From Brachycybe producta (Eukaryota > Arthropoda > Diplopoda > Playtdesmida > Andrognathidae): DNA of 64,000 nucleotides. The stretch is taken from assembly GCA_036925085.1 (NCBI GenBank), contig JAUPFP010000095.1, positions 436,501 to 500,500 of the forward strand, in the 5' to 3' direction. Below the pieces are notes generated by a model. That model had not been told where the DNA came from. It made no database searches and saw only the letters and a list, made by a program, of their open reading frames with translations. Shown here piece after piece: positions 1-64,000 of the stretch; position 1 is the first letter of the stretch, and every line of letters begins with the position of its first letter. The position numbers were made by a program, and so were the translations under genes.

Positions 1-146
1 AAAATTTGAACTTCTTTGAAAATTTCAACTACTGAAAAATAAAAAAAAAAAACGTGGCCTTTGCCTATGATAGTGAATGGGCGAGGGCCATGTTTCTTCT
101 ATTTTTCACCAGTTCAAATTTTCATCCCAGTGTGAAACAAGGCCTT
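1..146. mobile_element. Partial hairpin element, GGCCTTGTTTC family
   Basis: Cut by the window edge. The right end (CAGTGTGAAACAAGGCCTTA) and the palindromic arms match the full copy at 61944-62129. Confidence 0.6.
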
Positions 147-147
147 A

Positions 148-227
148 AGCTGGATTTGCACGATTCAAAGTGGGTTTACACGATTCAAGTGAATTGATCA
201 ACACACTTGACTCGTGTAAACCCAGCT
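148..227. mobile_element. 80-bp hairpin element with TTA duplication
   Basis: Inverted ends AGCTGGATTTGCACGATTCA and the complement of GACTCGTGTAAACCCAGCT, flanked by TTA on both sides (145-147, 228-230). Confidence 0.55.
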
Positions 228-254
228 TTAGCTAACTTCTGTGTGTCGAAAGGA

Positions 255-412
255 TCGACCAAAAAAAAAAATTAGGACTAGTTGTGTCACTTTTGTTGGG
301 TAAAAAGAGGTAACATCAAAAGAATGCAATTAAAAACAAGAGGTCCTTGCATTCTTTTGTTATTGGCCCCCTTTTTTAATCAGACAAAATAACACAATCC
401 TAATTTTTTTTT
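255..412. repeat. Imperfect palindrome with A/T-run ends
   Basis: AATTAGGACTAGTTGTGT near 269 pairs with AACACAATCCTAATT near 389. The inner arms CAAAAGAATGCAA / TTGCATTCTTTTG also pair. Probably another short inverted-repeat transposon. Confidence 0.45.
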
Positions 413-447
413 GTTAATCTCATCTGACGTCACAAGCTTCATCTAAA

Positions 448-1061
448 GCAGCCCACAGACCTGCAACATGGTTGGTTGCCAACCAGGTTGCCAACTTGTT
501 TCCCACAGACTATGCAACCTTTACAGCAACATCAGAATATAAACATTAGTCATTGTTTGAAGATCTAGTTTGTTGTGTGCGTACAATTAAATAAGCTATT
601 GGTATAATTGTAAATTTTCATACTACTTAATGCACCACTTCACTTTAGAACTCGTTGTGGTGCACTAATGTTTCCAACCAAGTTGCCAACCCCACTACAG
701 ACGGCGCAACAGTGTTGCCAACATTAGGCTCCTCCCACAAAAAATCTAAACTTTGTGATTTCACTGCAACCGTTGGTGCAACCTGAAATTGCAACTTCAA
801 CCATCCCACAGACTGGAGACCTACATTGAGTAAAAATTTGAAGCCCAGCCCAGCCCATGAGACTTTATGCTGGACCAGGCCCACGAAGCCCATGAAGCCC
901 ACCAGGCCCATGGGCCTTTAATATAAAAATGCCGGCCCAGCCCAGCCCATGGGCTGGGCTATGGGCTTTATGTAGGTCTCTACCACAGACCCTTCAACAC
1001 TGTTTGCAACATGACAAGTTGGCAACATGGTTGGCAACCAAGTTGCAGGTCTATGGGCTGC
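448..1061. mobile_element. Inverted-repeat element, GCAGCCCA ends
   Basis: Termini GCAGCCCACAGACCTGCAAC and its complement match 19/20. Subterminal GTTGCCAAC/TTGGCAAC motifs recur on both arms. A second element is nested at 816-980. The two reading frames here are repeat shadows, not genes. Confidence 0.65.
816..980. mobile_element. Nested GGGC-rich hairpin element
   Basis: Inverted ends GAGACCTACAT / ATGTAGGTCTC enclose runs of GCCCAGCCC, GCCCATGGGC and GGCCCATG. It interrupts the 448-1061 element. A similar GCCCATGGGC-rich stretch occurs at 56090-56390. Confidence 0.55.
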
Positions 1062-1866
1062 TTAAGGACAATGCAAAGTATATTAGAAAACATTCTTTGA
1101 AATTGATTTGTTCAAAAATTATTTTCACCTTCTACATTTTGACCTAATGGAAACAGGTATGACTGACTTACTACTACTTAAGATCTTTGTCACATGGTCT
1201 TGTTACTAAATGTGATATTAAACAAAATCCTGTTAAGTTTTTTTCCATTTTTTCATTTGAATTTTTCCAAGTATTATTTATGTTATTTTTTCTTCTGATT
1301 TTTAAGCTTAGTTAAGTAAACTTGACATTGAAAGTAACTGGTTCCTTGATTATCTTGATATAACTGATAGTCTGTCTAATATTTTTTTTAACATAAATGA
1401 AGGTTTCGCATTTCTCAGAATCAAAGGTGAAGGTGAAATAAGTACATAAACAGTGAACATTTATATAATTAATTAACCTATATATACTCCACCTTGTGCT
1501 ACCTGATCATAGCAATTCTATTTTAATTAATTTTTTAGCATAGAAACAAATTTGAAACAATATAATTTTTTTATATTAGGATGTATTTTTTATTAATTGG
1601 ACCCTGAAGTGAGCATAGTATAGATTTAACTTGAAGTAAAGGCTGGATCACACATTCATATAACAACAAGCAGATAATAATAGAAATAATCTAGAATAAA
1701 GTTGCAGCTTGGTTTTTCTGCTCTTTCGCTTTCAAGGGTTCTTTTTTGTCCAACATTAAAATTAGAGATAGCACATTCGAATTCGGCGAATCTTGAGAAA
1801 TATTCGAAAACTCGAATCTTCGCGATTTTTTCGTTTTTCGAATCCTAACGTTAAAAAAACTGTTAA

Positions 1867-2766
1867 GAGGATAGATACATCGTTTAGTTCAAAATTTCTC
1901 CGAATGTAGGCGCTGCGATCGTTGTTGGTTGAAAAACGGTTTTTTAACGTTTTTTCTCCCAGTTCGAAGTCACATAATAATTAATAGAAAAATAATTTCG
2001 CGTGCTAACCTTACAAAAAGAAAACATTGTGAAGCCAATAGATTAATGTACGTGCTAATTTTTGTGTGATTGTTCTAAGTCGTTTTTAATGGGAGTTCTT
2101 CAAATGTTTGGGTGACGGTTTTTTGGTCCTATGGGAATTAACATGGAGTTAAAAAAACGTAAGATTTTAAATGTTATTTAAAAATAGAAAGCCCTTTTAA
2201 AATTTAGAAAAAGGAATAATCCTGAAGGCAATAAACACGTGTAAGTACGTGCTAATTTTTCTGATTGCTCTAAATCATTTTTAATCAGAGTTCTCTTAAC
2301 TTTTGTTGGACGGTGTTTTAGTCCTATGAGACTTAACATGGAGTTAAAAAACGTACGATTTTAAACGTTATTAAAAAATAGAAGAACCTTTTCAAAATTT
2401 ATAAAAAGGAAACATTGTGAAGCCAATACATGAATGTATGTGCTAATTATTTTGTTATTGTTCTAAATCGTTTTTAACGAGAGTTTTTCAAATGTTTGTG
2501 GGACGGTTTTTGATCCTATGGGATTTAACATGGGGTTGAAAAAACGAACGACTTTGAACGTTGTTTAAAAATAGAAGGACCTTTTCAAAAATTATATAAA
2601 TCGAGCACGTGAAGAACAATACTTTTTATTGCATTTTGCGCTTTACTGTATTTGAATTGAGCGATTGTGAGGCGATTTCTTTCAGTTTTAGTAACACTAT
2701 ATAAGAACACTCATTTGTCTCGCTGTCGTCTGCTCAAAACAACAAGATGGACGTGGATCTAGGCTC
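1867..2766. mobile_element. 900-bp TTAA element with three tandem ~190-bp units
   Basis: Flanked by TTAA (1863-1866, 2767-2770), with ends GAGGATAGATACATCG and CGTGGATCTAGGCTC. The second copy is 45934-46823 in inverted orientation. Three diverged units (phase marked by GTGCTAATT at about 2052, 2250 and 2438) fill the middle. Confidence 0.75.
2698..2749 (+). promoter_or_regulatory. TATA box plus ATG at the right end of the TTAA element
   Basis: TATATAAG (2698-2705) is followed about 42 bp later by AACAAGATGGAC. The short frame M-D-V-D-L-G-S runs into the stop provided by the terminal TTAA. The copy at 45.9 kb keeps the ATG with one extra codon and reads CATATAAG at the TATA position. Confidence 0.4.
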
Positions 2767-3065
2767 TTAAAAACTTAGGTTAAAATTAGTTTTAACGCCA
2801 TTGACGTCGAATAAAAGTGTTCACTAACCAAAAACCGGCGATTGTTGCAATTTCGTTGGTTGGACCCGGATCACCTTGTGGCAACCCTGAGTCAAGCCAC
2901 ACTGTGTTTATTATTATTAATAATTTAATATTTAATATTATTTCATTTATTTGTATCTTTTCTAAATGAATAATATAGGATTCTTATATGAAGGATTCGT
3001 GAGATTCGAGAACCGATTCGCGGATTCGAGAAAATTTAGGATTCGTCCCACCTCTTAATTAAAAT

Positions 3066-3739
3066 GGGTAACATTTCAAGGGCACTTTTTAAGAGAAGAG
3101 AAAAAATAAAAGAGGAATGCGCCATAAAGAATGATGTGTTGCGGTTTGAAGGACGCCTTCCTATTGGATAATAACAATGTATTTCTACGTGATGAGGAAG
3201 AAGAAGAAAAAGACAATTTTAACCTTTATTTTTGGTAGACATTCAGCTAAATAAATAGAATTGAATTATTCAAATTAGATCATTTGTTTTCAGCATGTGT
3301 GATCCATGTCTAACGTTTTTTTTTCTGATTGTCTATGTGAAATAAGAAAACAAGACAAATAGTAGAATCTAATTAGAAATTCTATGATTTGCTATTTTTT
3401 TAATGTTTTGCGTGACTTGGTAGATTTTTGTTTTAATGGTCAAGTAGATATTGTAATCTATCCGGATATAGTATTTCGGGTGTGGACTTTTTGTTCTTGT
3501 AATTCAATAATAAGCCTAATATTGCCTTCTTGAAGGACGTTATTAACTTTTTAGTTATTAATATTCAAATAAGCATCTTCAAGATAAAATTAATAAGGTC
3601 AAAAGTTTCCACAAAATACACATAATGATGGGTGAGTCTCAGCCCCCTCTTGGGTAAACTATGATACCATAGGAGTGCTATAACGAGCTATTAATAATTG
3701 AGGCGTGCATTTTAATAACGTTTTAAATGCCACATAATA
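3066..3739. other. AT-rich stretch, nothing recognised
   Basis: No coding signal, RNA gene or clear inverted repeat was seen. Confidence 0.4.
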
Positions 3740-4039
3740 CCTATTACACACCTGATAACTTAATTGCATTTAAATAAAAAAACGTGTTCTACAGAGCCCT
3801 CTGTGAAGTGCAAACAAACAATATGTCGAATTCAATTCATTCAGTTTATAATCTGAAAATATTGAATTAATACTTAAATATAATAATATAAATTATTGAC
3901 AAAATATTGATTTAGTATTTCAATTTAAAATATTAATAATAAAGTAGATTTTTTTTTTGTTATTGTCCTTAACTGGATTCCGTATAATTCATCTAAACAC
4001 ATTTAATTTGAATTCATTTAACTCATGTGTGTACAAGGG
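3740..4039 (+). mobile_element. TA-flanked ~300-bp element, copy 1
   Basis: Ends CCTATTACACA and TGTGTACAAGG between TA dinucleotides. The interior has ACAGAGCCCT and ACTGGATTCCGTATAATTC blocks shared by all six copies. TA target sites suggest a Tc1/mariner-type origin. Confidence 0.7.
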
Positions 4040-4041
4040 TA

Positions 4042-5571
<1,530 letters not shown>

Positions 5572-5880
5572 TTATTTTGTCGTTATATCCTCAGATGGCG
5601 CCACTGGCGATAATGCCATGCCTCGTAGACGTTTTTGTAAAATTGTCACCCAAAAACGTCAATTAAACATTTTTTTTTTTAAAAACAACATTACGCAAAA
5701 AACAATCAAATTGTTTACCGAACTAGAATAGTAAAAAGATTATGCTAAAAGTTTTTTCATGGGAATATCCTTTGGTGGAACTGTCACAAAAATGTTTTAT
5801 TTTTAAAGATAATCTTTAAAAAAAATTAACATTATCGCCAACTATTCTACTTTGTAAAACAATCTTTAGTATCTCTTATA

Positions 5881-6174
5881 CCATGTACACAACACATGAG
5901 TTAAATGAATTCAAATTAAATGTGTTTAGGTGAATTATACGGAATCCAGTTAAGGACATGAACACCAAATAAAACTTGATTTTATTATTAATATTTTAAA
6001 TTAAATTACTAAATCAATATTATGTAAATAGTTTATTTTATTTAAGTAAATTAACTCAATATTTTCAGATTATTAACTGAATAAATTGAATTCGACATAT
6101 TGTTTGTTTGCCCTTCACAGGGCTCTGTAGAACACATTATTTAAATGTATTTAAATTATCAGGTGTGTTCTAGG
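5881..6174 (-). mobile_element. TA-flanked element, copy 2
   Basis: Inverted relative to copy 1: CCATGTACACAACACATGAG on the left, GTGTTCTAGG on the right, TA on both sides (5879-5880, 6175-6176). Confidence 0.7.
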
Positions 6175-6179
6175 TATTA

Positions 6180-7279
6180 GTCTTGCTCCTGAAAGACAGA
6201 AGAATAACCAGAATTTGAAAATCAGCAGCTGTTCATAAAACACTTTAATAACTGCCTTAAATTTCAAATGTGTAGGCTTTTAGAGTTTCTGAAATACTTC
6301 ATTTTAAACGATTTAACCGCGCCACTTTTCATACTTTAGTAACAGAAAAGAAAGGAACTTTGCAAACTTTTGTTATGGGGACATACTGTAATATACGGTT
6401 AGTTGTTTTCTTCTTAAAAAAAACCTCCCAACTGTAAAAAAAAATGAGTCAAATGACATTACTTACATGGTAATAGATGGTTTAACGTTGTCTGATTGTT
6501 ACTTTTTTTATAACTGGATTAAGAGGTTTATACTAGAATTAATTAGACCACAAAAAACTAAGCAACTGACTTTTTTTAAAAAAAAAAAACATTTGATGAA
6601 ATCTTTCAACCCTTTTTTTTTTTCTTCTGAACTGAACTGTTTCAGTTTATTTGCGATCATATTTATGTTTCTAACCGAACAAAAGAAGATTTAAAAATTA
6701 ATCATTTTTTTTTTGCTATTCATTTTTTTTAAATATAATATAATTAATACGTAAGTTATGAAGAGCTAAAACGTCGATTTTCATAGGTCAATTTAGTTTT
6801 TTTTCTTCTTCTTCTATAGACAAACTAAATTATAACTTTCTGAAGTTTATCCTTGTAATTTGTTTAGTTGTCGTAAATCTTTTTTGAGTTTCTTCTAATT
6901 TATTTGTCTTGTTTTGTTTTTCTAAAGGGGGTTAATCCCATTGTTTGTGGGCTTTACTGGTCTTAAAATGCCATTCATTTTCACTCCATTGAGAAAATAT
7001 ATTGGTTGCCATCATCTCTCTCTCTCTTTTCTTACCTATTCAGTTCAATTTAACGATACTAATAGACGTTTTTGAAGGGCTTTTTGTTTTACTTTCTAAG
7101 AATTTCTCAAGGACAAAACATGATTTTTATCCAATTTTCAAAACAACTTTTGTGTAATTTTAACATGAATTTTTTTAGCATTTATTTTCTATATTTAAAT
7201 ATATTTTTTCTTCAAAAAAAAATTAAAATGAATTGATTTTAAATTAATTAAAAAGTGAAATCAGATGGAAAAGTTTGAA
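6180..7279. other. AT-rich stretch with a solo hairpin-family fragment
   Basis: 6185-6300 resembles the outer arm of the TTAA hairpin family (GAAAGACAGAAGAATAACCA, CAGCAGCTGTTCATAA). Poly(T) runs and nothing gene-like in the remainder. Confidence 0.4.
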
Positions 7280-7282
7280 TTA

Positions 7283-8014
7283 GGGTAGGTTTATACTCCA
7301 AACTTTGCTAAGATTTGCAAGCTTTGAAGTTCTGTAAAATTAGCTCCCCAAAGCTTAGCTTGTTCACACATACATGTGGTCTTGCAAAGTTTACCCTATT
7401 TTATGACCTTTATATCCTATAAAACGGGGCGACTGAATAAGCGCCAAATTGAACAAACGCCAAACTGAATAACCGCCAAATTTTTGGCTTTTATTCAGTT
7501 TGGCGTTTCTTCCATTTGGCGCTTATCCAGTTTGGCGTTTGTTCCATTTGGCGCTTATTCAGTTTGGCGTTTGTTCCATTTGGCGTTTATTCAGTTTGGC
7601 GGTTATTCAGGTTTTTTGTAAATTGTGATGGTCCAAATATTGTGAGCTTTTATAGACGTCAGACTGTGCTGATTTACAGCTAACCTAACCAATCCTAAAT
7701 TAACCTAACCAATCCTAACCTAACCTAACCTAACCTAACAATGTGTTTATCACATTTTGGCGGTTATTCAGTTTGGCGTTTGTTCCATTTGGCGTTTATT
7801 CAGTTTGGCGTTTATTCAGTTTGGCGTTTGTTCAATTTGGCGCTTGTTCAATTTGGCGCTTGATCAGCGCCACCTATAAAACAGATACACAAAAAGTTGA
7901 ACAATTTCAAAGCTAGCTTCATGCTCTGGCGAAGGCAAAAACCTGAAGCTCTGACGTCATTTTTGAAGCTTCGCAGGCTGCTTTGCCGCTTAGCAAGGGA
8001 GTATAAACCAACCC
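7283..8014. mobile_element. TTA-flanked inverted-repeat element, interrupted
   Basis: Ends GGGTAGGTTTATACTCC and GGAGTATAAACCAACCC are inverted copies, with TTA on both sides (7280-7282, 8015-8017). Its middle is split by the 7426-7873 element. Confidence 0.65.
7426..7873. mobile_element. GGCGC-repeat element with 9-bp TSD and telomere-like core
   Basis: Perfect 9-bp TSD CTATAAAAC (7417-7425, 7874-7882). Ends GGGGCGACTGAATAAGCGCC and GGCGCTTGATCAGCGCCAC. Arms are tandem arrays of TTTGGCG(C/T)TTATTCAG; the centre is (CCTAA)n at about 7680-7738. The TSD length suggests a Mutator-like element. Confidence 0.75.
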
Positions 8015-8019
8015 TTACT

Positions 8020-9130
8020 GACGAAATGTAAAGATTTCTAAGATTATCACCACAAAAACCACATCAAATTTAATAATTTCTAACATGTCCAAAAGTCTTT
8101 CAAATTTTTTTATAGTTATATAATAAGTTATATAATTTTATATAATAATAATATCAAAAATATCATGAAATATATCAAAAATATAATATTTTCCAAAAAA
8201 AATCCTAATTTTTTCCAACTCTGATTCTATGACTTTTCATGTAATGAGTGAGGCTCCAGGGTTATAGCTACTTCTTTTGGTTGCACCACCACCACCACCC
8301 GATATTAGTTCTAAAATGTACTTACTGTATTCACATCATCATTACATCAAATGTATTTAAAATGTTAAAAGCAGTATTTGAAAAGATTAACAAATCATCA
8401 ATAAGAAAACTGTGAAAAGGGTTTAATTACTAACCTGTGTTACCAAAGTGACATCCCGAATGAATGAAAAACTAAACCTCATGCCTTCAGGATACTATTT
8501 TCATAATACTTTGTGTTACCTCATTCAAAATTTGTTCTAAAATGCTTCATTTAATTTTCACAATGCAATAAATTTAAATTAAATACATATTACATGATGG
8601 AAAATAAATATAAAATATTAGTTGTACTAGTAGTTAAGTATAGTAGGTGTTAGTTCCCTGAACCAATAAAATGCTAAGAATGGACCGTGATTTTTAGTAA
8701 TTAGCGCCAGTTCGTAACTTCAAACTGTCCAGTTTGATGCATCATACATAATACACCTTCAATGTCAGGGACTTTTCAGGGCCAAACTTATTTTAACATA
8801 TTTGCGAGTGTTTCTAGTATTAAAAAAAACGTGTGCTTGGGGAAAACCAGGAAATTCGATACCCTTTTATTTCATGAACAATAAAAAAAAAGAAATTAGT
8901 TGAATTTCGAACTAAAATTACTTGTCAATCGATAGGATTCCATGTATTTTTGTTCCAAGGCCTCAAAGACACAAGACGAACACATGGATATTAGTCACTG
9001 AAATTTGCACAATTTCATTATATTTAGTTAAAATTAGTTTGTTTTTTCTGAGAAAGTTTGCAATTTGAAAATTCACTATTAAAGGTACTTGTTCAAGCAT
9101 AAAGTCATATTTCAAACTGTCATAATAAGC
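8020..9130. other. AT-rich stretch, nothing recognised
   Basis: A short (CACCAC)n run at about 8285-8300 and poly(A) tracts only. Confidence 0.4.
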
Positions 9131-9139
9131 TTATATTAA

Positions 9140-9939
9140 AAGATGATTATGAAAATATGGTTTATGAACAGCTGCTTTTCGAACTCTTCATTATTCTGTC
9201 TTTAGCCGCATATAGACGAAATTTAGATGTTCGGAAACTGTTCCAAGAGCTGCTCTCCAGCATATAACGTCTACACCAGAAAAATGAGCGTGTTCGCGTT
9301 TGCATGGCGAACAGCTCTCGAGATAAGGTTTTGTTAGTTCGTCCATAGTTCCTGTTGTTAAATTTGTTTCTAATAAGCTAATAACGTTGTACATATTTTT
9401 TTAAAAAAATAATTATTAACACTGGTGAGACGAGCTCACTCACGTCTAAATTGGGTACTTTGTTCGGCAGATATTCGAGAACCAACCCGTTTATGTATCG
9501 CCTCAAGAGCGAACCTTTTACCAGTTAGCGAACAGCTCTAGAACTTTTCGCTTGCTCCCGTCTAAACCGGGTTCTGTTTCTGTTCACGAACTGGTCCCGA
9601 ACTGTTGTCGAACGGCTTGCGAACTTAGTCTGTATGTGGATTATCAGGAACAAACTGAAAAACTAGAAAGTATTTAGAAACTAGAAGAGTAGATCAATCG
9701 CTTAATGGTATTTTCATGTTGTTGTTATCTTTCAAAATAAACTTTTTATAGACAAACATTTAAAAATATCGTCTGCATAAAAATTGTATTTTGAAAGATG
9801 ATAACATGAAAAAAAAATACCATTAAGTGATTGAGCTACTCTTCTAGTTTCTAAAACACATTCAAGTTTCTTTACATTTTTTTCCTGAAAGATAGAATAA
9901 TGAAGAGTTCTAAAGGGGCGTTAACACTTTTAAAACACC
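9140..9939. mobile_element. TTAA hairpin family copy, interrupted
   Basis: Outer arm with GAACTCTTCATTATTCTGTC near 9181, then an insertion, then paired inner arms (AACTAGAAGAGTAG... and ...GAGCTACTCTTCTAGTT). Right end ACACC precedes TTAA (9940-9943). Confidence 0.6.
9205..9640. mobile_element. TTA-flanked element nested in the hairpin copy
   Basis: Ends GCCGCATATAGACGAA and TTAGTCTGTATGTGGA are imperfect inverted copies, with TTA on each side (9202-9204, 9641-9643). Internal GAACAGCTCT motifs recur. Confidence 0.5.
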
Positions 9940-10133
9940 TTAAGGAAATAAACTGTGCCACCCACACATATCTTATAAATTATAAGGAAAGTTTTCATTT
10001 TAAATAGGGCTATAGTTAGAAGCATTGCTTATCGAAAAAGTTTGGCAATGACTGTCCTATACGCTGATCGTTGATGATAGCTTCGGTCAATTTTATTTTG
10101 GCCAATAAGGAACGCAGTATTTTTTCACCAAAT

Positions 10134-10284
10134 AAAAGTAGCTGTGAACAGTATTTTCCTATTTAGTAAAAGTAGCTGTGAACAGTATTTTCCTATTTAG
10201 TAAAAGTAGCTGTGAACAGTATTTTCCTATTTAGTAAAAGTAGCTGTGAACAGTATTTTCCTATTTAGTAAAAGTAGCTGTGAA
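10134..10284 (+). repeat. 34-bp minisatellite, 4.4 copies
   Basis: Four full, nearly identical units of AAAAGTAGCTGTGAACAGTA plus TTTTCCTATTTAGT, then a partial fifth. The near-identity implies recent expansion. There are no spacers, so this is not a CRISPR-like array. Confidence 0.9.
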
Positions 10285-10329
10285 TGCTATGCTTTATCGA
10301 TATCGATGGAGGAATTAATTTGGTTTAAT

Positions 10330-10365
10330 CTTAGACTATTACTTTACGTAAAGTAATAGTCTAAG
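10330..10365. mobile_element. 36-bp palindromic micro-element of the P-like family
   Basis: A perfect 18+18 palindrome that starts CTTAGACTATTACT, the same 14 bases as the ends of the 875-bp element. It is flanked by a perfect 7-bp TSD, GTTTAAT (10323-10329 and 10366-10372). It appears to be two transposon ends joined with almost no interior. Confidence 0.75.
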
Positions 10366-10639
10366 GTTTAATGATGGACGAAATACTCATTCTCCAAAGT
10401 TTGATAAAATATTGATTAAACATAATTTTTTTTTATTATTATTTTCATGCATTTTTATCATTATATTTTAAATTCAATAATTTTTTTTATTTTTACAGTG
10501 TAAAGCGAAAAGCAGCTTTAGTATTCCATTTAGAATACTATTGATTCTGAAGAGCAGGTTTTATGTGCGGCAAGAATAAAATACTGCATTTCTATTGGCC
10601 AAAATCAAATGGAGCAAAGCTATCGCGAACAACCTGGGG

Positions 10640-11289
10640 GGTCATACTGTATCCTCCAACTTAGACGAAAAAATTCGAGAAGTGCATTGAAGTTGTTATA
10701 TTTGGTTTAAAAATTGACGCCAATTAACGTCCTTTTTTTAGTCATTTTTTTTTTTTGTAAATTTAGTAATTGATTTTTTTACTATTTTTGTATGATTTAT
10801 TCTAGATTTTCCTTTTTATTATGCAATTGCTTTCAAAGTATTGAATGAATCACTAATTTATGCCACTTGGTTTATTGCTTTATTTACGTAGGGATTTTTT
10901 TTTATTTTAGTAACAACAAAAAAAGAATACATTATTTTATTGTGATGAAACAACAAACAACACCCACATTTTCTTTTATCGAGGTTGTTTAATTATTTTA
11001 TTTTGAATCATCGCAAACAATTGTGATCTTGAATCATTCATATGTTTTAGGCTATAGGCTCTGGTGATTCTGCTATTTGTTTAATAGTTAGTTCAATGGT
11101 TATAGAAAGGAGTACGCAACATCCCGAAAACACAGTGACCTCACCTCATCCATATGTGGGATGTTAGATCATGAGGTCCCCCCCCCCCTTCTAGCCCTCG
11201 TCCTTATAATAATTTGATGGGCTTTTATTACTGATCAAGGTATTCTTTATTGTTCTTCATGACCACACGAGCAAAAATTCAAATTTGAA
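10640..11289. other. AT-rich stretch, nothing recognised
   Basis: Only a short C-run at about 11178-11189 and T-runs. Confidence 0.4.
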
Positions 11290-11805
11290 AAATTCTATTC
11301 TATTTTTTCGGCAGAAATTAGGCAGAAAAAATGGTAAAATTATTGATTGTTTCTGTCATGTGGAATTACATATTATTAGCCAATAGGAAGACGTTTTTTT
11401 TCCACTCGTCTATGAACTCAAAATATTGTAATCTGGGGAGAAAACCTTTGAGAATGTAAAAAAAAAGCAGAAATTTCGTGGCGGATTTTTTTTTCCTATT
11501 AATATTTTTACGTGTATTTTCTGCTGTTGTTTTTATGCACGTGAGGTTCAAGCCTCACTAGCAGTAATTCCAATAAATCTAATTTTTTGACAGAAAGTAG
11601 GCAGAAAAAATCGTTTATTCTTTCTGTTATGCAAAATTATATTTTGTTAGCCAATAGGAAGACGTTCCTCTACAGATATTCTTTCAGGTCTTGCCTTTTC
11701 AGATTCTACGAATGCGAAGGAAAGCAGAAATGTTGTGGTTTTTTTTCATTTCTATTAATATTTTCTGTTGTTTTTAATGAATGTGGGGTCCAATCCTCAT
11801 AACAA
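11290..11805 (+). repeat. Diverged tandem duplication of ~270 bp
   Basis: Two units (about 11300-11560 and 11580-11805) share GGCAGAAAAAAT, TTAGCCAATAGGAAGACGTT, AAGCAGAAAT, TATTAATATTTT and a GTGAGGTTCAAGCCTCA / GTGGGGTCCAATCCTCA end. Confidence 0.65.
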
Positions 11806-12310
11806 ATTTTATAAACGTTGAATATCAATCTAAACTTTTAAACAATGAACAGAATAGAATAGGCCTATAGAATTAGCTGTAAAAATTAGACCATTTTTGT
11901 CTCCATTTGGTGTCATGTTGTGTATTGAACAATTGTTACAATCTCATTTGCAAATATATTATTGAATGACCCATTAGTAAAGTATCAACAGAGAAGAATG
12001 TTTTGCATTTCTATTATTTCTAATACAGGGAAATGTTAATTTTACCTTAGTGTGATTTACTATATAATATAATGTTAGGATGCTGTCAACAGGTGTATTT
12101 AAAATATTGTTGAATTGTTTCCAAATTTTAATGGGTGTCATCAGTGGATAATGACATTGTATTATTTGCATTGTTCAACAATGTCCTAGAATTTCAAAGG
12201 CTGTGAATGATTTGTTAGATTGTCAGCAACGTTTTTGGGGTTTCATTCTTTTTTTTTTAATTTCTGTCAACCATTTTTTCAAATTGCATACACAACACTG
12301 TACAGAAACG

Positions 12311-12672
12311 TAAGGAGCCCTATAAAGGACAGGTTAGATTTTTTTTTAAATCTCGAAATTTCGATTTTTAATTTCTTTTATTCGGTAATGTTAATTATGC
12401 CATGTTGTGCGCACCATACTCTAATAATTAAATTATTGCTGCTACAAGAGGGCGCTTGCAATAATTTCATCATTAGAGTATGGTGGGCACAACATGGCAT
12501 AATTAACATGTCCGAATAAAAGCGATTAAAAGTCGAAATATCGAGACTAAAATCGAAATGTCGAGATTAAAGTGGAAATTTCGCGATTAAAGTCGAAATG
12601 TCGAAATTCTGGAAAAAGTGGAAATGTCGAGATTTAAAAAAAATCTCGCATGTCCTTTACAGCGCTCCGTAG
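12311..12672. mobile_element. GGAGCCCT-ended palindromic element with TCGAAAT arrays
   Basis: Ends AAGGAGCCCTATAAAGGACA and TGTCCTTTACAGCGCTCCGT are inverted copies. The right arm holds a degenerate array of TCGAGATTAAAG. The central palindrome contains CACCATACTCTAATAATTAA. Confidence 0.65.
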
Positions 12673-13244
12673 AAAAGGAACAAATACATTAGAGCGTCGA
12701 TTATCGGAACCAATTTTTTTTACTTATTCTTATGGAAATACTACTTATGGGGAAATTAAAAAAAATTCTTTGCAATCAGTTTTTTCTGACTTTTCTCCAT
12801 TTTTTTATTGTGAGTCCGATGTTTCAATTATCGGAACTAGTCATGTCCGACATCTTAGTTCCAATAATCGACATTCGACTGTATTTGCAAACTATTGAGC
12901 AACAGTTTTTTTTTGTTACCAACTGTGCTAAAGAAATAAATAGGGGGAAATAACATTTCAAATTGTTGAGCTCAATTAAGTGGGAACATTATAAAGGTGC
13001 ACACCACTTGTTGCACAACATTTTTCTACAATATGTTGAGTAATGTGAATCCATCTTAAGAATTCAATTATTTCAACTTTTTTTTTTTTTGGTTTATAGT
13101 GGAAATGTTTCTAGCTAATTAAAGAATTGCTACTAGATGGCGTTCTAACCAAATTACAACCAATGAGAAAATTGAAAATTAAAATTAATTAGTCTTGACT
13201 CGCGATGTGTTTGGCCTTTTTTTTTCACCAAACAAACTTTATTC

Positions 13245-13450
13245 ATAGGCAATTAGAAATCGGGACAAACAGAAGTTGCCGCCGCCCTTTTTATGACGAC
13301 GGGCAATTTCCAATTGGTTGGTTATGTAATCTGACGTCACATGCTCCGCCCTTTTCAACGTCGAACTAAACAACAAACCAATTAGAAGTTGCTGGTCGTC
13401 ATAAAAAGGGCGGCGGCAACTTCTGTTTGTCCCGATTTCTAATTGCCTGT
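13245..13450. mobile_element. 206-bp Mutator-like hairpin element, copy 1
   Basis: Perfect 9-bp TSD ACTTTATTC (13236-13244, 13451-13459). Ends ATAGGCAATTAGAAATCGGG and the complement; arms pair over about 80 bp. Confidence 0.8.
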
Positions 13451-13687
13451 ACTTTATTCTGACAGGACTTGTAGTTTTGTGAAACGGGTTCCCGATCATT
13501 TTCAAACTGCCATAAAATGTTTATTTTAAAATCCGTCGTGGAAGTTGCTATTTCATCTTCGTTTATTCTTCTAGTTTCAAATGAATCTTTGAAATTTTCT
13601 CTCATAAAAGTCAATTTTGAACAATCGTTTAAGCTGCATTCCCAGTAAGTGCCATTACCCTCTTTAATGGAAGGATATAATACTAGT

Positions 13688-13749
13688 TTAGTGATCAATG
13701 CAAATTAGACAAGTTTTTAGTGATCAATGCAAATTAGACAAGTTTTTTT
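13688..13749 (+). repeat. 32-bp tandem duplication containing an octamer
   Basis: TTTAGTGATCAATGCAAATT, continuing with AGACAAGTTT, occurs twice in direct succession. Each copy has ATGCAAAT (13698, 13727), the POU octamer. Confidence 0.7.
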
Positions 13750-14145
13750 TAGAAACAACTTTAAAAAAAAGAGTAATTCAAAATATATTTGGATATTATA
13801 TACATGTTACCTAATTTCTTTATAACCCTTTTTTTCACACACAAAAAACAAACAAACTTGTCTTATCAAGGGTGTGGTTGGTTTATTCTTAATTCACTTA
13901 AATAAAATTTAAATATTTCATATTAATAATTAAGAAAAGGTTATTTTTTTTTTAATTCTCAATTTCTTACTTAATTTTTCTTAAGAAGCTGAAGTAAGTT
14001 TTCAAAGACGATATTCAAAATTCTAAAAAATATAAACCAAAGTGTTTGTGACCATGAATATTTCACGTAATTATTTTTTAAAAAAATTAAATTTGTTTCG
14101 GTTGTCAAATAATTCTTTATATATCAAATGCGGAAGACTATAAAG

Positions 14146-14667
14146 TAGTGATGTGCGATAGTCAAAAATAAACTATCGATAGTATTTTACAAGACCGATA
14201 GATAGTATCGATAGTCACTTCACTATCGATAGTACTATCGATAGTCACTTCACTATCGATAGTACTATCGATAGTTTTCAACTTTTTTCAAGGTTGCAAA
14301 TTAAAAGCTACATTAAAAACCTGTTAGGCTCACAGTTAGGCTACGCACGTTACATTGCACAAAGTGCACAATGTGCACAAGGTACGTACGTATGCACATT
14401 GTGCACATTGCTCACGGCGTACATGGTTCACAAGGTGCACAATGTGCACACAGTGCATATGTACAAACGACAAATTGAAATAATTATGGCGCCATCTAGC
14501 ATCCACTATTTCAGATACATTATTGTTTATGTGAGACAGTGTGTTGATTTTTTTTAAAACTATCGATAGTTCGTAAAACTATCGATAGAACTATCGATTT
14601 CTAAACCACTGGATAGTTTGACTATCGAGATAGTATTCATATTCATATCGCTATCGGAACATCACTA
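14146..14667. mobile_element. hAT-like element with ATCGATAGT arrays
   Basis: Ends TAGTGATGT / ACATCACTA with a perfect 8-bp TSD CTATAAAG (14138-14145, 14668-14675). Both arms carry repeated CTATCGATAGT. The middle has alternating GTGCAC-type repeats (14355-14460). Confidence 0.8.
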
Positions 14668-14696
14668 CTATAAAGGAGAACGTTCCGATTATCCGG

Positions 14697-15144
14697 TTAA
14701 TCGCGAAATTTCGACTTTTTCCAGAATCTCGACTTTAATCTTGACATTTCGACTTTAATCTTGACATTTCGACTTTAATCTTGACATTTCGACTTTAATC
14801 TTGACATTTCGACTATAATCTAGAAATTTCGACTTTAATCGCGAAATTTCGACTTTTTCCAGAATCTCGACTTTAATCTCGACATGTCGACTTTTAATCT
14901 CTTATTAGGCCATGTTGCGCGCACCATACTCTAATAATGAAATTATTGCAAGCACCCTCTTGTAGCAGCAATAATTTAATTATTAGAGTATGGTGCGCAC
15001 AACAAGACATAATTAACATGGCCGAATAAAAGAGATTAAAAGTCGACATGTCGAGATTCTAGAAAAAGACGAAATTTCGAGAATAAAGTCGTAATGTCGA
15101 GATTAAAAAAAAATCTCGCCTGTCCTTTACAGGGCTCCGTAGAA
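14697..15144. mobile_element. GGAGCCCT-family element, left end lost
   Basis: The right end CTGTCCTTTACAGGGCTCCG and the central palindrome match 12311-12672. The left arm is a TCGACTTTAATCTTGACATT array and lacks the terminal motif. Confidence 0.6.
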
Positions 15145-15149
15145 TCGTA

Positions 15150-16839
15150 AGTTATTGGAACGAGTTTTTTTAAAAAAATAAAGATGGGAACCTGGATTGA
15201 TTCCCATATTTTTACAAACTGGTTCGAAAAAAAAAATTCATCCAAAATCTAAAAGAACACTGGAAAAAGACTGGGAAATTCGGAAAATGCGAATGCAACC
15301 GATTTGAAAATAAAAAGAATTTTCTTTACAGTCGGCTTTTTCTTATTTTTCTCCACTTTTTTATTATTGAGAGTTCGATTACATGAACTTTCGATTAAAT
15401 ATCGGAACTATTTATTATGGCCCATATTATTTTCGATAATCGATGTTCTAATAATGTAATTTAAAATGTGCAGTATTGATGGAATTTGTTCGGTTACTTT
15501 TTGTTAATAAAATACACGTTGGCCAAACTATGAAGGAACCAATAATAATGAAGCTTACCTGTCGTTCAAGCTTGAATAAGAATTGCAGTGAAAAACTATT
15601 GGAAAGCAAGTTTGCTAAAGAACAGTGCCCTAGATTAATTCGAAGCTGTATTGTACGAGCCTCGAGCCTCGTATCCTGTTCAAGATCCCTCCCCCCCCCC
15701 TTCTTCTAATTAAATGGTATCCTTTTTAATCCTAAATTCCTTAAAAGTTGTTTCACACAATTTTAGTTCAGGTTTTACACTTGTAATAAAGAAGTTAAAG
15801 AAACAACATGTTGTCAAGTCTACAAATAGTTTAAATACAAACTTTCTAGATACGGAATATACACACGATCATATGATTCTTAACAACCCAAAAACCACTT
15901 AGTGCAAAATTGAAGAGACCGGAATATTTTTTTTTGTGTTAACCGAATTTTGTGTTAAAAGAATAAGTTCTAAAATCGCATTTTATAATATATTTATGGT
16001 ACCGGTAAAACAAACAATGCGAATATTTAAAACCTTGCATCTTGGCTCCACATTATTTGGTTTTGGCAATAAGTCAGTAATTTCTTAATTGCATATTTTA
16101 CATTATAATAAGATATGTGTTTATGCATATCTGTGTCTGTGATGATAATATATATGTATTTAAGGAGGAAACAGAAAAATGCGACCACTACTGATTTTTA
16201 AGTGTTTTTTTTTCTCATGTGTGACAAGGGCTTTTGTCTCAGAATGAATTTGGCAAAAGAGGACGATGTTTTTTTTTTCGTGTTAAAAAAAAGGATTTTA
16301 TAGACTTTTATTGATGGTACAGAAAAATATCTTTGTGTTAAACGAAATTTTCGTGTTATCTGTTTCGTCTTAAACGAATTAAAAAATATATAAAACACTA
16401 TGCTGAAGGATGGTACCGAAAATGAAATTCTTGTTATCCATTTTCGTGTTAAACGATTTTCACTGTATGCATATTAATTTTTATTTATATTAAATAGATG
16501 TAATTACGTGGGCCCATTGTATATCTGTCTGTCTTTGTCTATGTGAGGTGTGTTTTTTCAGGTTTCCGGGTATCCTATGTTACATTTAGACTGTTGGGAA
16601 GTGGTTTCCAAAGGGTGTCCCCCTTGGCACACTATGGTAGTGTTGCCTTACGAATTTTGTGCCACGATTTCTCCATTCACAAAATATTGTGCTAGGAGCA
16701 AAAAAAAAAAAATTTGGGACCCACTCTGCTGTAGGGTCATTTAAGTAACTCTGCGAAGTTTGGTCCCAATAGGTCAAAAGGGACTTGACTTGACACTCAG
16801 AAATTGAAGATGATTGATAAACAAGGTGATATTCGAACT
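15150..16839. other. No gene or clear element
   Basis: Short frames here have no recognisable domain. A C-run at 15691-15699 and many poly(T/A) tracts. Confidence 0.4.
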
Positions 16840-17169
16840 CTGCTTACATTGGCAAAATTCAGAGAAAAATAGAAATTTTTATAAAAAACAATAATGGTAA
16901 CTGAATTACTTAATAGTATTTTCATGTTAATATCTTAAAAAAAATTAACTTTTTTTATGGACAAAAATTAAAAAGATCTTCTGCTTAAAGTTGGGCCATT
17001 TTAAAACTCACACAAAAAGTTTATATTGAAAAAATGTATCAACATGATATTACTCATAAATGATTGAGCTAAACTTCTAGTTTCTAAAACACGTTTGAGT
17101 TTCTCTTCATTTGTACCTGAAAAACAAAATAATAAAGAGTTCGAGAAACGTTTATAATTTAAAACCACC
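16840..17169. mobile_element. TTAA hairpin family copy
   Basis: Inner arms (TAGTATTTTCATGTTAATAT and complement-like ACATGATATTACT), a CTTCTAGTTTCTAAAAC outer arm and right end AAAACCACC before TTAA (17170-17173). The left end is eroded. Confidence 0.55.
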
Positions 17170-17767
17170 TTAATTTGGAAGTTTTTTTTTGTGGCTATCT
17201 TAATTACATAAATTAAGAGGTGGGGGAGGGCGAGAGAGCTCAAAGTTTTAAATAATATATTATGTAGATTATACAATAGGACCTAATGTCCTGTAGGTGT
17301 GACAAGTATACAAATTTTGTATGATAAAAGGAACCGGTCACTACATTTAGAAAGTTGAATTCATTATTTTTCTCCCACTTCCCACCTCTCATTGTATTTT
17401 TTTTTTTCAAAAAAAAATCCCGGTTTTACCTGGTTCTGACCAGTTTAGACTATGAATTTTAGTTTTTGTTCATTTAGAACCATTTCTACTCGTCTACCTT
17501 ATTATTTTTGACTTTGTTATTTTCAACAGGTCATTTTTGTATAAGAGAGAAGAAAGAAAAAAACGTTTGGAACTTGGCTGCTTGCTTGTGGTTTACACCA
17601 GATTTTTTAAACGTTTGCTCCGGTTTTTCTCATAAATATTAGGTGCAAACAACCTCATTATGGAATATATAGTAAGGCATAAATTGAAGCAAGAAACTTG
17701 GCACTTGAATTTCAACTTGGACCCTTTGAGCAGAGTTCTAAAATATAAACGCCCTTTTCATTGGAAC

Positions 17768-18150
17768 TGAATTATTTTTTTTGTTAGAATTTTGTTCAAA
17801 GGTTAAGAGCTTTTATAGACGTCAGACTGTGCAGATTTACAAACAGAACATGCTAACCTAACCTAACCTAACCTAACCAATCCTAACCTAACCAAACCTA
17901 ACCTAACCAATCCTAACCAAACCGAACCAAACCGAACCTAACCTAACCTAACAATGTGTTTATCACATTTTGGCGGTTATTCAGTTTGGCGGTTATTCAG
18001 TTTGGCGCTTGTTCAGTTTGGCGTTTGTTCCATTTGGCGCTTATTCAGTTTGGCGTTTGTTCCATTTGGCTTTTATTCAGTTTGGCGTTAGTTCAGATTG
18101 GCGTTTGTTCAATTTGGCGCTTGTTCAATTTGGCGCTTGATCAGCGCCAC
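17768..18150. mobile_element. GGCGC-repeat element, copy 2, with (CCTAA)n core
   Basis: The right end and arrays match 7426-7873. TSD CATTGGAAC / CATTGAAAC (8/9) supports its borders. GAGCTTTTATAGACGTCAGA precedes a degenerate CCTAA array at 17852-17951; the left array is missing. Confidence 0.65.
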
Positions 18151-18178
18151 CATTGAAACACAGGGATAAGAGTTCTCT

Positions 18179-18320
18179 TATGGTCGTATTCTTAATGATT
18201 TTTTTAAGTCAAAGCTAGTGCTAAACTCATCAACTTCTACGTGAAACAATCTATAAAACATTCATGACTTTAGGCTTTAGCACTAGCTTTGACTTAACAA
18301 TCATTAAGAATACAACCATT
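18179..18320. mobile_element. Hairpin element, GGTCGTATTCTTAATG family
   Basis: Arms TGGTCGTATTCTTAATGATT and the complement pair for about 50 bp. Diverged relatives are at 32506-32612 and, as a half copy, 23365-23430. Confidence 0.6.
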
Positions 18321-18817
18321 AGGGCATTGGGACACGGACCACTTTTGAGTGATGTGGAGTTCGTTGCAAGATGAAGTCGCAGGTGGGTGGGGTTTTTGGT
18401 AAGACATTCTTTTGCTATGGAAAGATTCTGGACTTTCTGCACATAAGCTGTACACACGCGCCTACTTCATTTTGCAGTCCAACTCGATCCACAATCTTGA
18501 GTGAAGTTACTCAAATGGTTGAGAGTCATTTCTTAAAAGCTGTTTCTCTAAAGATTGTTTCACCTCTTTCAAAAGATTGAGGGTAGTTTCTCAAAAAATT
18601 GAGTCACTTCTTGGACCTTCCTCAAAAAATTGAGCGGGCTTCAATAGAATAATTGAAAATATAAAATAATATTCAAGAGTGACAGGCAGTATGTGGGTCT
18701 AGTTCAAAGGAAACCTAAACAAACTTGAAGTTTAATTAATTACAAGAAGCCTAATTTGAAGATTTAAGGAATTTCACTTGGAACTTCATTTAGAACAATC
18801 TGAGCTGGGTTCTAATA

Positions 18818-19113
18818 CCTTCGACGCACATGCACAGTTAAATGCATTTAAATATTAAACACATTCTACAGAGCCCTGTGAAGGGCAAACAAAACAATAT
18901 ATCGAATTCAATTTATTCAGTTAATAATCTGAAAATATTGAGTTAATACTTAAATATAATATATATATTGACATTAAAATATTGATTTAGTATTTCAATT
19001 TAAAATATTAATAATAAAGTCAATTTTTATTTGGTTTGTGTCCTTAACTGGATTCCGTATAATCCACCTAAACACATTTAATTTGAATTCATTTAACTCA
19101 TGTGTGTACAAGG
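18818..19113 (+). mobile_element. TA-flanked element, copy 3
   Basis: Same core blocks as copy 1. Right end TGTGTACAAGG before TA (19114-19115); the left end is slightly diverged. Confidence 0.65.
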
Positions 19114-19115
19114 TA

Positions 19116-19691
19116 TTACATAGAAAAAACCTGGTTCAAGGCTACTCAAGAAAATAGAATTATTCTGGAATCTGTATTGTAACCCCTGTTTTGAGGTTTA
19201 TTAAATTATATGTAGATCTAAATAAAATAATTGAAAAATTTATCAACTGATTGTGTGAAGGACTGTAAGAAATTTTGTATTTAAGCCTAAATTTTGTTTA
19301 GTTAAAAACTTCCTTCACAATCATCATTCATCAGTGCTTTTAAAAAAAATTAAAAATGATGCCAATTTAATAATTACATTTAAGTTGTTTATCTACACAT
19401 TTTAGTGGAAGTCACTAAATGACTATAATTTGGTCTGACTAATTTTTGTTTTTATATTATATTTGCAACGTTTGTAAATTATAATTGATTTTTTTTATTT
19501 CCTTATTTCTTCAACAAAATAATTTTTTTTTCTATTTTGAGCCAATAACAAAATCATTAAAATTACTGCTTTACGTATAGTGAAGACTCAATATAAATGA
19601 TGGTCTATTAAGTGCCATTTCATCTTTTAACACACATTATCTTTGGTCAAGAGCTTTAAAATTCTGATTAAATGACTTTGTGGCTTATTTA
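19116..19691. other. Interval between inverted TA elements
   Basis: About 580 bp of AT-rich sequence with no gene. Confidence 0.35.
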
Positions 19692-19693
19692 TA

Positions 19694-19986
19694 CCTTGCA
19701 CACACACATGAGTTAAATGAATTCAAATTAAATGTGTTTAGGTGAATTATACGGAATCCAGTTAAGGACACGAACCAAATAAAAATTGACTTTATTATTA
19801 ATATTTTAAATTGAAAATACTAAATCAATATTTTCCCAATAGTTTATATTTAAGTATTAACTCAATATTTTCAGATTATCAACTGAATAAATTGAATTCG
19901 ACATATTGTTTGTTTGCCCTTCACAGGGCTCTGTAGAACAGGTTTATTATTTAAATGCATTTAAGTTATCAGGTGTGCACTATAGG
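19694..19986 (-). mobile_element. TA-flanked element, copy 4
   Basis: Inverted relative to copy 3. Left end CCTTGCACACACACATGAG after TA; right end AGGTGTGCACTATAGG before TA. Confidence 0.65.
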
Positions 19987-20690
19987 TATAAGTCTAAAGC
20001 GGCGATCACATTGGACAATATTTAAAGCAAGATTGACTTCAATGTGTCCTTAAATTAATTGCAATTACCAATGCGATTAATACTCTTGCAAGACTTATAG
20101 TGATTTCTTGTTCCCCGCACCATCTTACAGAAAATGCTGATCTTCGTTGTTTGTTTTTTTGTTCAAGAAACTGAGCAAGATTCAAGACAATACTTGACTT
20201 ATTTCTTGCAAAGAATTTTGCTAGAAAAATAGCTAGTGTAATGGCCACTTTAATTAGTGAACAGTTCATTAGAAAATAATCAAACGAAAAAAAAAACTCA
20301 AATTTGTTTCTGAAAAACTTACATAAGAAAAAAAAAACATACTGTGGGAAAATAGTCATTTTTGTAAAAAAAAAAACGTTTGGCCAACTTGCAAAGATCG
20401 CCAGGTGATTCCACTTACTTATCTTTAAGAATTAATTGCAAATTCATATTTTGTATCGATTTGAACGACCAATGTCAGGTTTAGGGTGATTAACACTTGA
20501 TTACACATAATTAATTTGAAAAGTTAGAAATGTTAATGTCACTTTTAAGTTATGCAAAGCAAAAATCTAATAATTGGTAAGGGAAATGAATCAAGAATTG
20601 ACCGTGAAGAAGAAGAAGCAGAAATCAGGGAAATGGATTGTTTCATTTGAGCAAGGAACCCATAAACTACCAAGCAGTTAGTAGACCTTT

Positions 20691-20776
20691 CAGTCTATTA
20701 ATCATCTTTCTTGTTTGAAATGATTTCTTCTAAAAAATCATTTCAAACAAGAAAGATGATAAATAATACATTAGAC
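20691..20776. repeat. Near-perfect hairpin
   Basis: Arms of about 26 bp (ATCATCTTTCTTGTTTGAAA... and the complement) with a loop of about 8 bp at 20701-20760; outer AGTCTA/TAGACT also pair. Confidence 0.7.
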
Positions 20777-20990
20777 TAGGGTAAAAGGAATCACGTAAAA
20801 TTATTTTTAAATATATACAAGTTTCAAAATATGCTTTTTTTTTGGTTCATGACAGTTTGAAACAAATCATCAATATTTTCACTGACTTTCTAAAAGTGAA
20901 GTTATTAAAAAATTGCACAAGGACTTTATGAACATTCTGTATTATGCAACAACCACACAATAAAATATTCACAAAGTTGGGATTGTAATA

Positions 20991-21278
20991 CCTTGTACAT
21001 TGCATTTAAATATTAAACACATTCTACAGAGCTCCCTGTTAAGGACAAACAAACAATATGTCGAATTCCATTTATTCAGTTAATAATCTGAAAATATTGA
21101 GTTAATACTTAAATATAAATATATAAATTATTGAGAAAATATTGATTTAGTATTTCAATTTTAAATTATTAATAATAAAGTCAATTTTTATTTGGTGTTC
21201 ATGTCCTTAACTGGATTCCGTATAATTCACCTAAACACATTTAATTTGAATTTATTTAACATATGTGTGTGTACAAGG
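20991..21278 (+). mobile_element. TA-flanked element, copy 5
   Basis: CCTTGTACATTGCATTTAAA at left, GTGTGTACAAGG at right, TA at 20989-20990 and 21279-21280. Confidence 0.65.
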
Positions 21279-21280
21279 TA

Positions 21281-22315
21281 TACATTAAGGTTAGAACTTA
21301 GAACTTTATGGGTGAGCACTGAGCAGGCCTATTATCTGATGAATTTAATTCTTAGTTTTCACACAAAATCGACAAAATAATTAAAATTTGTCGTGTAATT
21401 TTGCAAAATTGTATTACTAAAGATAAAAAAAAACTAATATTTTATTTTTATTTTATAAAATTATAAAATAAACTTACCTTATATTTATATAAAAACAAAA
21501 TTATGAAGAAAAAGAAGACGAAAAAACAATCAATTTACTTAAAAAGAGTTGCTGCATTAATAATGTTCTCACTTATTATTAATAAATCTCTACTCATATA
21601 CAGTATTTTTTTAAATAATTCTCAAAGAAAACATTTGTTTAAGATTTAAAAAAGTAGAACTGCCAAACAAGGTCGACAAAGAAGAAGAAAAACAAAATTA
21701 AAATGATCAAATTTAAAAATATATAGTTTTGATATGAAAATATTGTAAATGACGATGATGACGACGAATGGATGATGTCTTTTATAAAAATCTCCCCAAA
21801 AAGTGGTGATTATTTTTCACCTGCTTTTGAACACAACACTCAGAAGAAGAAAAGAGTCGCCAATACACCTTAATGATTATTACATCTTGTTTGTTGATGT
21901 ATCTTATTTTCATTGATATAAATATGAGTAATCTAACTAGGTCATTGAAAGAACAATAATAATAATAATAAAAATTGAGTTCTGACGACGATGATGATGA
22001 TGATGATGATGATGATAGGGGGTTAGGCTTTAGAAAGGATGAGACACCTCAGAAAATTAAACACACACACACAAAAAAGAGTTATTAAAAAAGTTTTCCA
22101 TTCACTTTTAGAAAAAAATAATCAAGAACCTTATTTGAAGTCATAATCATTGTCACGAGTTTAACTTGAGATTTGTGTTAGTTTATTGTTTTAACTTTTG
22201 TTTTAAATAGTAAGTCAGTGAGGTTTTATCCTCTTCTTCATCATCTGATGAATAATTCATTATTACATTGGAAGTATATAGAGAATAATATATAATATTA
22301 AAAAATATACTCTCG
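21281..22315. other. AT-rich stretch with short microsatellites
   Basis: Contains (GAT)n at about 21983-22017 and (CA)n near 22062. No gene recognised. Confidence 0.45.
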
Positions 22316-22640
22316 CAGAAAGAGAGATAGATAGAAAGAGAAAGAGAGTATGAGAGAGAATGAAAGAGAAAATGAGAGAGAGGGAAAGAGAGAATGAGAG
22401 AGGGAAAGAGAGTATGAGAGAGAGAGAGAGAGGGAAAGAGAGTATGAGTGAGAGAGAGTATGAGTGAGAGAAAGAGAGAATGAGAGAGGGGAACGAGAGT
22501 ATGAGAGAGAGAGAGTATGAGAGAAAAAGAGAGAATGAGAGAAAGAGAGTATGAGAGAGAAAGAGAGTATGAGAGAGAATGAAAGAGAAAAAGAGAGAAT
22601 GAGAGAGAGAGAGAAAGAGAGTATGAGTGAGAGAGAATGA
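22316..22640 (+). repeat. GAGA-rich purine minisatellite
   Basis: About 325 bp of GAGAGA/GAAAGA with recurring AGAGAGTATGAGAGA units. Almost pure purine on the + strand. Confidence 0.9.
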
Positions 22641-23058
22641 AAAAAAAACTAGCTCTTGTGTCGACTTGGCAACTGAAACATTGGTGTAATTTACTTCTAT
22701 TGTGTTTTTTTTTTGGTGGAGTTTCTTAATTATTTGTTAAATTAATTTATAAGCAACATTAAATGAATCTAAAATTACAGATAAAAATGAAAACAATTTT
22801 TGGTTTCATTTAAAGTATTGTTTAATAATGTATATCTTATAGTATAATATTTGTGTCTTTGTGATATGATTGTAGTTTTGACGTCTTCTTCTTCTTCTTC
22901 TATGAATTATTTATTTTGTCAACGTGATTTGTGTGTTTAAAGATGATTAGAAACAATTTTTATTACTAAATACTTTTTCACTTGGGTTTTTCTTTTCTGT
23001 TTCAATAGTTGAAAATGAGAATTTTAAAAGCATTTTTTTTCAGTCAAGGAATGTAATA

Positions 23059-23309
23059 CCTTGTACACAACACTTGAGTTAAATGAATTCAAATTAAATG
23101 TGTTAAGGTTAATTATACGGAATCCAGTTAAGGACATGAACACCAAATAAAAATTGACTTTATATAATTATATTTAAGTATTAACTCAATATTTTCAGAT
23201 TATTAACTGAATAAATTGAATTCAACATATTGTTTTGTTTGCCCTTCACGGGGCTCTGTAGAACACATTTATTATTTAAATGCATTTAAATTATCAGGTG
23301 TGTACTAGG
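23059..23309 (-). mobile_element. TA-flanked element, copy 6
   Basis: Inverted relative to copy 5. CCTTGTACACAACACTTGAG at left and GTGTGTACTAGG at right, TA on both sides. Internally shorter than its relatives. Confidence 0.65.
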
Positions 23310-23826
23310 TATAAGCCTAGTCTTGGTTAGAGAGGCTTAGTTGAGTTCAGTCATTAGAAGAATTTAGAAGTTAGGGTTGTATTATTAATGATTGGTAAGT
23401 CAAAGGTAGTGCTAAACTCGTCAATTTTAGATAAGTAGTTTCACGCATAGGGTGCTTAAGCACCATTTGAAACTGTCTAAGGGGTGCTCAGGAGTGAGCA
23501 AGCTCCCCTTGGAAGTTTTCAATTTTCCCCCATTTTAATGAAAGCTAGAAAGAAGCATTTGCGAAATAAAATTCCCTATGTTTTGACTGTTTTTTGACAA
23601 TGTGCACTCGGTTTGCGCTTCCATCTGATTAAGCATTCAATTCAATAAAATACTCAATACTATAACACAGAATAGATAATTTATAGCCTCTAACAAACAC
23701 ATTAGGTTTGGATTTGTTAAGTATTTTTTTTATTTCGGGATTTTTTTAATTTGATTTGAAGTATAGGCTACCATCAAAAATGTTGATTTCAAATGATCCA
23801 ATCCAATCACTCTTGTCCAGAGTTGG

Positions 23827-23972
23827 CTTCGCCCTTGTTATGACGACTGGCAACTTCTAATTGGCTGGTTATGTAGTCTGACGTTGAAAAGGGAGGAGCA
23901 TGTGACGTCAGACTTCATAACCAGTCAATTAGAAGTTGCCAGTCATCATAACAAGGGCGGAGCCAACTGAAG
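23827..23972. mobile_element. 206-bp family relative with diverged ends
   Basis: Palindrome with GTTATGACGACTGGCAACTT and its complement around TGACGTCA, as in the 206-bp family, but lacking the ACAGGCA termini. Confidence 0.55.
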
Positions 23973-24013
23973 TTTTGACATTTGTCCTTTGCTTTGTGTG
24001 TGCTTGAATTCAA

Positions 24014-24172
24014 CTACTATTGGTAAGTGGAGACAGCATTATAACAATTCATTTTCTTCATTTCTAGTTGGTTTTATAATGGTCTGATGTATATTCTCCG
24101 CCCTTTTATGAGGGACGGCAATCTCTAATTGGTTTGATGAAAAATCGTTAATGCTGTCTCCAACCGCCTGTA
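24014..24172. mobile_element. 206-bp family relative with GGAGACAGCATTA arms
   Basis: GGTAAGTGGAGACAGCATTA pairs with TAATGCTGTCTCCAACCGCC; the inner part keeps CCGCCCTTTTATGAGG. Confidence 0.5.
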
Positions 24173-24637
24173 TTAACTGCATGTTTGATCAGTGATCACA
24201 CCTCCTTCTTTATATGCTAGGCTCTTAACGAGGTTCTTTGATTGAGAAACGCATTTTTTTTTAATTGCCTTTGTTTGGCTGCAACAAAATTATGCTTTAC
24301 TATTTGTCAACTCAAGATTACTTGTCTGGTTATTTTAATAAAGAGCCGTATTTCTTGTAAGTTGCTTTAATCTGTTCTTGTACAAAGTTCAACGAAAAAT
24401 ACAAAGTTGATTTTGCAAAGGAAAAAAAAAAAAAGGCTGGAATAAGCCACATATTTTCATCTTCAATTCTTTTACACTGGGTTCAGACAATTAAAATCCG
24501 GGCCATTTAGTGCTCAGAACTCGATTTGTCTGAGCACCGGGACAGAGGTATGAAAACCGGAACTGTTCCGTGAAAACTAGGACAAATGGGATCCCTACTT
24601 ATGTCATGGTGCGCAACTTTTTTTGGCCAATTATTTC

Positions 24638-24843
24638 ACAGGCATTTAGAAATCGGGACGAACACAAATTGGCGCCGCCCTTTTTATGACGACAGGCAAC
24701 TTCTAATTGGTTGGTTATGTAGTCTGACGTTACATGCTCCGCCTTTTTCAACGTCGAACCACACAACAAACCAATTAGAAGTTGCCGGTCGTCATAAAAA
24801 GGGCGGAGCCAACTTGTGTTCGTTCCGATTTCTAATTGCCTGT
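24638..24843. mobile_element. 206-bp Mutator-like hairpin element, copy 2
   Basis: ACAGGCATTTAGAAATCGGG ends and strong arms. The flanking duplication is imperfect (ATTATTTC / ATTTTTTC). Confidence 0.75.
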
Positions 24844-24849
24844 ATTTTT

Positions 24850-26050
24850 TCTTCAATTTTAAAAGTGACATTAAAATTTTTTTAAAGCTGTATGTCATCA
24901 TCATGATAATACACGCTAACATACTTTCCATTTCTTTAAAAATTGCCTCCTAAATTCACAAGTTTGCAAATTACTTCCTGATTTTTTTAAACCTCAGGTG
25001 GATTACGACTTAATAGTTAGAGGCTATAAATAAAAGGTTTTATTACTAGAGGGGCCTGGTGACGTCACCGTTGCTTATTGTTTATTTTTTTGGTGTTTAA
25101 ATAATGATATTTTTACAGTTTGTCATAATCTATTTAGTGTACATTACTAATTTACATCTTTTTAAACCATGAAAATTTTAATTACGGTTTAGTGAAGAAA
25201 ATTTAATCAAACTTAACCTACAAGAAATTTGGTAATAAATAATAATTAATATTTAAACTTCAATTTTTTATTATAATAATTATAATGAAATTGAATGCGA
25301 CCATGTTCAATACAAAAATTTAATTCAGGAAGGAAACTTGTCACTTTTAAGTACAACTTTAACATTTGAGCAGGTTTCAACATAGAGAAATTCCTAATCA
25401 AAGAGGAACTTGCAATAAAATGGGTTTTTAAAATTTTTTTTTACAAAGGAACTCTTACTTAGTTCAATTACTAACTTCTGTATTTAAAAAAAAATATTGC
25501 TTAAAATAAAGTTAAGCTTAAAACATGACGCAAGACATAACTGTCTACTGTACGTGTATGGAAGAGTTTTAAAGTTTAGCTTTAAGTTATGTTAAGTCAG
25601 TGATTACCTGCATGAAATTTGATTTGTCCAAAAATATGGTCTCTCGTTACTAGCTACCCCTTTAGTGCCTTTAAACTGAATTTTTTTTTAACGATAATTG
25701 AATTTGGAATCGCTTCTTGAATGTCGTTGCCAGATATTAAGGTATTTTTGGTTGCAATATTCTAAAGGGTTTTTATTTTACACCCTTTTGAATTGTGCTG
25801 ATTTGCTTTAACCATATTCAAATGTCGTTGACCTCAAAAAAGGGTCTTATTTTTACTAACTACCTCCCAGAGAATCTTCAGGAACATCGTTCAGCTTTAA
25901 GAAAAAAATTAGGTGTATTCTTTATTATGTTTTTCAGGTAATGAGGAATTTTCATGTCAACGTTTCCGCTAGTCATTTGAGTAACTTTGGAACCGCAAAA
26001 TTAACCATGTCTCTCATGGTACAGGCAATTCTGGAGTGTGGGTCTAGGTT
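24850..26050. other. AT-rich stretch, nothing recognised
   Basis: No domain-bearing frame or clear inverted repeat. Confidence 0.4.
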
Positions 26051-26055
26051 CTTAA

Positions 26056-26425
26056 GGTGGTTTGAAATCGTAACTCAAACTCAGATTATAACGTCTTTCA
26101 GGTGCAAACTTGTATGTGTTTTAGAAACTAGAAAGATAACTTAATCACTTATATTGATATCTTTCAAAATAAGCTTTTTATGTGAATTTGAAAATGCACC
26201 CAACTTTAACGAGGCATCACCTGTTCTTTTTTAAAATTAATTTTTTGTGTAAAAAAAGGTTATTTTGAAAGATATCAAACACATGAACATACCCTGAAGA
26301 TCTGATTGAGCTACCCTTCTAGTTTCTAAAATACTGTCTATTTTCTCTTAATTTCGCTCGTGAATAATCAAGTGTTTTTAAATCAGCTGCTCATAAACCT
26401 CCAAAATATTGTGGGGACATGTTAA
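26056..26425. mobile_element. TTAA hairpin family copy
   Basis: Left end TTAAGGTGGTTTGAAATC, inner arms GATATCTTTCAAAATAAGCT and the complement, outer arm CTACCCTTCTAGTTTCTAAA. The right border is uncertain. Confidence 0.6.
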
Positions 26426-27471
26426 GAATTTTTGAAAAATTCTTGTCTTTAAACTCTTTTATAAAAGCGAGTATCACTAAAAACTTGTTTTGTTTGTTTT
26501 GGTTTTCCTTGTTTTTGGATTTTTTAGTCTTGTAATGTTTTATTGCTACAAAAAAATGATGTCAAATTAAAGCATATTTGGCATAATGTGTGTAGTTTTC
26601 AGGCATTTAATTAAATGTCATCATAATGCTTAACATTCTAAGAGGTAAGATGTAAAATAACACATCAAAATAATGAATGCAAAAGGTGGTTGTAGTGTGC
26701 GGGTTAGTTTAATATAAAAGCAAATGATTTGCAAAGTCGCTTTTTTTTCAATGATTACAAAATAAATGTGGTTGAAATTGACAAGCCAAACCAACACATG
26801 AAATTTATGTTAGAAGTTAAATAATAGTGTATTATATGGGGAGTTGATGGAGGTGTGTGTGTGTGCACAGTTTTTAATTTCTCTATTTAGAAACTAGAAA
26901 GTATGTCAGTATTTCCCTTTAAGGGAAGAGTCACATACTGAATAAAATCCCACGGAATTTCACTTTTTGTTAAGAATTAAACAGAAGCAACGCAAAGGAC
27001 CATAGAAATATTCTGATTTGTTATTTCTATTACTTATTTCTGCTGCTTTTTCAGCATGTGGGATTTTTTCTCTTCCTTGGTTCCTTGATTTTTACTGTAT
27101 GCTATAGGGTATATATTTTCTAGTTTCATATAATAATAATTTAATAATAATAATTTTCTAGTTTCATATAAAATTCATTTTACTGAAAAATTTAATTTTT
27201 CTGAAATTGATCTGAGACTGGCTGAATTTGGCCTCAGGTTCTCAGAATATTGCAGTTTGCCAGTCAACCATAGGTGTCAGTAGTACTCATTACAGAAAAA
27301 ATGAGACTATCATATGACAATAGATTGTTATATCTAGCGCATAATCTTCTAAAAGTCACAAAAGCATATTCTGTATTATTACAAAATATTATTATGATAA
27401 ATATTGTCATTCAGAATAATATGACAGACATAAAATTATAGCACAAGGTGTCGAGAATGCAACATCATAAG

Positions 27472-27929
27472 CAGGGCCGGCCCTAGGGGCGGGCGACCTG
27501 GGCGGTCGCCCAGAGCGCCGTTCCGAGGGGGGCGCCGAAATCGAGCACATGTCAAATAAAAAATCATGAGTTAATGACTTATCAAATCCCCAAATTTGAA
27601 TCGGCAATTGTAAGCGCACTAAAACAGTCATTGCACGAAACAGTCGTTACACACTTTCACTGCTATATTTTCTTTCCTAATCGGAATTCTCTCCATCGAG
27701 AATTCCATTGCCCATTCCCTGGACCTATCGGCTGCTGTGTCTGACTTTGCGAATGCCAAGGCTCGTAAAGTTCATTTTTAAAGGTGAATTACCCAAGTTT
27801 TATTTTTATCAGTTTTGTTTCTAAAGCATTTGTTTGTTAAATTTTATGCTTGTATTGGTGCATTGGGGGGGGGGGGGGTGCGGATTGTCTGTTTCGCCCA
27901 GGGCGCCAAACCACCTAGGGCCGGCCCTG
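27472..27929. mobile_element. hAT-like element, CAGGGCCGGCCC ends
   Basis: Perfect 8-bp TSD ATCATAAG (27464-27471, 27930-27937). Ends CAGGGCCGGCCCTAGG and CCTAGGGCCGGCCCTG, a terminus common among animal hAT elements. 458 bp, no transposase; a G-run near 27866. Confidence 0.85.
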
Positions 27930-28548
27930 ATCATAAGGGACGAATGTCACAATTTTATGATTTTCTGTAATGATGCTTTCTCATCATTAAAAAATTAATA
28001 TTATCGTTTATTTTTAAATTGTAATAGGCGGGTTTTTTTTTTGCGGAGTGCTTGTAGCGCCACTGGTAGCGCACATGGAAAACATCATTGTTTCAAATTT
28101 CAATGCCAAAATCACGATTCTTCGTACAGTTTACTATTATTTCTTTTTGTGTCCAATAGAGGGCACCACGTCCTTTGTTAGAGGCGTTACTAAAACAACA
28201 ACATTCAAGAAGAAAGCGTGACTCTTGAACTTCAATTTGAACCCTTCAAATAGTGTTATAATGTAGATAACTCATAATGAAGAGTATTAAATAAATTCAA
28301 GTATTTTTTTTAATAATAAATACAGTAGAAACCCGTTCAGAGTGTTCAAGAATCAAGATAGTTTTCAAGTAGCAAGATTCATTCTTGAATTTGGGCCATT
28401 AGCCTCTTTTCATATGAGGTTGTCTAGTAAAGAGCTTGCTTTTCGTATTCTACGTTGTGACGTCACAACTATGGATAAGGCATGCGATATGACGTCACTG
28501 CAAGGCTAAGTCGATAAATAACAGAATAAGCTCGATTGCCTTTCTCCT

Positions 28549-28787
28549 GAAAGGACTAGCAATTAGCCCATTAGTATAAGCATAGCGCATGCGCATTGCC
28601 ATCTTATCGTTTATATCGGAAAGTGTGACAAGTGAAAACTATGTGACTACGTCTCATTGGCAGTTTCTATTGATAATCAATAGATGGCGCTGCTAACGCA
28701 AATCTGCAATCACTTCCCTATATATAAAACGATAAGATGGCAATGCGCATGCGTCATGCTAATACTAGTGGGGCTAATGCTAGTCTA
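28549..28787. mobile_element. Long-armed hairpin element
   Basis: GCGCATGCGCATTGCCATCT near 28591 pairs with AGATGGCAATGCGCATGC near 28736. The pairing extends about 60 bp on each side. Confidence 0.7.
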
Positions 28788-28804
28788 AAAGGAAAGCCCC
28801 CTTG

Positions 28805-29289
28805 CAGTGTTGCCACTTGGAGGGAAATTACCCTCTTAGAGGGTATTTTAGAAGGTGAGAGGGTACAAAGAGGGTATTTAACTGCAGAGGATATTCTGAG
28901 AGTAAATTGAGAAAAAACAAATATCATTAAGCAATATGCTTATTTTTAAACATTTTCATTCACGTAAATGAACCATTTTTATAAAAAATCAAGCACCTGT
29001 TTAAAAATGGTTCCACAAAATATGACTCAATTATGTTGAAAAACATTAAACCACATTTTTAAACTCATCGGTTAAGCAATGGCCATCGCTATAGTGGGGA
29101 AGGTCGACAGACTGCTTTAAATCTATTAATTTATGTAAACGTGACGTCATAAACAACCGAGCCTATTGATTAACCGGAGAGTTAAAGAAATAGCGCCATC
29201 TATTGGCTTCAATCTCATATTGTGAACAATGGGAGGGTAAAATTAGTGGAGCCGCAAGGATTTTTCTTAGGAAATTGGTGGCAACACTG
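28805..29289. mobile_element. hAT-like element upstream of SNRPB
   Basis: Ends CAGTGTTGCCAC / GTGGCAACACTG, a classic hAT terminus. 8-bp flanks CCCCCTTG / CACCCTTG match 7/8. Interior GAGGGTA repeats. It ends 185 bp before the SNRPB ATG. Confidence 0.75.
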
Positions 29290-29474
29290 CACCCTTGTGT
29301 AGAGAGTAGAGTGAGAAAGGGGGGAGACCGACGTCGGTTTGTGTAATTTGAACGTTTTCTGAACGTTTTTGTCGGTTTCTAATTTGGGAATTTTTTTTTT
29401 TCGTTTTAGAGATTCACAATCCGAATCAATCGTGAATAATTTCATAGTGAATTTTATCAGATAAAACATTGAAA

Positions 29475-31727
29475 ATGGTAAGTAAACATTTAATAATATT
29501 ATCAAGTGTTTATTTTTTTTGTTTAAAATAAGAGAAAAATTCTTGTTTGAAAATAACGAATATTTTTTTATAAAAATCGTGAATTTTTAGACGATCAGTA
29601 AGAATAACAAGATGCTTCAGCATATTAACTACAGGATGAAAGTTATCCTACAAGACAGTCGCACTTTCATTGGAACTTTCAAAGGTTTGTATTTCTTAAT
29701 TCATCGTCTTTTTAATTAAATTTAATCTAGGATTTGTGTTCTGGTCAAGTAGACGCACCGACAATCCTTTTACGGCATACGGATTACTGGCGTGAGGTTG
29801 CATTGTTGTAGTAAATAAAGAAATAACGCGTAGCGGCAACTGTGCAGGGACACTGTACAGTTTTTTTCGTTGTATTTGGCGCCTTTGTTGCAATCTATGT
29901 AAAATCTATAGTCATAGCTTGGAGGAGCGGCTGCTGCTAATTCAAAGAATACCTGATAACAACAACGCTATTTGGGGTGTTTTTTTTAGTTGAAGCTGCT
30001 AGTCTCCAAGCTAAGACTGTGGCGTTGTTATATACTTTGTATCGAAAGCGCTAAATAAGATCTTCTGTATAGAAGCTAAACGGCTACGAATCGAAAGAAT
30101 GCGTGATAATAACAAGGACGTTGCTGTATTTTTTTTCCAGTAGGAGTCGGTTAGCCTCTATCAGGAGATTCTACAGCTTTTTTTAATTGTTTATTGCCTT
30201 TGTCACAATGCATATAACTCCACAGCCATGGATTGGAGGCTAGCGGCTGTGAATTGAAAGAATACCGAATAATAACAAGCCTATTATGGTATTCTTTTGA
30301 TTCACAGCCACTTTTGAGTAGGAGCTGCCTGGCCCTCTCCAAGATAAGACACAGAAGTTATATACGTTATACCAAAGGTGCTAATTACGGTGAAAAAGCG
30401 ATTGAATCTCGTTCATTTAAAAGGCTAATTTGTAAATTCATTAATTTGAGGCTGTTTGAAGTCACTAATATCAGTGTATCGTAAACCGTGTGTACTTAAC
30501 CCGGATGTATTAATGGCTAACTGAATTTATTCTTTAGCCTTCGATAAACACATGAACCTGATTCTTGGAGATTGCGAAGAGTTCCGTAAAGTGAAGCCGA
30601 AGAACAGTAAACAGCCAGAAAGAGAAGAGAAAAGAGCTTTGGGTTTGGTTCTACTCAGAGGAGAAAACATCGTATCGATGACGGTCGCTGGTCCTCCGCC
30701 TGCTGAAGTACGATTTCAACCGTTTGAAATGGAACTCTGGTTTTTTCATCAATTCAGAAGCAACATTAAGACAACAACTAGAAACTAGGAGAGGAAATAA
30801 ATCACTTTAAAGAGACTTTCATGTTAGTCGTAACTTTGATGGCCATTTAAAATTCTCCCTTTTATGTTTTTAAATGTAAAATTGGACCGAACGTTGAAAT
30901 CGCCATACGTTTATCATTAGAGAATCAACACGAAGTTATGTTTAAGTAATGCAGTTACTCTTCTAGTTTTGAAAACACTTCCAAGTGTTCTTTTAATGTT
31001 GCTTCTGAATTGCCGAATAATTTTTCATGTCTTAAAATGTTAAAACGTTTTTTCTTTTGTTTTCACCCCACAGGAAGGAATTCCGAGGGTTCCTATTCCT
31101 GGAGCAGCTCCCGGTCCAGGAATCGGTAGGGCAGCTGGACGAGGCGTTCCTGTGGCTCCGATCGGTGTAGCTCCTGCGGGTACTGAACTTTCCGTCTTAA
31201 ATCTTTAAACAAAGAAACCTCATCGTTTCTTATCCTTTTTTTTCAGGACTTCAGGGACCCGTACGTGGAGTCGGTGGTCCTTCGGCTCAAGTGATGGCTC
31301 CTCAAGGTAGAGGTGCCGGTGTTGCGGCTCCACCACAGATGCATCCGGGTTCTGCTCCAGTGCCACCGAGGCCAGGTGTTCCACCTGCAATGCCTGGACG
31401 TGGAGCACCTCCTCCGGGAATGATGGGGCCTCCTCCTGGAATGATGGGTAAATTGTTTGTTTCGATTCCACTCTGCAGCGGCTGACGATGTTTTTTGTAT
31501 TTTTTTTTAAAAAAAAATTAGGAATGCCACCCGGAATGGGACGAGGAATGCAGCCTCCGATGGGAGCACCTCCACCAGGAATGAGGGGTCCGCCACCTCC
31601 TCCACCTGGAATGATGAGAGGAGGTTGTTATCATTGAAAGTGTTCAGTGTGTATTCATTCGGTCGTTCTTCTTTTTTCTTTTCTTTTTTAAGGTCCTCCA
31701 CCTGGAATGCTTCCTCCGAGACCGTAA
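29475..31727 (+). CDS. SNRPB: Small nuclear ribonucleoprotein-associated protein B (Sm-B/B')
   Basis: Core Sm protein of the U1, U2, U4 and U5 snRNPs; it forms part of the heptameric ring on the snRNA Sm site in the nucleus. Coding exons read from GT/AG borders: 29475-29477 (ATG only), 29591-29684, 30538-30707, 31074-31179, 31247-31447, 31522-31623 and 31693-31727. All phases agree and give 236 aa, close to the usual animal length of about 230-240. Residues about 5-85 are the Sm fold, with the Sm1 stretch [20 protein letters not shown] and the Sm2 stretch [14 protein letters not shown]. The C-terminal half is the Gly/Pro/Met tail with repeated PPPGM motifs. The ATG codon alone in exon 1 followed by [10 protein letters not shown]-type sequence fits the family. 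Intron 3 carries a hairpin transposon, and a hAT-like element ends 185 bp upstream of the ATG. Family identity is certain; the exact splice sites are inferred. Confidence 0.95.
29860..30400 (+). repeat. Three to four diverged ~140-bp units in SNRPB intron 2
   Basis: Repeated motifs: GAGGCTAGCGGCTGTGAATT / GGAGGAGCGGCTGCTGCTAA, GAAAGAATACC(G)AATAATAACAA and GTTATATAC(T/G)TT. Confidence 0.55.
30728..31045. mobile_element. TTAA hairpin family copy in SNRPB intron 3
   Basis: ACTAGAAACTAGGAGAGG and GTTACTCTTCTAGTTTTGAA arms bracket the hairpin. Borders eroded. Confidence 0.55.
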
Positions 31728-31820
31728 AAGATGTTTCGAAGACGTTCGTAACTATGTCCATCCCTTCATGTTTTCCCCCCACTCATTCCTTTTATTTTTT
31801 GATGAATCAGTCCATTGTGT

Positions 31821-31826
31821 AATAAA
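31821..31826 (+). terminator. SNRPB poly(A) signal
   Basis: AATAAA lies 94 bp after the SNRPB stop codon, in a T-rich 3' region, and is the first such hexamer downstream on this strand. Confidence 0.7.
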
Positions 31827-31844
31827 TATCGACGTAAATGAATT

Positions 31845-32505
31845 TCATTTTCAAGTATCGTAGTTTTTTTTTTTTAATTCAATCGAAACAATTTTGCAGA
31901 AAATGTGGTGGAAATGTCGTTCAATGTGTAATCACTTGTCTAAGATGACTGAATGGTTTAAATTCCTACCGTTTGGTTTTGAGAAAATTTAGGGTCGTCC
32001 GCAAATGTTTTTTCACAAGAAACATTACGACTAATATTCGAAGTGTTTTAAATACTAGAATAGTGATGATGTTTCTAAGTTTGTTTGTGATGAAACTGAT
32101 GATGTATCTTTCAAAGTAAACTTTTTATGACAGAAGTTAGTTATGTATGCATGGATAAGTTGAAGATAATAACCAGTAGATGTCGCCATCATCTCCATTA
32201 ATACGTTTTTTTCTATAGAAGTTTATATTAAAAATTGAGATTTTTGCAATATCTGGTATAGCCGTTTAACAAGGTGTTCAGTTTCGTTTAGTCTTTTTTT
32301 TTTCACGTAGTTACATTTGAAACGTAATTTAAAGTGCAATAAGAACTCAAATATCCTGTGAAATCCACTGATACTTTTTCTAAACCTAGTTATGCTGTTT
32401 TTAAAATAATTCTGAAAATAGCCAAGAAGCTGATTTTCATAATGATTCGAAAAGAACTCTTCTATATGTGGCGTTGTGTAGCTCATATACGCTGGAGGCT
32501 CCTAG
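31845..32505. other. Intergenic, SNRPB to PDF tail-to-tail
   Basis: AT-rich. Fragments of the TTAA hairpin family (TACTAGAATAGTGATGATG, ATCTTTCAAAGTAAACTTTT near 32045-32130). No gene. Confidence 0.4.
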
Positions 32506-32612
32506 GGTTGTATACTCGCTAATGCTCTAAACTCATCAACTTTTATATGAAACTTCCATTCAATAAAATTCATGAGTTTAGCACTATTACCTCTGTGACT
32601 TAGCAATTATTA
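32506..32612. mobile_element. Diverged GGTCGTATT-family hairpin
   Basis: AATGCTCTAAACTCATCAAC pairs with ATGAGTTTAGCACTATTACC; a relative of 18179-18320. Confidence 0.45.
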
Positions 32613-33060
32613 TATATACATATATTATGCCAGGTCTGTGTATCTGTCTGAAGTAACGCTGTACAACCATTGAAGCACATCGGAATTTATAAATAAATGA
32701 AGAAATGAACAGCTTTTTTTCTCAAGGTCAACTATATGTTGCACCCTTCCCATCCAAGAACCCCATGATATTAAATTGGAGAGGGGAAAAGGTTGGAAAG
32801 TGTAGAAGGGGAGAGAGAGAAACGTGGAGGGAGAAAAAAGGGGAGGGGTGACTGAAATTGAAATGAAACGAGTAAAAAAAGGAACAAACGATGCGCATGC
32901 GCACAATTGCGTGTGAATTTTGCTCCCGTCATTTATGACGGGTTACCCCACTAGTTTAGAATACTTTCATTCCCATGGACAAAGTTGTTGGAGTGGCTGA
33001 ACTTCGAACTAGATCAAGATTCCTGGTCAGTATAATTAATTCAAATAATGATATACATTA
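32613..33060. other. Purine-rich intergenic stretch
   Basis: 32740-32870 is a GGGGAGA-rich purine run with no coding signal on either strand. Confidence 0.4.
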
Positions 33061-33079
33061 TATAATGCTAAAGACATTT

Positions 33080-33085
33080 TTTATT
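33080..33085 (-). terminator. PDF poly(A) signal
   Basis: TTTATT on the + strand (AATAAA on the minus strand) lies 26 bp beyond the PDF stop codon. Confidence 0.65.
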
Positions 33086-33110
33086 CAGTTAAATTACAAA
33101 GTAGGGTGAA

Positions 33111-34360
33111 TTAATACATGTAGCGTATTTGATGCCGTCCTTCGTACACATTGATTGCGTACCAATGATCGCATTGAAAAGTCTTCATATCCATGATGTC
33201 AGTGTAGAATTTACCATCGAGATGATCTATTTCGTGTTGAACGATTCGTGCTTGCCAACCCCTTGCAATCCAATACACCTCTTCAGCATTCTCGTTAAGA
33301 GCTGAAACGAAACAAGCATACATCGACGGGACCATTAAGGTTGTTTCACAGTGTAAAAGCCTCTCGAACTCTTGATTCTGCTGTCTTTCAAGCACACGAT
33401 GAAGACAAATTTGAAGGTGTTTTTTGAAACTATAAGGGTAGCTCAATCACTTAACGGTATTTTCATGTTATCTTTCGACCCAAAGGGTTTTGGGTCGAAA
33501 ACGACCCAACTTACTAAAGATGTATAGTTTATTTTGCAAGATATCTACATGAAAATACCCTTAAGTGATTAAGCTGCCTTTCTAGTTTCTAAAACGCTTT
33601 TTGTTTCTGAAAACACAGAATGATCAGAGTATGAAAATCAGCTGTTTATAAAGAAAAAAACACTGATACAAAATAAAAGATTTGACGAACCATTAACACA
33701 AACTTCGTGAAACCTAGGTACGTATGCGCTGTATCCTTTGATACTCTCGCATCCTTCACTGAAGATCACTTTCTTGGCATTACGTATCTCGATCGAGGGA
33801 TTGATTAGGACCTTCATCGGACACACGTGCATGTCTTGAACCTTTCGTTTCTCATCGGAAAACTTCTCCAACGCTTCCTTAGAAAGTTGCACGATTACGA
33901 TCCGATACGGAACTCCGATCTGCGGTGCTGACAATCCTACGGTATTATACCTCTTTAAAGCCGTCTTCATTGCTTCTATTACCTGTAAAGAGAAATGTTT
34001 TCCTCTTCCACATAGGACACGAATGAATTTGGCTCCAGGTGACGTCACCTGGTTCCTTCGCTACATCTGGATGAGGTATAATTCATAAACTCGTGGTTTT
34101 TCTTTCTAACGTACCTGTTGAATTTCTTCTGTTTCAATGTCGTCAATACGCACTTGGTTCGCCTTTAGCCTTAAAATCGGATCACCAATTTGGCAAATGT
34201 GTTTGTAAGGAGGAGTCGGTTCAATGGGTTCGTGCTTCCAGAAATTACGGTACCATTTAGCAAATCCTGAAAGCGACCTCTTAAATGTAACATTGTTAGT
34301 TATCATTGAATTAAACCCAATTTTTGCTAAACGGTGTTGAACGCTGTGAAAACCGGACAT
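33111..34360 (-). CDS. PDF: Peptide deformylase, mitochondrial
   Basis: Metal-dependent hydrolase that removes the formyl group from N-formyl-Met of mitochondrially made proteins. Three exons on the minus strand: 34360-34115, 33982-33691 and 33301-33111. Phases agree, giving 242 aa (animal PDFs are about 240). All three family motifs are present: GLSAPQ (residues 98-103), EGCES (158-162, metal-ligand Cys160) and HEIDH (202-206, metal-ligand His pair and catalytic Glu). The N terminus is basic and poor in acidic residues, as expected of a mitochondrial presequence. An in-frame ATG at 34411 would add 17 mostly hydrophobic residues. The 34360 start is preferred because an ETS-type site sits only about 13 bp upstream of 34411, which probably places that ATG near or before the transcription start. 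The intron between exons 2 and 3 holds a TTAA hairpin element. Confidence 0.93.
33339..33663. mobile_element. TTAA hairpin family copy in PDF intron
   Basis: TTAAGGTTGTTT left end (TTAA 33335-33338); arms AGGGTAGCTCAATCACTTAA and the complement. Its left end lies only 33 bp from the splice acceptor of the last PDF exon. Confidence 0.65.
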
Positions 34361-34423
34361 TTTTAACGTAAATAACTCTAGCAATGAGATTGAGAGAACG
34401 AAGCGCGCCAAATAAATCCATGT

Positions 34424-34474
34424 GCTTCCGGTTTAAATTAGAATAGTAGGCGGATGTGACGTAAGGTGACGTCA
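34424..34474 (-). promoter_or_regulatory. PDF proximal promoter: ETS site and two CRE-like sites
   Basis: Directly upstream of PDF are GCTTCCGGT at 34424-34432 (ETS core CCGGAAG on the minus strand), TGACGTAA at 34457-34464 and a full palindromic CRE, TGACGTCA, at 34467-34474. ETS and CRE sites near the start are typical of housekeeping and nuclear-encoded mitochondrial genes. The motifs are seen; their use is inferred. Confidence 0.5.
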
Positions 34475-34514
34475 TCGATGACTAGGTTACCATGTGGTGT
34501 GGCCATGTGCTTTT

Positions 34515-34695
34515 TTTAATGTCGCTAGAATTAAAAACTAGAATACTAAGCTAGACTTATTTTCAAGATAATATTTTTAAAAAAATATTTTTTTTTAGTT
34601 TAAAATCGTTTTTTTAAAACTATCACAAAAGTTTATTTGAAAATAATTTTATCACAATCACATAACTATTCTAGTTTGTAGCAGAAATTGAATTT
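34515..34695. mobile_element. Decayed hairpin family copy upstream of PDF
   Basis: AACTAGAATACTAAGCTAGA pairs loosely with ACTATTCTAGTTTG. Confidence 0.4.
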
Positions 34696-34699
34696 CTTT

Positions 34700-35498
34700 A
34701 TTATGTGGCTCTTGAAAGATATTTACGTTAATTATGTAAATCTGTCAATTCTAGTCAATTAACTATTATCAGTAGTGCAAGGATTTTTTTTTTAAGTTTA
34801 AAAGAAACACATTTATTGCAGTATTATAAAACGTGGCTTATAATAAAGTTATGCTTAAACCATGACGCAATACAAAACTCTGTAGGCCTATATAATAAGT
34901 CTATGGAAAGTTTTTTGTTTACGTTTTACTTTGGCTTAATTAACGTTTTAGAATACGGCTGTTAAAGTCACTAAATATTTTGTTAAAATTGGTATTCTTA
35001 TAAAAATTGTCATTGTAAACACATCTTTGGTAAAGTTTAGTTAAAAAAAAACAGCTAAATATTTTCAGAATATTTTAAATGCCGTTGAATGTGTTACAAA
35101 ATATTTTATATTTAATAGAAACCAAATTATGCTAAAATAATGTTATCAAACAAATAATTATATTTATAATTAATTAATACTGGTTATACTCAAAAGAGAA
35201 CATTATCTAAACATCTAATAGAATGTATTTCTTTTGACAATTTTTTTTTATCTGAGAAAATATTAAACAAAAAGTGAAATTGTAACTTTGTTCAGTTTTT
35301 TTATGTCAAAAACAAGTCTAAATATATGGTACCGGTACATAAAACTTTGCATGCTGCCTAAAAATGATAGAAAGCATGTGAAAAAACAAACATGAGCAAT
35401 GTATCTTATTTGTTATAAGATATTATTATCTAAAAATTCCTCGTTATACTGATGACAGTGATTTTTTAAAAAAAAAAAATCGACACTCAAACAGTTAA
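34700..35498. other. Intergenic, PDF to CCNDBP1
   Basis: AT-rich, no gene or clear element seen. Confidence 0.4.
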
Positions 35499-35504
35499 TT
35501 TATT
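35499..35504 (-). terminator. CCNDBP1 poly(A) signal
   Basis: TTTATT on the + strand is 28 bp past the stop codon of the CCNDBP1-like gene; read on the minus strand it is AATAAA. Confidence 0.6.
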
Positions 35505-35531
35505 TAGTTTTTATTTTTTTTAATTTGTTGT

Positions 35532-37347
35532 TCATCCCAGTCTGCTTTTGCCCGTTACATTCTCGACTTGCGCTACGTTGTGGTCGATCGCATTCTCTAA
35601 ACACTCTATCCACTTTTCGCATTCTTTGCTATGACAACTACTTTCTCTGCAAAAATACAAAACAAATAATTAAAAAAATTAGTTTTGTTTATGGAAGATA
35701 AAATAACGACAGTCCAAGTGTTTATACACTTTTAATTACTTTATAGCAGTTAGAAACGATTTCAACTGTTCAGCTACGACAACCACCTAGGAAATGCAAA
35801 AAACAATTCCAATAAATAATTACGAAACATCCATTTAAAAAAAATCATTTTACTGTTTCCATCATTAGCCTTTTATTCATAGGTGGATACAAATACGAGA
35901 CAAACACGTCGATAACCGAACTGACGGAATCAGATGCTGCACAGATAGGATCTAAATCGATGGTCAAATTTTCATTCGTCGCTTTCACGAGCTGAAATCG
36001 TAACAATAAAAGAGGGACATTACTAATATAGGTAATTAACAAGGCGAACTTATTATGAATATTCACCTCAAAAACTTTTTTAAAGCAACATTGCGATACT
36101 TTGACTAATCCACGAGCAGCTACGGCGACATCCACTTCATCGCTTCTCCACTTTTCTTCTTCTTCCTCCTCCTCCTCTTCTTCCTGGGCTGAATCTTCAT
36201 CTTTGTCTTTTGATTCGACTGCTTCTTGTATTGCAGTTTGAAGCTCGTTGAAAGCATCGTCTACCAGTTCTCTGTTCGTTGAAATTACTTTCAAAACAGC
36301 TGATAAGTTGTCTGGAACACATTTAAAAACATTTCAATAAGTTCAACAATTTGAAGCGTTTTTTTAAAGCAACTTCTGAACAAATGTGAAGATTTATTTG
36401 AAACTATATTTTTTAAAGTTTTTCTATCAAAACCTTTAAAAAGGTTATTTTTAAAAAATATCACCATGAAAATTATATAAAAAACTTCTTCTCAACTTTC
36501 AGGCTTCAAATAAACCTTAAAATTATCTTAATGCAAAAATCATCACGACCTCTTGACACACTTCCGATTCTTTCACAGCATTCCCAAGCACTTCCGGTCA
36601 TTAGGAATTGAAATTTGTCTCTAAAATAAACACAGTTAACGATACACGTTCAACGTTCTTTGAAACGTGATTAATGAACTTCTAATTTTTTTTTACCCGT
36701 TCGAACCACTGCCTTGAATGTCACGAGATAATCCGAGAATCGATTTCAAGATATCTTGAACGGCCGATTTTACTTCTTTGTGCAAAGTAAGTCCTGAAAC
36801 GATACGAAAGTCGGTCTAATTAATTGTTTTAAAAGCATAAAGTTATCCATTTATGAACCCTGTTGCTTCGGAAGACCGTAAAATAACGAGACGAGAGCCA
36901 AAATAGACATTTCCATCGAAGTACAAAGAGCCCTACACGAATCTGGTTTCGGAAACGGAGGTTTAGAAAACGCTAAAGTGATTTTTGTTGCATCATGTGA
37001 TACTTTTTGACTAGTTTCCACTAAAAACCAGAAACAAGACGAATAAATTAAATGTCATAATTAAGAAAATACATGTTCATTTTGTTATACAAAGCCTTTT
37101 CCAGTATGTTTCTTTATCGTATGAATCTGTTGCATTTATCCTCGCATTATTACTGTCTGAAATGTGATAAAACGAGATAAAATTAACGTGTTATTTTGTC
37201 CATGTGTTTTTAACAAAAGATCAACACACGTTCCCTATTTAAGTAACGCAACGGCGTGTTTTTAAGCTTTTTACCTAGTTCTTTACATACTAATTCGATG
37301 TTATCACTCATAGACGCGAATATACTCTTTATTTCTTCGGTTGCCAT
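35532..37347 (-). CDS. CCNDBP1: Cyclin-D1-binding protein 1 / GCIP family protein
   Basis: Predicted member of the cyclin-D1-binding/Grap2-interacting family, helical cell-cycle regulators in nucleus and cytoplasm. Eight minus-strand exons: 37347-37275, 37020-36859, 36793-36697, 36620-36550, 36311-36067, 35991-35854, 35786-35740 and 35646-35532. Every junction has GT/AG and the phases sum to 315 aa (human is 360). Family-like landmarks are the N-terminal helices, the acidic linker with a run of about ten Glu (after DKDEDSAQ), the segment WRSDEVDVAVAARGLVKVSQ, and LDPICAASDSVSSVIDVFVS followed by YLYPPM. Start ATG at 37347 opens with MATEEIKSIFASMSDNIEL. The intron at 36066-35992 is 75 bp, a multiple of three and stop-free, so retention would leave the frame open. 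Family assignment rests on remembered motifs; alternatives are few. Confidence 0.82.
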
Positions 37348-37704
37348 TGGTTTTCAAACAAAAACAAGAGGAAAAACTAATGAAATTGAAAGAAAAGCGG
37401 TCGAAACGTCTCATTGAAAGCGTACATAGGGAAAATTACATAATATAATAGGGAAAAACAGGAATAGAAAGATTTTTTTAATCACAACGTGGTCTAATCA
37501 TTTTATGACGCGCTATTAACGTCAGAAAATAGGTCGAATTTTACGATTCGCCGTTCGTGTCGAATATATTTCGAATTGATGATAAAACTAATTTATTTAC
37601 TGCTATCACTAATTTAATTTTTGATATTAGTAACATCTTAGAATTAATGACATCACAAAATAAATTAATATTATTATTGACATTACATTGACACAAACGG
37701 CGTC

Positions 37705-38035
37705 TCATACATGAGCTAGACTATAGGGGGAACGAAAACAAATCATGTAACGAGATTCACAAAGATTCATAGAGATTCACAGTTATGTTAAGCAGTTTTA
37801 TCCACGTTTTGCTAGATACGAAGAATAGAATTGAAGTCTAAAATCCAGATAAAAACGCGGATAAAAGTAAAACAGCTCGTCATAAATCACCCATAATATT
37901 TTATACCGTAAGAGATTGACCCCCACCCCTGTGTCATTCCTTCGAAATAGACCTTTGACATGAAGAGGGCGGAGTTAAATATATAATATATATATTTTTA
38001 GAATTGAAATATATAAAAGTGGGCGGAGTATAATA
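37705..38035 (-). mobile_element. Relic related to the THAP-bearing element
   Basis: Read in reverse orientation, this aligns by eye with 55315-55520 of the 875-bp element. Shared pieces include ACGAGATTCAC, a TTTTATCC block, AGAATAGAATT, AAATCCAG, GACCCCCACCC and GGGCGGAGTT. The THAP coding part is missing, and a diverged TAGACTATAG may be a decayed end. It lies in the intergenic region between CCNDBP1 and the Cys-rich gene. Confidence 0.5.
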
Positions 38036-38091
38036 GAAGTGTCGCAATGAATGATGGGTAAAAAGTAATTAAGAAAAAAAAAAGCTTTGAA

Positions 38092-38108
38092 CAAGATGGC
38101 CGCCATTC
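38092..38108 (+). promoter_or_regulatory. YY1-like palindromic promoter element
   Basis: AAGATGGCCGCCATTCG contains two opposed YY1-type cores (AAGATGGC and GCCATT), in the region between the divergent CCNDBP1 and Cys-rich genes. YY1 sites of this form sit at transcription starts of many animal genes. A first non-coding exon of the gene at 40727 may begin near here; that is inference. Confidence 0.35.
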
Positions 38109-38579
38109 GTGTTTGTCTATTCGCGAGTGAAGAACAAAACAAACTACTTAAAACCACGTTTTATCGCTTATTTCGCGTTTAAGATGATCTCGATTCCGCG
38201 TTATTTAAAAGCTGAACAATCGGTTTAAAAAAGTGAATTGAAATTATTTCGTCATTCATTGTGTTTTTATGGAATTTCAAGTGTTTTTTTCTCTTCTGTG
38301 GTTTGGAATCTCTTTGTATTTTGGTCCATTGATAACAAGATAGAGAGAAACAGTCGCTTTATGTTTTAGGAGGAGAAAAAAAAAGAAGTTTTATTTGTTC
38401 CGTTTAGACTTGACCTCTGGGTTTCAAGAACGCCCACTTTTTTTAGTTTATTTATAGAAATATCCACGCGTTCTGTCGTCGTTTTCGAGAGGTATTTTTT
38501 TTTGTGTGTTTTCATTATCAGATTTATTTAGAAACGTTTTTATTCAAGTTCTCAGTTAAAAGAACGCGTCTTTTGACCC

Positions 38580-39050
38580 TTTAATTATTAATTAATTAAT
38601 TGATACTGATTAGAAGCACTTTTTTCTATCTTTTCTTCGTCCTCCCCCCCCCCCCCCCCTCCTTCGGCTATCCACTTTTGTTTCATTAGTGACGTCATGA
38701 TTGGCACGTATGGACGATGGCGCGCGTGCGACGTGAGGAGAACACCCTTTGTTTTTAGCGTTAAAAAGAGACAAATATAGAAACCCTTTTCCTGACACGA
38801 ACCACTTTTAAGGAAGTGGTCGAGTTCGACTACAAAATGTAGTCGGCTTGTCGTCAAAACGGGCCACTTTGAAGTCGAGTGTTTTCTTTTTGTAGTTTAC
38901 TACTCAGCGACACTGTAACCACTTTTTGTTAACTACTGCAATCGACTCGATTTGGTCGGGGGGGGGGGGGGGGGTTTGGTTGACAAGCCGACTATATATT
39001 TACTATTATTTAGTAGTTGAACGCAACCACCAAAAGTGGTTCGTGTGAAT
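38580..39050. mobile_element. Inverted-repeat element CACGAACCACTTTT with C- and G-runs
   Basis: The element proper is about 38795-39045: ACACGAACCACTTTTAAGG at left and CCACCAAAAGTGGTTCGTGT at right; GTAGTCGGCTTGTC / GACAAGCCGACTA pair inside. A G-run is near 38958-38977 and a C-run near 38645-38660 just outside. Confidence 0.55.
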
Positions 39051-39179
39051 GGTCTATGACTTTGTTTGTTTTGACACATTTAGACGTCAATTTTGCGACT
39101 TTTAACAGAAATTAATTCAAGGTTAGGAGTTTCGAGAGAAGAACAACAACTACTTTGAAATGAAATTTAAGAAGAAAAA

Positions 39180-40215
39180 AAAGTTTCTTAGAAACTAGAA
39201 GAGTAATTTTATGGAAAATTTGGAAAATGGCTTACTTAAGTTTTTATTTATAATTTTTGGAACACCTTGTATTCAAAACAAAAACGTTTGAAATGAGTGC
39301 TTTTTCTCTCTCTCTCTCTCAAATTGTCAAGAATAGTTTAAAAATGTGTTAGAAACTAGAAGAGTGATTTCATGACAATATCTTACAAAGTAAACGTTTT
39401 ATGCGTAACTTATAAAATGACCTACTTAAGTTTTTTTTTTGTAGATTTTGGAACACTGTGTATTTGAGAGAAAAAAAAAGGATTTAAAATGGACGATTTT
39501 CAAACTGTCAAGAAACGTTTATTTTAAACGATATTGTTATGTCAATTTTTTTACTATTTTTCTAATACATTTTGAATTTCTTTTTGAAGTTATTAATTAT
39601 TAGCGCGATAATCATAGCTATGTTAATTTTCTTGCTATGCTTTAAAGAAGAAGAAAAAAAAAAATTAATTTTGTTAAAAACTAGAGGAGTAAAGGAATCC
39701 CATAACAGTAAGCCAACTTTTCCTGATAATATCTTTCAAAATAAACTCTTTATAGCAGTTTAAAAATGACCTACTTTATATTTTTTTTTCTATATATTTT
39801 GGATAATGAGCTTTTTAAAACTGTCATGAATCGTTTATTTTGAAAGATATCGTTGTGATATTGATTTTTTATTTTACTCTTCTAGTTTCTTACAAATTTA
39901 AAATTTCTGCTCAAAGTTGTTTCCAACTCTGCGTTTCTGAAGCAACAACAACACTAAGAAGAAATTAAAAGTGTTAGACACTAGAATGGTCGCTAAATTA
40001 TGTAACAGTATCTTCATGTTGATATAATCGTTCAAAATAAACGTTTTATAGACCAAAAATAAAATTAGTTGGGCCGTTTTCAAACTGACATAAAAAGTTT
40101 ATTTTGAAGGATATCGACATGAAAAAATACCTTTTAAGTGTTGTTGCCCTTCTAGTTTCTAAAAAGTTACTCGTAAGTTTGCTTCAGAAACACCAACCAG
40201 AGTTCAGAGAAGCAT
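39180..40215. repeat. Cluster of partial TTAA hairpin family copies
   Basis: At least four sets of AACTAGA(A/G)GAGTA and ATCTTTCAAAATAAAC arms at about 39195, 39355, 39680 and 39985, upstream of the Cys-rich gene's coding exon. Confidence 0.5.
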
Positions 40216-40610
40216 TGCAATCAAATTTGACTGCTTAGAGGCTAGAGTAATCCTATAAATCTTAATTCAGCTGTATTTTAATTCCATAAGAACTCTAGCC
40301 TCTAACCACCAAGAACGTTTGCAAAAAGCATAATTCTTTTTGCCCAGAAATTTATAAAAACCACCTTAATGATGAATCAATCTTAATCCTTATGAGAGAA
40401 AGAAGGAGAAAAAAAAAAAACTCCATAAATTATAGGTTGGAATTCCCAAATATTTCCAGTTTTAACTTTTAAGCCTTGTCTTTGACCTGTAATTGTGTTA
40501 GGGGTTTTTTAAAAGAATAATTTATATCTGTTTTTGTTTTATGAAGGTTTCAAGTTTTATTTTTGTCACTCAAAGTTTTTTTCTTTCTTTCTTGTTATTT
40601 ATTTTTGCAG

Positions 40611-40726
40611 ATTGAAACGCAAAAAAAAAAAAAGGAAAAGAAAAAATAGGCGTTTTGTTTCTGAAACTTCTTTAAATCCGATTCCTGATGATGATGATGA
40701 TTTCGTAAATCACGATTAAAAAAACA
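40611..40726 (+). other. 5' UTR part of the Cys-rich gene's first coding exon (predicted acceptor at 40610)
   Basis: A pyrimidine-rich stretch ends in TTTTTGCAG at 40610. The following 116 bp are non-coding in the frame of the gene, with a stop just before the ATG at 40727. This fits a spliced 5' UTR, with the promoter probably in 38-39 kb. Confidence 0.5.
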
Positions 40727-43450
40727 ATGTCCGTCAGAGTGAAACGAGAACCCGGATCAGCTCGAACTCGTATCTGTTACGTGTGTGGTGAATCGGGAGC
40801 GATTTATCCACTTTACTGTCGTCCACGAGAGAGAGGAAGTTATTTTCCTTTCTTAGAACAACATGAAATACCGCAAGGAGCCGATCGACCATCAACTCCA
40901 GAAGGAATCGTCGCTTCATGCACAGTTTGTTTCTCGTTTTTAGAACAACAATGGGAATCGTACGAGCGATCGCGAACACCACATTCCAAGAGACTTTATT
41001 GGTTAAAGAGAGTGGACAATGGTCACTATATCGGAGCGGAAATGAGATATCAAGGAGAATACGCGTCACAAGTGATCGGTGTTTCACCCGAACCTGGAGG
41101 AACCGGAGGAGGATCGGGATCAGGTCATCACGGTCAGTGTTTAGCAACTTCTTCTCATTCCAGGACAAAGTCGCAGTCTTCTTCTTCTGGTCGTAACGCA
41201 AGAGGAACACCGATAAAATCGACAACAGCGGGAAGTTTAGTAACGGGTTCAGACGAAAGATTTCTTCCGAATACGACAGATTCGCGATCGGTTATGTATT
41301 ACGCTACGGAAGAAGATTCTCGGATCGCTTCTGCTGCATTATTGGACTTGAGTAAAGAGGGAATCGTGAGTAATACACGGAGAAGTTCACGATCGAGCGA
41401 AACTCCGATCGATTCTCGTACGAACGAGTCTCCGGCGCCGCAGCCGCCATCAAATAGAACGTCTTCGATCGGTAACGGTGCTTTAGATTTAAGTATGCCG
41501 GATAAAAACGCAACTACCGAAGTTTGTTATCTGTGCGGTGACGAATGTCCACGCGGAACTCTCGTTAGCGTCTATGCAAAACCGATAACTAACTGTCCGT
41601 TTTTTCCCAGTCTTACTTCGCATCCGAGACCGAGTCGTTCTCATCCAATGAGTCCATCTGGATGCGTACAAGCTTGCGGACATTGTCATCAACATTTATT
41701 ACAACAGTGGGATAATTTTCAGAAACAAAACGTTTCGCATGCAGATAGACATTATAGGTTACGAAAACGTTCTTTCGTTTCTTCTTCGCCTCTTCTTCAT
41801 TCATCTTCGTCTCCGACGCCGTTGTCGATCAATCAACCACCGACGAGATTCGTTTGTTTTCTCTGTGCAGGTGAATTCGCCTTTAATTTAAGACATTTCT
41901 TATATTCAGGATCAAATCCCGAAGGTGAACCTGCTTGTCCGTTTCTGGAAAGAGTCAAAGTACCGTACGGAGCTCATCCGCTTTCGGCCACCGGTCAAGC
42001 GATCGTTTGTGCCGGTTGTTACGCATCGGTTCATAAACAACGACGCGAAACAACGGCCGATTATTCATCGTCGTCATCTCGTAAGAACAGCGAAGTTCGG
42101 GATCCGAATATAAAAGAATCGACATCGGTTTGTCATTCGTGTCGTTTGTTGTTTTCGCGTTTTCATATTGTTTATCTCGATTTTGTACCGACGAAAGAAC
42201 TCGGACGACCTTTTTATCCGTTTGCGTTAACTGACGATGAGAAGGTTCATGGAGGAGGCGGCGGCGGCGTTCCCGTATGTCTTTCGTGTCATGCTGTGTT
42301 TAAAGCGCAGTTCGAAGCGTTCGAAATGGATCGTGTGCCACATTCGCATAGATCGTACGTTCTTCCTTCGCGTCCTTCTGAGCCAAATGTTGTCGATCCG
42401 CGGCCACCGTCACGTCCGAGACGAATAAGTCGAATCGAATCAGATACTGGAGGAACAATGACGACGACGACAAATCTCGATGTGGCTTTACGTATTCAAG
42501 TACCTACTCCAGACCATGATGCGGGTATTCCTATCGGTGGTGTTGGAACTTCGTTACTGGCAACCGTTTCTAATAATTCGGATTCTCCAATGAGTAACAT
42601 TTCTGTCGGTCAACATAATCGATCCGGTTTCGGACCTTTCGGAAACGCTCTCGATCTTAGCAGCGGATCCGGACGTGGGGGAATCGCGAGAACGGTTCCT
42701 ACTCATCCTCCTCCTTCGTCTCCTCCTCCTCTCGGCCTACCATCGTTATCATCATCGTCATCTTCCAATAACTTTGGAAACAGAACAAATTATTTGCCAC
42801 CTTCATCTTCTTCTACGGCTACCGTTTGCTACATGTGTGGGTTACACATCAAGAACAATAAAACGCATTCGGTTCGTTCGTATCCGATGAAATCCACTTC
42901 GATTTCATCCTTAGACAATGGAGATCAAAATCCTTCTTCACTCATTCCGTTCTTCCCTTTCATAACTTATCATCCGGCTCCTCTCGATTCGATTCCGCCT
43001 TCGGACGACGGAACGGTTATCGCTTGCACCTTTTGTTATCATTCTCTAATGGTACAGTGGTCCGCTTACGAGATGTCTCGTAATGCGTACGATCGGAATC
43101 CTTGGACGAGAACTTACGACTGTCACGATTACGTCTGTTATGTTTGCGGGGTTACGACGTATCGTAAGAGGGTTAAAGCGATTCGTGTTTCCGATTTTCC
43201 GTTTCTCGTCGAACATCCTCGACCTCAGGGAAGTCTCGTATTGGACGGTGGCGATGCTGTTACGGTGTGCCTCATGTGTTATGATACTTTACACGATCAA
43301 TGGAAAGATTTCGAACGAATGAAGGTTCCGGTTGAACTTCGAAAGTATAATTGGATTGCAGCTCCACCGCCACCGGAAGACGAAGAACCACCTCCGCCGC
43401 CGCCACCACCACCACCTGCTACTCAAGTTGGATCTAATAGAAAGAAATCG
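40727..43450 (+). CDS. Multi-module Cys-rich (CxxC...CxxC) protein with ALDLS motifs, main exon
   Basis: A 908-codon exon ending at donor TCG|GTGGGT. I do not recognise a named orthologue. It holds six copies of one module: CxxC, then 42-63 residues with a PF(F/L/Y)P or PFLE patch, then CxxC, often followed by QW..(Y/F)E and an R.Y.L tail. Cys pairs are at 17/20-65/68, 267/270-317/320, 377/380-428/431, 469/472-518/521, 701/704-767/770 and 804/807-848/851. Four Cys per module suggests one zinc ion each. Linkers are Ser/Pro/Gly-rich with ALLDLS (204-209) and ALDLS (252-256, 641-645), resembling the PxDLS motif bound by the CtBP corepressor. A Pro run (about 888-897) precedes the donor. Nuclear corepressor or chromatin-scaffold role is inference. 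Codon use is more GC-rich than the surroundings, as expected for a real exon. Reading past the donor would add about 30 residues before a stop. Confidence 0.85.
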
Positions 43451-43917
43451 GTGGGTTGTTATGTCTTTATCTTTTTTATTTGTCGTTCTTGTTTTACTTT
43501 TAGCACACTTGATGGAAAATGTGTTAAAGGTATTTTCTTTTGATAAAAATAAGAACCAAGCTTAACTAACTTAACATCTTTTTCTATTTTTAGCCGTTTT
43601 TTATTATTATTATCATTTATTTATAATCCGGTTTTTATTTTCCTTGTAACAGAGACACTCATTTACAGGGGTTGTAAGTTGTAGAAACTTGTTTTCCTCT
43701 TGTTATTGTTTTTAATTTACTACGAATCTAATTTTCTTTTGGCCTTGAGGAACCGTTTAACTTGGTTTGTAAATTATATAACTTAACATAGTGTGTGTAT
43801 ACATATAGATATAAAAGGCACAGTAAGTAAGCACTTTTAGCTCATTATTATGGGTGGTGGTTGTTGTTGTGTTGCAAGAGATGACAGATTTTAATTCCGC
43901 TCACGGGACACCGTTAA

Positions 43918-44239
43918 GATGGTTTAGGAAAAAACAGCTGAGTTTTGAACTCTCTGATTATTATAGTCTTTTTTTCAGAAGAGCGAAATTAAGAGACTTG
44001 AATGTGTTTTGGAAACTAGGAGGCTAGCTCAATCGAGTAATTTCCTGTTTATATATTTTTTGTTGTTGAAAATAACTTACATCAAAAGCTTATTTTGAAA
44101 GGTTGTCAACATGAAAGTACACTCAAGTGATTGAGCTACCCTTCTAGTTTTTAAAACATTTAAGTCTTTCTCTTAATTTTTCTTCTGAAGGTAAAGAATA
44201 ATCAAGAGTTCGAAGATTCCTTTACACTTTAAAACCACC
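43918..44239. mobile_element. TTAA hairpin family, best-bordered copy
   Basis: TTAA at 43914-43917 and 44240-44243. Ends GATGGTTTAGG and TAAAACCACC; arms GAACTCTCTGATTATTATAG and the complement, then CTAGGAGGCTAGCTCAATCG and the complement. TTAA targets suggest piggyBac-like mobilisation. Confidence 0.75.
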
Positions 44240-44243
44240 TTAA

Positions 44244-44742
44244 GGTGGCTGAGTAGATATTTAAATTGTTTTCGTTCATCCGATGTCCCTTCTTCTTCTT
44301 CGTCTCGCCGTTTTGAGAAAGCGAACGTTTTTCAGAAGAAACAACTCGAAGTGTTTTAGAAACTAGAATAGTTAAGGATAATGCTAAAAGGTTTTTCATG
44401 ATGATATCGTTAAAAATAAACTTTTTATTTTCTTTTTTAGTTTTTTTTTTTATGAAATTTCATAAAAATAACGGGTCATTTTCAAACTGAACTATAAAAT
44501 GTTTTATTTTTTAAGTTATTGATATGAAAAAAACTTTAAACATAATTGTTTACCATTCTGGTTTTGAAAACAATTTTAATTTTTTTTTTCTTCGTAATAT
44601 TGTTTCTAAAAAAAAAGGTTTGCTCAACGTATTTGCATCGAAATTTTACAAAAAACGTCTATGGAGCACATACTGTAGCTTTAGCCACTGCAGTGGGTGC
44701 ATCTTTGGGAACAAAAGCAAAATAAATACCTATTCAGCCACC
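44244..44742. mobile_element. Second TTAA element, shares the flanking TTAA
   Basis: Starts GGTGGCTGAGTAGATATTTA directly at the TTAA ending the previous copy and ends AAATACCTATTCAGCCACC before TTAA (44743-44746). Confidence 0.65.
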
Positions 44743-45069
44743 TTAAGCCACCATATATCAATGATGCGAAGTCGAGGTTGTAATTGAAAGTCAAGTTTGA
44801 TTTGATTTATAAAATTTGATTATTAAAACTAGAGGAGTAAAAGGACGAATTCCACAAAGAGAAAGAGGTGTTGATGACGTCAGTAAAACGATTTAAATCA
44901 CGTCTATTTTAATGGAGAAAAGAAGTCGATTAATTTAATTTAAATCAATCCATCCTGCTTGATAGGCTTAAACTTTAAAAATAGTGAAATAAACTAAAGC
45001 AGCAGCTTAAATTAATCATAATAATTTTGCATATTATTTAACTTGTGTTAAATATGGTTTAGAAGGAAT

Positions 45070-45496
45070 CTACGGAGCCCTGTTGAGGACATTGAAATAA
45101 ATAAATTAGACTCGGACTCTTTCAAAATCTCGACTTACTATGTCGAGATCTCGACTTACTATCTCGAGATCTCGACTTATATTCTAGACTTACGCTTCAA
45201 ATCACTGTATACATCTGCAGAAGTTAAGTACTGTTAGGTTAGGTTAGGTACTTAACTTCTGCAGATGTATACTGTGATTTGAAGCGTAAGTCTAGAATAT
45301 AAGTCGAGATCTCGACTTACTATCTCGAGATCTCGACATACTATCTCGAGATCTCGACTTACTGTCAAGTCGAGATCTCGAGATAGTAAGTTGAGATCTC
45401 GAGATAGTAAGTCGAGATCTCGACATAGTAAGTCGAGATTTTGAAAGAGTCCGAGTCTAATTTATTTATTTCAATGTCCTCAACAGGGCACCGTAG
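45070..45496. mobile_element. Near-perfect palindrome with TCGAGATCTCGA arrays and TTAGG core
   Basis: Ends CTACGGAGCCCTGTTGAGGA and the complement. Arms hold repeated TCGAGATCTCGACTTACTA. Arms pair through ACATCTGCAGAAGTTAAGTA up to a centre of TTAGGTTAGGTTAGG (about 45234-45248). Confidence 0.75.
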
Positions 45497-45807
45497 GAAT
45501 CAAAGGAATTTCTTTGTAATCAAAGTTTTCAAAAAAAAAAAATGTTTAGCTCGAGTTTGCAAAGAATTTTGTTTCGTTTGTAAATGAGGCTCATAGATGG
45601 CGACATCGTGTCTGTCACAGTTGACTTTAATTTGGACGAAATGGAAATCGCATGTCTGTGATTTGACATTTATTATAAGTTACATGTATAACTAAGGCCA
45701 ACACTTTAGTGTAAATAACAATTAAAAATTGTTTGCATAATTGTTTTTGTAAGTTATGAGTTTTATACAAAAGGAAAGATAAACTCCACAAAATGCAAAA
45801 TATGTAA

Positions 45808-47003
45808 GAATGGTTTACAAACAGCTGATTTTTGAACTCTTGATTCTTCTTCTTAAGAAACTAGAAACTAGAAGGGTAGCTGAATCACTTGAGTATTTTC
45901 AAAGTAAACTTTTTTAAAGCGTCATCTGCTTAAGAGCCTAGATCCACGTTGTCCATCTTGTTGTTTTGAGCAGACGACAACGAGACAAATGAGTGTTCTT
46001 ATATGGTGTTACTAAAACCGAAAGAAATCGCTTCACAATCGCTCAATTAAAATACAGAAAAGTGCAAAATGCAATAAAAAGTATTGTTCTTTAATTGCTC
46101 GATTTATATAAATTTTGAAAAAGGTCCTTCTATTTTTAAATAAGGTTCAAAGTCGTTCGTTTTTTCAACCCCATGTTAAGTCCCATAGGATCAAAAACCG
46201 TCCCACAAACATTTGAAAAACTCTCGTTAAAAACGATTTAGAACAATAACAAAATAATTAGCACATACATTCATGTATTGGCTTCACGATGTTTCCTTTT
46301 TATAAATTTTGAAAAGGTCCTTCTATTTTTTAATAACGTTTAAAATCGTACGTTTTTAAACCCCATGTTAAGTCCCATAGGACTAAAACACCGTCCAACA
46401 AAAGTTAATGATGATTTAGAGCAATCAGAAAAATTAGCACGTACTTACACGTGTTTATTGCCTTCAGGATTATTCTTTTTTCTAAATTTTAAAAGGGCTT
46501 TCTATTTTTAAATAATATTTAAAATCTTACGTTTTTTTAACTCCATGTTAAGTCCCATAGGAGCAAAAAACCATCCCACAAACATTTGAAGAACTCCCAT
46601 TAAAAACGACTTACAACAATCACACAAAAATTAGCACGTGCATTAATCTATTGGCTTCACCATGTTTCCTTTTTATAAGATTAGCACGCGAAATTATTTT
46701 TCTATTAATTATTATGCGACTTCGAACCGGGAGAAAAAACGTTAAAAAACCGTTTTTCAATCAACAACGATCGCAGCGCCTACCATTCGGAGAAATTTTG
46801 AACTAAACGATGTATCTAGGCTCTTAAAGTTGGGTCACTTTTCAAACTCACACAAAAAGCTTATTTTAAAAGATATATCAACTATAAAAATAATTTTATG
46901 TGATTGATCTTGCCTTTCTAGTTTTTAAAACATATTCAAGTTTCTTTTGTTTTTTGCACCTGAAAGACAGAATAACCAGAGATCGAGAGTCGCGATTTAC
47001 ACA
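45808..47003. mobile_element. TTAA hairpin family copy, interrupted
   Basis: Left arm ACTAGAAGGGTAGCTGAATC near 45868 and right arm after 46828; split at its loop by the 890-bp TTAA element. Confidence 0.6.
45934..46823. mobile_element. 890-bp TTAA element, inverted copy
   Basis: TTAA at 45930-45933 and 46824-46827. Ends GAGCCTAGATCCACG and GATGTATCTAGGCTC. Colinear in reverse with 1867-2766. Confidence 0.75.
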
Positions 47004-47519
47004 TTAATTAGCCTTGAAGCGCAATTAAATAAATGTCTGAAGCATAAATCATCAGAAACAATAAAGAAAAATACAGAATTAAAATGATTTGATTCTAGAA
47101 ACCGTTTTATAGACGAAGAAAAAAAGTGTATTGTGTTATTCAACTTTACATGCAGATTTCCAATGATTTTCTATTTTTTAGCATTTTATGTAAACTTTTG
47201 GGCCTCATTTATAAATTAATTGATGAAATGTTTGCAGAATTGCCGATTTTGCAATCAGTGGTGAGAAGTTTAGGAAATGGAGATATATATATATATATAT
47301 CGCATCCAATTGGTGTAATTGTCTATTACTCGAAATGTATGTCCATTTCGCGAAATGACCATAAATTGGTCTGGACAATTTGCACCAAATGGATGGGGGA
47401 CCCATATACATTACAATTTAGAAAATAAACGAGGCAAACAATTTGACGAAAAATAATAGCATATAAAATATTTTATTGTCTTATATTTCAATCTTGGAAA
47501 AATTATGTTTTTGTTTCAG

Positions 47520-47670
47520 TTGAACGGTGAAGGAGGAGGAAGCGGCGGCGGCGGTTGTGGGGTAGTTGCTCGGCAGCAACTCGTCACAATCGATGATGAT
47601 GAGCAAAAGAACAATGAATCTAATCGTCAGGACAACCGGCATTTTGATTCATCCCCTCGACAACATTCCG
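47520..47670 (+). CDS. Second coding exon of the Cys-rich gene
   Basis: A phase-0 acceptor (TTGTTTCAG at 47519) matches the phase-0 donor at 43450. The exon reads LNGEGGGSGGGG, then VVARQQLVTIDDDEQKNNES and HFDSSPRQHSG, and ends at donor CCG|GTAAGA. It is a low-complexity, hydrophilic Gly/Asp/Gln-rich linker with no Cys module. The strong donor and the matching phase support it; the intron between the two exons is about 4.1 kb and full of transposons. Confidence 0.72.
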
Positions 47671-48090
47671 GTAAGAACATCATCATCTACCATTATAATA
47701 ATCTAAGAAGTAAAACTTCTTCTTTATTTATCTTATTATTATTTATGATTTTGCTATGGAGTTGAATATGTTTTGACTTCTTTGAAAATTGTCTTATCGT
47801 TTTTTGTTTTGATTTTACTGTGGTGACATAAGTGGTGGTCAAATTACTATTCATTTCATTTTCTTAATCTTATTTTGTGGTTTTGTTTCCAGGGTTGTTG
47901 TGGTTTATTGATTGGGGAGGGGGTGGGAGGTAGGTGATTGGGTGGAGGGGGACTTAGGTACTAATGACGTTCGTTAAGCAGTTGGATGACGTCACAAGTG
48001 TGACGTTATCTCTTCTGTAAGTTATTTTTGTGATCGTAATCCCAAATGATTGTTGATATTTAAATTTTATTATTTATGGCAATTAAGTTT

Positions 48091-48462
48091 GTTGCAGGCG
48101 GCTGAAAAAGTAATTTTCTGCTCAGAAACGGAGCTGAGGACCCGCAGCTCACACGACTGCGGGTGCATGGCGCAGGAGGTTTGAAGGGCGCATTTTAGGG
48201 ATGCAAATGGGGGCGCGATGTTTTAAGCATCGCAGAGGCGGTGCGGGTGGGTGGGGGGGGGGCGCAACCAAGTCATCGATGCGCCCGGGGTTTACGCCCC
48301 GGGGGCGTAAACTTTTTTCCCGTTCTCAACGTATTGCCACCGTGACCAGTTTTGACCACAGTCAGCCCACTTTCGGCCACGGTTGGCTGAAAGTGGGCCC
48401 GGGTTGCCGACGCACTTCACTTCTAACCGACCTAATCGACGCTTTTCAACCGCAAAAATTTT
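48091..48462. mobile_element. GC-rich inverted-repeat element
   Basis: GCAGGCGGCTGAAAAAG at left and GCTTTTCAACCGCAAAA at right are inverted copies. The interior is strikingly GC-rich (CGGGGTTTACGCCCCGGGGG) against an AT-rich background. Confidence 0.5.
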
Positions 48463-48974
48463 AATTTTTGTCTATAAAAAGTTTATTTTGAAAGATTTTA
48501 TTTAGAAAGAAGTTATTTTGATGATATTTATTTATAATAAACCTTTTAAATTATTTTTTTTACTGAACTACCACCGGGGTATTACAATATTTCAAATTGC
48601 AATGTATTATTACAATTATAAAGGGTTTTGAAAATACTTTTAGGAGTCAATTACTGTTCTAGTTTAGAACAAACTTTGAATTTTTTTTTCTTCTTAAAGT
48701 TGCTTTTTAAAAAGCTTTTACGTTAGTCGTCCACATCCTCATTAATGAAAAAAATCCAATTTGCAGAAGAAAAGAACAAGTGTTTGTTTACAGAGTTCCA
48801 CTTGACGTAGATTAGCATAAAGTAAGTGTATATATATATTACAATTTATTACTTCAAATAGAAGAAAACATGATGATTGGGTCTTTCAAGCTGTGACTTG
48901 GGTTGTTGGCTTGGAATGACATTGATAGAGTACAGATTATTATTATTATTAGGTGTTTTTTATTCTGCTCTCAG

Positions 48975-49036
48975 TTCAGTGGCGTCTCCGTTGCCATGGA
49001 AACTCAGATGGTTTCTATGGAGCACCTGGTGCTTGA
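48975..49036 (+). CDS. Possible terminal exon of the Cys-rich gene
   Basis: A strong pyrimidine tract and acceptor (CTGCTCTCAG, 48974) with the phase needed after 47670 (one carried base) gives VQWRLRCHGNSDGFYGAPGA and a TGA stop at 49034-49036. AATAAA follows near 49528. Nothing in known families confirms it. The exon also contains an RFX-type X-box, so it could be a regulatory intron segment instead. The next real exon may lie outside the window. Confidence 0.35.
48990..49003 (+). promoter_or_regulatory. RFX X-box-like site
   Basis: GTTGCCATGGAAAC differs at one base from the perfect palindromic X-box GTTGCCATGGCAAC bound by RFX factors. It lies inside or just after a candidate splice acceptor of the Cys-rich gene. 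Confidence 0.35.
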
Positions 49037-49170
49037 GACGTTGACACACAAACCGCAGTGTGTGTTCTTGAGATCTCTTGAGGTCTTTTGACCATATCAG
49101 GGGCTCGTAGTGTGCTGCATTCGGTCATTACGAAAGTCAAAGAACCGACTTTTGATTTCGACATATGAGA

Positions 49171-49396
49171 AATATAAGGCTGACTTCAGACGGACCACTC
49201 TGTAGCGCTACTGCAGGGCTTTGATCACCACCGACAAAAAAGGCGGTGGTCAATTCTACCTGTGACAAGGCTTGACCACTCCGTGGCGCACGAAAAGCGG
49301 TGGCTTGTGTGAATACCTGTTATGTAATGAGTGGTCTGCTAAAGACGACCACTTTTTGTGGTTTCACAAAGTGGTCCGTGTTGAAACCAGCCTAAT
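49171..49396. mobile_element. Inverted-repeat element AGGCTGACTTCAGACGGACC
   Basis: Pairs with GGTCCGTGTTGAAACCAGCC. A member of a loose CGGACCACTTTTTG group with 38795-39045, 54385-54541 and a fragment at 18330. Confidence 0.55.
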
Positions 49397-49399
49397 GTT

Positions 49400-50640
49400 A
49401 AATATAATATAATTTTAAAAAGTTCACATTAGCCTATGAGTACGTTCTGTTTCGAAGCTGCTCGATGGTCTCGATCGTCACGTTTGAGGCGAGTCAGTGA
49501 CTCAGATCTATGCAAAAATTGTTTTATCAATAAATTTGATTTTTTGATTAATTAAGAATGTAAGTAGATCATTTATTTTGTTCCTGTAGCATTAGATGGC
49601 GCCACTAGCCCTCCTCCCATAGAAATGTACAGACACTCTTCACCTTCCTTCCTTTTTTTTTCACGTGGCAAACTTTTAATTGCGTCATCGCTATTTCTAC
49701 ACGTGCTCTCTCTTCACTTATATGATGTTCTGGGAGTATGGTTGTCCACGTGCTGATAATTAAGGTTGTTTTGGACGCTTTTAGAGCTAAAAGGCTGCAT
49801 TCTATGTCAACTAATTGGCGAGTGTAGTTTGTCACCTATTGGAGGTTGCAGGCGCCATCTACCTTGCATTGACACAAGTATTTTTCTATCAGTTCCGTCG
49901 TATGGAGCCCTCTTAATTTAAATTTGACACGAATGGCGTCTCATACATACCATATTCCTCCAGCCACCTTTAAAGTGCTTTGGAATAGAAGCTGAACAGG
50001 CAAGCAACTCGGTATATTTTTCAACTGTATCCATATGTCACTTAATTTTTTTTAAGAATTTGAGTATTTTTAGTTTTTTTTTAGAGAACGAGAAAGGGTA
50101 GGTTCAGGAACGTCAGGGGATTCGAGGGGAAAGGTTCTTTCGGTAAGGGGGATTGAATGGAGGAAGGATTGCAATTACTGAACAGATGCTAGCAGGATGT
50201 GTGTGTGTGATACACGAAAATTGAGTAATTTGAGAGAGAAAAAACTTTTTAGTATTTCGATTGAAAAACACAGATGCCAAAAAACAACATAAAATTAAAA
50301 TTTAGTGTTCGTCTTGACTTCTAGTGTCGATATTGATTGATACCAATAGAAGTTGTTTGTTTCTCGAAGGTGTTAGATTTTTTATAAATGAAAGTGGTTA
50401 ATAATTGTCATTCACATGCAGATTGAATGCTTTAATGAAGCTATGAATGACAATCATGAATTGAAAAACAAGAATTTTATTTAAAGGTGGCTGAATAGAT
50501 ATTTTATTTCGTTTTTGTCACCCTCCTCCCCCGCTCTGGTATGTCACTCCACGTTGTTTTTTTAAAAATGTCTCAAAATGTATTTCATACTAGAAGAGTA
50601 CAAAGAAAGGTTCAAATGGTTCATAATTTTTTATTATTAT
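49400..50640. other. No gene recognised
   Basis: Intronic or intergenic. A solo GGTGGCTGAATAGATATT end at about 50487 matches the 44244 element; ACACGAATGGCGTCTCATACAT at about 49928 recurs near 37691. Confidence 0.4.
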
Positions 50641-50646
50641 TTATAC

Positions 50647-51018
50647 CAAGCATGTCAAACTCAAAGGCTAACACGGGCCAAATAAACAAGGTCTAAGTTT
50701 ATGTGGGCCGCAAAAAAACAAAAACTTCAATTTTCATAGAAACGTAGGTTTATTTCGAAAAGAACAAAGACAATAGATTGTTACTTTAGAAATATAATAA
50801 GGGCAGCACAAAATGAGAAATATTATCTAGATTTCAAAAGGTGACAAAAAGTCGTAAATGGATGGGAAAAAAAGGTGGTAAATCTATAAAAGTAGTAGTA
50901 TATAATTTGAAATTTTAAAAATTAAGCTACGAAATTTTTATTAAAATTTTTGTTACATGCCGTTATATTGGCTGTGCCACAAAGGTATTCGTTGTGGGCC
51001 GCGAGTTTGAGATGCTTG
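50647..51018. mobile_element. hAT-like element, CAAGCATGTCAAACTC ends
   Basis: Right end GGGCCGCGAGTTTGAGATGC then TTG. 8-bp flanks ATTTATAC / ATTTATAT match 7/8. The terminus type is widespread in animal hAT elements. Confidence 0.75.
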
Positions 51019-51019
51019 A

Positions 51020-52322
51020 TTTATATACTCTTCTAATTTGAAAGGACCGTGGAGTTTGCATTCTATAAGAGCTGTAAGTCGTACTCCTCCACTCCTCCTG
51101 TATTTTTCTGTTTGCTATTAAAAGAGGGGATAGGAGTGTGGTTGAGGTGGTTGTAGCAAATTATTTTACTATTTTAAGAAAGCTCTAAATCGATGTTTGC
51201 ATTCTAAAAAAATGGTTTATATTGTTTATATAAATATATTGACTTTTAAACTGGCGATGGTTTTTTTTTATACAATGAGGTCAATTTATTTCAAATTTGT
51301 GTTTGCTATTGTTTTTTTGTTGTTGTTTTCTAGGCTCTCTAATGTTTTTATCGCATGGAAAATTTATGTTTTGTGACAAATTTCTCTTGGGAGAAAATGA
51401 ACCCAATATTAATTATTAATGACTAACAAACCGTGACCAACATATGTCCACAAGAACAAATCAGACTGACAAATGCATTAGTTTTGTATATTAGTTTTTT
51501 TGGTGGGGGGGGGGGGGATGTTATTTTTTTTTTCTTTTGGTTCTCATTTTAAAAATGATTCCCCCCCCCCCCCCCCCCCCCCCAAAAAAAAACCACAATA
51601 ATCTCTAACTTGATTGATGTTTTTCGATTCGTTTTTGTTTCTAACTTATAAGAACGTGGGTTTTTCGAATCAGCTGACCATTAAGTGACCATCATGATAA
51701 ATTGTTCATCATTTATGAGGTGGTTAGATTAGAGAGAGAGAAAGAGATGATTTGAAAAGGGAAGAAGAAGGAGGAGGGTTGAACAGGAGGCACTTTCAGG
51801 TAATTTTCTTTTGCGAATTGAAGCTTCAAACGGGAGAAAAAAATCTCACAAATTAAAGGGCAGCAGCAGAACCAACAAGAAGGAAAAAGGTAGCTGGAAT
51901 GATGATTAAATCTCTGTCTGGACCATTGGTTGAATTATGTTTTTGGTTCACTGCTGATGGGTCAAGAGATATTCATCACCTGTTTGACCTCCTCATCGTT
52001 CTTTTTCTTCTTCATAGGTGGAGATTGAAACACAAAATCGGATTAATTATATCTAAACAAAAAAAAACTAACTACGGCCCAAATTCAAGAAGACAAAACT
52101 TGGTATTTGAAATCGCTTTTAACTCGAACCTGGAGACCAGTGGCCTTATTACAGAAAGATAATAGGACTTTCATATGACAGTAACACTCACAAAAACATA
52201 CGAGCTCGTATTACAAAATATTATGACAAATATTGTCATATGACTGCCATTGACTTTTGTACAGTATTATATTATTGTCATAAAATAAAATAACATCATT
52301 GGATTTTTTTATAAAAAATGTT
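51020..52322. other. No gene recognised; homopolymer runs
   Basis: G-run near 51509 and a C-run of about 23 at 51561-51583. A relative of the 27300-27450 ATATTGTCATATGAC sequence is at about 52165-52280. Confidence 0.45.
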
Positions 52323-52326
52323 TTAA

Positions 52327-52780
52327 GATGGTTTTAAGGTGTTAACGGCGCCTCTCGAACTCTTCATTATTCTGTTTTTCAGGTACAAAATGAAGAGAAA
52401 CTTGAAATTAGAAACTAGAAAGGGTGCTCAACATGGTAAAACATGATCAAGGTATTTGAGTGTCGTTGCCAAGTATTATGAACGTCGATTTTCTAAATGC
52501 ATTGGAATTCAATTGAAAATCTCTAGTATGATATTGGACCACGGTCGATATCTTTCAAAATTAGCTTTTTATGTGTGTTTGAAAATAACATTTAAGACGA
52601 CGGTGCATAGTATAGACAATATTTTTTTAAACTTTTGTCTAAAAAAGTTTTATTTTGAAAGATATCAACATGAAAAAATACCCATAATTCTGAAAATACT
52701 TTCTAGTTTCTCTTAATTTTGCTCTTCTGAAAGACAGAATGAATAATCAGAATTCGAAAATCAATTAAAAAAGTGATTTT
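52327..52780. mobile_element. TTAA hairpin family copy with an insertion
   Basis: TTAA plus GATGGTTTTAAGG left end. An insert at about 52462-52548 (AACGTCGATTTTCTAAATGC) resembles 54655-54730 and 54955-55025. Confidence 0.55.
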
Positions 52781-52985
52781 AAGTTCAATACAAACAATTT
52801 CTAGTCGCTTTTTTTTGTTGGTAGAATGTCGTCACATATGAGAGAAAGTATTATAGAGATATTTCAAATGATGTACATATCAAATTGATTGGTGGAATGG
52901 CAATACATTTGTCATTAAAAAGTAAGGGTGGATGGGATAATGTTATAAATAATGTTGCCATTGGTTTCATTCCAGGGTTGATGTG

Positions 52986-53191
52986 ACAGGTAGTTAGAAA
53001 TAGATGAAAACTTCAGTTGTCTCCGCCATTGTTATGACGACCGGCAACTTCTAATTGGCTGGTTATGAAGTCTGACGTCACATGCTTCGCCCTTTTCAAC
53101 GTCGAACCACACAACAAACCAATTAGAAGTTCCCGGTCGTGATAAAAAGGGCGGAGCCAACTGAAGTTTTCACCTATTTCTAACTGCCTGT
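52986..53191. mobile_element. 206-bp Mutator-like hairpin element, copy 3
   Basis: Perfect 9-bp TSD GTTGATGTG (52977-52985, 53192-53200). Confidence 0.8.
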
Positions 53192-53200
53192 GTTGATGTG

Positions 53201-53908
53201 GGTCTTTGGGATTCAGACTCAGTGAGAGAGATGGGTTCTTATGAAGAAGGTGGTCTGCATGTAGTGGTGGGTAGAAAGGTAGAGGTCCTAGAGAAGACAA
53301 TTTAGAACAAAAGCAACTTCAACTTCTGCCTAAAAGAGATTATTGTTAGCCTCTGTTAAGGTGGTTGTTACGATGATGTGCGTGCGTAAATACAGGGTTG
53401 TTACCTATTGGTTTGACGCATTGCACATTTTAAAAGAGACAAATCTAATGTGTACCTGTATAGTAAGTACATGGTGAGAGGGACATAGCTGAGGGTTGGA
53501 ATAAGTGGAGGAGAGGAGGTATTTGGGGGTGGGGGGAAGGTTTGCGTTTACGGTTTTATTTGCCTGAGAAAAAGGACATCTGGTTTTTTTTGTGGCTAGT
53601 CAGTCGTCTTTTCTTTTCTCTCTTTGCAGCTTTGTGTTTGATGCAAATGTAGGCCTATATTATGTAGTATATTTTGTCTCTCAAGACCTCATCATCCATG
53701 ATTATAGGGTTTATTCATACATATACATGTATATATATATAGGCAATAGGGTAATTCAATAAACCGTAAACGTGTAACAAAATGGCGTACAATTGTACTA
53801 TGTTTTTAGGCTTTATAAAAAATTGTCTTCTGTTTGAAAGTGGAATTTAGTTTAAAAATCATGAAAGTTACTACTACGCTTTTGAAACTTAGCGGTTTTT
53901 GTTAAAAT
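53201..53908. other. No gene recognised
   Basis: G-rich patch near 53525; otherwise AT-rich. Confidence 0.4.
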
Positions 53909-54309
53909 TAGAGGTGGAACGAATCCTAAATTTTCTTGAATCCGAATTCGAAAAGGTTCTCGAATCTCTCATATAAGAATTCTATATTATTCATTAAGAA
54001 GATACAAATAAATGAATATTAAATTATTATTTTATTAATAATAATAAAAACACAGTTTGACGGCACTCAGGGTCGCCACAAGGTGATATTGATGATCCGG
54101 GTACCACCGAAATTACAACAACCGCCGGTTTTTGTCGTTAGTGAACGCTTCTATTGGACGTCAATGGAGTAAAAATAATTTTACCAAAGTTTTTAACAGT
54201 TTTTTTTTTAGGTTAGGATTCAAAAGACGAAAAAAGCGCGAAGATTCGAGTTTTCGAATCTGGAATATTTTTCAAGATTTGCGGGATTCGAATGTTCCAT
54301 CCCCACTTA
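53909..54309. mobile_element. hAT-like element, uninterrupted relative of 1763-3057
   Basis: TAGAGGTGGAACGAATCC at left and GGGATTCGAATGTTCCATCC at right. Internal ACCGCCGGTTTTTGTCGTTA matches the first copy in reverse. No clear TSD. Confidence 0.65.
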
Positions 54310-54384
54310 AATTCATAAAAAGCTTTTATTTAGACAAAATAAAGCAAAAATGATTGATTGTTAAATATTATTAACAAAGTTATG

Positions 54385-54541
54385 GCCGTGGTGAGCCTTG
54401 GCACACGGACCTTTTTTGAGTGGTTGACGTCGAGGGTCTGTGGTTGCAATCTACTGACTGGTATGGAAAAGACACTTTCCTTTCTACAAGAGCCACTCTC
54501 TAACTCGACAACTAAAAAGTGGTCCGTGGGCCAAAGGCTCT
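54385..54541. mobile_element. Inverted-repeat element GAGCCTTGGCACACGGACC
   Basis: Pairs with GGTCCGTGGGCCAAAGGCTC. Confidence 0.6.
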
Positions 54542-55157
54542 AAAGGTGGATTCACATTAGTGTTTTTACACACTATCCGGTTATAACACGGTCCGGTTAT
54601 GGATACTGGTCATTTTTTTAATGAAAAACTATGATCTTAAGGGTGTTCGCCATTGTGAACGCCGACTTTCTAAATACATTGAATTTCAATTGAAAATCTA
54701 TACATGTAATACGATATTTGACCACAGTCAACAGGACCCTGCGTTGACAATGTAAGTATGAATCAGCCCGTACTTAGCAATTAGTTATGAAGTGTAGGAC
54801 GACGTCACGCAACACACCTTGCAACATATTTGTGTGTTTTTGAGATTAGGACAGAGTTGTATTTTTGTTGAACAAATGTTGTAGGATTGATGAAGGTGAT
54901 TGATTGGTATGCTAATTTACTGTTGATTCACACTATACAACCACTGCGGTGTCTTGTTTGTTGTCCGTGGTCAAATATTGTACTACATGTAAGGATTTTC
55001 AAATGAAATCCAATGCATTTAGAAACGAGCTGGTGTTCACACTGTGGGATCATTTGTATTTCAATAGAAAAATTTGAATGAACCGTACCCAGTCCGTGTG
55101 TACCTGGACCCATCTGGCTATCCGAGCCTTTCGATTTTGAAAGGTCTAGTGTGGAAC

Positions 55158-56032
55158 CTTAGACTATTACTCTACTGGACTGGCAACTCCCTATCTTCTA
55201 GATGTTAAAGCGTTAAAAGCATGTTCATAGGCAAAATAAGGCAAAGTGACGCAGCTCCGCCTGGTGGCATTATTTTAAAAGAAAATCGTTGGATAGATTT
55301 TTTTTTTTTTTTTTTTTTTGCAAACGGGAAGACATTGGGGGTGAATCATGTACTGTATGGTAAATTTTAGTTTTTTCACGTTTCACTGGATTTTCCAATT
55401 TTAATTCTATTCTAGGAATCCAGTAAAATGCGGATAAAAAAGTAAAATGAATTTCCATATGTGATATTCTGCCGTGAATTTGTGTAAATCTTAGTGAATC
55501 TCGTAAATGATTTTTTTTAATGTCGGCCCAGTTGTCGTTTCGTCTCCTAAGCAAAAAATGGTCGGAAAACGTTGTTGTTACGGTGTTTGTGACTCGCGTT
55601 TTCCTGATAATAGACCACAACCAAAACAGGTAACATTTTACAAATTACCTAATCCTAAAAAGGAACCCTTAAAATGTGGAAGGTGGGTTGCTGCTTGCAG
55701 CAGAAAAAATTTTACAATAGCTAATGTGAAGTCATTTACATACGTTTGTGGGCTACATTTTGTTGGTGAAAACGGACCCACGCGTGAAAATCCTGACCCT
55801 TTACCAGCAAGTTATTCACTGTAATTCTTCATCGACCATACTTTTTATAATATATATAAAAATCCACCCTATATAACTACAAAATAAACTCGTCCAAAGT
55901 TTTGCTTTGACAGTAATGTTCATATACCATAGTCCCGCTAGAGGCGCCACTTCAAAAACGACGTCACGACGATTGAAAACTGTCCAGCACAAAATTTCGG
56001 GAGTTGCCAGTCCAGTAGAGTAATAGTCTAAG
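55158..56032 (+). mobile_element. P-superfamily-like DNA transposon, internally deleted, carrying a THAP domain
   Basis: An 875-bp element with 34-bp perfect terminal inverted repeats beginning CTTAGACTATTACTCTACTG and ending in the complement. It is flanked by a perfect 7-bp TSD, GTGGAAC (55151-55157 and 56033-56039). The only recognisable coding content is the THAP zinc finger at 55558-55824. P-element transposases begin with a THAP domain and make 7-8-bp TSDs, so the superfamily call follows from both features. The catalytic domain is absent. A poly(T) run is at 55298-55319 and an AATAAA follows the reading frame near 55883. Confidence 0.82.
55558..55824 (+). CDS. THAP-domain protein (truncated P-like transposase N terminus)
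   Basis: An 88-residue frame that is essentially one THAP C2CH zinc finger, a DNA-binding domain shared by P transposases and host THAP proteins. Zinc ligands are Cys6/Cys7, Cys11, Cys64 and His67 (FTYVCGLHF). The conserved KCGRWVAAC tryptophan is at residue 43, and the Pro-rich end ENPDPLPAS is typical. It stops directly after the domain. An in-frame ATG at 55507 would add 17 residues. The reading frame is intact, and it sits inside a transposon with fresh-looking ends. It could act as a dominant repressor by binding transposon ends, as the deleted KP form does in Drosophila; that is inference. It could equally be an unexpressed remnant. Confidence 0.75.
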   Translation: MVGKRCCYGVCDSRFPDNRPQPKQVTFYKLPNPKKEPLKCGRWVAACSRKNFTIANVKSFTYVCGLHFVGENGPTRENPDPLPASYSL

Positions 56033-56530
56033 GTGGAACAACCCTTAGCCTACCAGAAATGCGCGAGGCTCACAAACCCCACCATACGTATAAAGCCCAT
56101 GGGCTTTTTTTAAGAAAATTGCCAACCCAGCTCATGGGTGCAATGCCGTCTTAAAAATTACTGGGGCCCTGGGCTAAGTAAAAAAACGGGGCCCACAATC
56201 CCAAACACAAATGTTACATTTAAACATAGATACAGAATGTTAAGTTAAGAAATGAGACCCTGAGCTACAACACAGCTACCGCAGTACTACCATCTATGTT
56301 TTACAAATTTCCCCACGCGTGGGGCTGGGCTGTGTGTGCGTGGGCTGGGTTCAATATGCGCTGGGGCTAAAAATGGCACTTCATGGGTAACGTTTACGTA
56401 CGATTCTTGAATCTAGAGGACCTTTTTAGTCGCGCCACTCAAGTGTATTTATTTCAAAATGAATGAGGAAAAAAGGTCAAAACAGACTTCATCATGTAGT
56501 GACGTAAACATTCTTATACAATATTATCTT

Positions 56531-56676
56531 ACTGTCAATCTGCGGAATCAGTCAATCTTCAAAACAACCAACATGTTAGTGAATCTGCAAAATGCAACAC
56601 CTAAAATGTATTGAATTTTGCAGATTCACCAGCAGTTTGGTGTTTTGCAGATTGACTGATTCCGCAGATTGACAGT
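56531..56676. mobile_element. Short hairpin element
   Basis: ACTGTCAATCTGCGGAATCA and its complement, arms about 40 bp, TT/AA outside. Confidence 0.65.
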
Positions 56677-56679
56677 AAC

Positions 56680-57778
56680 ATGTACATTCTAAAGGGAACA
56701 AACAAATAATAAGTTGACATAACAATAAGATAAACGACCAAAAGATAAACACTGAGGTCAAGTACGGTATATGTGTTTGGAAAGGGGAGAAGAGGTCTGT
56801 GTGGCGGTGGGGGGGGGGGAGAGAAGAAACATGAGTTACTTGGAATGTAAGAATGAAGAAGAAAAAAAAACAGGAATCAGGATTAAACTGGATAAGGACA
56901 GTAGGACACTTCTCGAATATCATTGTCTAGAATGTGACGTCATTCATTTGTTCTCTCTTCGAATTTTTTTTAATGACTTAAAAAAAATGACCAGAGGGCA
57001 ATACATCATAATCTACACGTATATATATTGTGTCCTGGTTATTATATGATACTCTCTCTTGATGGGGTGTTTAGGAGTGGAATGATAACTGGGGGAGGGA
57101 AGGGGGGTTCATCATAGTGTTGTTGTTTTTTAAACTAATGAGTGAAGGAAGAGGGGAGGAGGAGGAGGAGGCTGGCCGGGAGGGGGTTGGAATGAAGTGA
57201 GTGAGTCTGAGCAGGTGTTCCGTTCCGTCTTTTCACCTGCATTTGTTTAAATACGCGGATCCCAACCATGACACACACAAATTTTGCAATGTGTTTTTCT
57301 TTTGTTTTTTATATTTCATATTATTTTAATGTTTTGTTTTTTTGTAGAAATGTTAAAAGGGGGTGGGAATGAAAAAGAGGTGGTTTCAAGGCTTATGGTC
57401 ACCACCACCCTCAATTACATGAGCAAAACACAAAAAATATTCATTCTTTTATATTTTGTTCAATTATTTTACCATTAATTCACGGGAAATGATGGAGAGA
57501 AAGGGGGAGAAGGAGGATTTTGAAAGTAAGGTCAAACCGTACAAAATCCAGTCTTTATAAGAAATTTGTAGTTTCTAGTCTTTTATTTTGTCCAATTAAA
57601 ATGGATTTCTGGTTAGTTTGATGAACGGTAATTTCATTCATGTGTGTTCTAAGGTTGATGTAATTAAAATGTAGGAGGCTTACTAGAAACGTTTTCTTAG
57701 GCCCGGGCCTAGACGTAACTGCGTGAACTGCAGAATTGTCTACCGCTCAGGTCTAAGACTTGTGCAAATCATTCTCAC
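56680..57778. other. No gene recognised
   Basis: G-rich purine patches (56780-56830, 57090-57190). Short frames lack domains. Confidence 0.4.
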
Positions 57779-57918
57779 CGGTCGTTGGCGATAGCGGTGC
57801 TCAATTTGAACATGCCAGTAGTAACGCAGTACCTTATTTTTTCAGCAAATAAAATTCGCTCTTCAAAATGCGTTTCTATAGGAAAGTTCAAATTGAGCAC
57901 GGCTATCGCCAACGACCG
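57779..57918. mobile_element. Short hairpin element
   Basis: GTCGTTGGCGATAGCGGTGC and its complement form arms of about 31 bp. Confidence 0.65.
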
Positions 57919-58160
57919 CCGTCATCCTCTAAAGTCTAAACGATACAAGCATATGGCTGCAAGTTTTGCTCAGTTGTGTAGAACACAAATACAGCGAAAT
58001 TGAATGAAGATTGTACCAAATTCTCTCTTCACGCTTCGGTTTGCAGCTGGACATGCGCAGGCGCGAAGTGAAAAAGTAGAACCATCCTGTCATGCACAAG
58101 TCACTTGCCTACAGGTGCCTAAAACTGCCCAGTTTTCCCCCACCTTACGCACTCAAGTAT

Positions 58161-58366
58161 ACAGGCATTTAGAAATCGGGACGAACACAAGTTGGCTCCG
58201 CCCTTTTTATGACGACCGGCAACTTCTAATTGGTTTGTTGTAGTGGTTCGACGTTGAAAAAGGCGGAGCATGTGACGTCAGACGACATAACCAACCGATT
58301 AGAAGTTGCGTTCGTCATAAAAAGGGCGGAGCCAACTTGTGTTCGTCCCGATTTCTAAATGCCTGT
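58161..58366. mobile_element. 206-bp Mutator-like hairpin element, copy 4
   Basis: 9-bp TSD CTCAAGTAT / CTCAAATAT (8/9). Confidence 0.8.
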
Positions 58367-58765
58367 CTCAAATATACTTGCGACGACAAACGTGTAGTTA
58401 ATTTTGCGCTGTTAAATGTTACGTCTAGGGCCGACCTTATACTGGTTGTAATTTTTATTAATTACATTTGCTAAATTGAGCCAAGTGTGTTTCTTAAAAA
58501 GAGGTTTTAATTACTTCAACGATTACCATTAATGTGTATCCTAGATATTTAATAAAAAAATAATGCGGAGATGATTGCGTGTTTTATTATATTAATTTAA
58601 TTGGATGTCTTTTGTAAGGTTTGTAAACGATTTAAATTGACGGTATTTCGTCAAGTTTGATTACTTAGTAATTTAGTCAAGAAACCAGAAAAATGCGGTT
58701 TTTCGGTTTAAGAACCTGGTTAATGATTACACCTAGATGCAAGCATTTTGCACGTAGCATGACCC

Positions 58766-58817
58766 CCCTTTGACGTCACGACTTTCAGTTACAACTGAAA
58801 GTCGTGACGTCAAAGGG
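58766..58817. repeat. 52-bp perfect palindrome with two CREs
   Basis: Two 25-bp arms around a 2-bp spacer (AC). Each arm holds TGACGTCA. Confidence 0.8.
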
Positions 58818-58904
58818 TGTTTACCACCAAATTTAGGTCTGTGTCATTTTCTTCTCCTTCTTTTCCTGGACTATACGTTCTGTCCCGAGCAGGTTCGGTC
58901 AGAG

Positions 58905-59092
58905 GTAAGAGTGCTTAGCACAAAACCTATGCTTGCCCCGCCCTTTTATGAGCGTCAGACCAATTAGAAATAGATAAGGGCGGGCATTTGACATCAGACC
59001 AAATAAAAAACCAATTAGAAGTTGCCGTTCCTCATAAATGGGCGGGGCAAACCATGGTTTCGTGCTGAGCAAACTTGCCTGTGGTCAGTCAA
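58905..59092. mobile_element. 206-bp family relative
   Basis: GCTTGCCCCGCCCTTTTATG pairs with CATAAATGGGCGGGGCAAAC; right end TTGCCTGT. Confidence 0.55.
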
Positions 59093-59458
59093 ATGACGAG
59101 ATGAAAGATGCGACAATACCAGTCGGATTTGACGAAATGTCTTATGAGAACCGCTGCGATGCTTGATATCAATCCCACAATGATGGAGAAATTCTGAAAG
59201 ACAACAACAACGACGCCTGAGCAGTGCCGCAACAAGGAATTTTGTGCCCGGAGACTACATCACTGTGAACGCTCCTTACCTCCCTAAAGGCTATTCACGC
59301 AAATTTGAGTAGTTTGTATTAGTGTGAACCTTTTGTAAATTGTGCAAATTGCACGACGGGTTTACTAGCGTAATTTGTACAATACATGAAAACTACTAAA
59401 TTAAATTAATATGCAATTAGGAAAATAGTCGCAAAAAAGTCGACTTTCAAAATTTGTC

Positions 59459-59630
59459 TTTTTTTTTAATTTTAATTTCTAAACGTTTGGCGCCCCTGTT
59501 TGTTGGCGCCCGGAGATTAACTTTCCTCCATCCTCCTCGTTGTTGCGCCACTGCGCCTGAGCCGGGATTCGAACCTGGGAGCCTGAGCACCACAAGCGGA
59601 GGAGGCTATCTCTACTGTGCTACCGAGGCG
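59459..59630 (-). mobile_element. tRNA-derived SINE
   Basis: Minus strand: tRNA-like head with GCCTCGGTAGCACAGTAGAG (box A) and GGTTCGAATCC (box B, 59565-59575), a short body, then an A-rich tail at 59459-59478. Flanks share TTTGTC. The acceptor stem partly pairs but the anticodon arm is poor, so it is not a working tRNA. Confidence 0.65.
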
Positions 59631-60513
59631 TCGGCACTTTTGTCATTTTCATAGTTGGGAATGGGAATTTCTCAAAACAGAAAAGTATATGAATGGGATT
59701 AGGATATTTGCATGGTTGATTATCGTCAAAATTAAAATCCCAATTTTCTCGGGAAAAATAAGGTTTTATTCCCGAAAAGGACGTTTCATACAATAATACC
59801 GATTTCACGCTTTTTGTTAAAAAAATTTCAAGTTTGTAAAAAATTTTGGATTTTTTTTTTGATGTTCAGTAATTTAGAATCTCAAACTAAATAAAAGGAA
59901 AGGGTTATAAAAATAAATTAAAGTGCCCTGTATGTAGGCTAGTCAAGTTTGCTTCAAGAGCACATTCAAAAACTTAATTGTTGTTCAATTTAATTATGCT
60001 GAAATAAAATCGGGATTATCAAACTTCTTTATTAAAAGATAAAGAAGTTTGATAATCCCGAATCCCGGTTTTATTTATATATTTTTCTTGAAAACAAGCA
60101 TTTTTTGTTAGTCCCGAATTTTTCCTATTTTAAATCCCGAATCCCTTCCGAATTTGGCTGTTTTTATAAATTTCCGAATTTCGCAGCCCTAAGACTCATT
60201 TTTGTCTTCTAAAAAGAGGGATGATAGTAAACGTTTTCAGCATTTTAAGGATTGCAAAAAGTGGCCGACGTGTGGCCGAAACGACCACACGAGTCAACTT
60301 ATACGGCCACTTATTGTAGTCCACCTCGACCACTAAAAGTTGTTTGTCTGTGAACGTCTTAAAACAATGTTTTCATGAAGTTATATTACCTCCTTTTTTA
60401 TTAAGATAAAATGGCTCAAGTTTATAGATGTTTTGTCAACCTTTCTGATGTCAGAAGCTTCAAGTTACAGTGCGGCAACTACTGTTTACGGCTGTGATTT
60501 TTAACCTTATAAA

Positions 60514-60833
60514 TAGGGCGCGGATTTTGATGCACTATCAACCGGAATGTTTCTCAATATGTGGCCCAAGTGCCAATTGTGAAGTAAAAATCTCGTTTAG
60601 ATAAAAAAAAAACTGTTCTTTCTAATTAAAAAAAAATAGTTAGAGGCTAGAACTCTAGTTGACAACTGATAGTAACCAGACATTTAGCCTCTTTAACCAG
60701 CCTTTTCTGATTAGAAAAAGCATAATTGCAGTTGCTCTAAATGATGATGATGATGTGTTTACTTCACAATTGGCACTTGGAGCCACAAATTGAGAAACAT
60801 TCCGGTTGATATTGCATCAAAATCCGAGCCCTA
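60514..60833. mobile_element. hAT-like element with long arms
   Basis: Perfect 8-bp TSD CTTATAAA (60506-60513, 60834-60841). Ends TAGGGCGCGG / CCGAGCCCTA; arms about 75 bp. Confidence 0.8.
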
Positions 60834-61139
60834 CTTATAAACCTAAGTTTTTTGACTGCAAAAAAACCCCGTATTTTTAATGGTTTTTGCCTTGATATTT
60901 TGAGTATTATGAGCGATTATATTAGTTAGATTACTGAAATTTGAAGGCATTCGTGAACGTATACACACTAGGGAGCTATTGTTACTGTTGTTAGTGACAC
61001 TCTTTTGTTTCAAAAGTCTTTTGACAGGTGGTTCCTAATTAATAGTTTAATAATTTAGTAATTACGCTACACTCACATAATAGAGCCCTCTTACAGTACA
61101 TGACAAAAAATATAACACGCAAATAGGGTTGGAAAACTC

Positions 61140-61433
61140 ATTTAAAAAAAAATATGGTTTAGGAACAGCTGATTTTCGAACTTATTCTGTCCTTCGGGAG
61201 AAAAATTAAGGAAAAAAAAAACTAGAAAGTGTTCTAAAAACTTGAAGGGTAGCTTAATCGATTAAGGGTATTTCTAGATTTTAATATCTTTCAAAATAAA
61301 CTTTTTTTAGACAAAAACTTAAAAATGTAGTCTGCATAAAGTTTGTCGTTTTCAAACTCATATAAAAAGCTTATTTTGAAAGATATTAAAATATAGAAAT
61401 ACACTTAAGTGATTGAGCTACCCTTTCTAGTCC
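61140..61433. mobile_element. TTAA hairpin family copy, truncated right
   Basis: Inner arms TTTCAAAATAAACTTTTTTT and the complement; stops at CTTTCTAGT. Confidence 0.55.
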
Positions 61434-61943
61434 ATATATATACGTATCGATGGTAATGCCGCCCTAGGAGCACAATTTAGAACTAAAAAACCTTTGGCCC
61501 CCCTCCCCTCCCTCTTTAAAAAAAGAACAATGTAGTACAAATTATGATAATTGTTTTTTTTTTTTTATAAAAGTGACGTGAACAATCGTCATTGTTGAAA
61601 CGATTTAAGAATTAAATGTCACAACTGTGTTTGCACGTAGAAATAACAGAGGTGCGCTCACATAATAAAAGAGTGGTTATAACTGGTTATAACGTGTATA
61701 AAAGTGTAAGTTTAACTTTTGACAATTTCAGCTTTAAGAAAGTCTTTTGCTTTTGTAAAATATCGATTTTCGAATATGTTTTTGCTTAAGAAGGAAATCT
61801 TAAAATCGTTATTGGACCATAATATTTTTAATAAGAAATGAAGGATTTTTGTTTTTAAAAACAAGAAATATTTTTGGTCGAAATTCAAGATGGAAACTCC
61901 TTAAACTTCAAACTTGAATCCACTTATAATAAAATTATTTCAT

Positions 61944-62129
61944 AAGGCCTTGTTTCCACTGGGATGAAAATTTGAACTTTTTGAAAATTCCAACTAATGA
62001 AAAATGGAATAAACATGGCCCACTGGGGGCCCATTCACTATCATAGGCGGAGCCCACGTTTGTTCAATTTTTCACCAGTTGAAATCTTCAAATGGGTTCA
62101 AATTTTTGCCCAGATGGAAACAAGGCCTA
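61944..62129. mobile_element. GGCCTTGTTTC hairpin element, full copy
   Basis: AAGGCCTTGTTTCCACTGGG and CCAGATGGAAACAAGGCCT are inverted copies. Confidence 0.7.
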
Positions 62130-62362
62130 AAAGAGAAAAAATTAACTTTTTTTAAAAAAAAAAAAAGATGTCGAAATATGATTTAAATCACTTGATTTTT
62201 ATGGTGTTGCCGACTTTTTTTCAAGATTTCAGATTCAGATTTAAATCAATAATTTAAACCACATTGATCTTATTAATTGATTAAAATCAAACCAGAAAAA
62301 TTGCTTTTTCTAACTAGAGTTAGATACTAGAATTTGAAAGAACTTTTGGTTACGCGGTTTAA

Positions 62363-63147
62363 GGGATAAAACGCCTCTCGAACTCTTGATTATTCTGTCT
62401 TACAGGTACAAAATGAAGAGAAATCTGAACGTGTTTTAAAAACTAGAAGGTACGTAGCTCAATCACTTAATTGTATTTTCATTTTTTTCATATCTTTTCA
62501 ATGATTTTACTTAAAAATGACCCCAACTTTTAAGTAGACGAAACTTTTCAATTTTTTCTCGATGAACAAAAAGTTGATCTTGAAAAATAATCAACATGAA
62601 AATAGTCTTAAGTGATTGATATTATTACCCTTCTAGTTTCTAAAAAGATGAACGAATGAACGGGATGAACATTGGGATAACTCTAAAACCCGACACAGAA
62701 TGCATATAGAGTTAGATGAACACTATATTTTAATTAATGAACGCACATTTTAAAGGAATGAACAGAGAAATAAAAGGATGAACATACTTTAAAGGAATGA
62801 ACATGGTTTTAGGGGGGATGAACATGGTTTTTCATGGGGATGAGCATGGTTTTAGAGGGGATGAACATAGTTTTATGGGGTTCGGTTCGGTTACCGAACC
62901 TAACCTAAACTAAAACCATGTTCATCCCTTTAAAGAATGTTCATCCTTCTATTTCTCTGTTCATCCCTTTAAAATGTGTGTTCATCCATGATATAGTGTT
63001 CATCTTCTATATGCATTCTGTGTCGGGTTTTAGAGTTACCCCAATGTTCATCCCGTTCATCTTTTTATCCTGGCCCTTTTTTTTTTCTTCTGAAAGACAA
63101 AATTTATAATCAAAAGTTCGACAATTAGCTGTTGATAAAAAACCATC
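62363..63147. mobile_element. TTAA hairpin family copy, interrupted
   Basis: TTAA at 62359-62362 and 63148-63151. Split at the CTTCTAGTTTCTAAAA arm by the GGATGAACAT palindrome. Confidence 0.6.
62644..63070. mobile_element. Palindrome of GGATGAACAT arrays with CCTAA centre
   Basis: Left arm repeats GGATGAACATGGTTTTA; right arm repeats its complement. Ends AAAAGATGAACG / CGTTCATCTTTT. Centre GGTTACCGAACCTAACCTAA at about 62889-62908. Confidence 0.7.
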
Positions 63148-63151
63148 TTAA

Positions 63152-64000
63152 AAACATCACATTTTTCTTTGAAATATGTCTTTTTTTATTATAATAAACG
63201 TCCGGGATGATTTGTTCGTGTTTATAACATGGGTTAGTTAATGGTTACATTATTTGATAACCAATTTTCTACCTTTTTTTGAAAAAAGAACCAGCTGTTT
63301 GTAGAGAGAGAAAGAGTTTCATAAGAAGGAAGTTGGAAACATGACTTATATTTTAGGCGAAGCATTTGCTTTCTCAGGTGACGCACGTGCTCTCTATGGA
63401 TTTTCCCCTCCTACACATCCATCCATCCATCCTATCCGCCTCCTTCTCGTATTGTGCAGTGAAAACTGTGAAACATGTGTTTCAGGTGTAAAAAAGATGT
63501 GTGAAATCAATGACAATAAATGATAAAAGTGATCAATCAGCCGCATGTTCCTTTTGTGTTCGGACACATTTAAGTAGGTCATGAGGAGGATGGGACTGTC
63601 GACAACTAATATTATATATTTGTTACATTTTTTTATATTCTAACGAAAACTACGTGGCCTTAGCATTTATTATGTGGCCTTAATCTGAATATTTAAATGC
63701 AATTTCAAAAGAAAATTGGAATTATGCTAAAAATTGAAACAATAAACAATATAGAAACAAAAGATTATTTCGTGTTAAGCGTTTTAAGCTGGATATTGCG
63801 CTCTTGTTTCGCTTGTGTAGTTTGCTGATGTTTTTTTTTTTTTTGGTTTTGCTACCTCCACGTCACTGCTAGCCTCCAACTGTAACCCTTGGCGTCGTCC
63901 CAGTTAGAATTGTCCTAGTCGGAATCGTCCCACTTGGAACACGCCGTTTTAAAATTGTGGTCGTCTTTCGAGAGCACAATTAAGGGTTCGAATACACCGA
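63152..64000. other. No gene recognised to window end
   Basis: A (CATC)n patch near 63418-63432. No domain-bearing frame. Confidence 0.4.

Follow-up and report, generated by a model that had tools for sequence, protein, structure and literature searches.

A recently mobile, probable P-superfamily deletion derivative with an intact THAP frame in the genome of Brachycybe producta

We find that the 875-bp element at positions 55158-56032 of the window, the 64,000-nucleotide stretch of Brachycybe producta contig JAUPFP010000095.1 that was analysed, is a recently active P-superfamily deletion derivative with Galileo-like 7-bp target-site duplications (TSDs), of a kind already known from KP. The best explanation, to which we give a probability of about three in four, is that the element is a recently mobile, non-autonomous derivative that arose by internal deletion from a P-superfamily DNA transposon, with its THAP frame intact most likely owing to the youth of the burst. 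Based on this explanation, the transposase of a longer relative would bind the element ends and move the element, a central deletion would have taken all that lay between the THAP exon and the final ~214 bp, with the stop codon supplied by chance at the junction. The 88-aa THAP protein, if translated, should bind the family's own ends, and it could weakly compete with the transposase, like a minimal KP protein without the dimerisation region.

The element and its target sites

The inverted ends, the 7-bp duplication and the THAP frame lie as first described (Table 1), and the original prediction of 34-bp ends and of a 7-bp duplication GTGGAAC, both perfect, is borne out. The inverted-repeat search gives 36 nt rather than 34 because two flanking bases pair as well, and at a minimum length of 12 the 34-bp terminal inverted repeats (TIRs) are the only inverted pair in the element. 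The end pattern has two matches in the window versus 0.00 expected by chance, and the search for subterminal motifs returned a single 9-mer direct repeat, as a raw occurrence. Elsewhere in the window, at 40709-43543, there is a 944-codon open frame with repeated Cys-X2-Cys motifs, which is probably a host gene exon.

Table 1. Features of the element, the window copy being locus L001 (window positions)
Feature	Position	Strand	Basis or remark
Left target-site duplication GTGGAAC	55151..55157	.	Perfect copy of the right one
Left terminal inverted repeat, 34 bp	55158..55191	+	Perfect pairing with the right end
5' noncoding region	55192..55557	+	In L019 too, partly in other short classes; SNPs diagnostic of subfamily A
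THAP open reading frame, 88 codons + TAA	55558..55824	+	ORF listing, Pfam, alignment
THAP core, element positions 486-661	55643..55818	+	Absent from the ~700-bp class, which has ~22 nt instead
3' segment from the deletion junction (CTGTAATTC...)	55819..55998	+	Source of the stop codon
AATAAA hexamer	55883..55888	+	Begins 59 nt past the stop; putative poly(A) role
Right terminal inverted repeat, 34 bp	55999..56032	-	Perfect pairing with the left end
Right target-site duplication GTGGAAC	56033..56039	.	Perfect copy of the left one

The predicted intact 88-aa THAP domain with a stop directly after it is likewise present, with 35.7 bits against the Pfam THAP family PF05485 (cut-off 23.9, E=1.6e-8). 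The nearest solved structure by sequence is THAP domain-containing protein 1 (E=0.0004), and an AlphaFold model of the THAP domain built with 3 sequences is poor (mean pLDDT 36). In an alignment of the window frame with two longer relatives, L019 and L009, the residues C6, C11, C64, H67, P31, W43, F68 and P83 are invariant, and these eight can be assigned as zinc ligands and as further residues that define a THAP domain, after the list in the consulted part of PMC4168063 (the papers are cited here by PMC number, from extracts of their text). An N-terminal THAP domain, which is a trait of the P superfamily, is therefore what the predicted product of the element carries. An in-frame ATG at 55507, 17 codons further 5', would give a possible 105-aa form. 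The TAA comes from the deletion junction and not from the THAP exon, the frame ending about one codon beyond the last homology to the THAP exon of L019.

Among the fetched loci 46 pairs of ends could be formed, two of which, the window copy and L002, have common flanks and do not count as independent. In 41 of the 46 the 7-bp duplication is perfect, and in 45 it agrees in at least six of seven positions, while a perfect 8-bp duplication occurs in none; the one pair below 6/7, L007, has TIR-like sequence in its right flank. Over the other 45 pairs the target site is near GTTTAAC, with G in 30, T in 44 and T in 29 at positions 1-3, and A in 42 and C in 32 at positions 6-7, which agrees with the 7-bp GT...AC palindromic consensus of the Galileo type. 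P elements make an 8-bp TSD (extracts of PMC1562414 and PMC7776569), and Galileo makes mostly a 7-bp one with the consensus GTATTAC/GTANTAC (extract of PMC4168063). Since Galileo, a member of the P superfamily, mostly makes 7 bp, the 8-bp length is not defining for the superfamily.

Copies, longer relatives and descent

When up to 3 mismatches are allowed, the 32-bp end pattern matches the 295-Mb genome of 442 contigs 603 times, 310 times forward and 293 times reverse, and its reversed control has 0 and 0. The whole-element DNA search scored 40 of 1345 first-look candidates, and its copy counts are therefore lower bounds. The THAP protein search scored 150 of 156 candidates; of the 144 matches listed, 103 (by hand count) are confined to residues 1-29. 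Sixty-one loci were fetched for comparison.

The window copy belongs to subfamily A, which has at least 13 copies of 867-879 bp that are 97-100% identical to it. L002 and the window copy have 99.85% identity across 3.9 kb, flanks included, and hence are either duplicates or one insertion seen in two haplotypes. The other short copies are of several classes. Of the 12 older short copies fetched with a THAP core, the frame is broken or interrupted in 11: class B (L015-L017 and L035-L039) has a one-base frameshift in 7 of its 8 copies and a 3-bp deletion near the start in 7 of 8, class C consists of L014 and L040, and L012 and L013, outside both classes, are frameshifted or interrupted. The remaining copy, L016, belongs to class B by its junction, is free of the B frameshift and has 82 codons open, which stop immediately short of the final conserved proline. 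In the more numerous ~700-bp class, of which 21 copies were fetched, THAP codons 1-29 are followed by some 22 nt of different sequence and by the same 3' segment as in the window element. Both ends are common to subfamily A, classes B and C and the ~700-bp class, and the junctions are unlike, a pattern that points to several deletions of a longer parent or to one deletion that was reshaped later.

The original prediction was to fall if THAP frames were broken in most copies. Family-wide this is the case, the frame being cut to 29 codons or broken, but it does not hold for the youngest burst, where 11 of the 13 subfamily A copies have an intact frame (among them L030, with a minor in-frame change) and L033 and L034 have one frameshift common to both, nor for L016. 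That the frame is a THAP exon domesticated by the host and not the product of a transposon, for which only the intactness of the frame speaks, is hardly credible with near-identical copies that are dispersed and carry TIRs and TSDs; at this locus it is ruled out by the copy pattern.

Two further observations were made on the architecture of the loci. At L006 (1342-2715) a subfamily A copy is nested in an older family copy, about 77-79% identical. At L014 (2306-5511, 3.2 kb) and L020 (1462-3189, 1.7 kb) the extra length appears to be an insertion of other sequence, with perfect 7-bp duplications outside.

The descent of the element can be followed through longer relatives. L019, on contig C16, has the same 5' end as the window element with a damaged TIR, and its DNA is 89% identical over element positions 8-661. 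Its THAP domain is 91% identical to that of the window, and its exon extends beyond the stop of the window frame. Two further ORFs of L019, an acidic one of 192 aa and a middle one of 228 aa, are open like its THAP. Homology is then lost, with neither a catalytic domain nor a second TIR in the next 8.9 kb, and the matches in L061, downstream of L019, are all at chance level. The middle ORF matches no Pfam family and has 50-53% identity with parts of L010 and L009. L010, in turn, has TNP-like RNase H N (3e-20), GTP-binding insertion (1e-16) and RNase H C (3e-5) domains. Its own THAP is divided among reading frames and shows 67% identity over part of its length; the 34-bp TIRs of the family are absent from L010. 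A genome search with the catalytic part of L010 gave 33 matches: the query locus, a fragment with 56% identity and 31 more with 26-40%.

On the relatives themselves it is noted that L010 (1879-3614; C1:12496378-12498113) is a P-like transposase whose catalytic stretch is open for 325 aa, and that L011, 16 kb away, is a 99.95%-identical 4-kb partial duplicate of it. L019 (2794-5425; C16:2920793-2923424) and L009 (4419-6489; C68:644418-646488) are each a single locus with THAP, linker and middle ORFs open and no catalytic domain found, and both lose the P-like frame near the point where L010 goes on; between their middle regions dN is 0.35 and dS 0.91. L019 and L009 may be relics, or they may be genes of the 66-kDa/KP type that derive from P.

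For the parent, nine zero-mismatch ends on contigs C1-C20 with no listed mate or nearby THAP match were followed over about 9 kb each (L021-L029). Four of them (L024, L026, L027 and L029) turned out to be short copies with both ends, the other five (L021, L022, L023, L025 and L028) have no second end within the fetched stretch, and none of the nine has a P-protein match at 1e-4. The search with the end sequence, proposed as a check of the original prediction, thus gave no copy with a catalytic domain, and no full-length copy joining the family TIRs to such a domain was found among the loci and searches of this assembly. For this reason the parent is approached via a chain of homology, and P-superfamily descent through the window element, L019 and L010 is well supported by sequence comparison. 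The reading of the element as a P-like deletion derivative that retains just the THAP part is supported through the L019 chain.

It would be very improbable, by contrast, that the family is another THAP-bearing transposon outside the P superfamily, such as Kolobok. Kolobok has a TTAA target duplication, while the TSDs of this family are 7 bp and not TTAA. The lack of the perfect 8-bp duplication usual for P in all 46 pairs, together with the lack of a catalytic domain linked to these ends, would agree with such an origin, but 7-bp GT...AC duplications are known within the P superfamily from Galileo (extract of PMC4168063), and the middle region of L019 is homologous to that of L010 with its TNP-like P domains.

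Mosaic ancestry of subfamily A

The flanks of subfamily A agree with the ~700-bp class against class B and L019 at element positions 77-80, 103 and 140-141. The insert at 77-80 is present in 13/13 copies of subfamily A, 19/21 of the ~700-bp class and 1/8 of class B, and position 103 is C in all 21 copies of the ~700-bp class and T in 7 of the 8 class B copies, with one gap. One locus, L041, combines the core of the ~700-bp class with A-type flanks, as judged by the markers tested between 44 and 349 and at 729-756, 818 and 830, and is without the deletion at 689 and the G at 747 of subfamily A. In the flank tree subfamily A is placed beside L041, inside the ~700-bp class, the node that joins the two having support 1.00 and being the only strong one, with the deeper nodes weak.

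The core gives a different picture. Subfamily A has T479, A486 and T575, as in L019; L009 has T at 479 and 575 and C at 486, and L010 has G at 486. The A state at 479 and 575 is probably ancestral because L009 has T there too. The other short copies, where readable, have C479, G486 and C575, with three exceptions (T479 in L051 and L058, and T575 in the 5' piece of L014, at the edge of homology), and the ~700-bp class and class B have the same states at 479 and 486. Subfamily A therefore differs in ancestry between its THAP core and its flanks, as observed at three core sites, and these unlike histories imply recombination between family members. A longer copy may have given subfamily A its THAP back, or conversion may have removed the THAP core from L041. 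Note also that L027 and L039 are further mosaics, partly A-like.

It may be, at somewhat less than even odds, that subfamily A is a direct, fresh deletion of an autonomous copy with A-type flanks, with L041 a later conversion product and THAP never recaptured. L041 is the sole copy that fits the exact pattern of A flanks and ~700-class core genome-wide, donors of the ~700-bp class are abundant and the further mosaics exist, all of which speak for this origin. However, it still needs recombination, because subfamily A and the ~700-bp class share derived flanks and the ~700-bp class and class B share the core states 479 and 486, and the flank tree places subfamily A beside L041 within the ~700-bp class, though with strong support only at the node that joins these two. 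We consider it quite unlikely that a THAP-less ~700-bp element regained THAP by gap repair and gave rise to the 13-copy burst, so that a putative family-limiting 88-aa repressor would have been lost and re-created by recombination.

Selection on the frame and a possible repressor

Substitutions were counted over 10 distinct intact copies of subfamily A, leaving out the duplicate L002 and the frameshifted L033 and L034, and the TIRs and the poly-T tract among the noncoding sites. There are 11 events in 264 frame sites versus 16 in 504 noncoding sites (Fisher p=0.54). Of the frame events 9 are nonsynonymous and 2 synonymous (binomial p=0.72 versus the neutral share), five of the 11 cluster in L030 and may be one event, and codons 6, 11, 64 and 67 are unchanged in all 10 copies. 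Against the consensus, all 13 copies have 17 nonsynonymous and 6 synonymous differences, with 29 in 7433 noncoding sites. The comparison of dN with dS among copies, named as a check when the element was first described, hence returns young frames that look neutral, with no sign of selection on the THAP frame of the short element, albeit at the low power of 11 events. Between subfamily A and L019, dS is 0.18 and dN 0.05, and this ratio of 0.28, which fits constraint in the longer lineage, is not evidence for the short element because the path includes the longer, presumably coding lineage. The frame is most likely intact because the burst is young, and not through selection.

The original prediction went further in suggesting a self-encoded repressor. 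P elements with an internal deletion are seen as putative repressors where they retain the DNA-binding domain (extract of PMC12393704), and a Galileo THAP fragment of about 90 aa binds Galileo's own ends in vitro (extract of PMC3688188), by which precedent the 88-aa THAP could be able to bind DNA. A KP-like self-regulator, in which the putative 88-aa protein would bind subterminal sites and block the transposase and intact copies would be favoured, is nevertheless unlikely in our view, though it earns some weight. The interrupted transposase and the retained DNA-binding domain are both the marks of putative P repressors in PMC12393704, and the in vitro binding by Galileo THAP alone (PMC3688188), the intactness of the young frames, the unchanged codons 6, 11, 64 and 67 and the open older copy L016 would be consistent with it, as would a THAP core whose ancestry is unlike that of the flanks common to the THAP-less class and which retains states lost in nearly all other short copies. 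On the other side, frame changes within subfamily A are at least at the noncoding density and mostly nonsynonymous, the dimerisation region is absent, L016 is without the last conserved proline, and the more numerous ~700-bp class has only 29 THAP codons. The AATAAA 59 nt past the stop is in 13/13 copies of subfamily A, 0/8 of class B and 2/21 of the ~700-bp class, which would agree with an expressed frame; but since L041, without the THAP core, has it too, it need not relate to the frame. The intact young frames, the open L016 and the states of the A core that are largely lost elsewhere would also fit a functional protein, while a putative repressor role is not supported by the substitution data.

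The preferred reading, a young deletion derivative, has its closest parallels among known P-superfamily systems. KP and other deleted P elements of Drosophila melanogaster result from internal deletion and keep both ends and the N-terminal DNA-binding domain (extracts of PMC7776569 and PMC12393704). The same is found here, where both ends and the DNA-binding domain are kept and the transposase is interrupted, the deletion being deduced from L019 and the other classes. The KP protein has 207 aa (extract of PMC7776569) versus the predicted 88 aa of THAP only; it dimerises, by a title cited in PMC7776569, whereas the window frame has no dimerisation region; and P elements and KP have 8-bp TSDs versus 7 bp here. 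Galileo, of the P superfamily in Drosophila, has a THAP-bearing transposase and a mostly 7-bp TSD, as here (extract of PMC4168063). Compared by TSD, THAP and TIR length, it differs in its TIRs, which in Galileo-G are 1.2 kb (extract of PMC3688188) versus 34 bp, and the long, internally repetitive TIRs of Galileo are absent from the window element. The P-MITEs of Anopheles gambiae are short and numerous P relatives with the 5' and 3' parts of the parent, as here, for which repair from an ectopic template has been proposed, but they have 8-bp TSDs and an interior unlike any P, whereas here the TSD is 7 bp and the interior is a THAP coding frame (extract of PMC1562414). Among titles and openings of abstracts no published THAP-only P derivative was found, a scope that does not establish its absence.

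The family combines P-type protein relatives, Galileo-like 7-bp duplications and short ends, and recombination among its deletion derivatives shuffles coding cores. It provides a natural test case of whether THAP alone, without dimerisation, suffices to restrain a P-like family.
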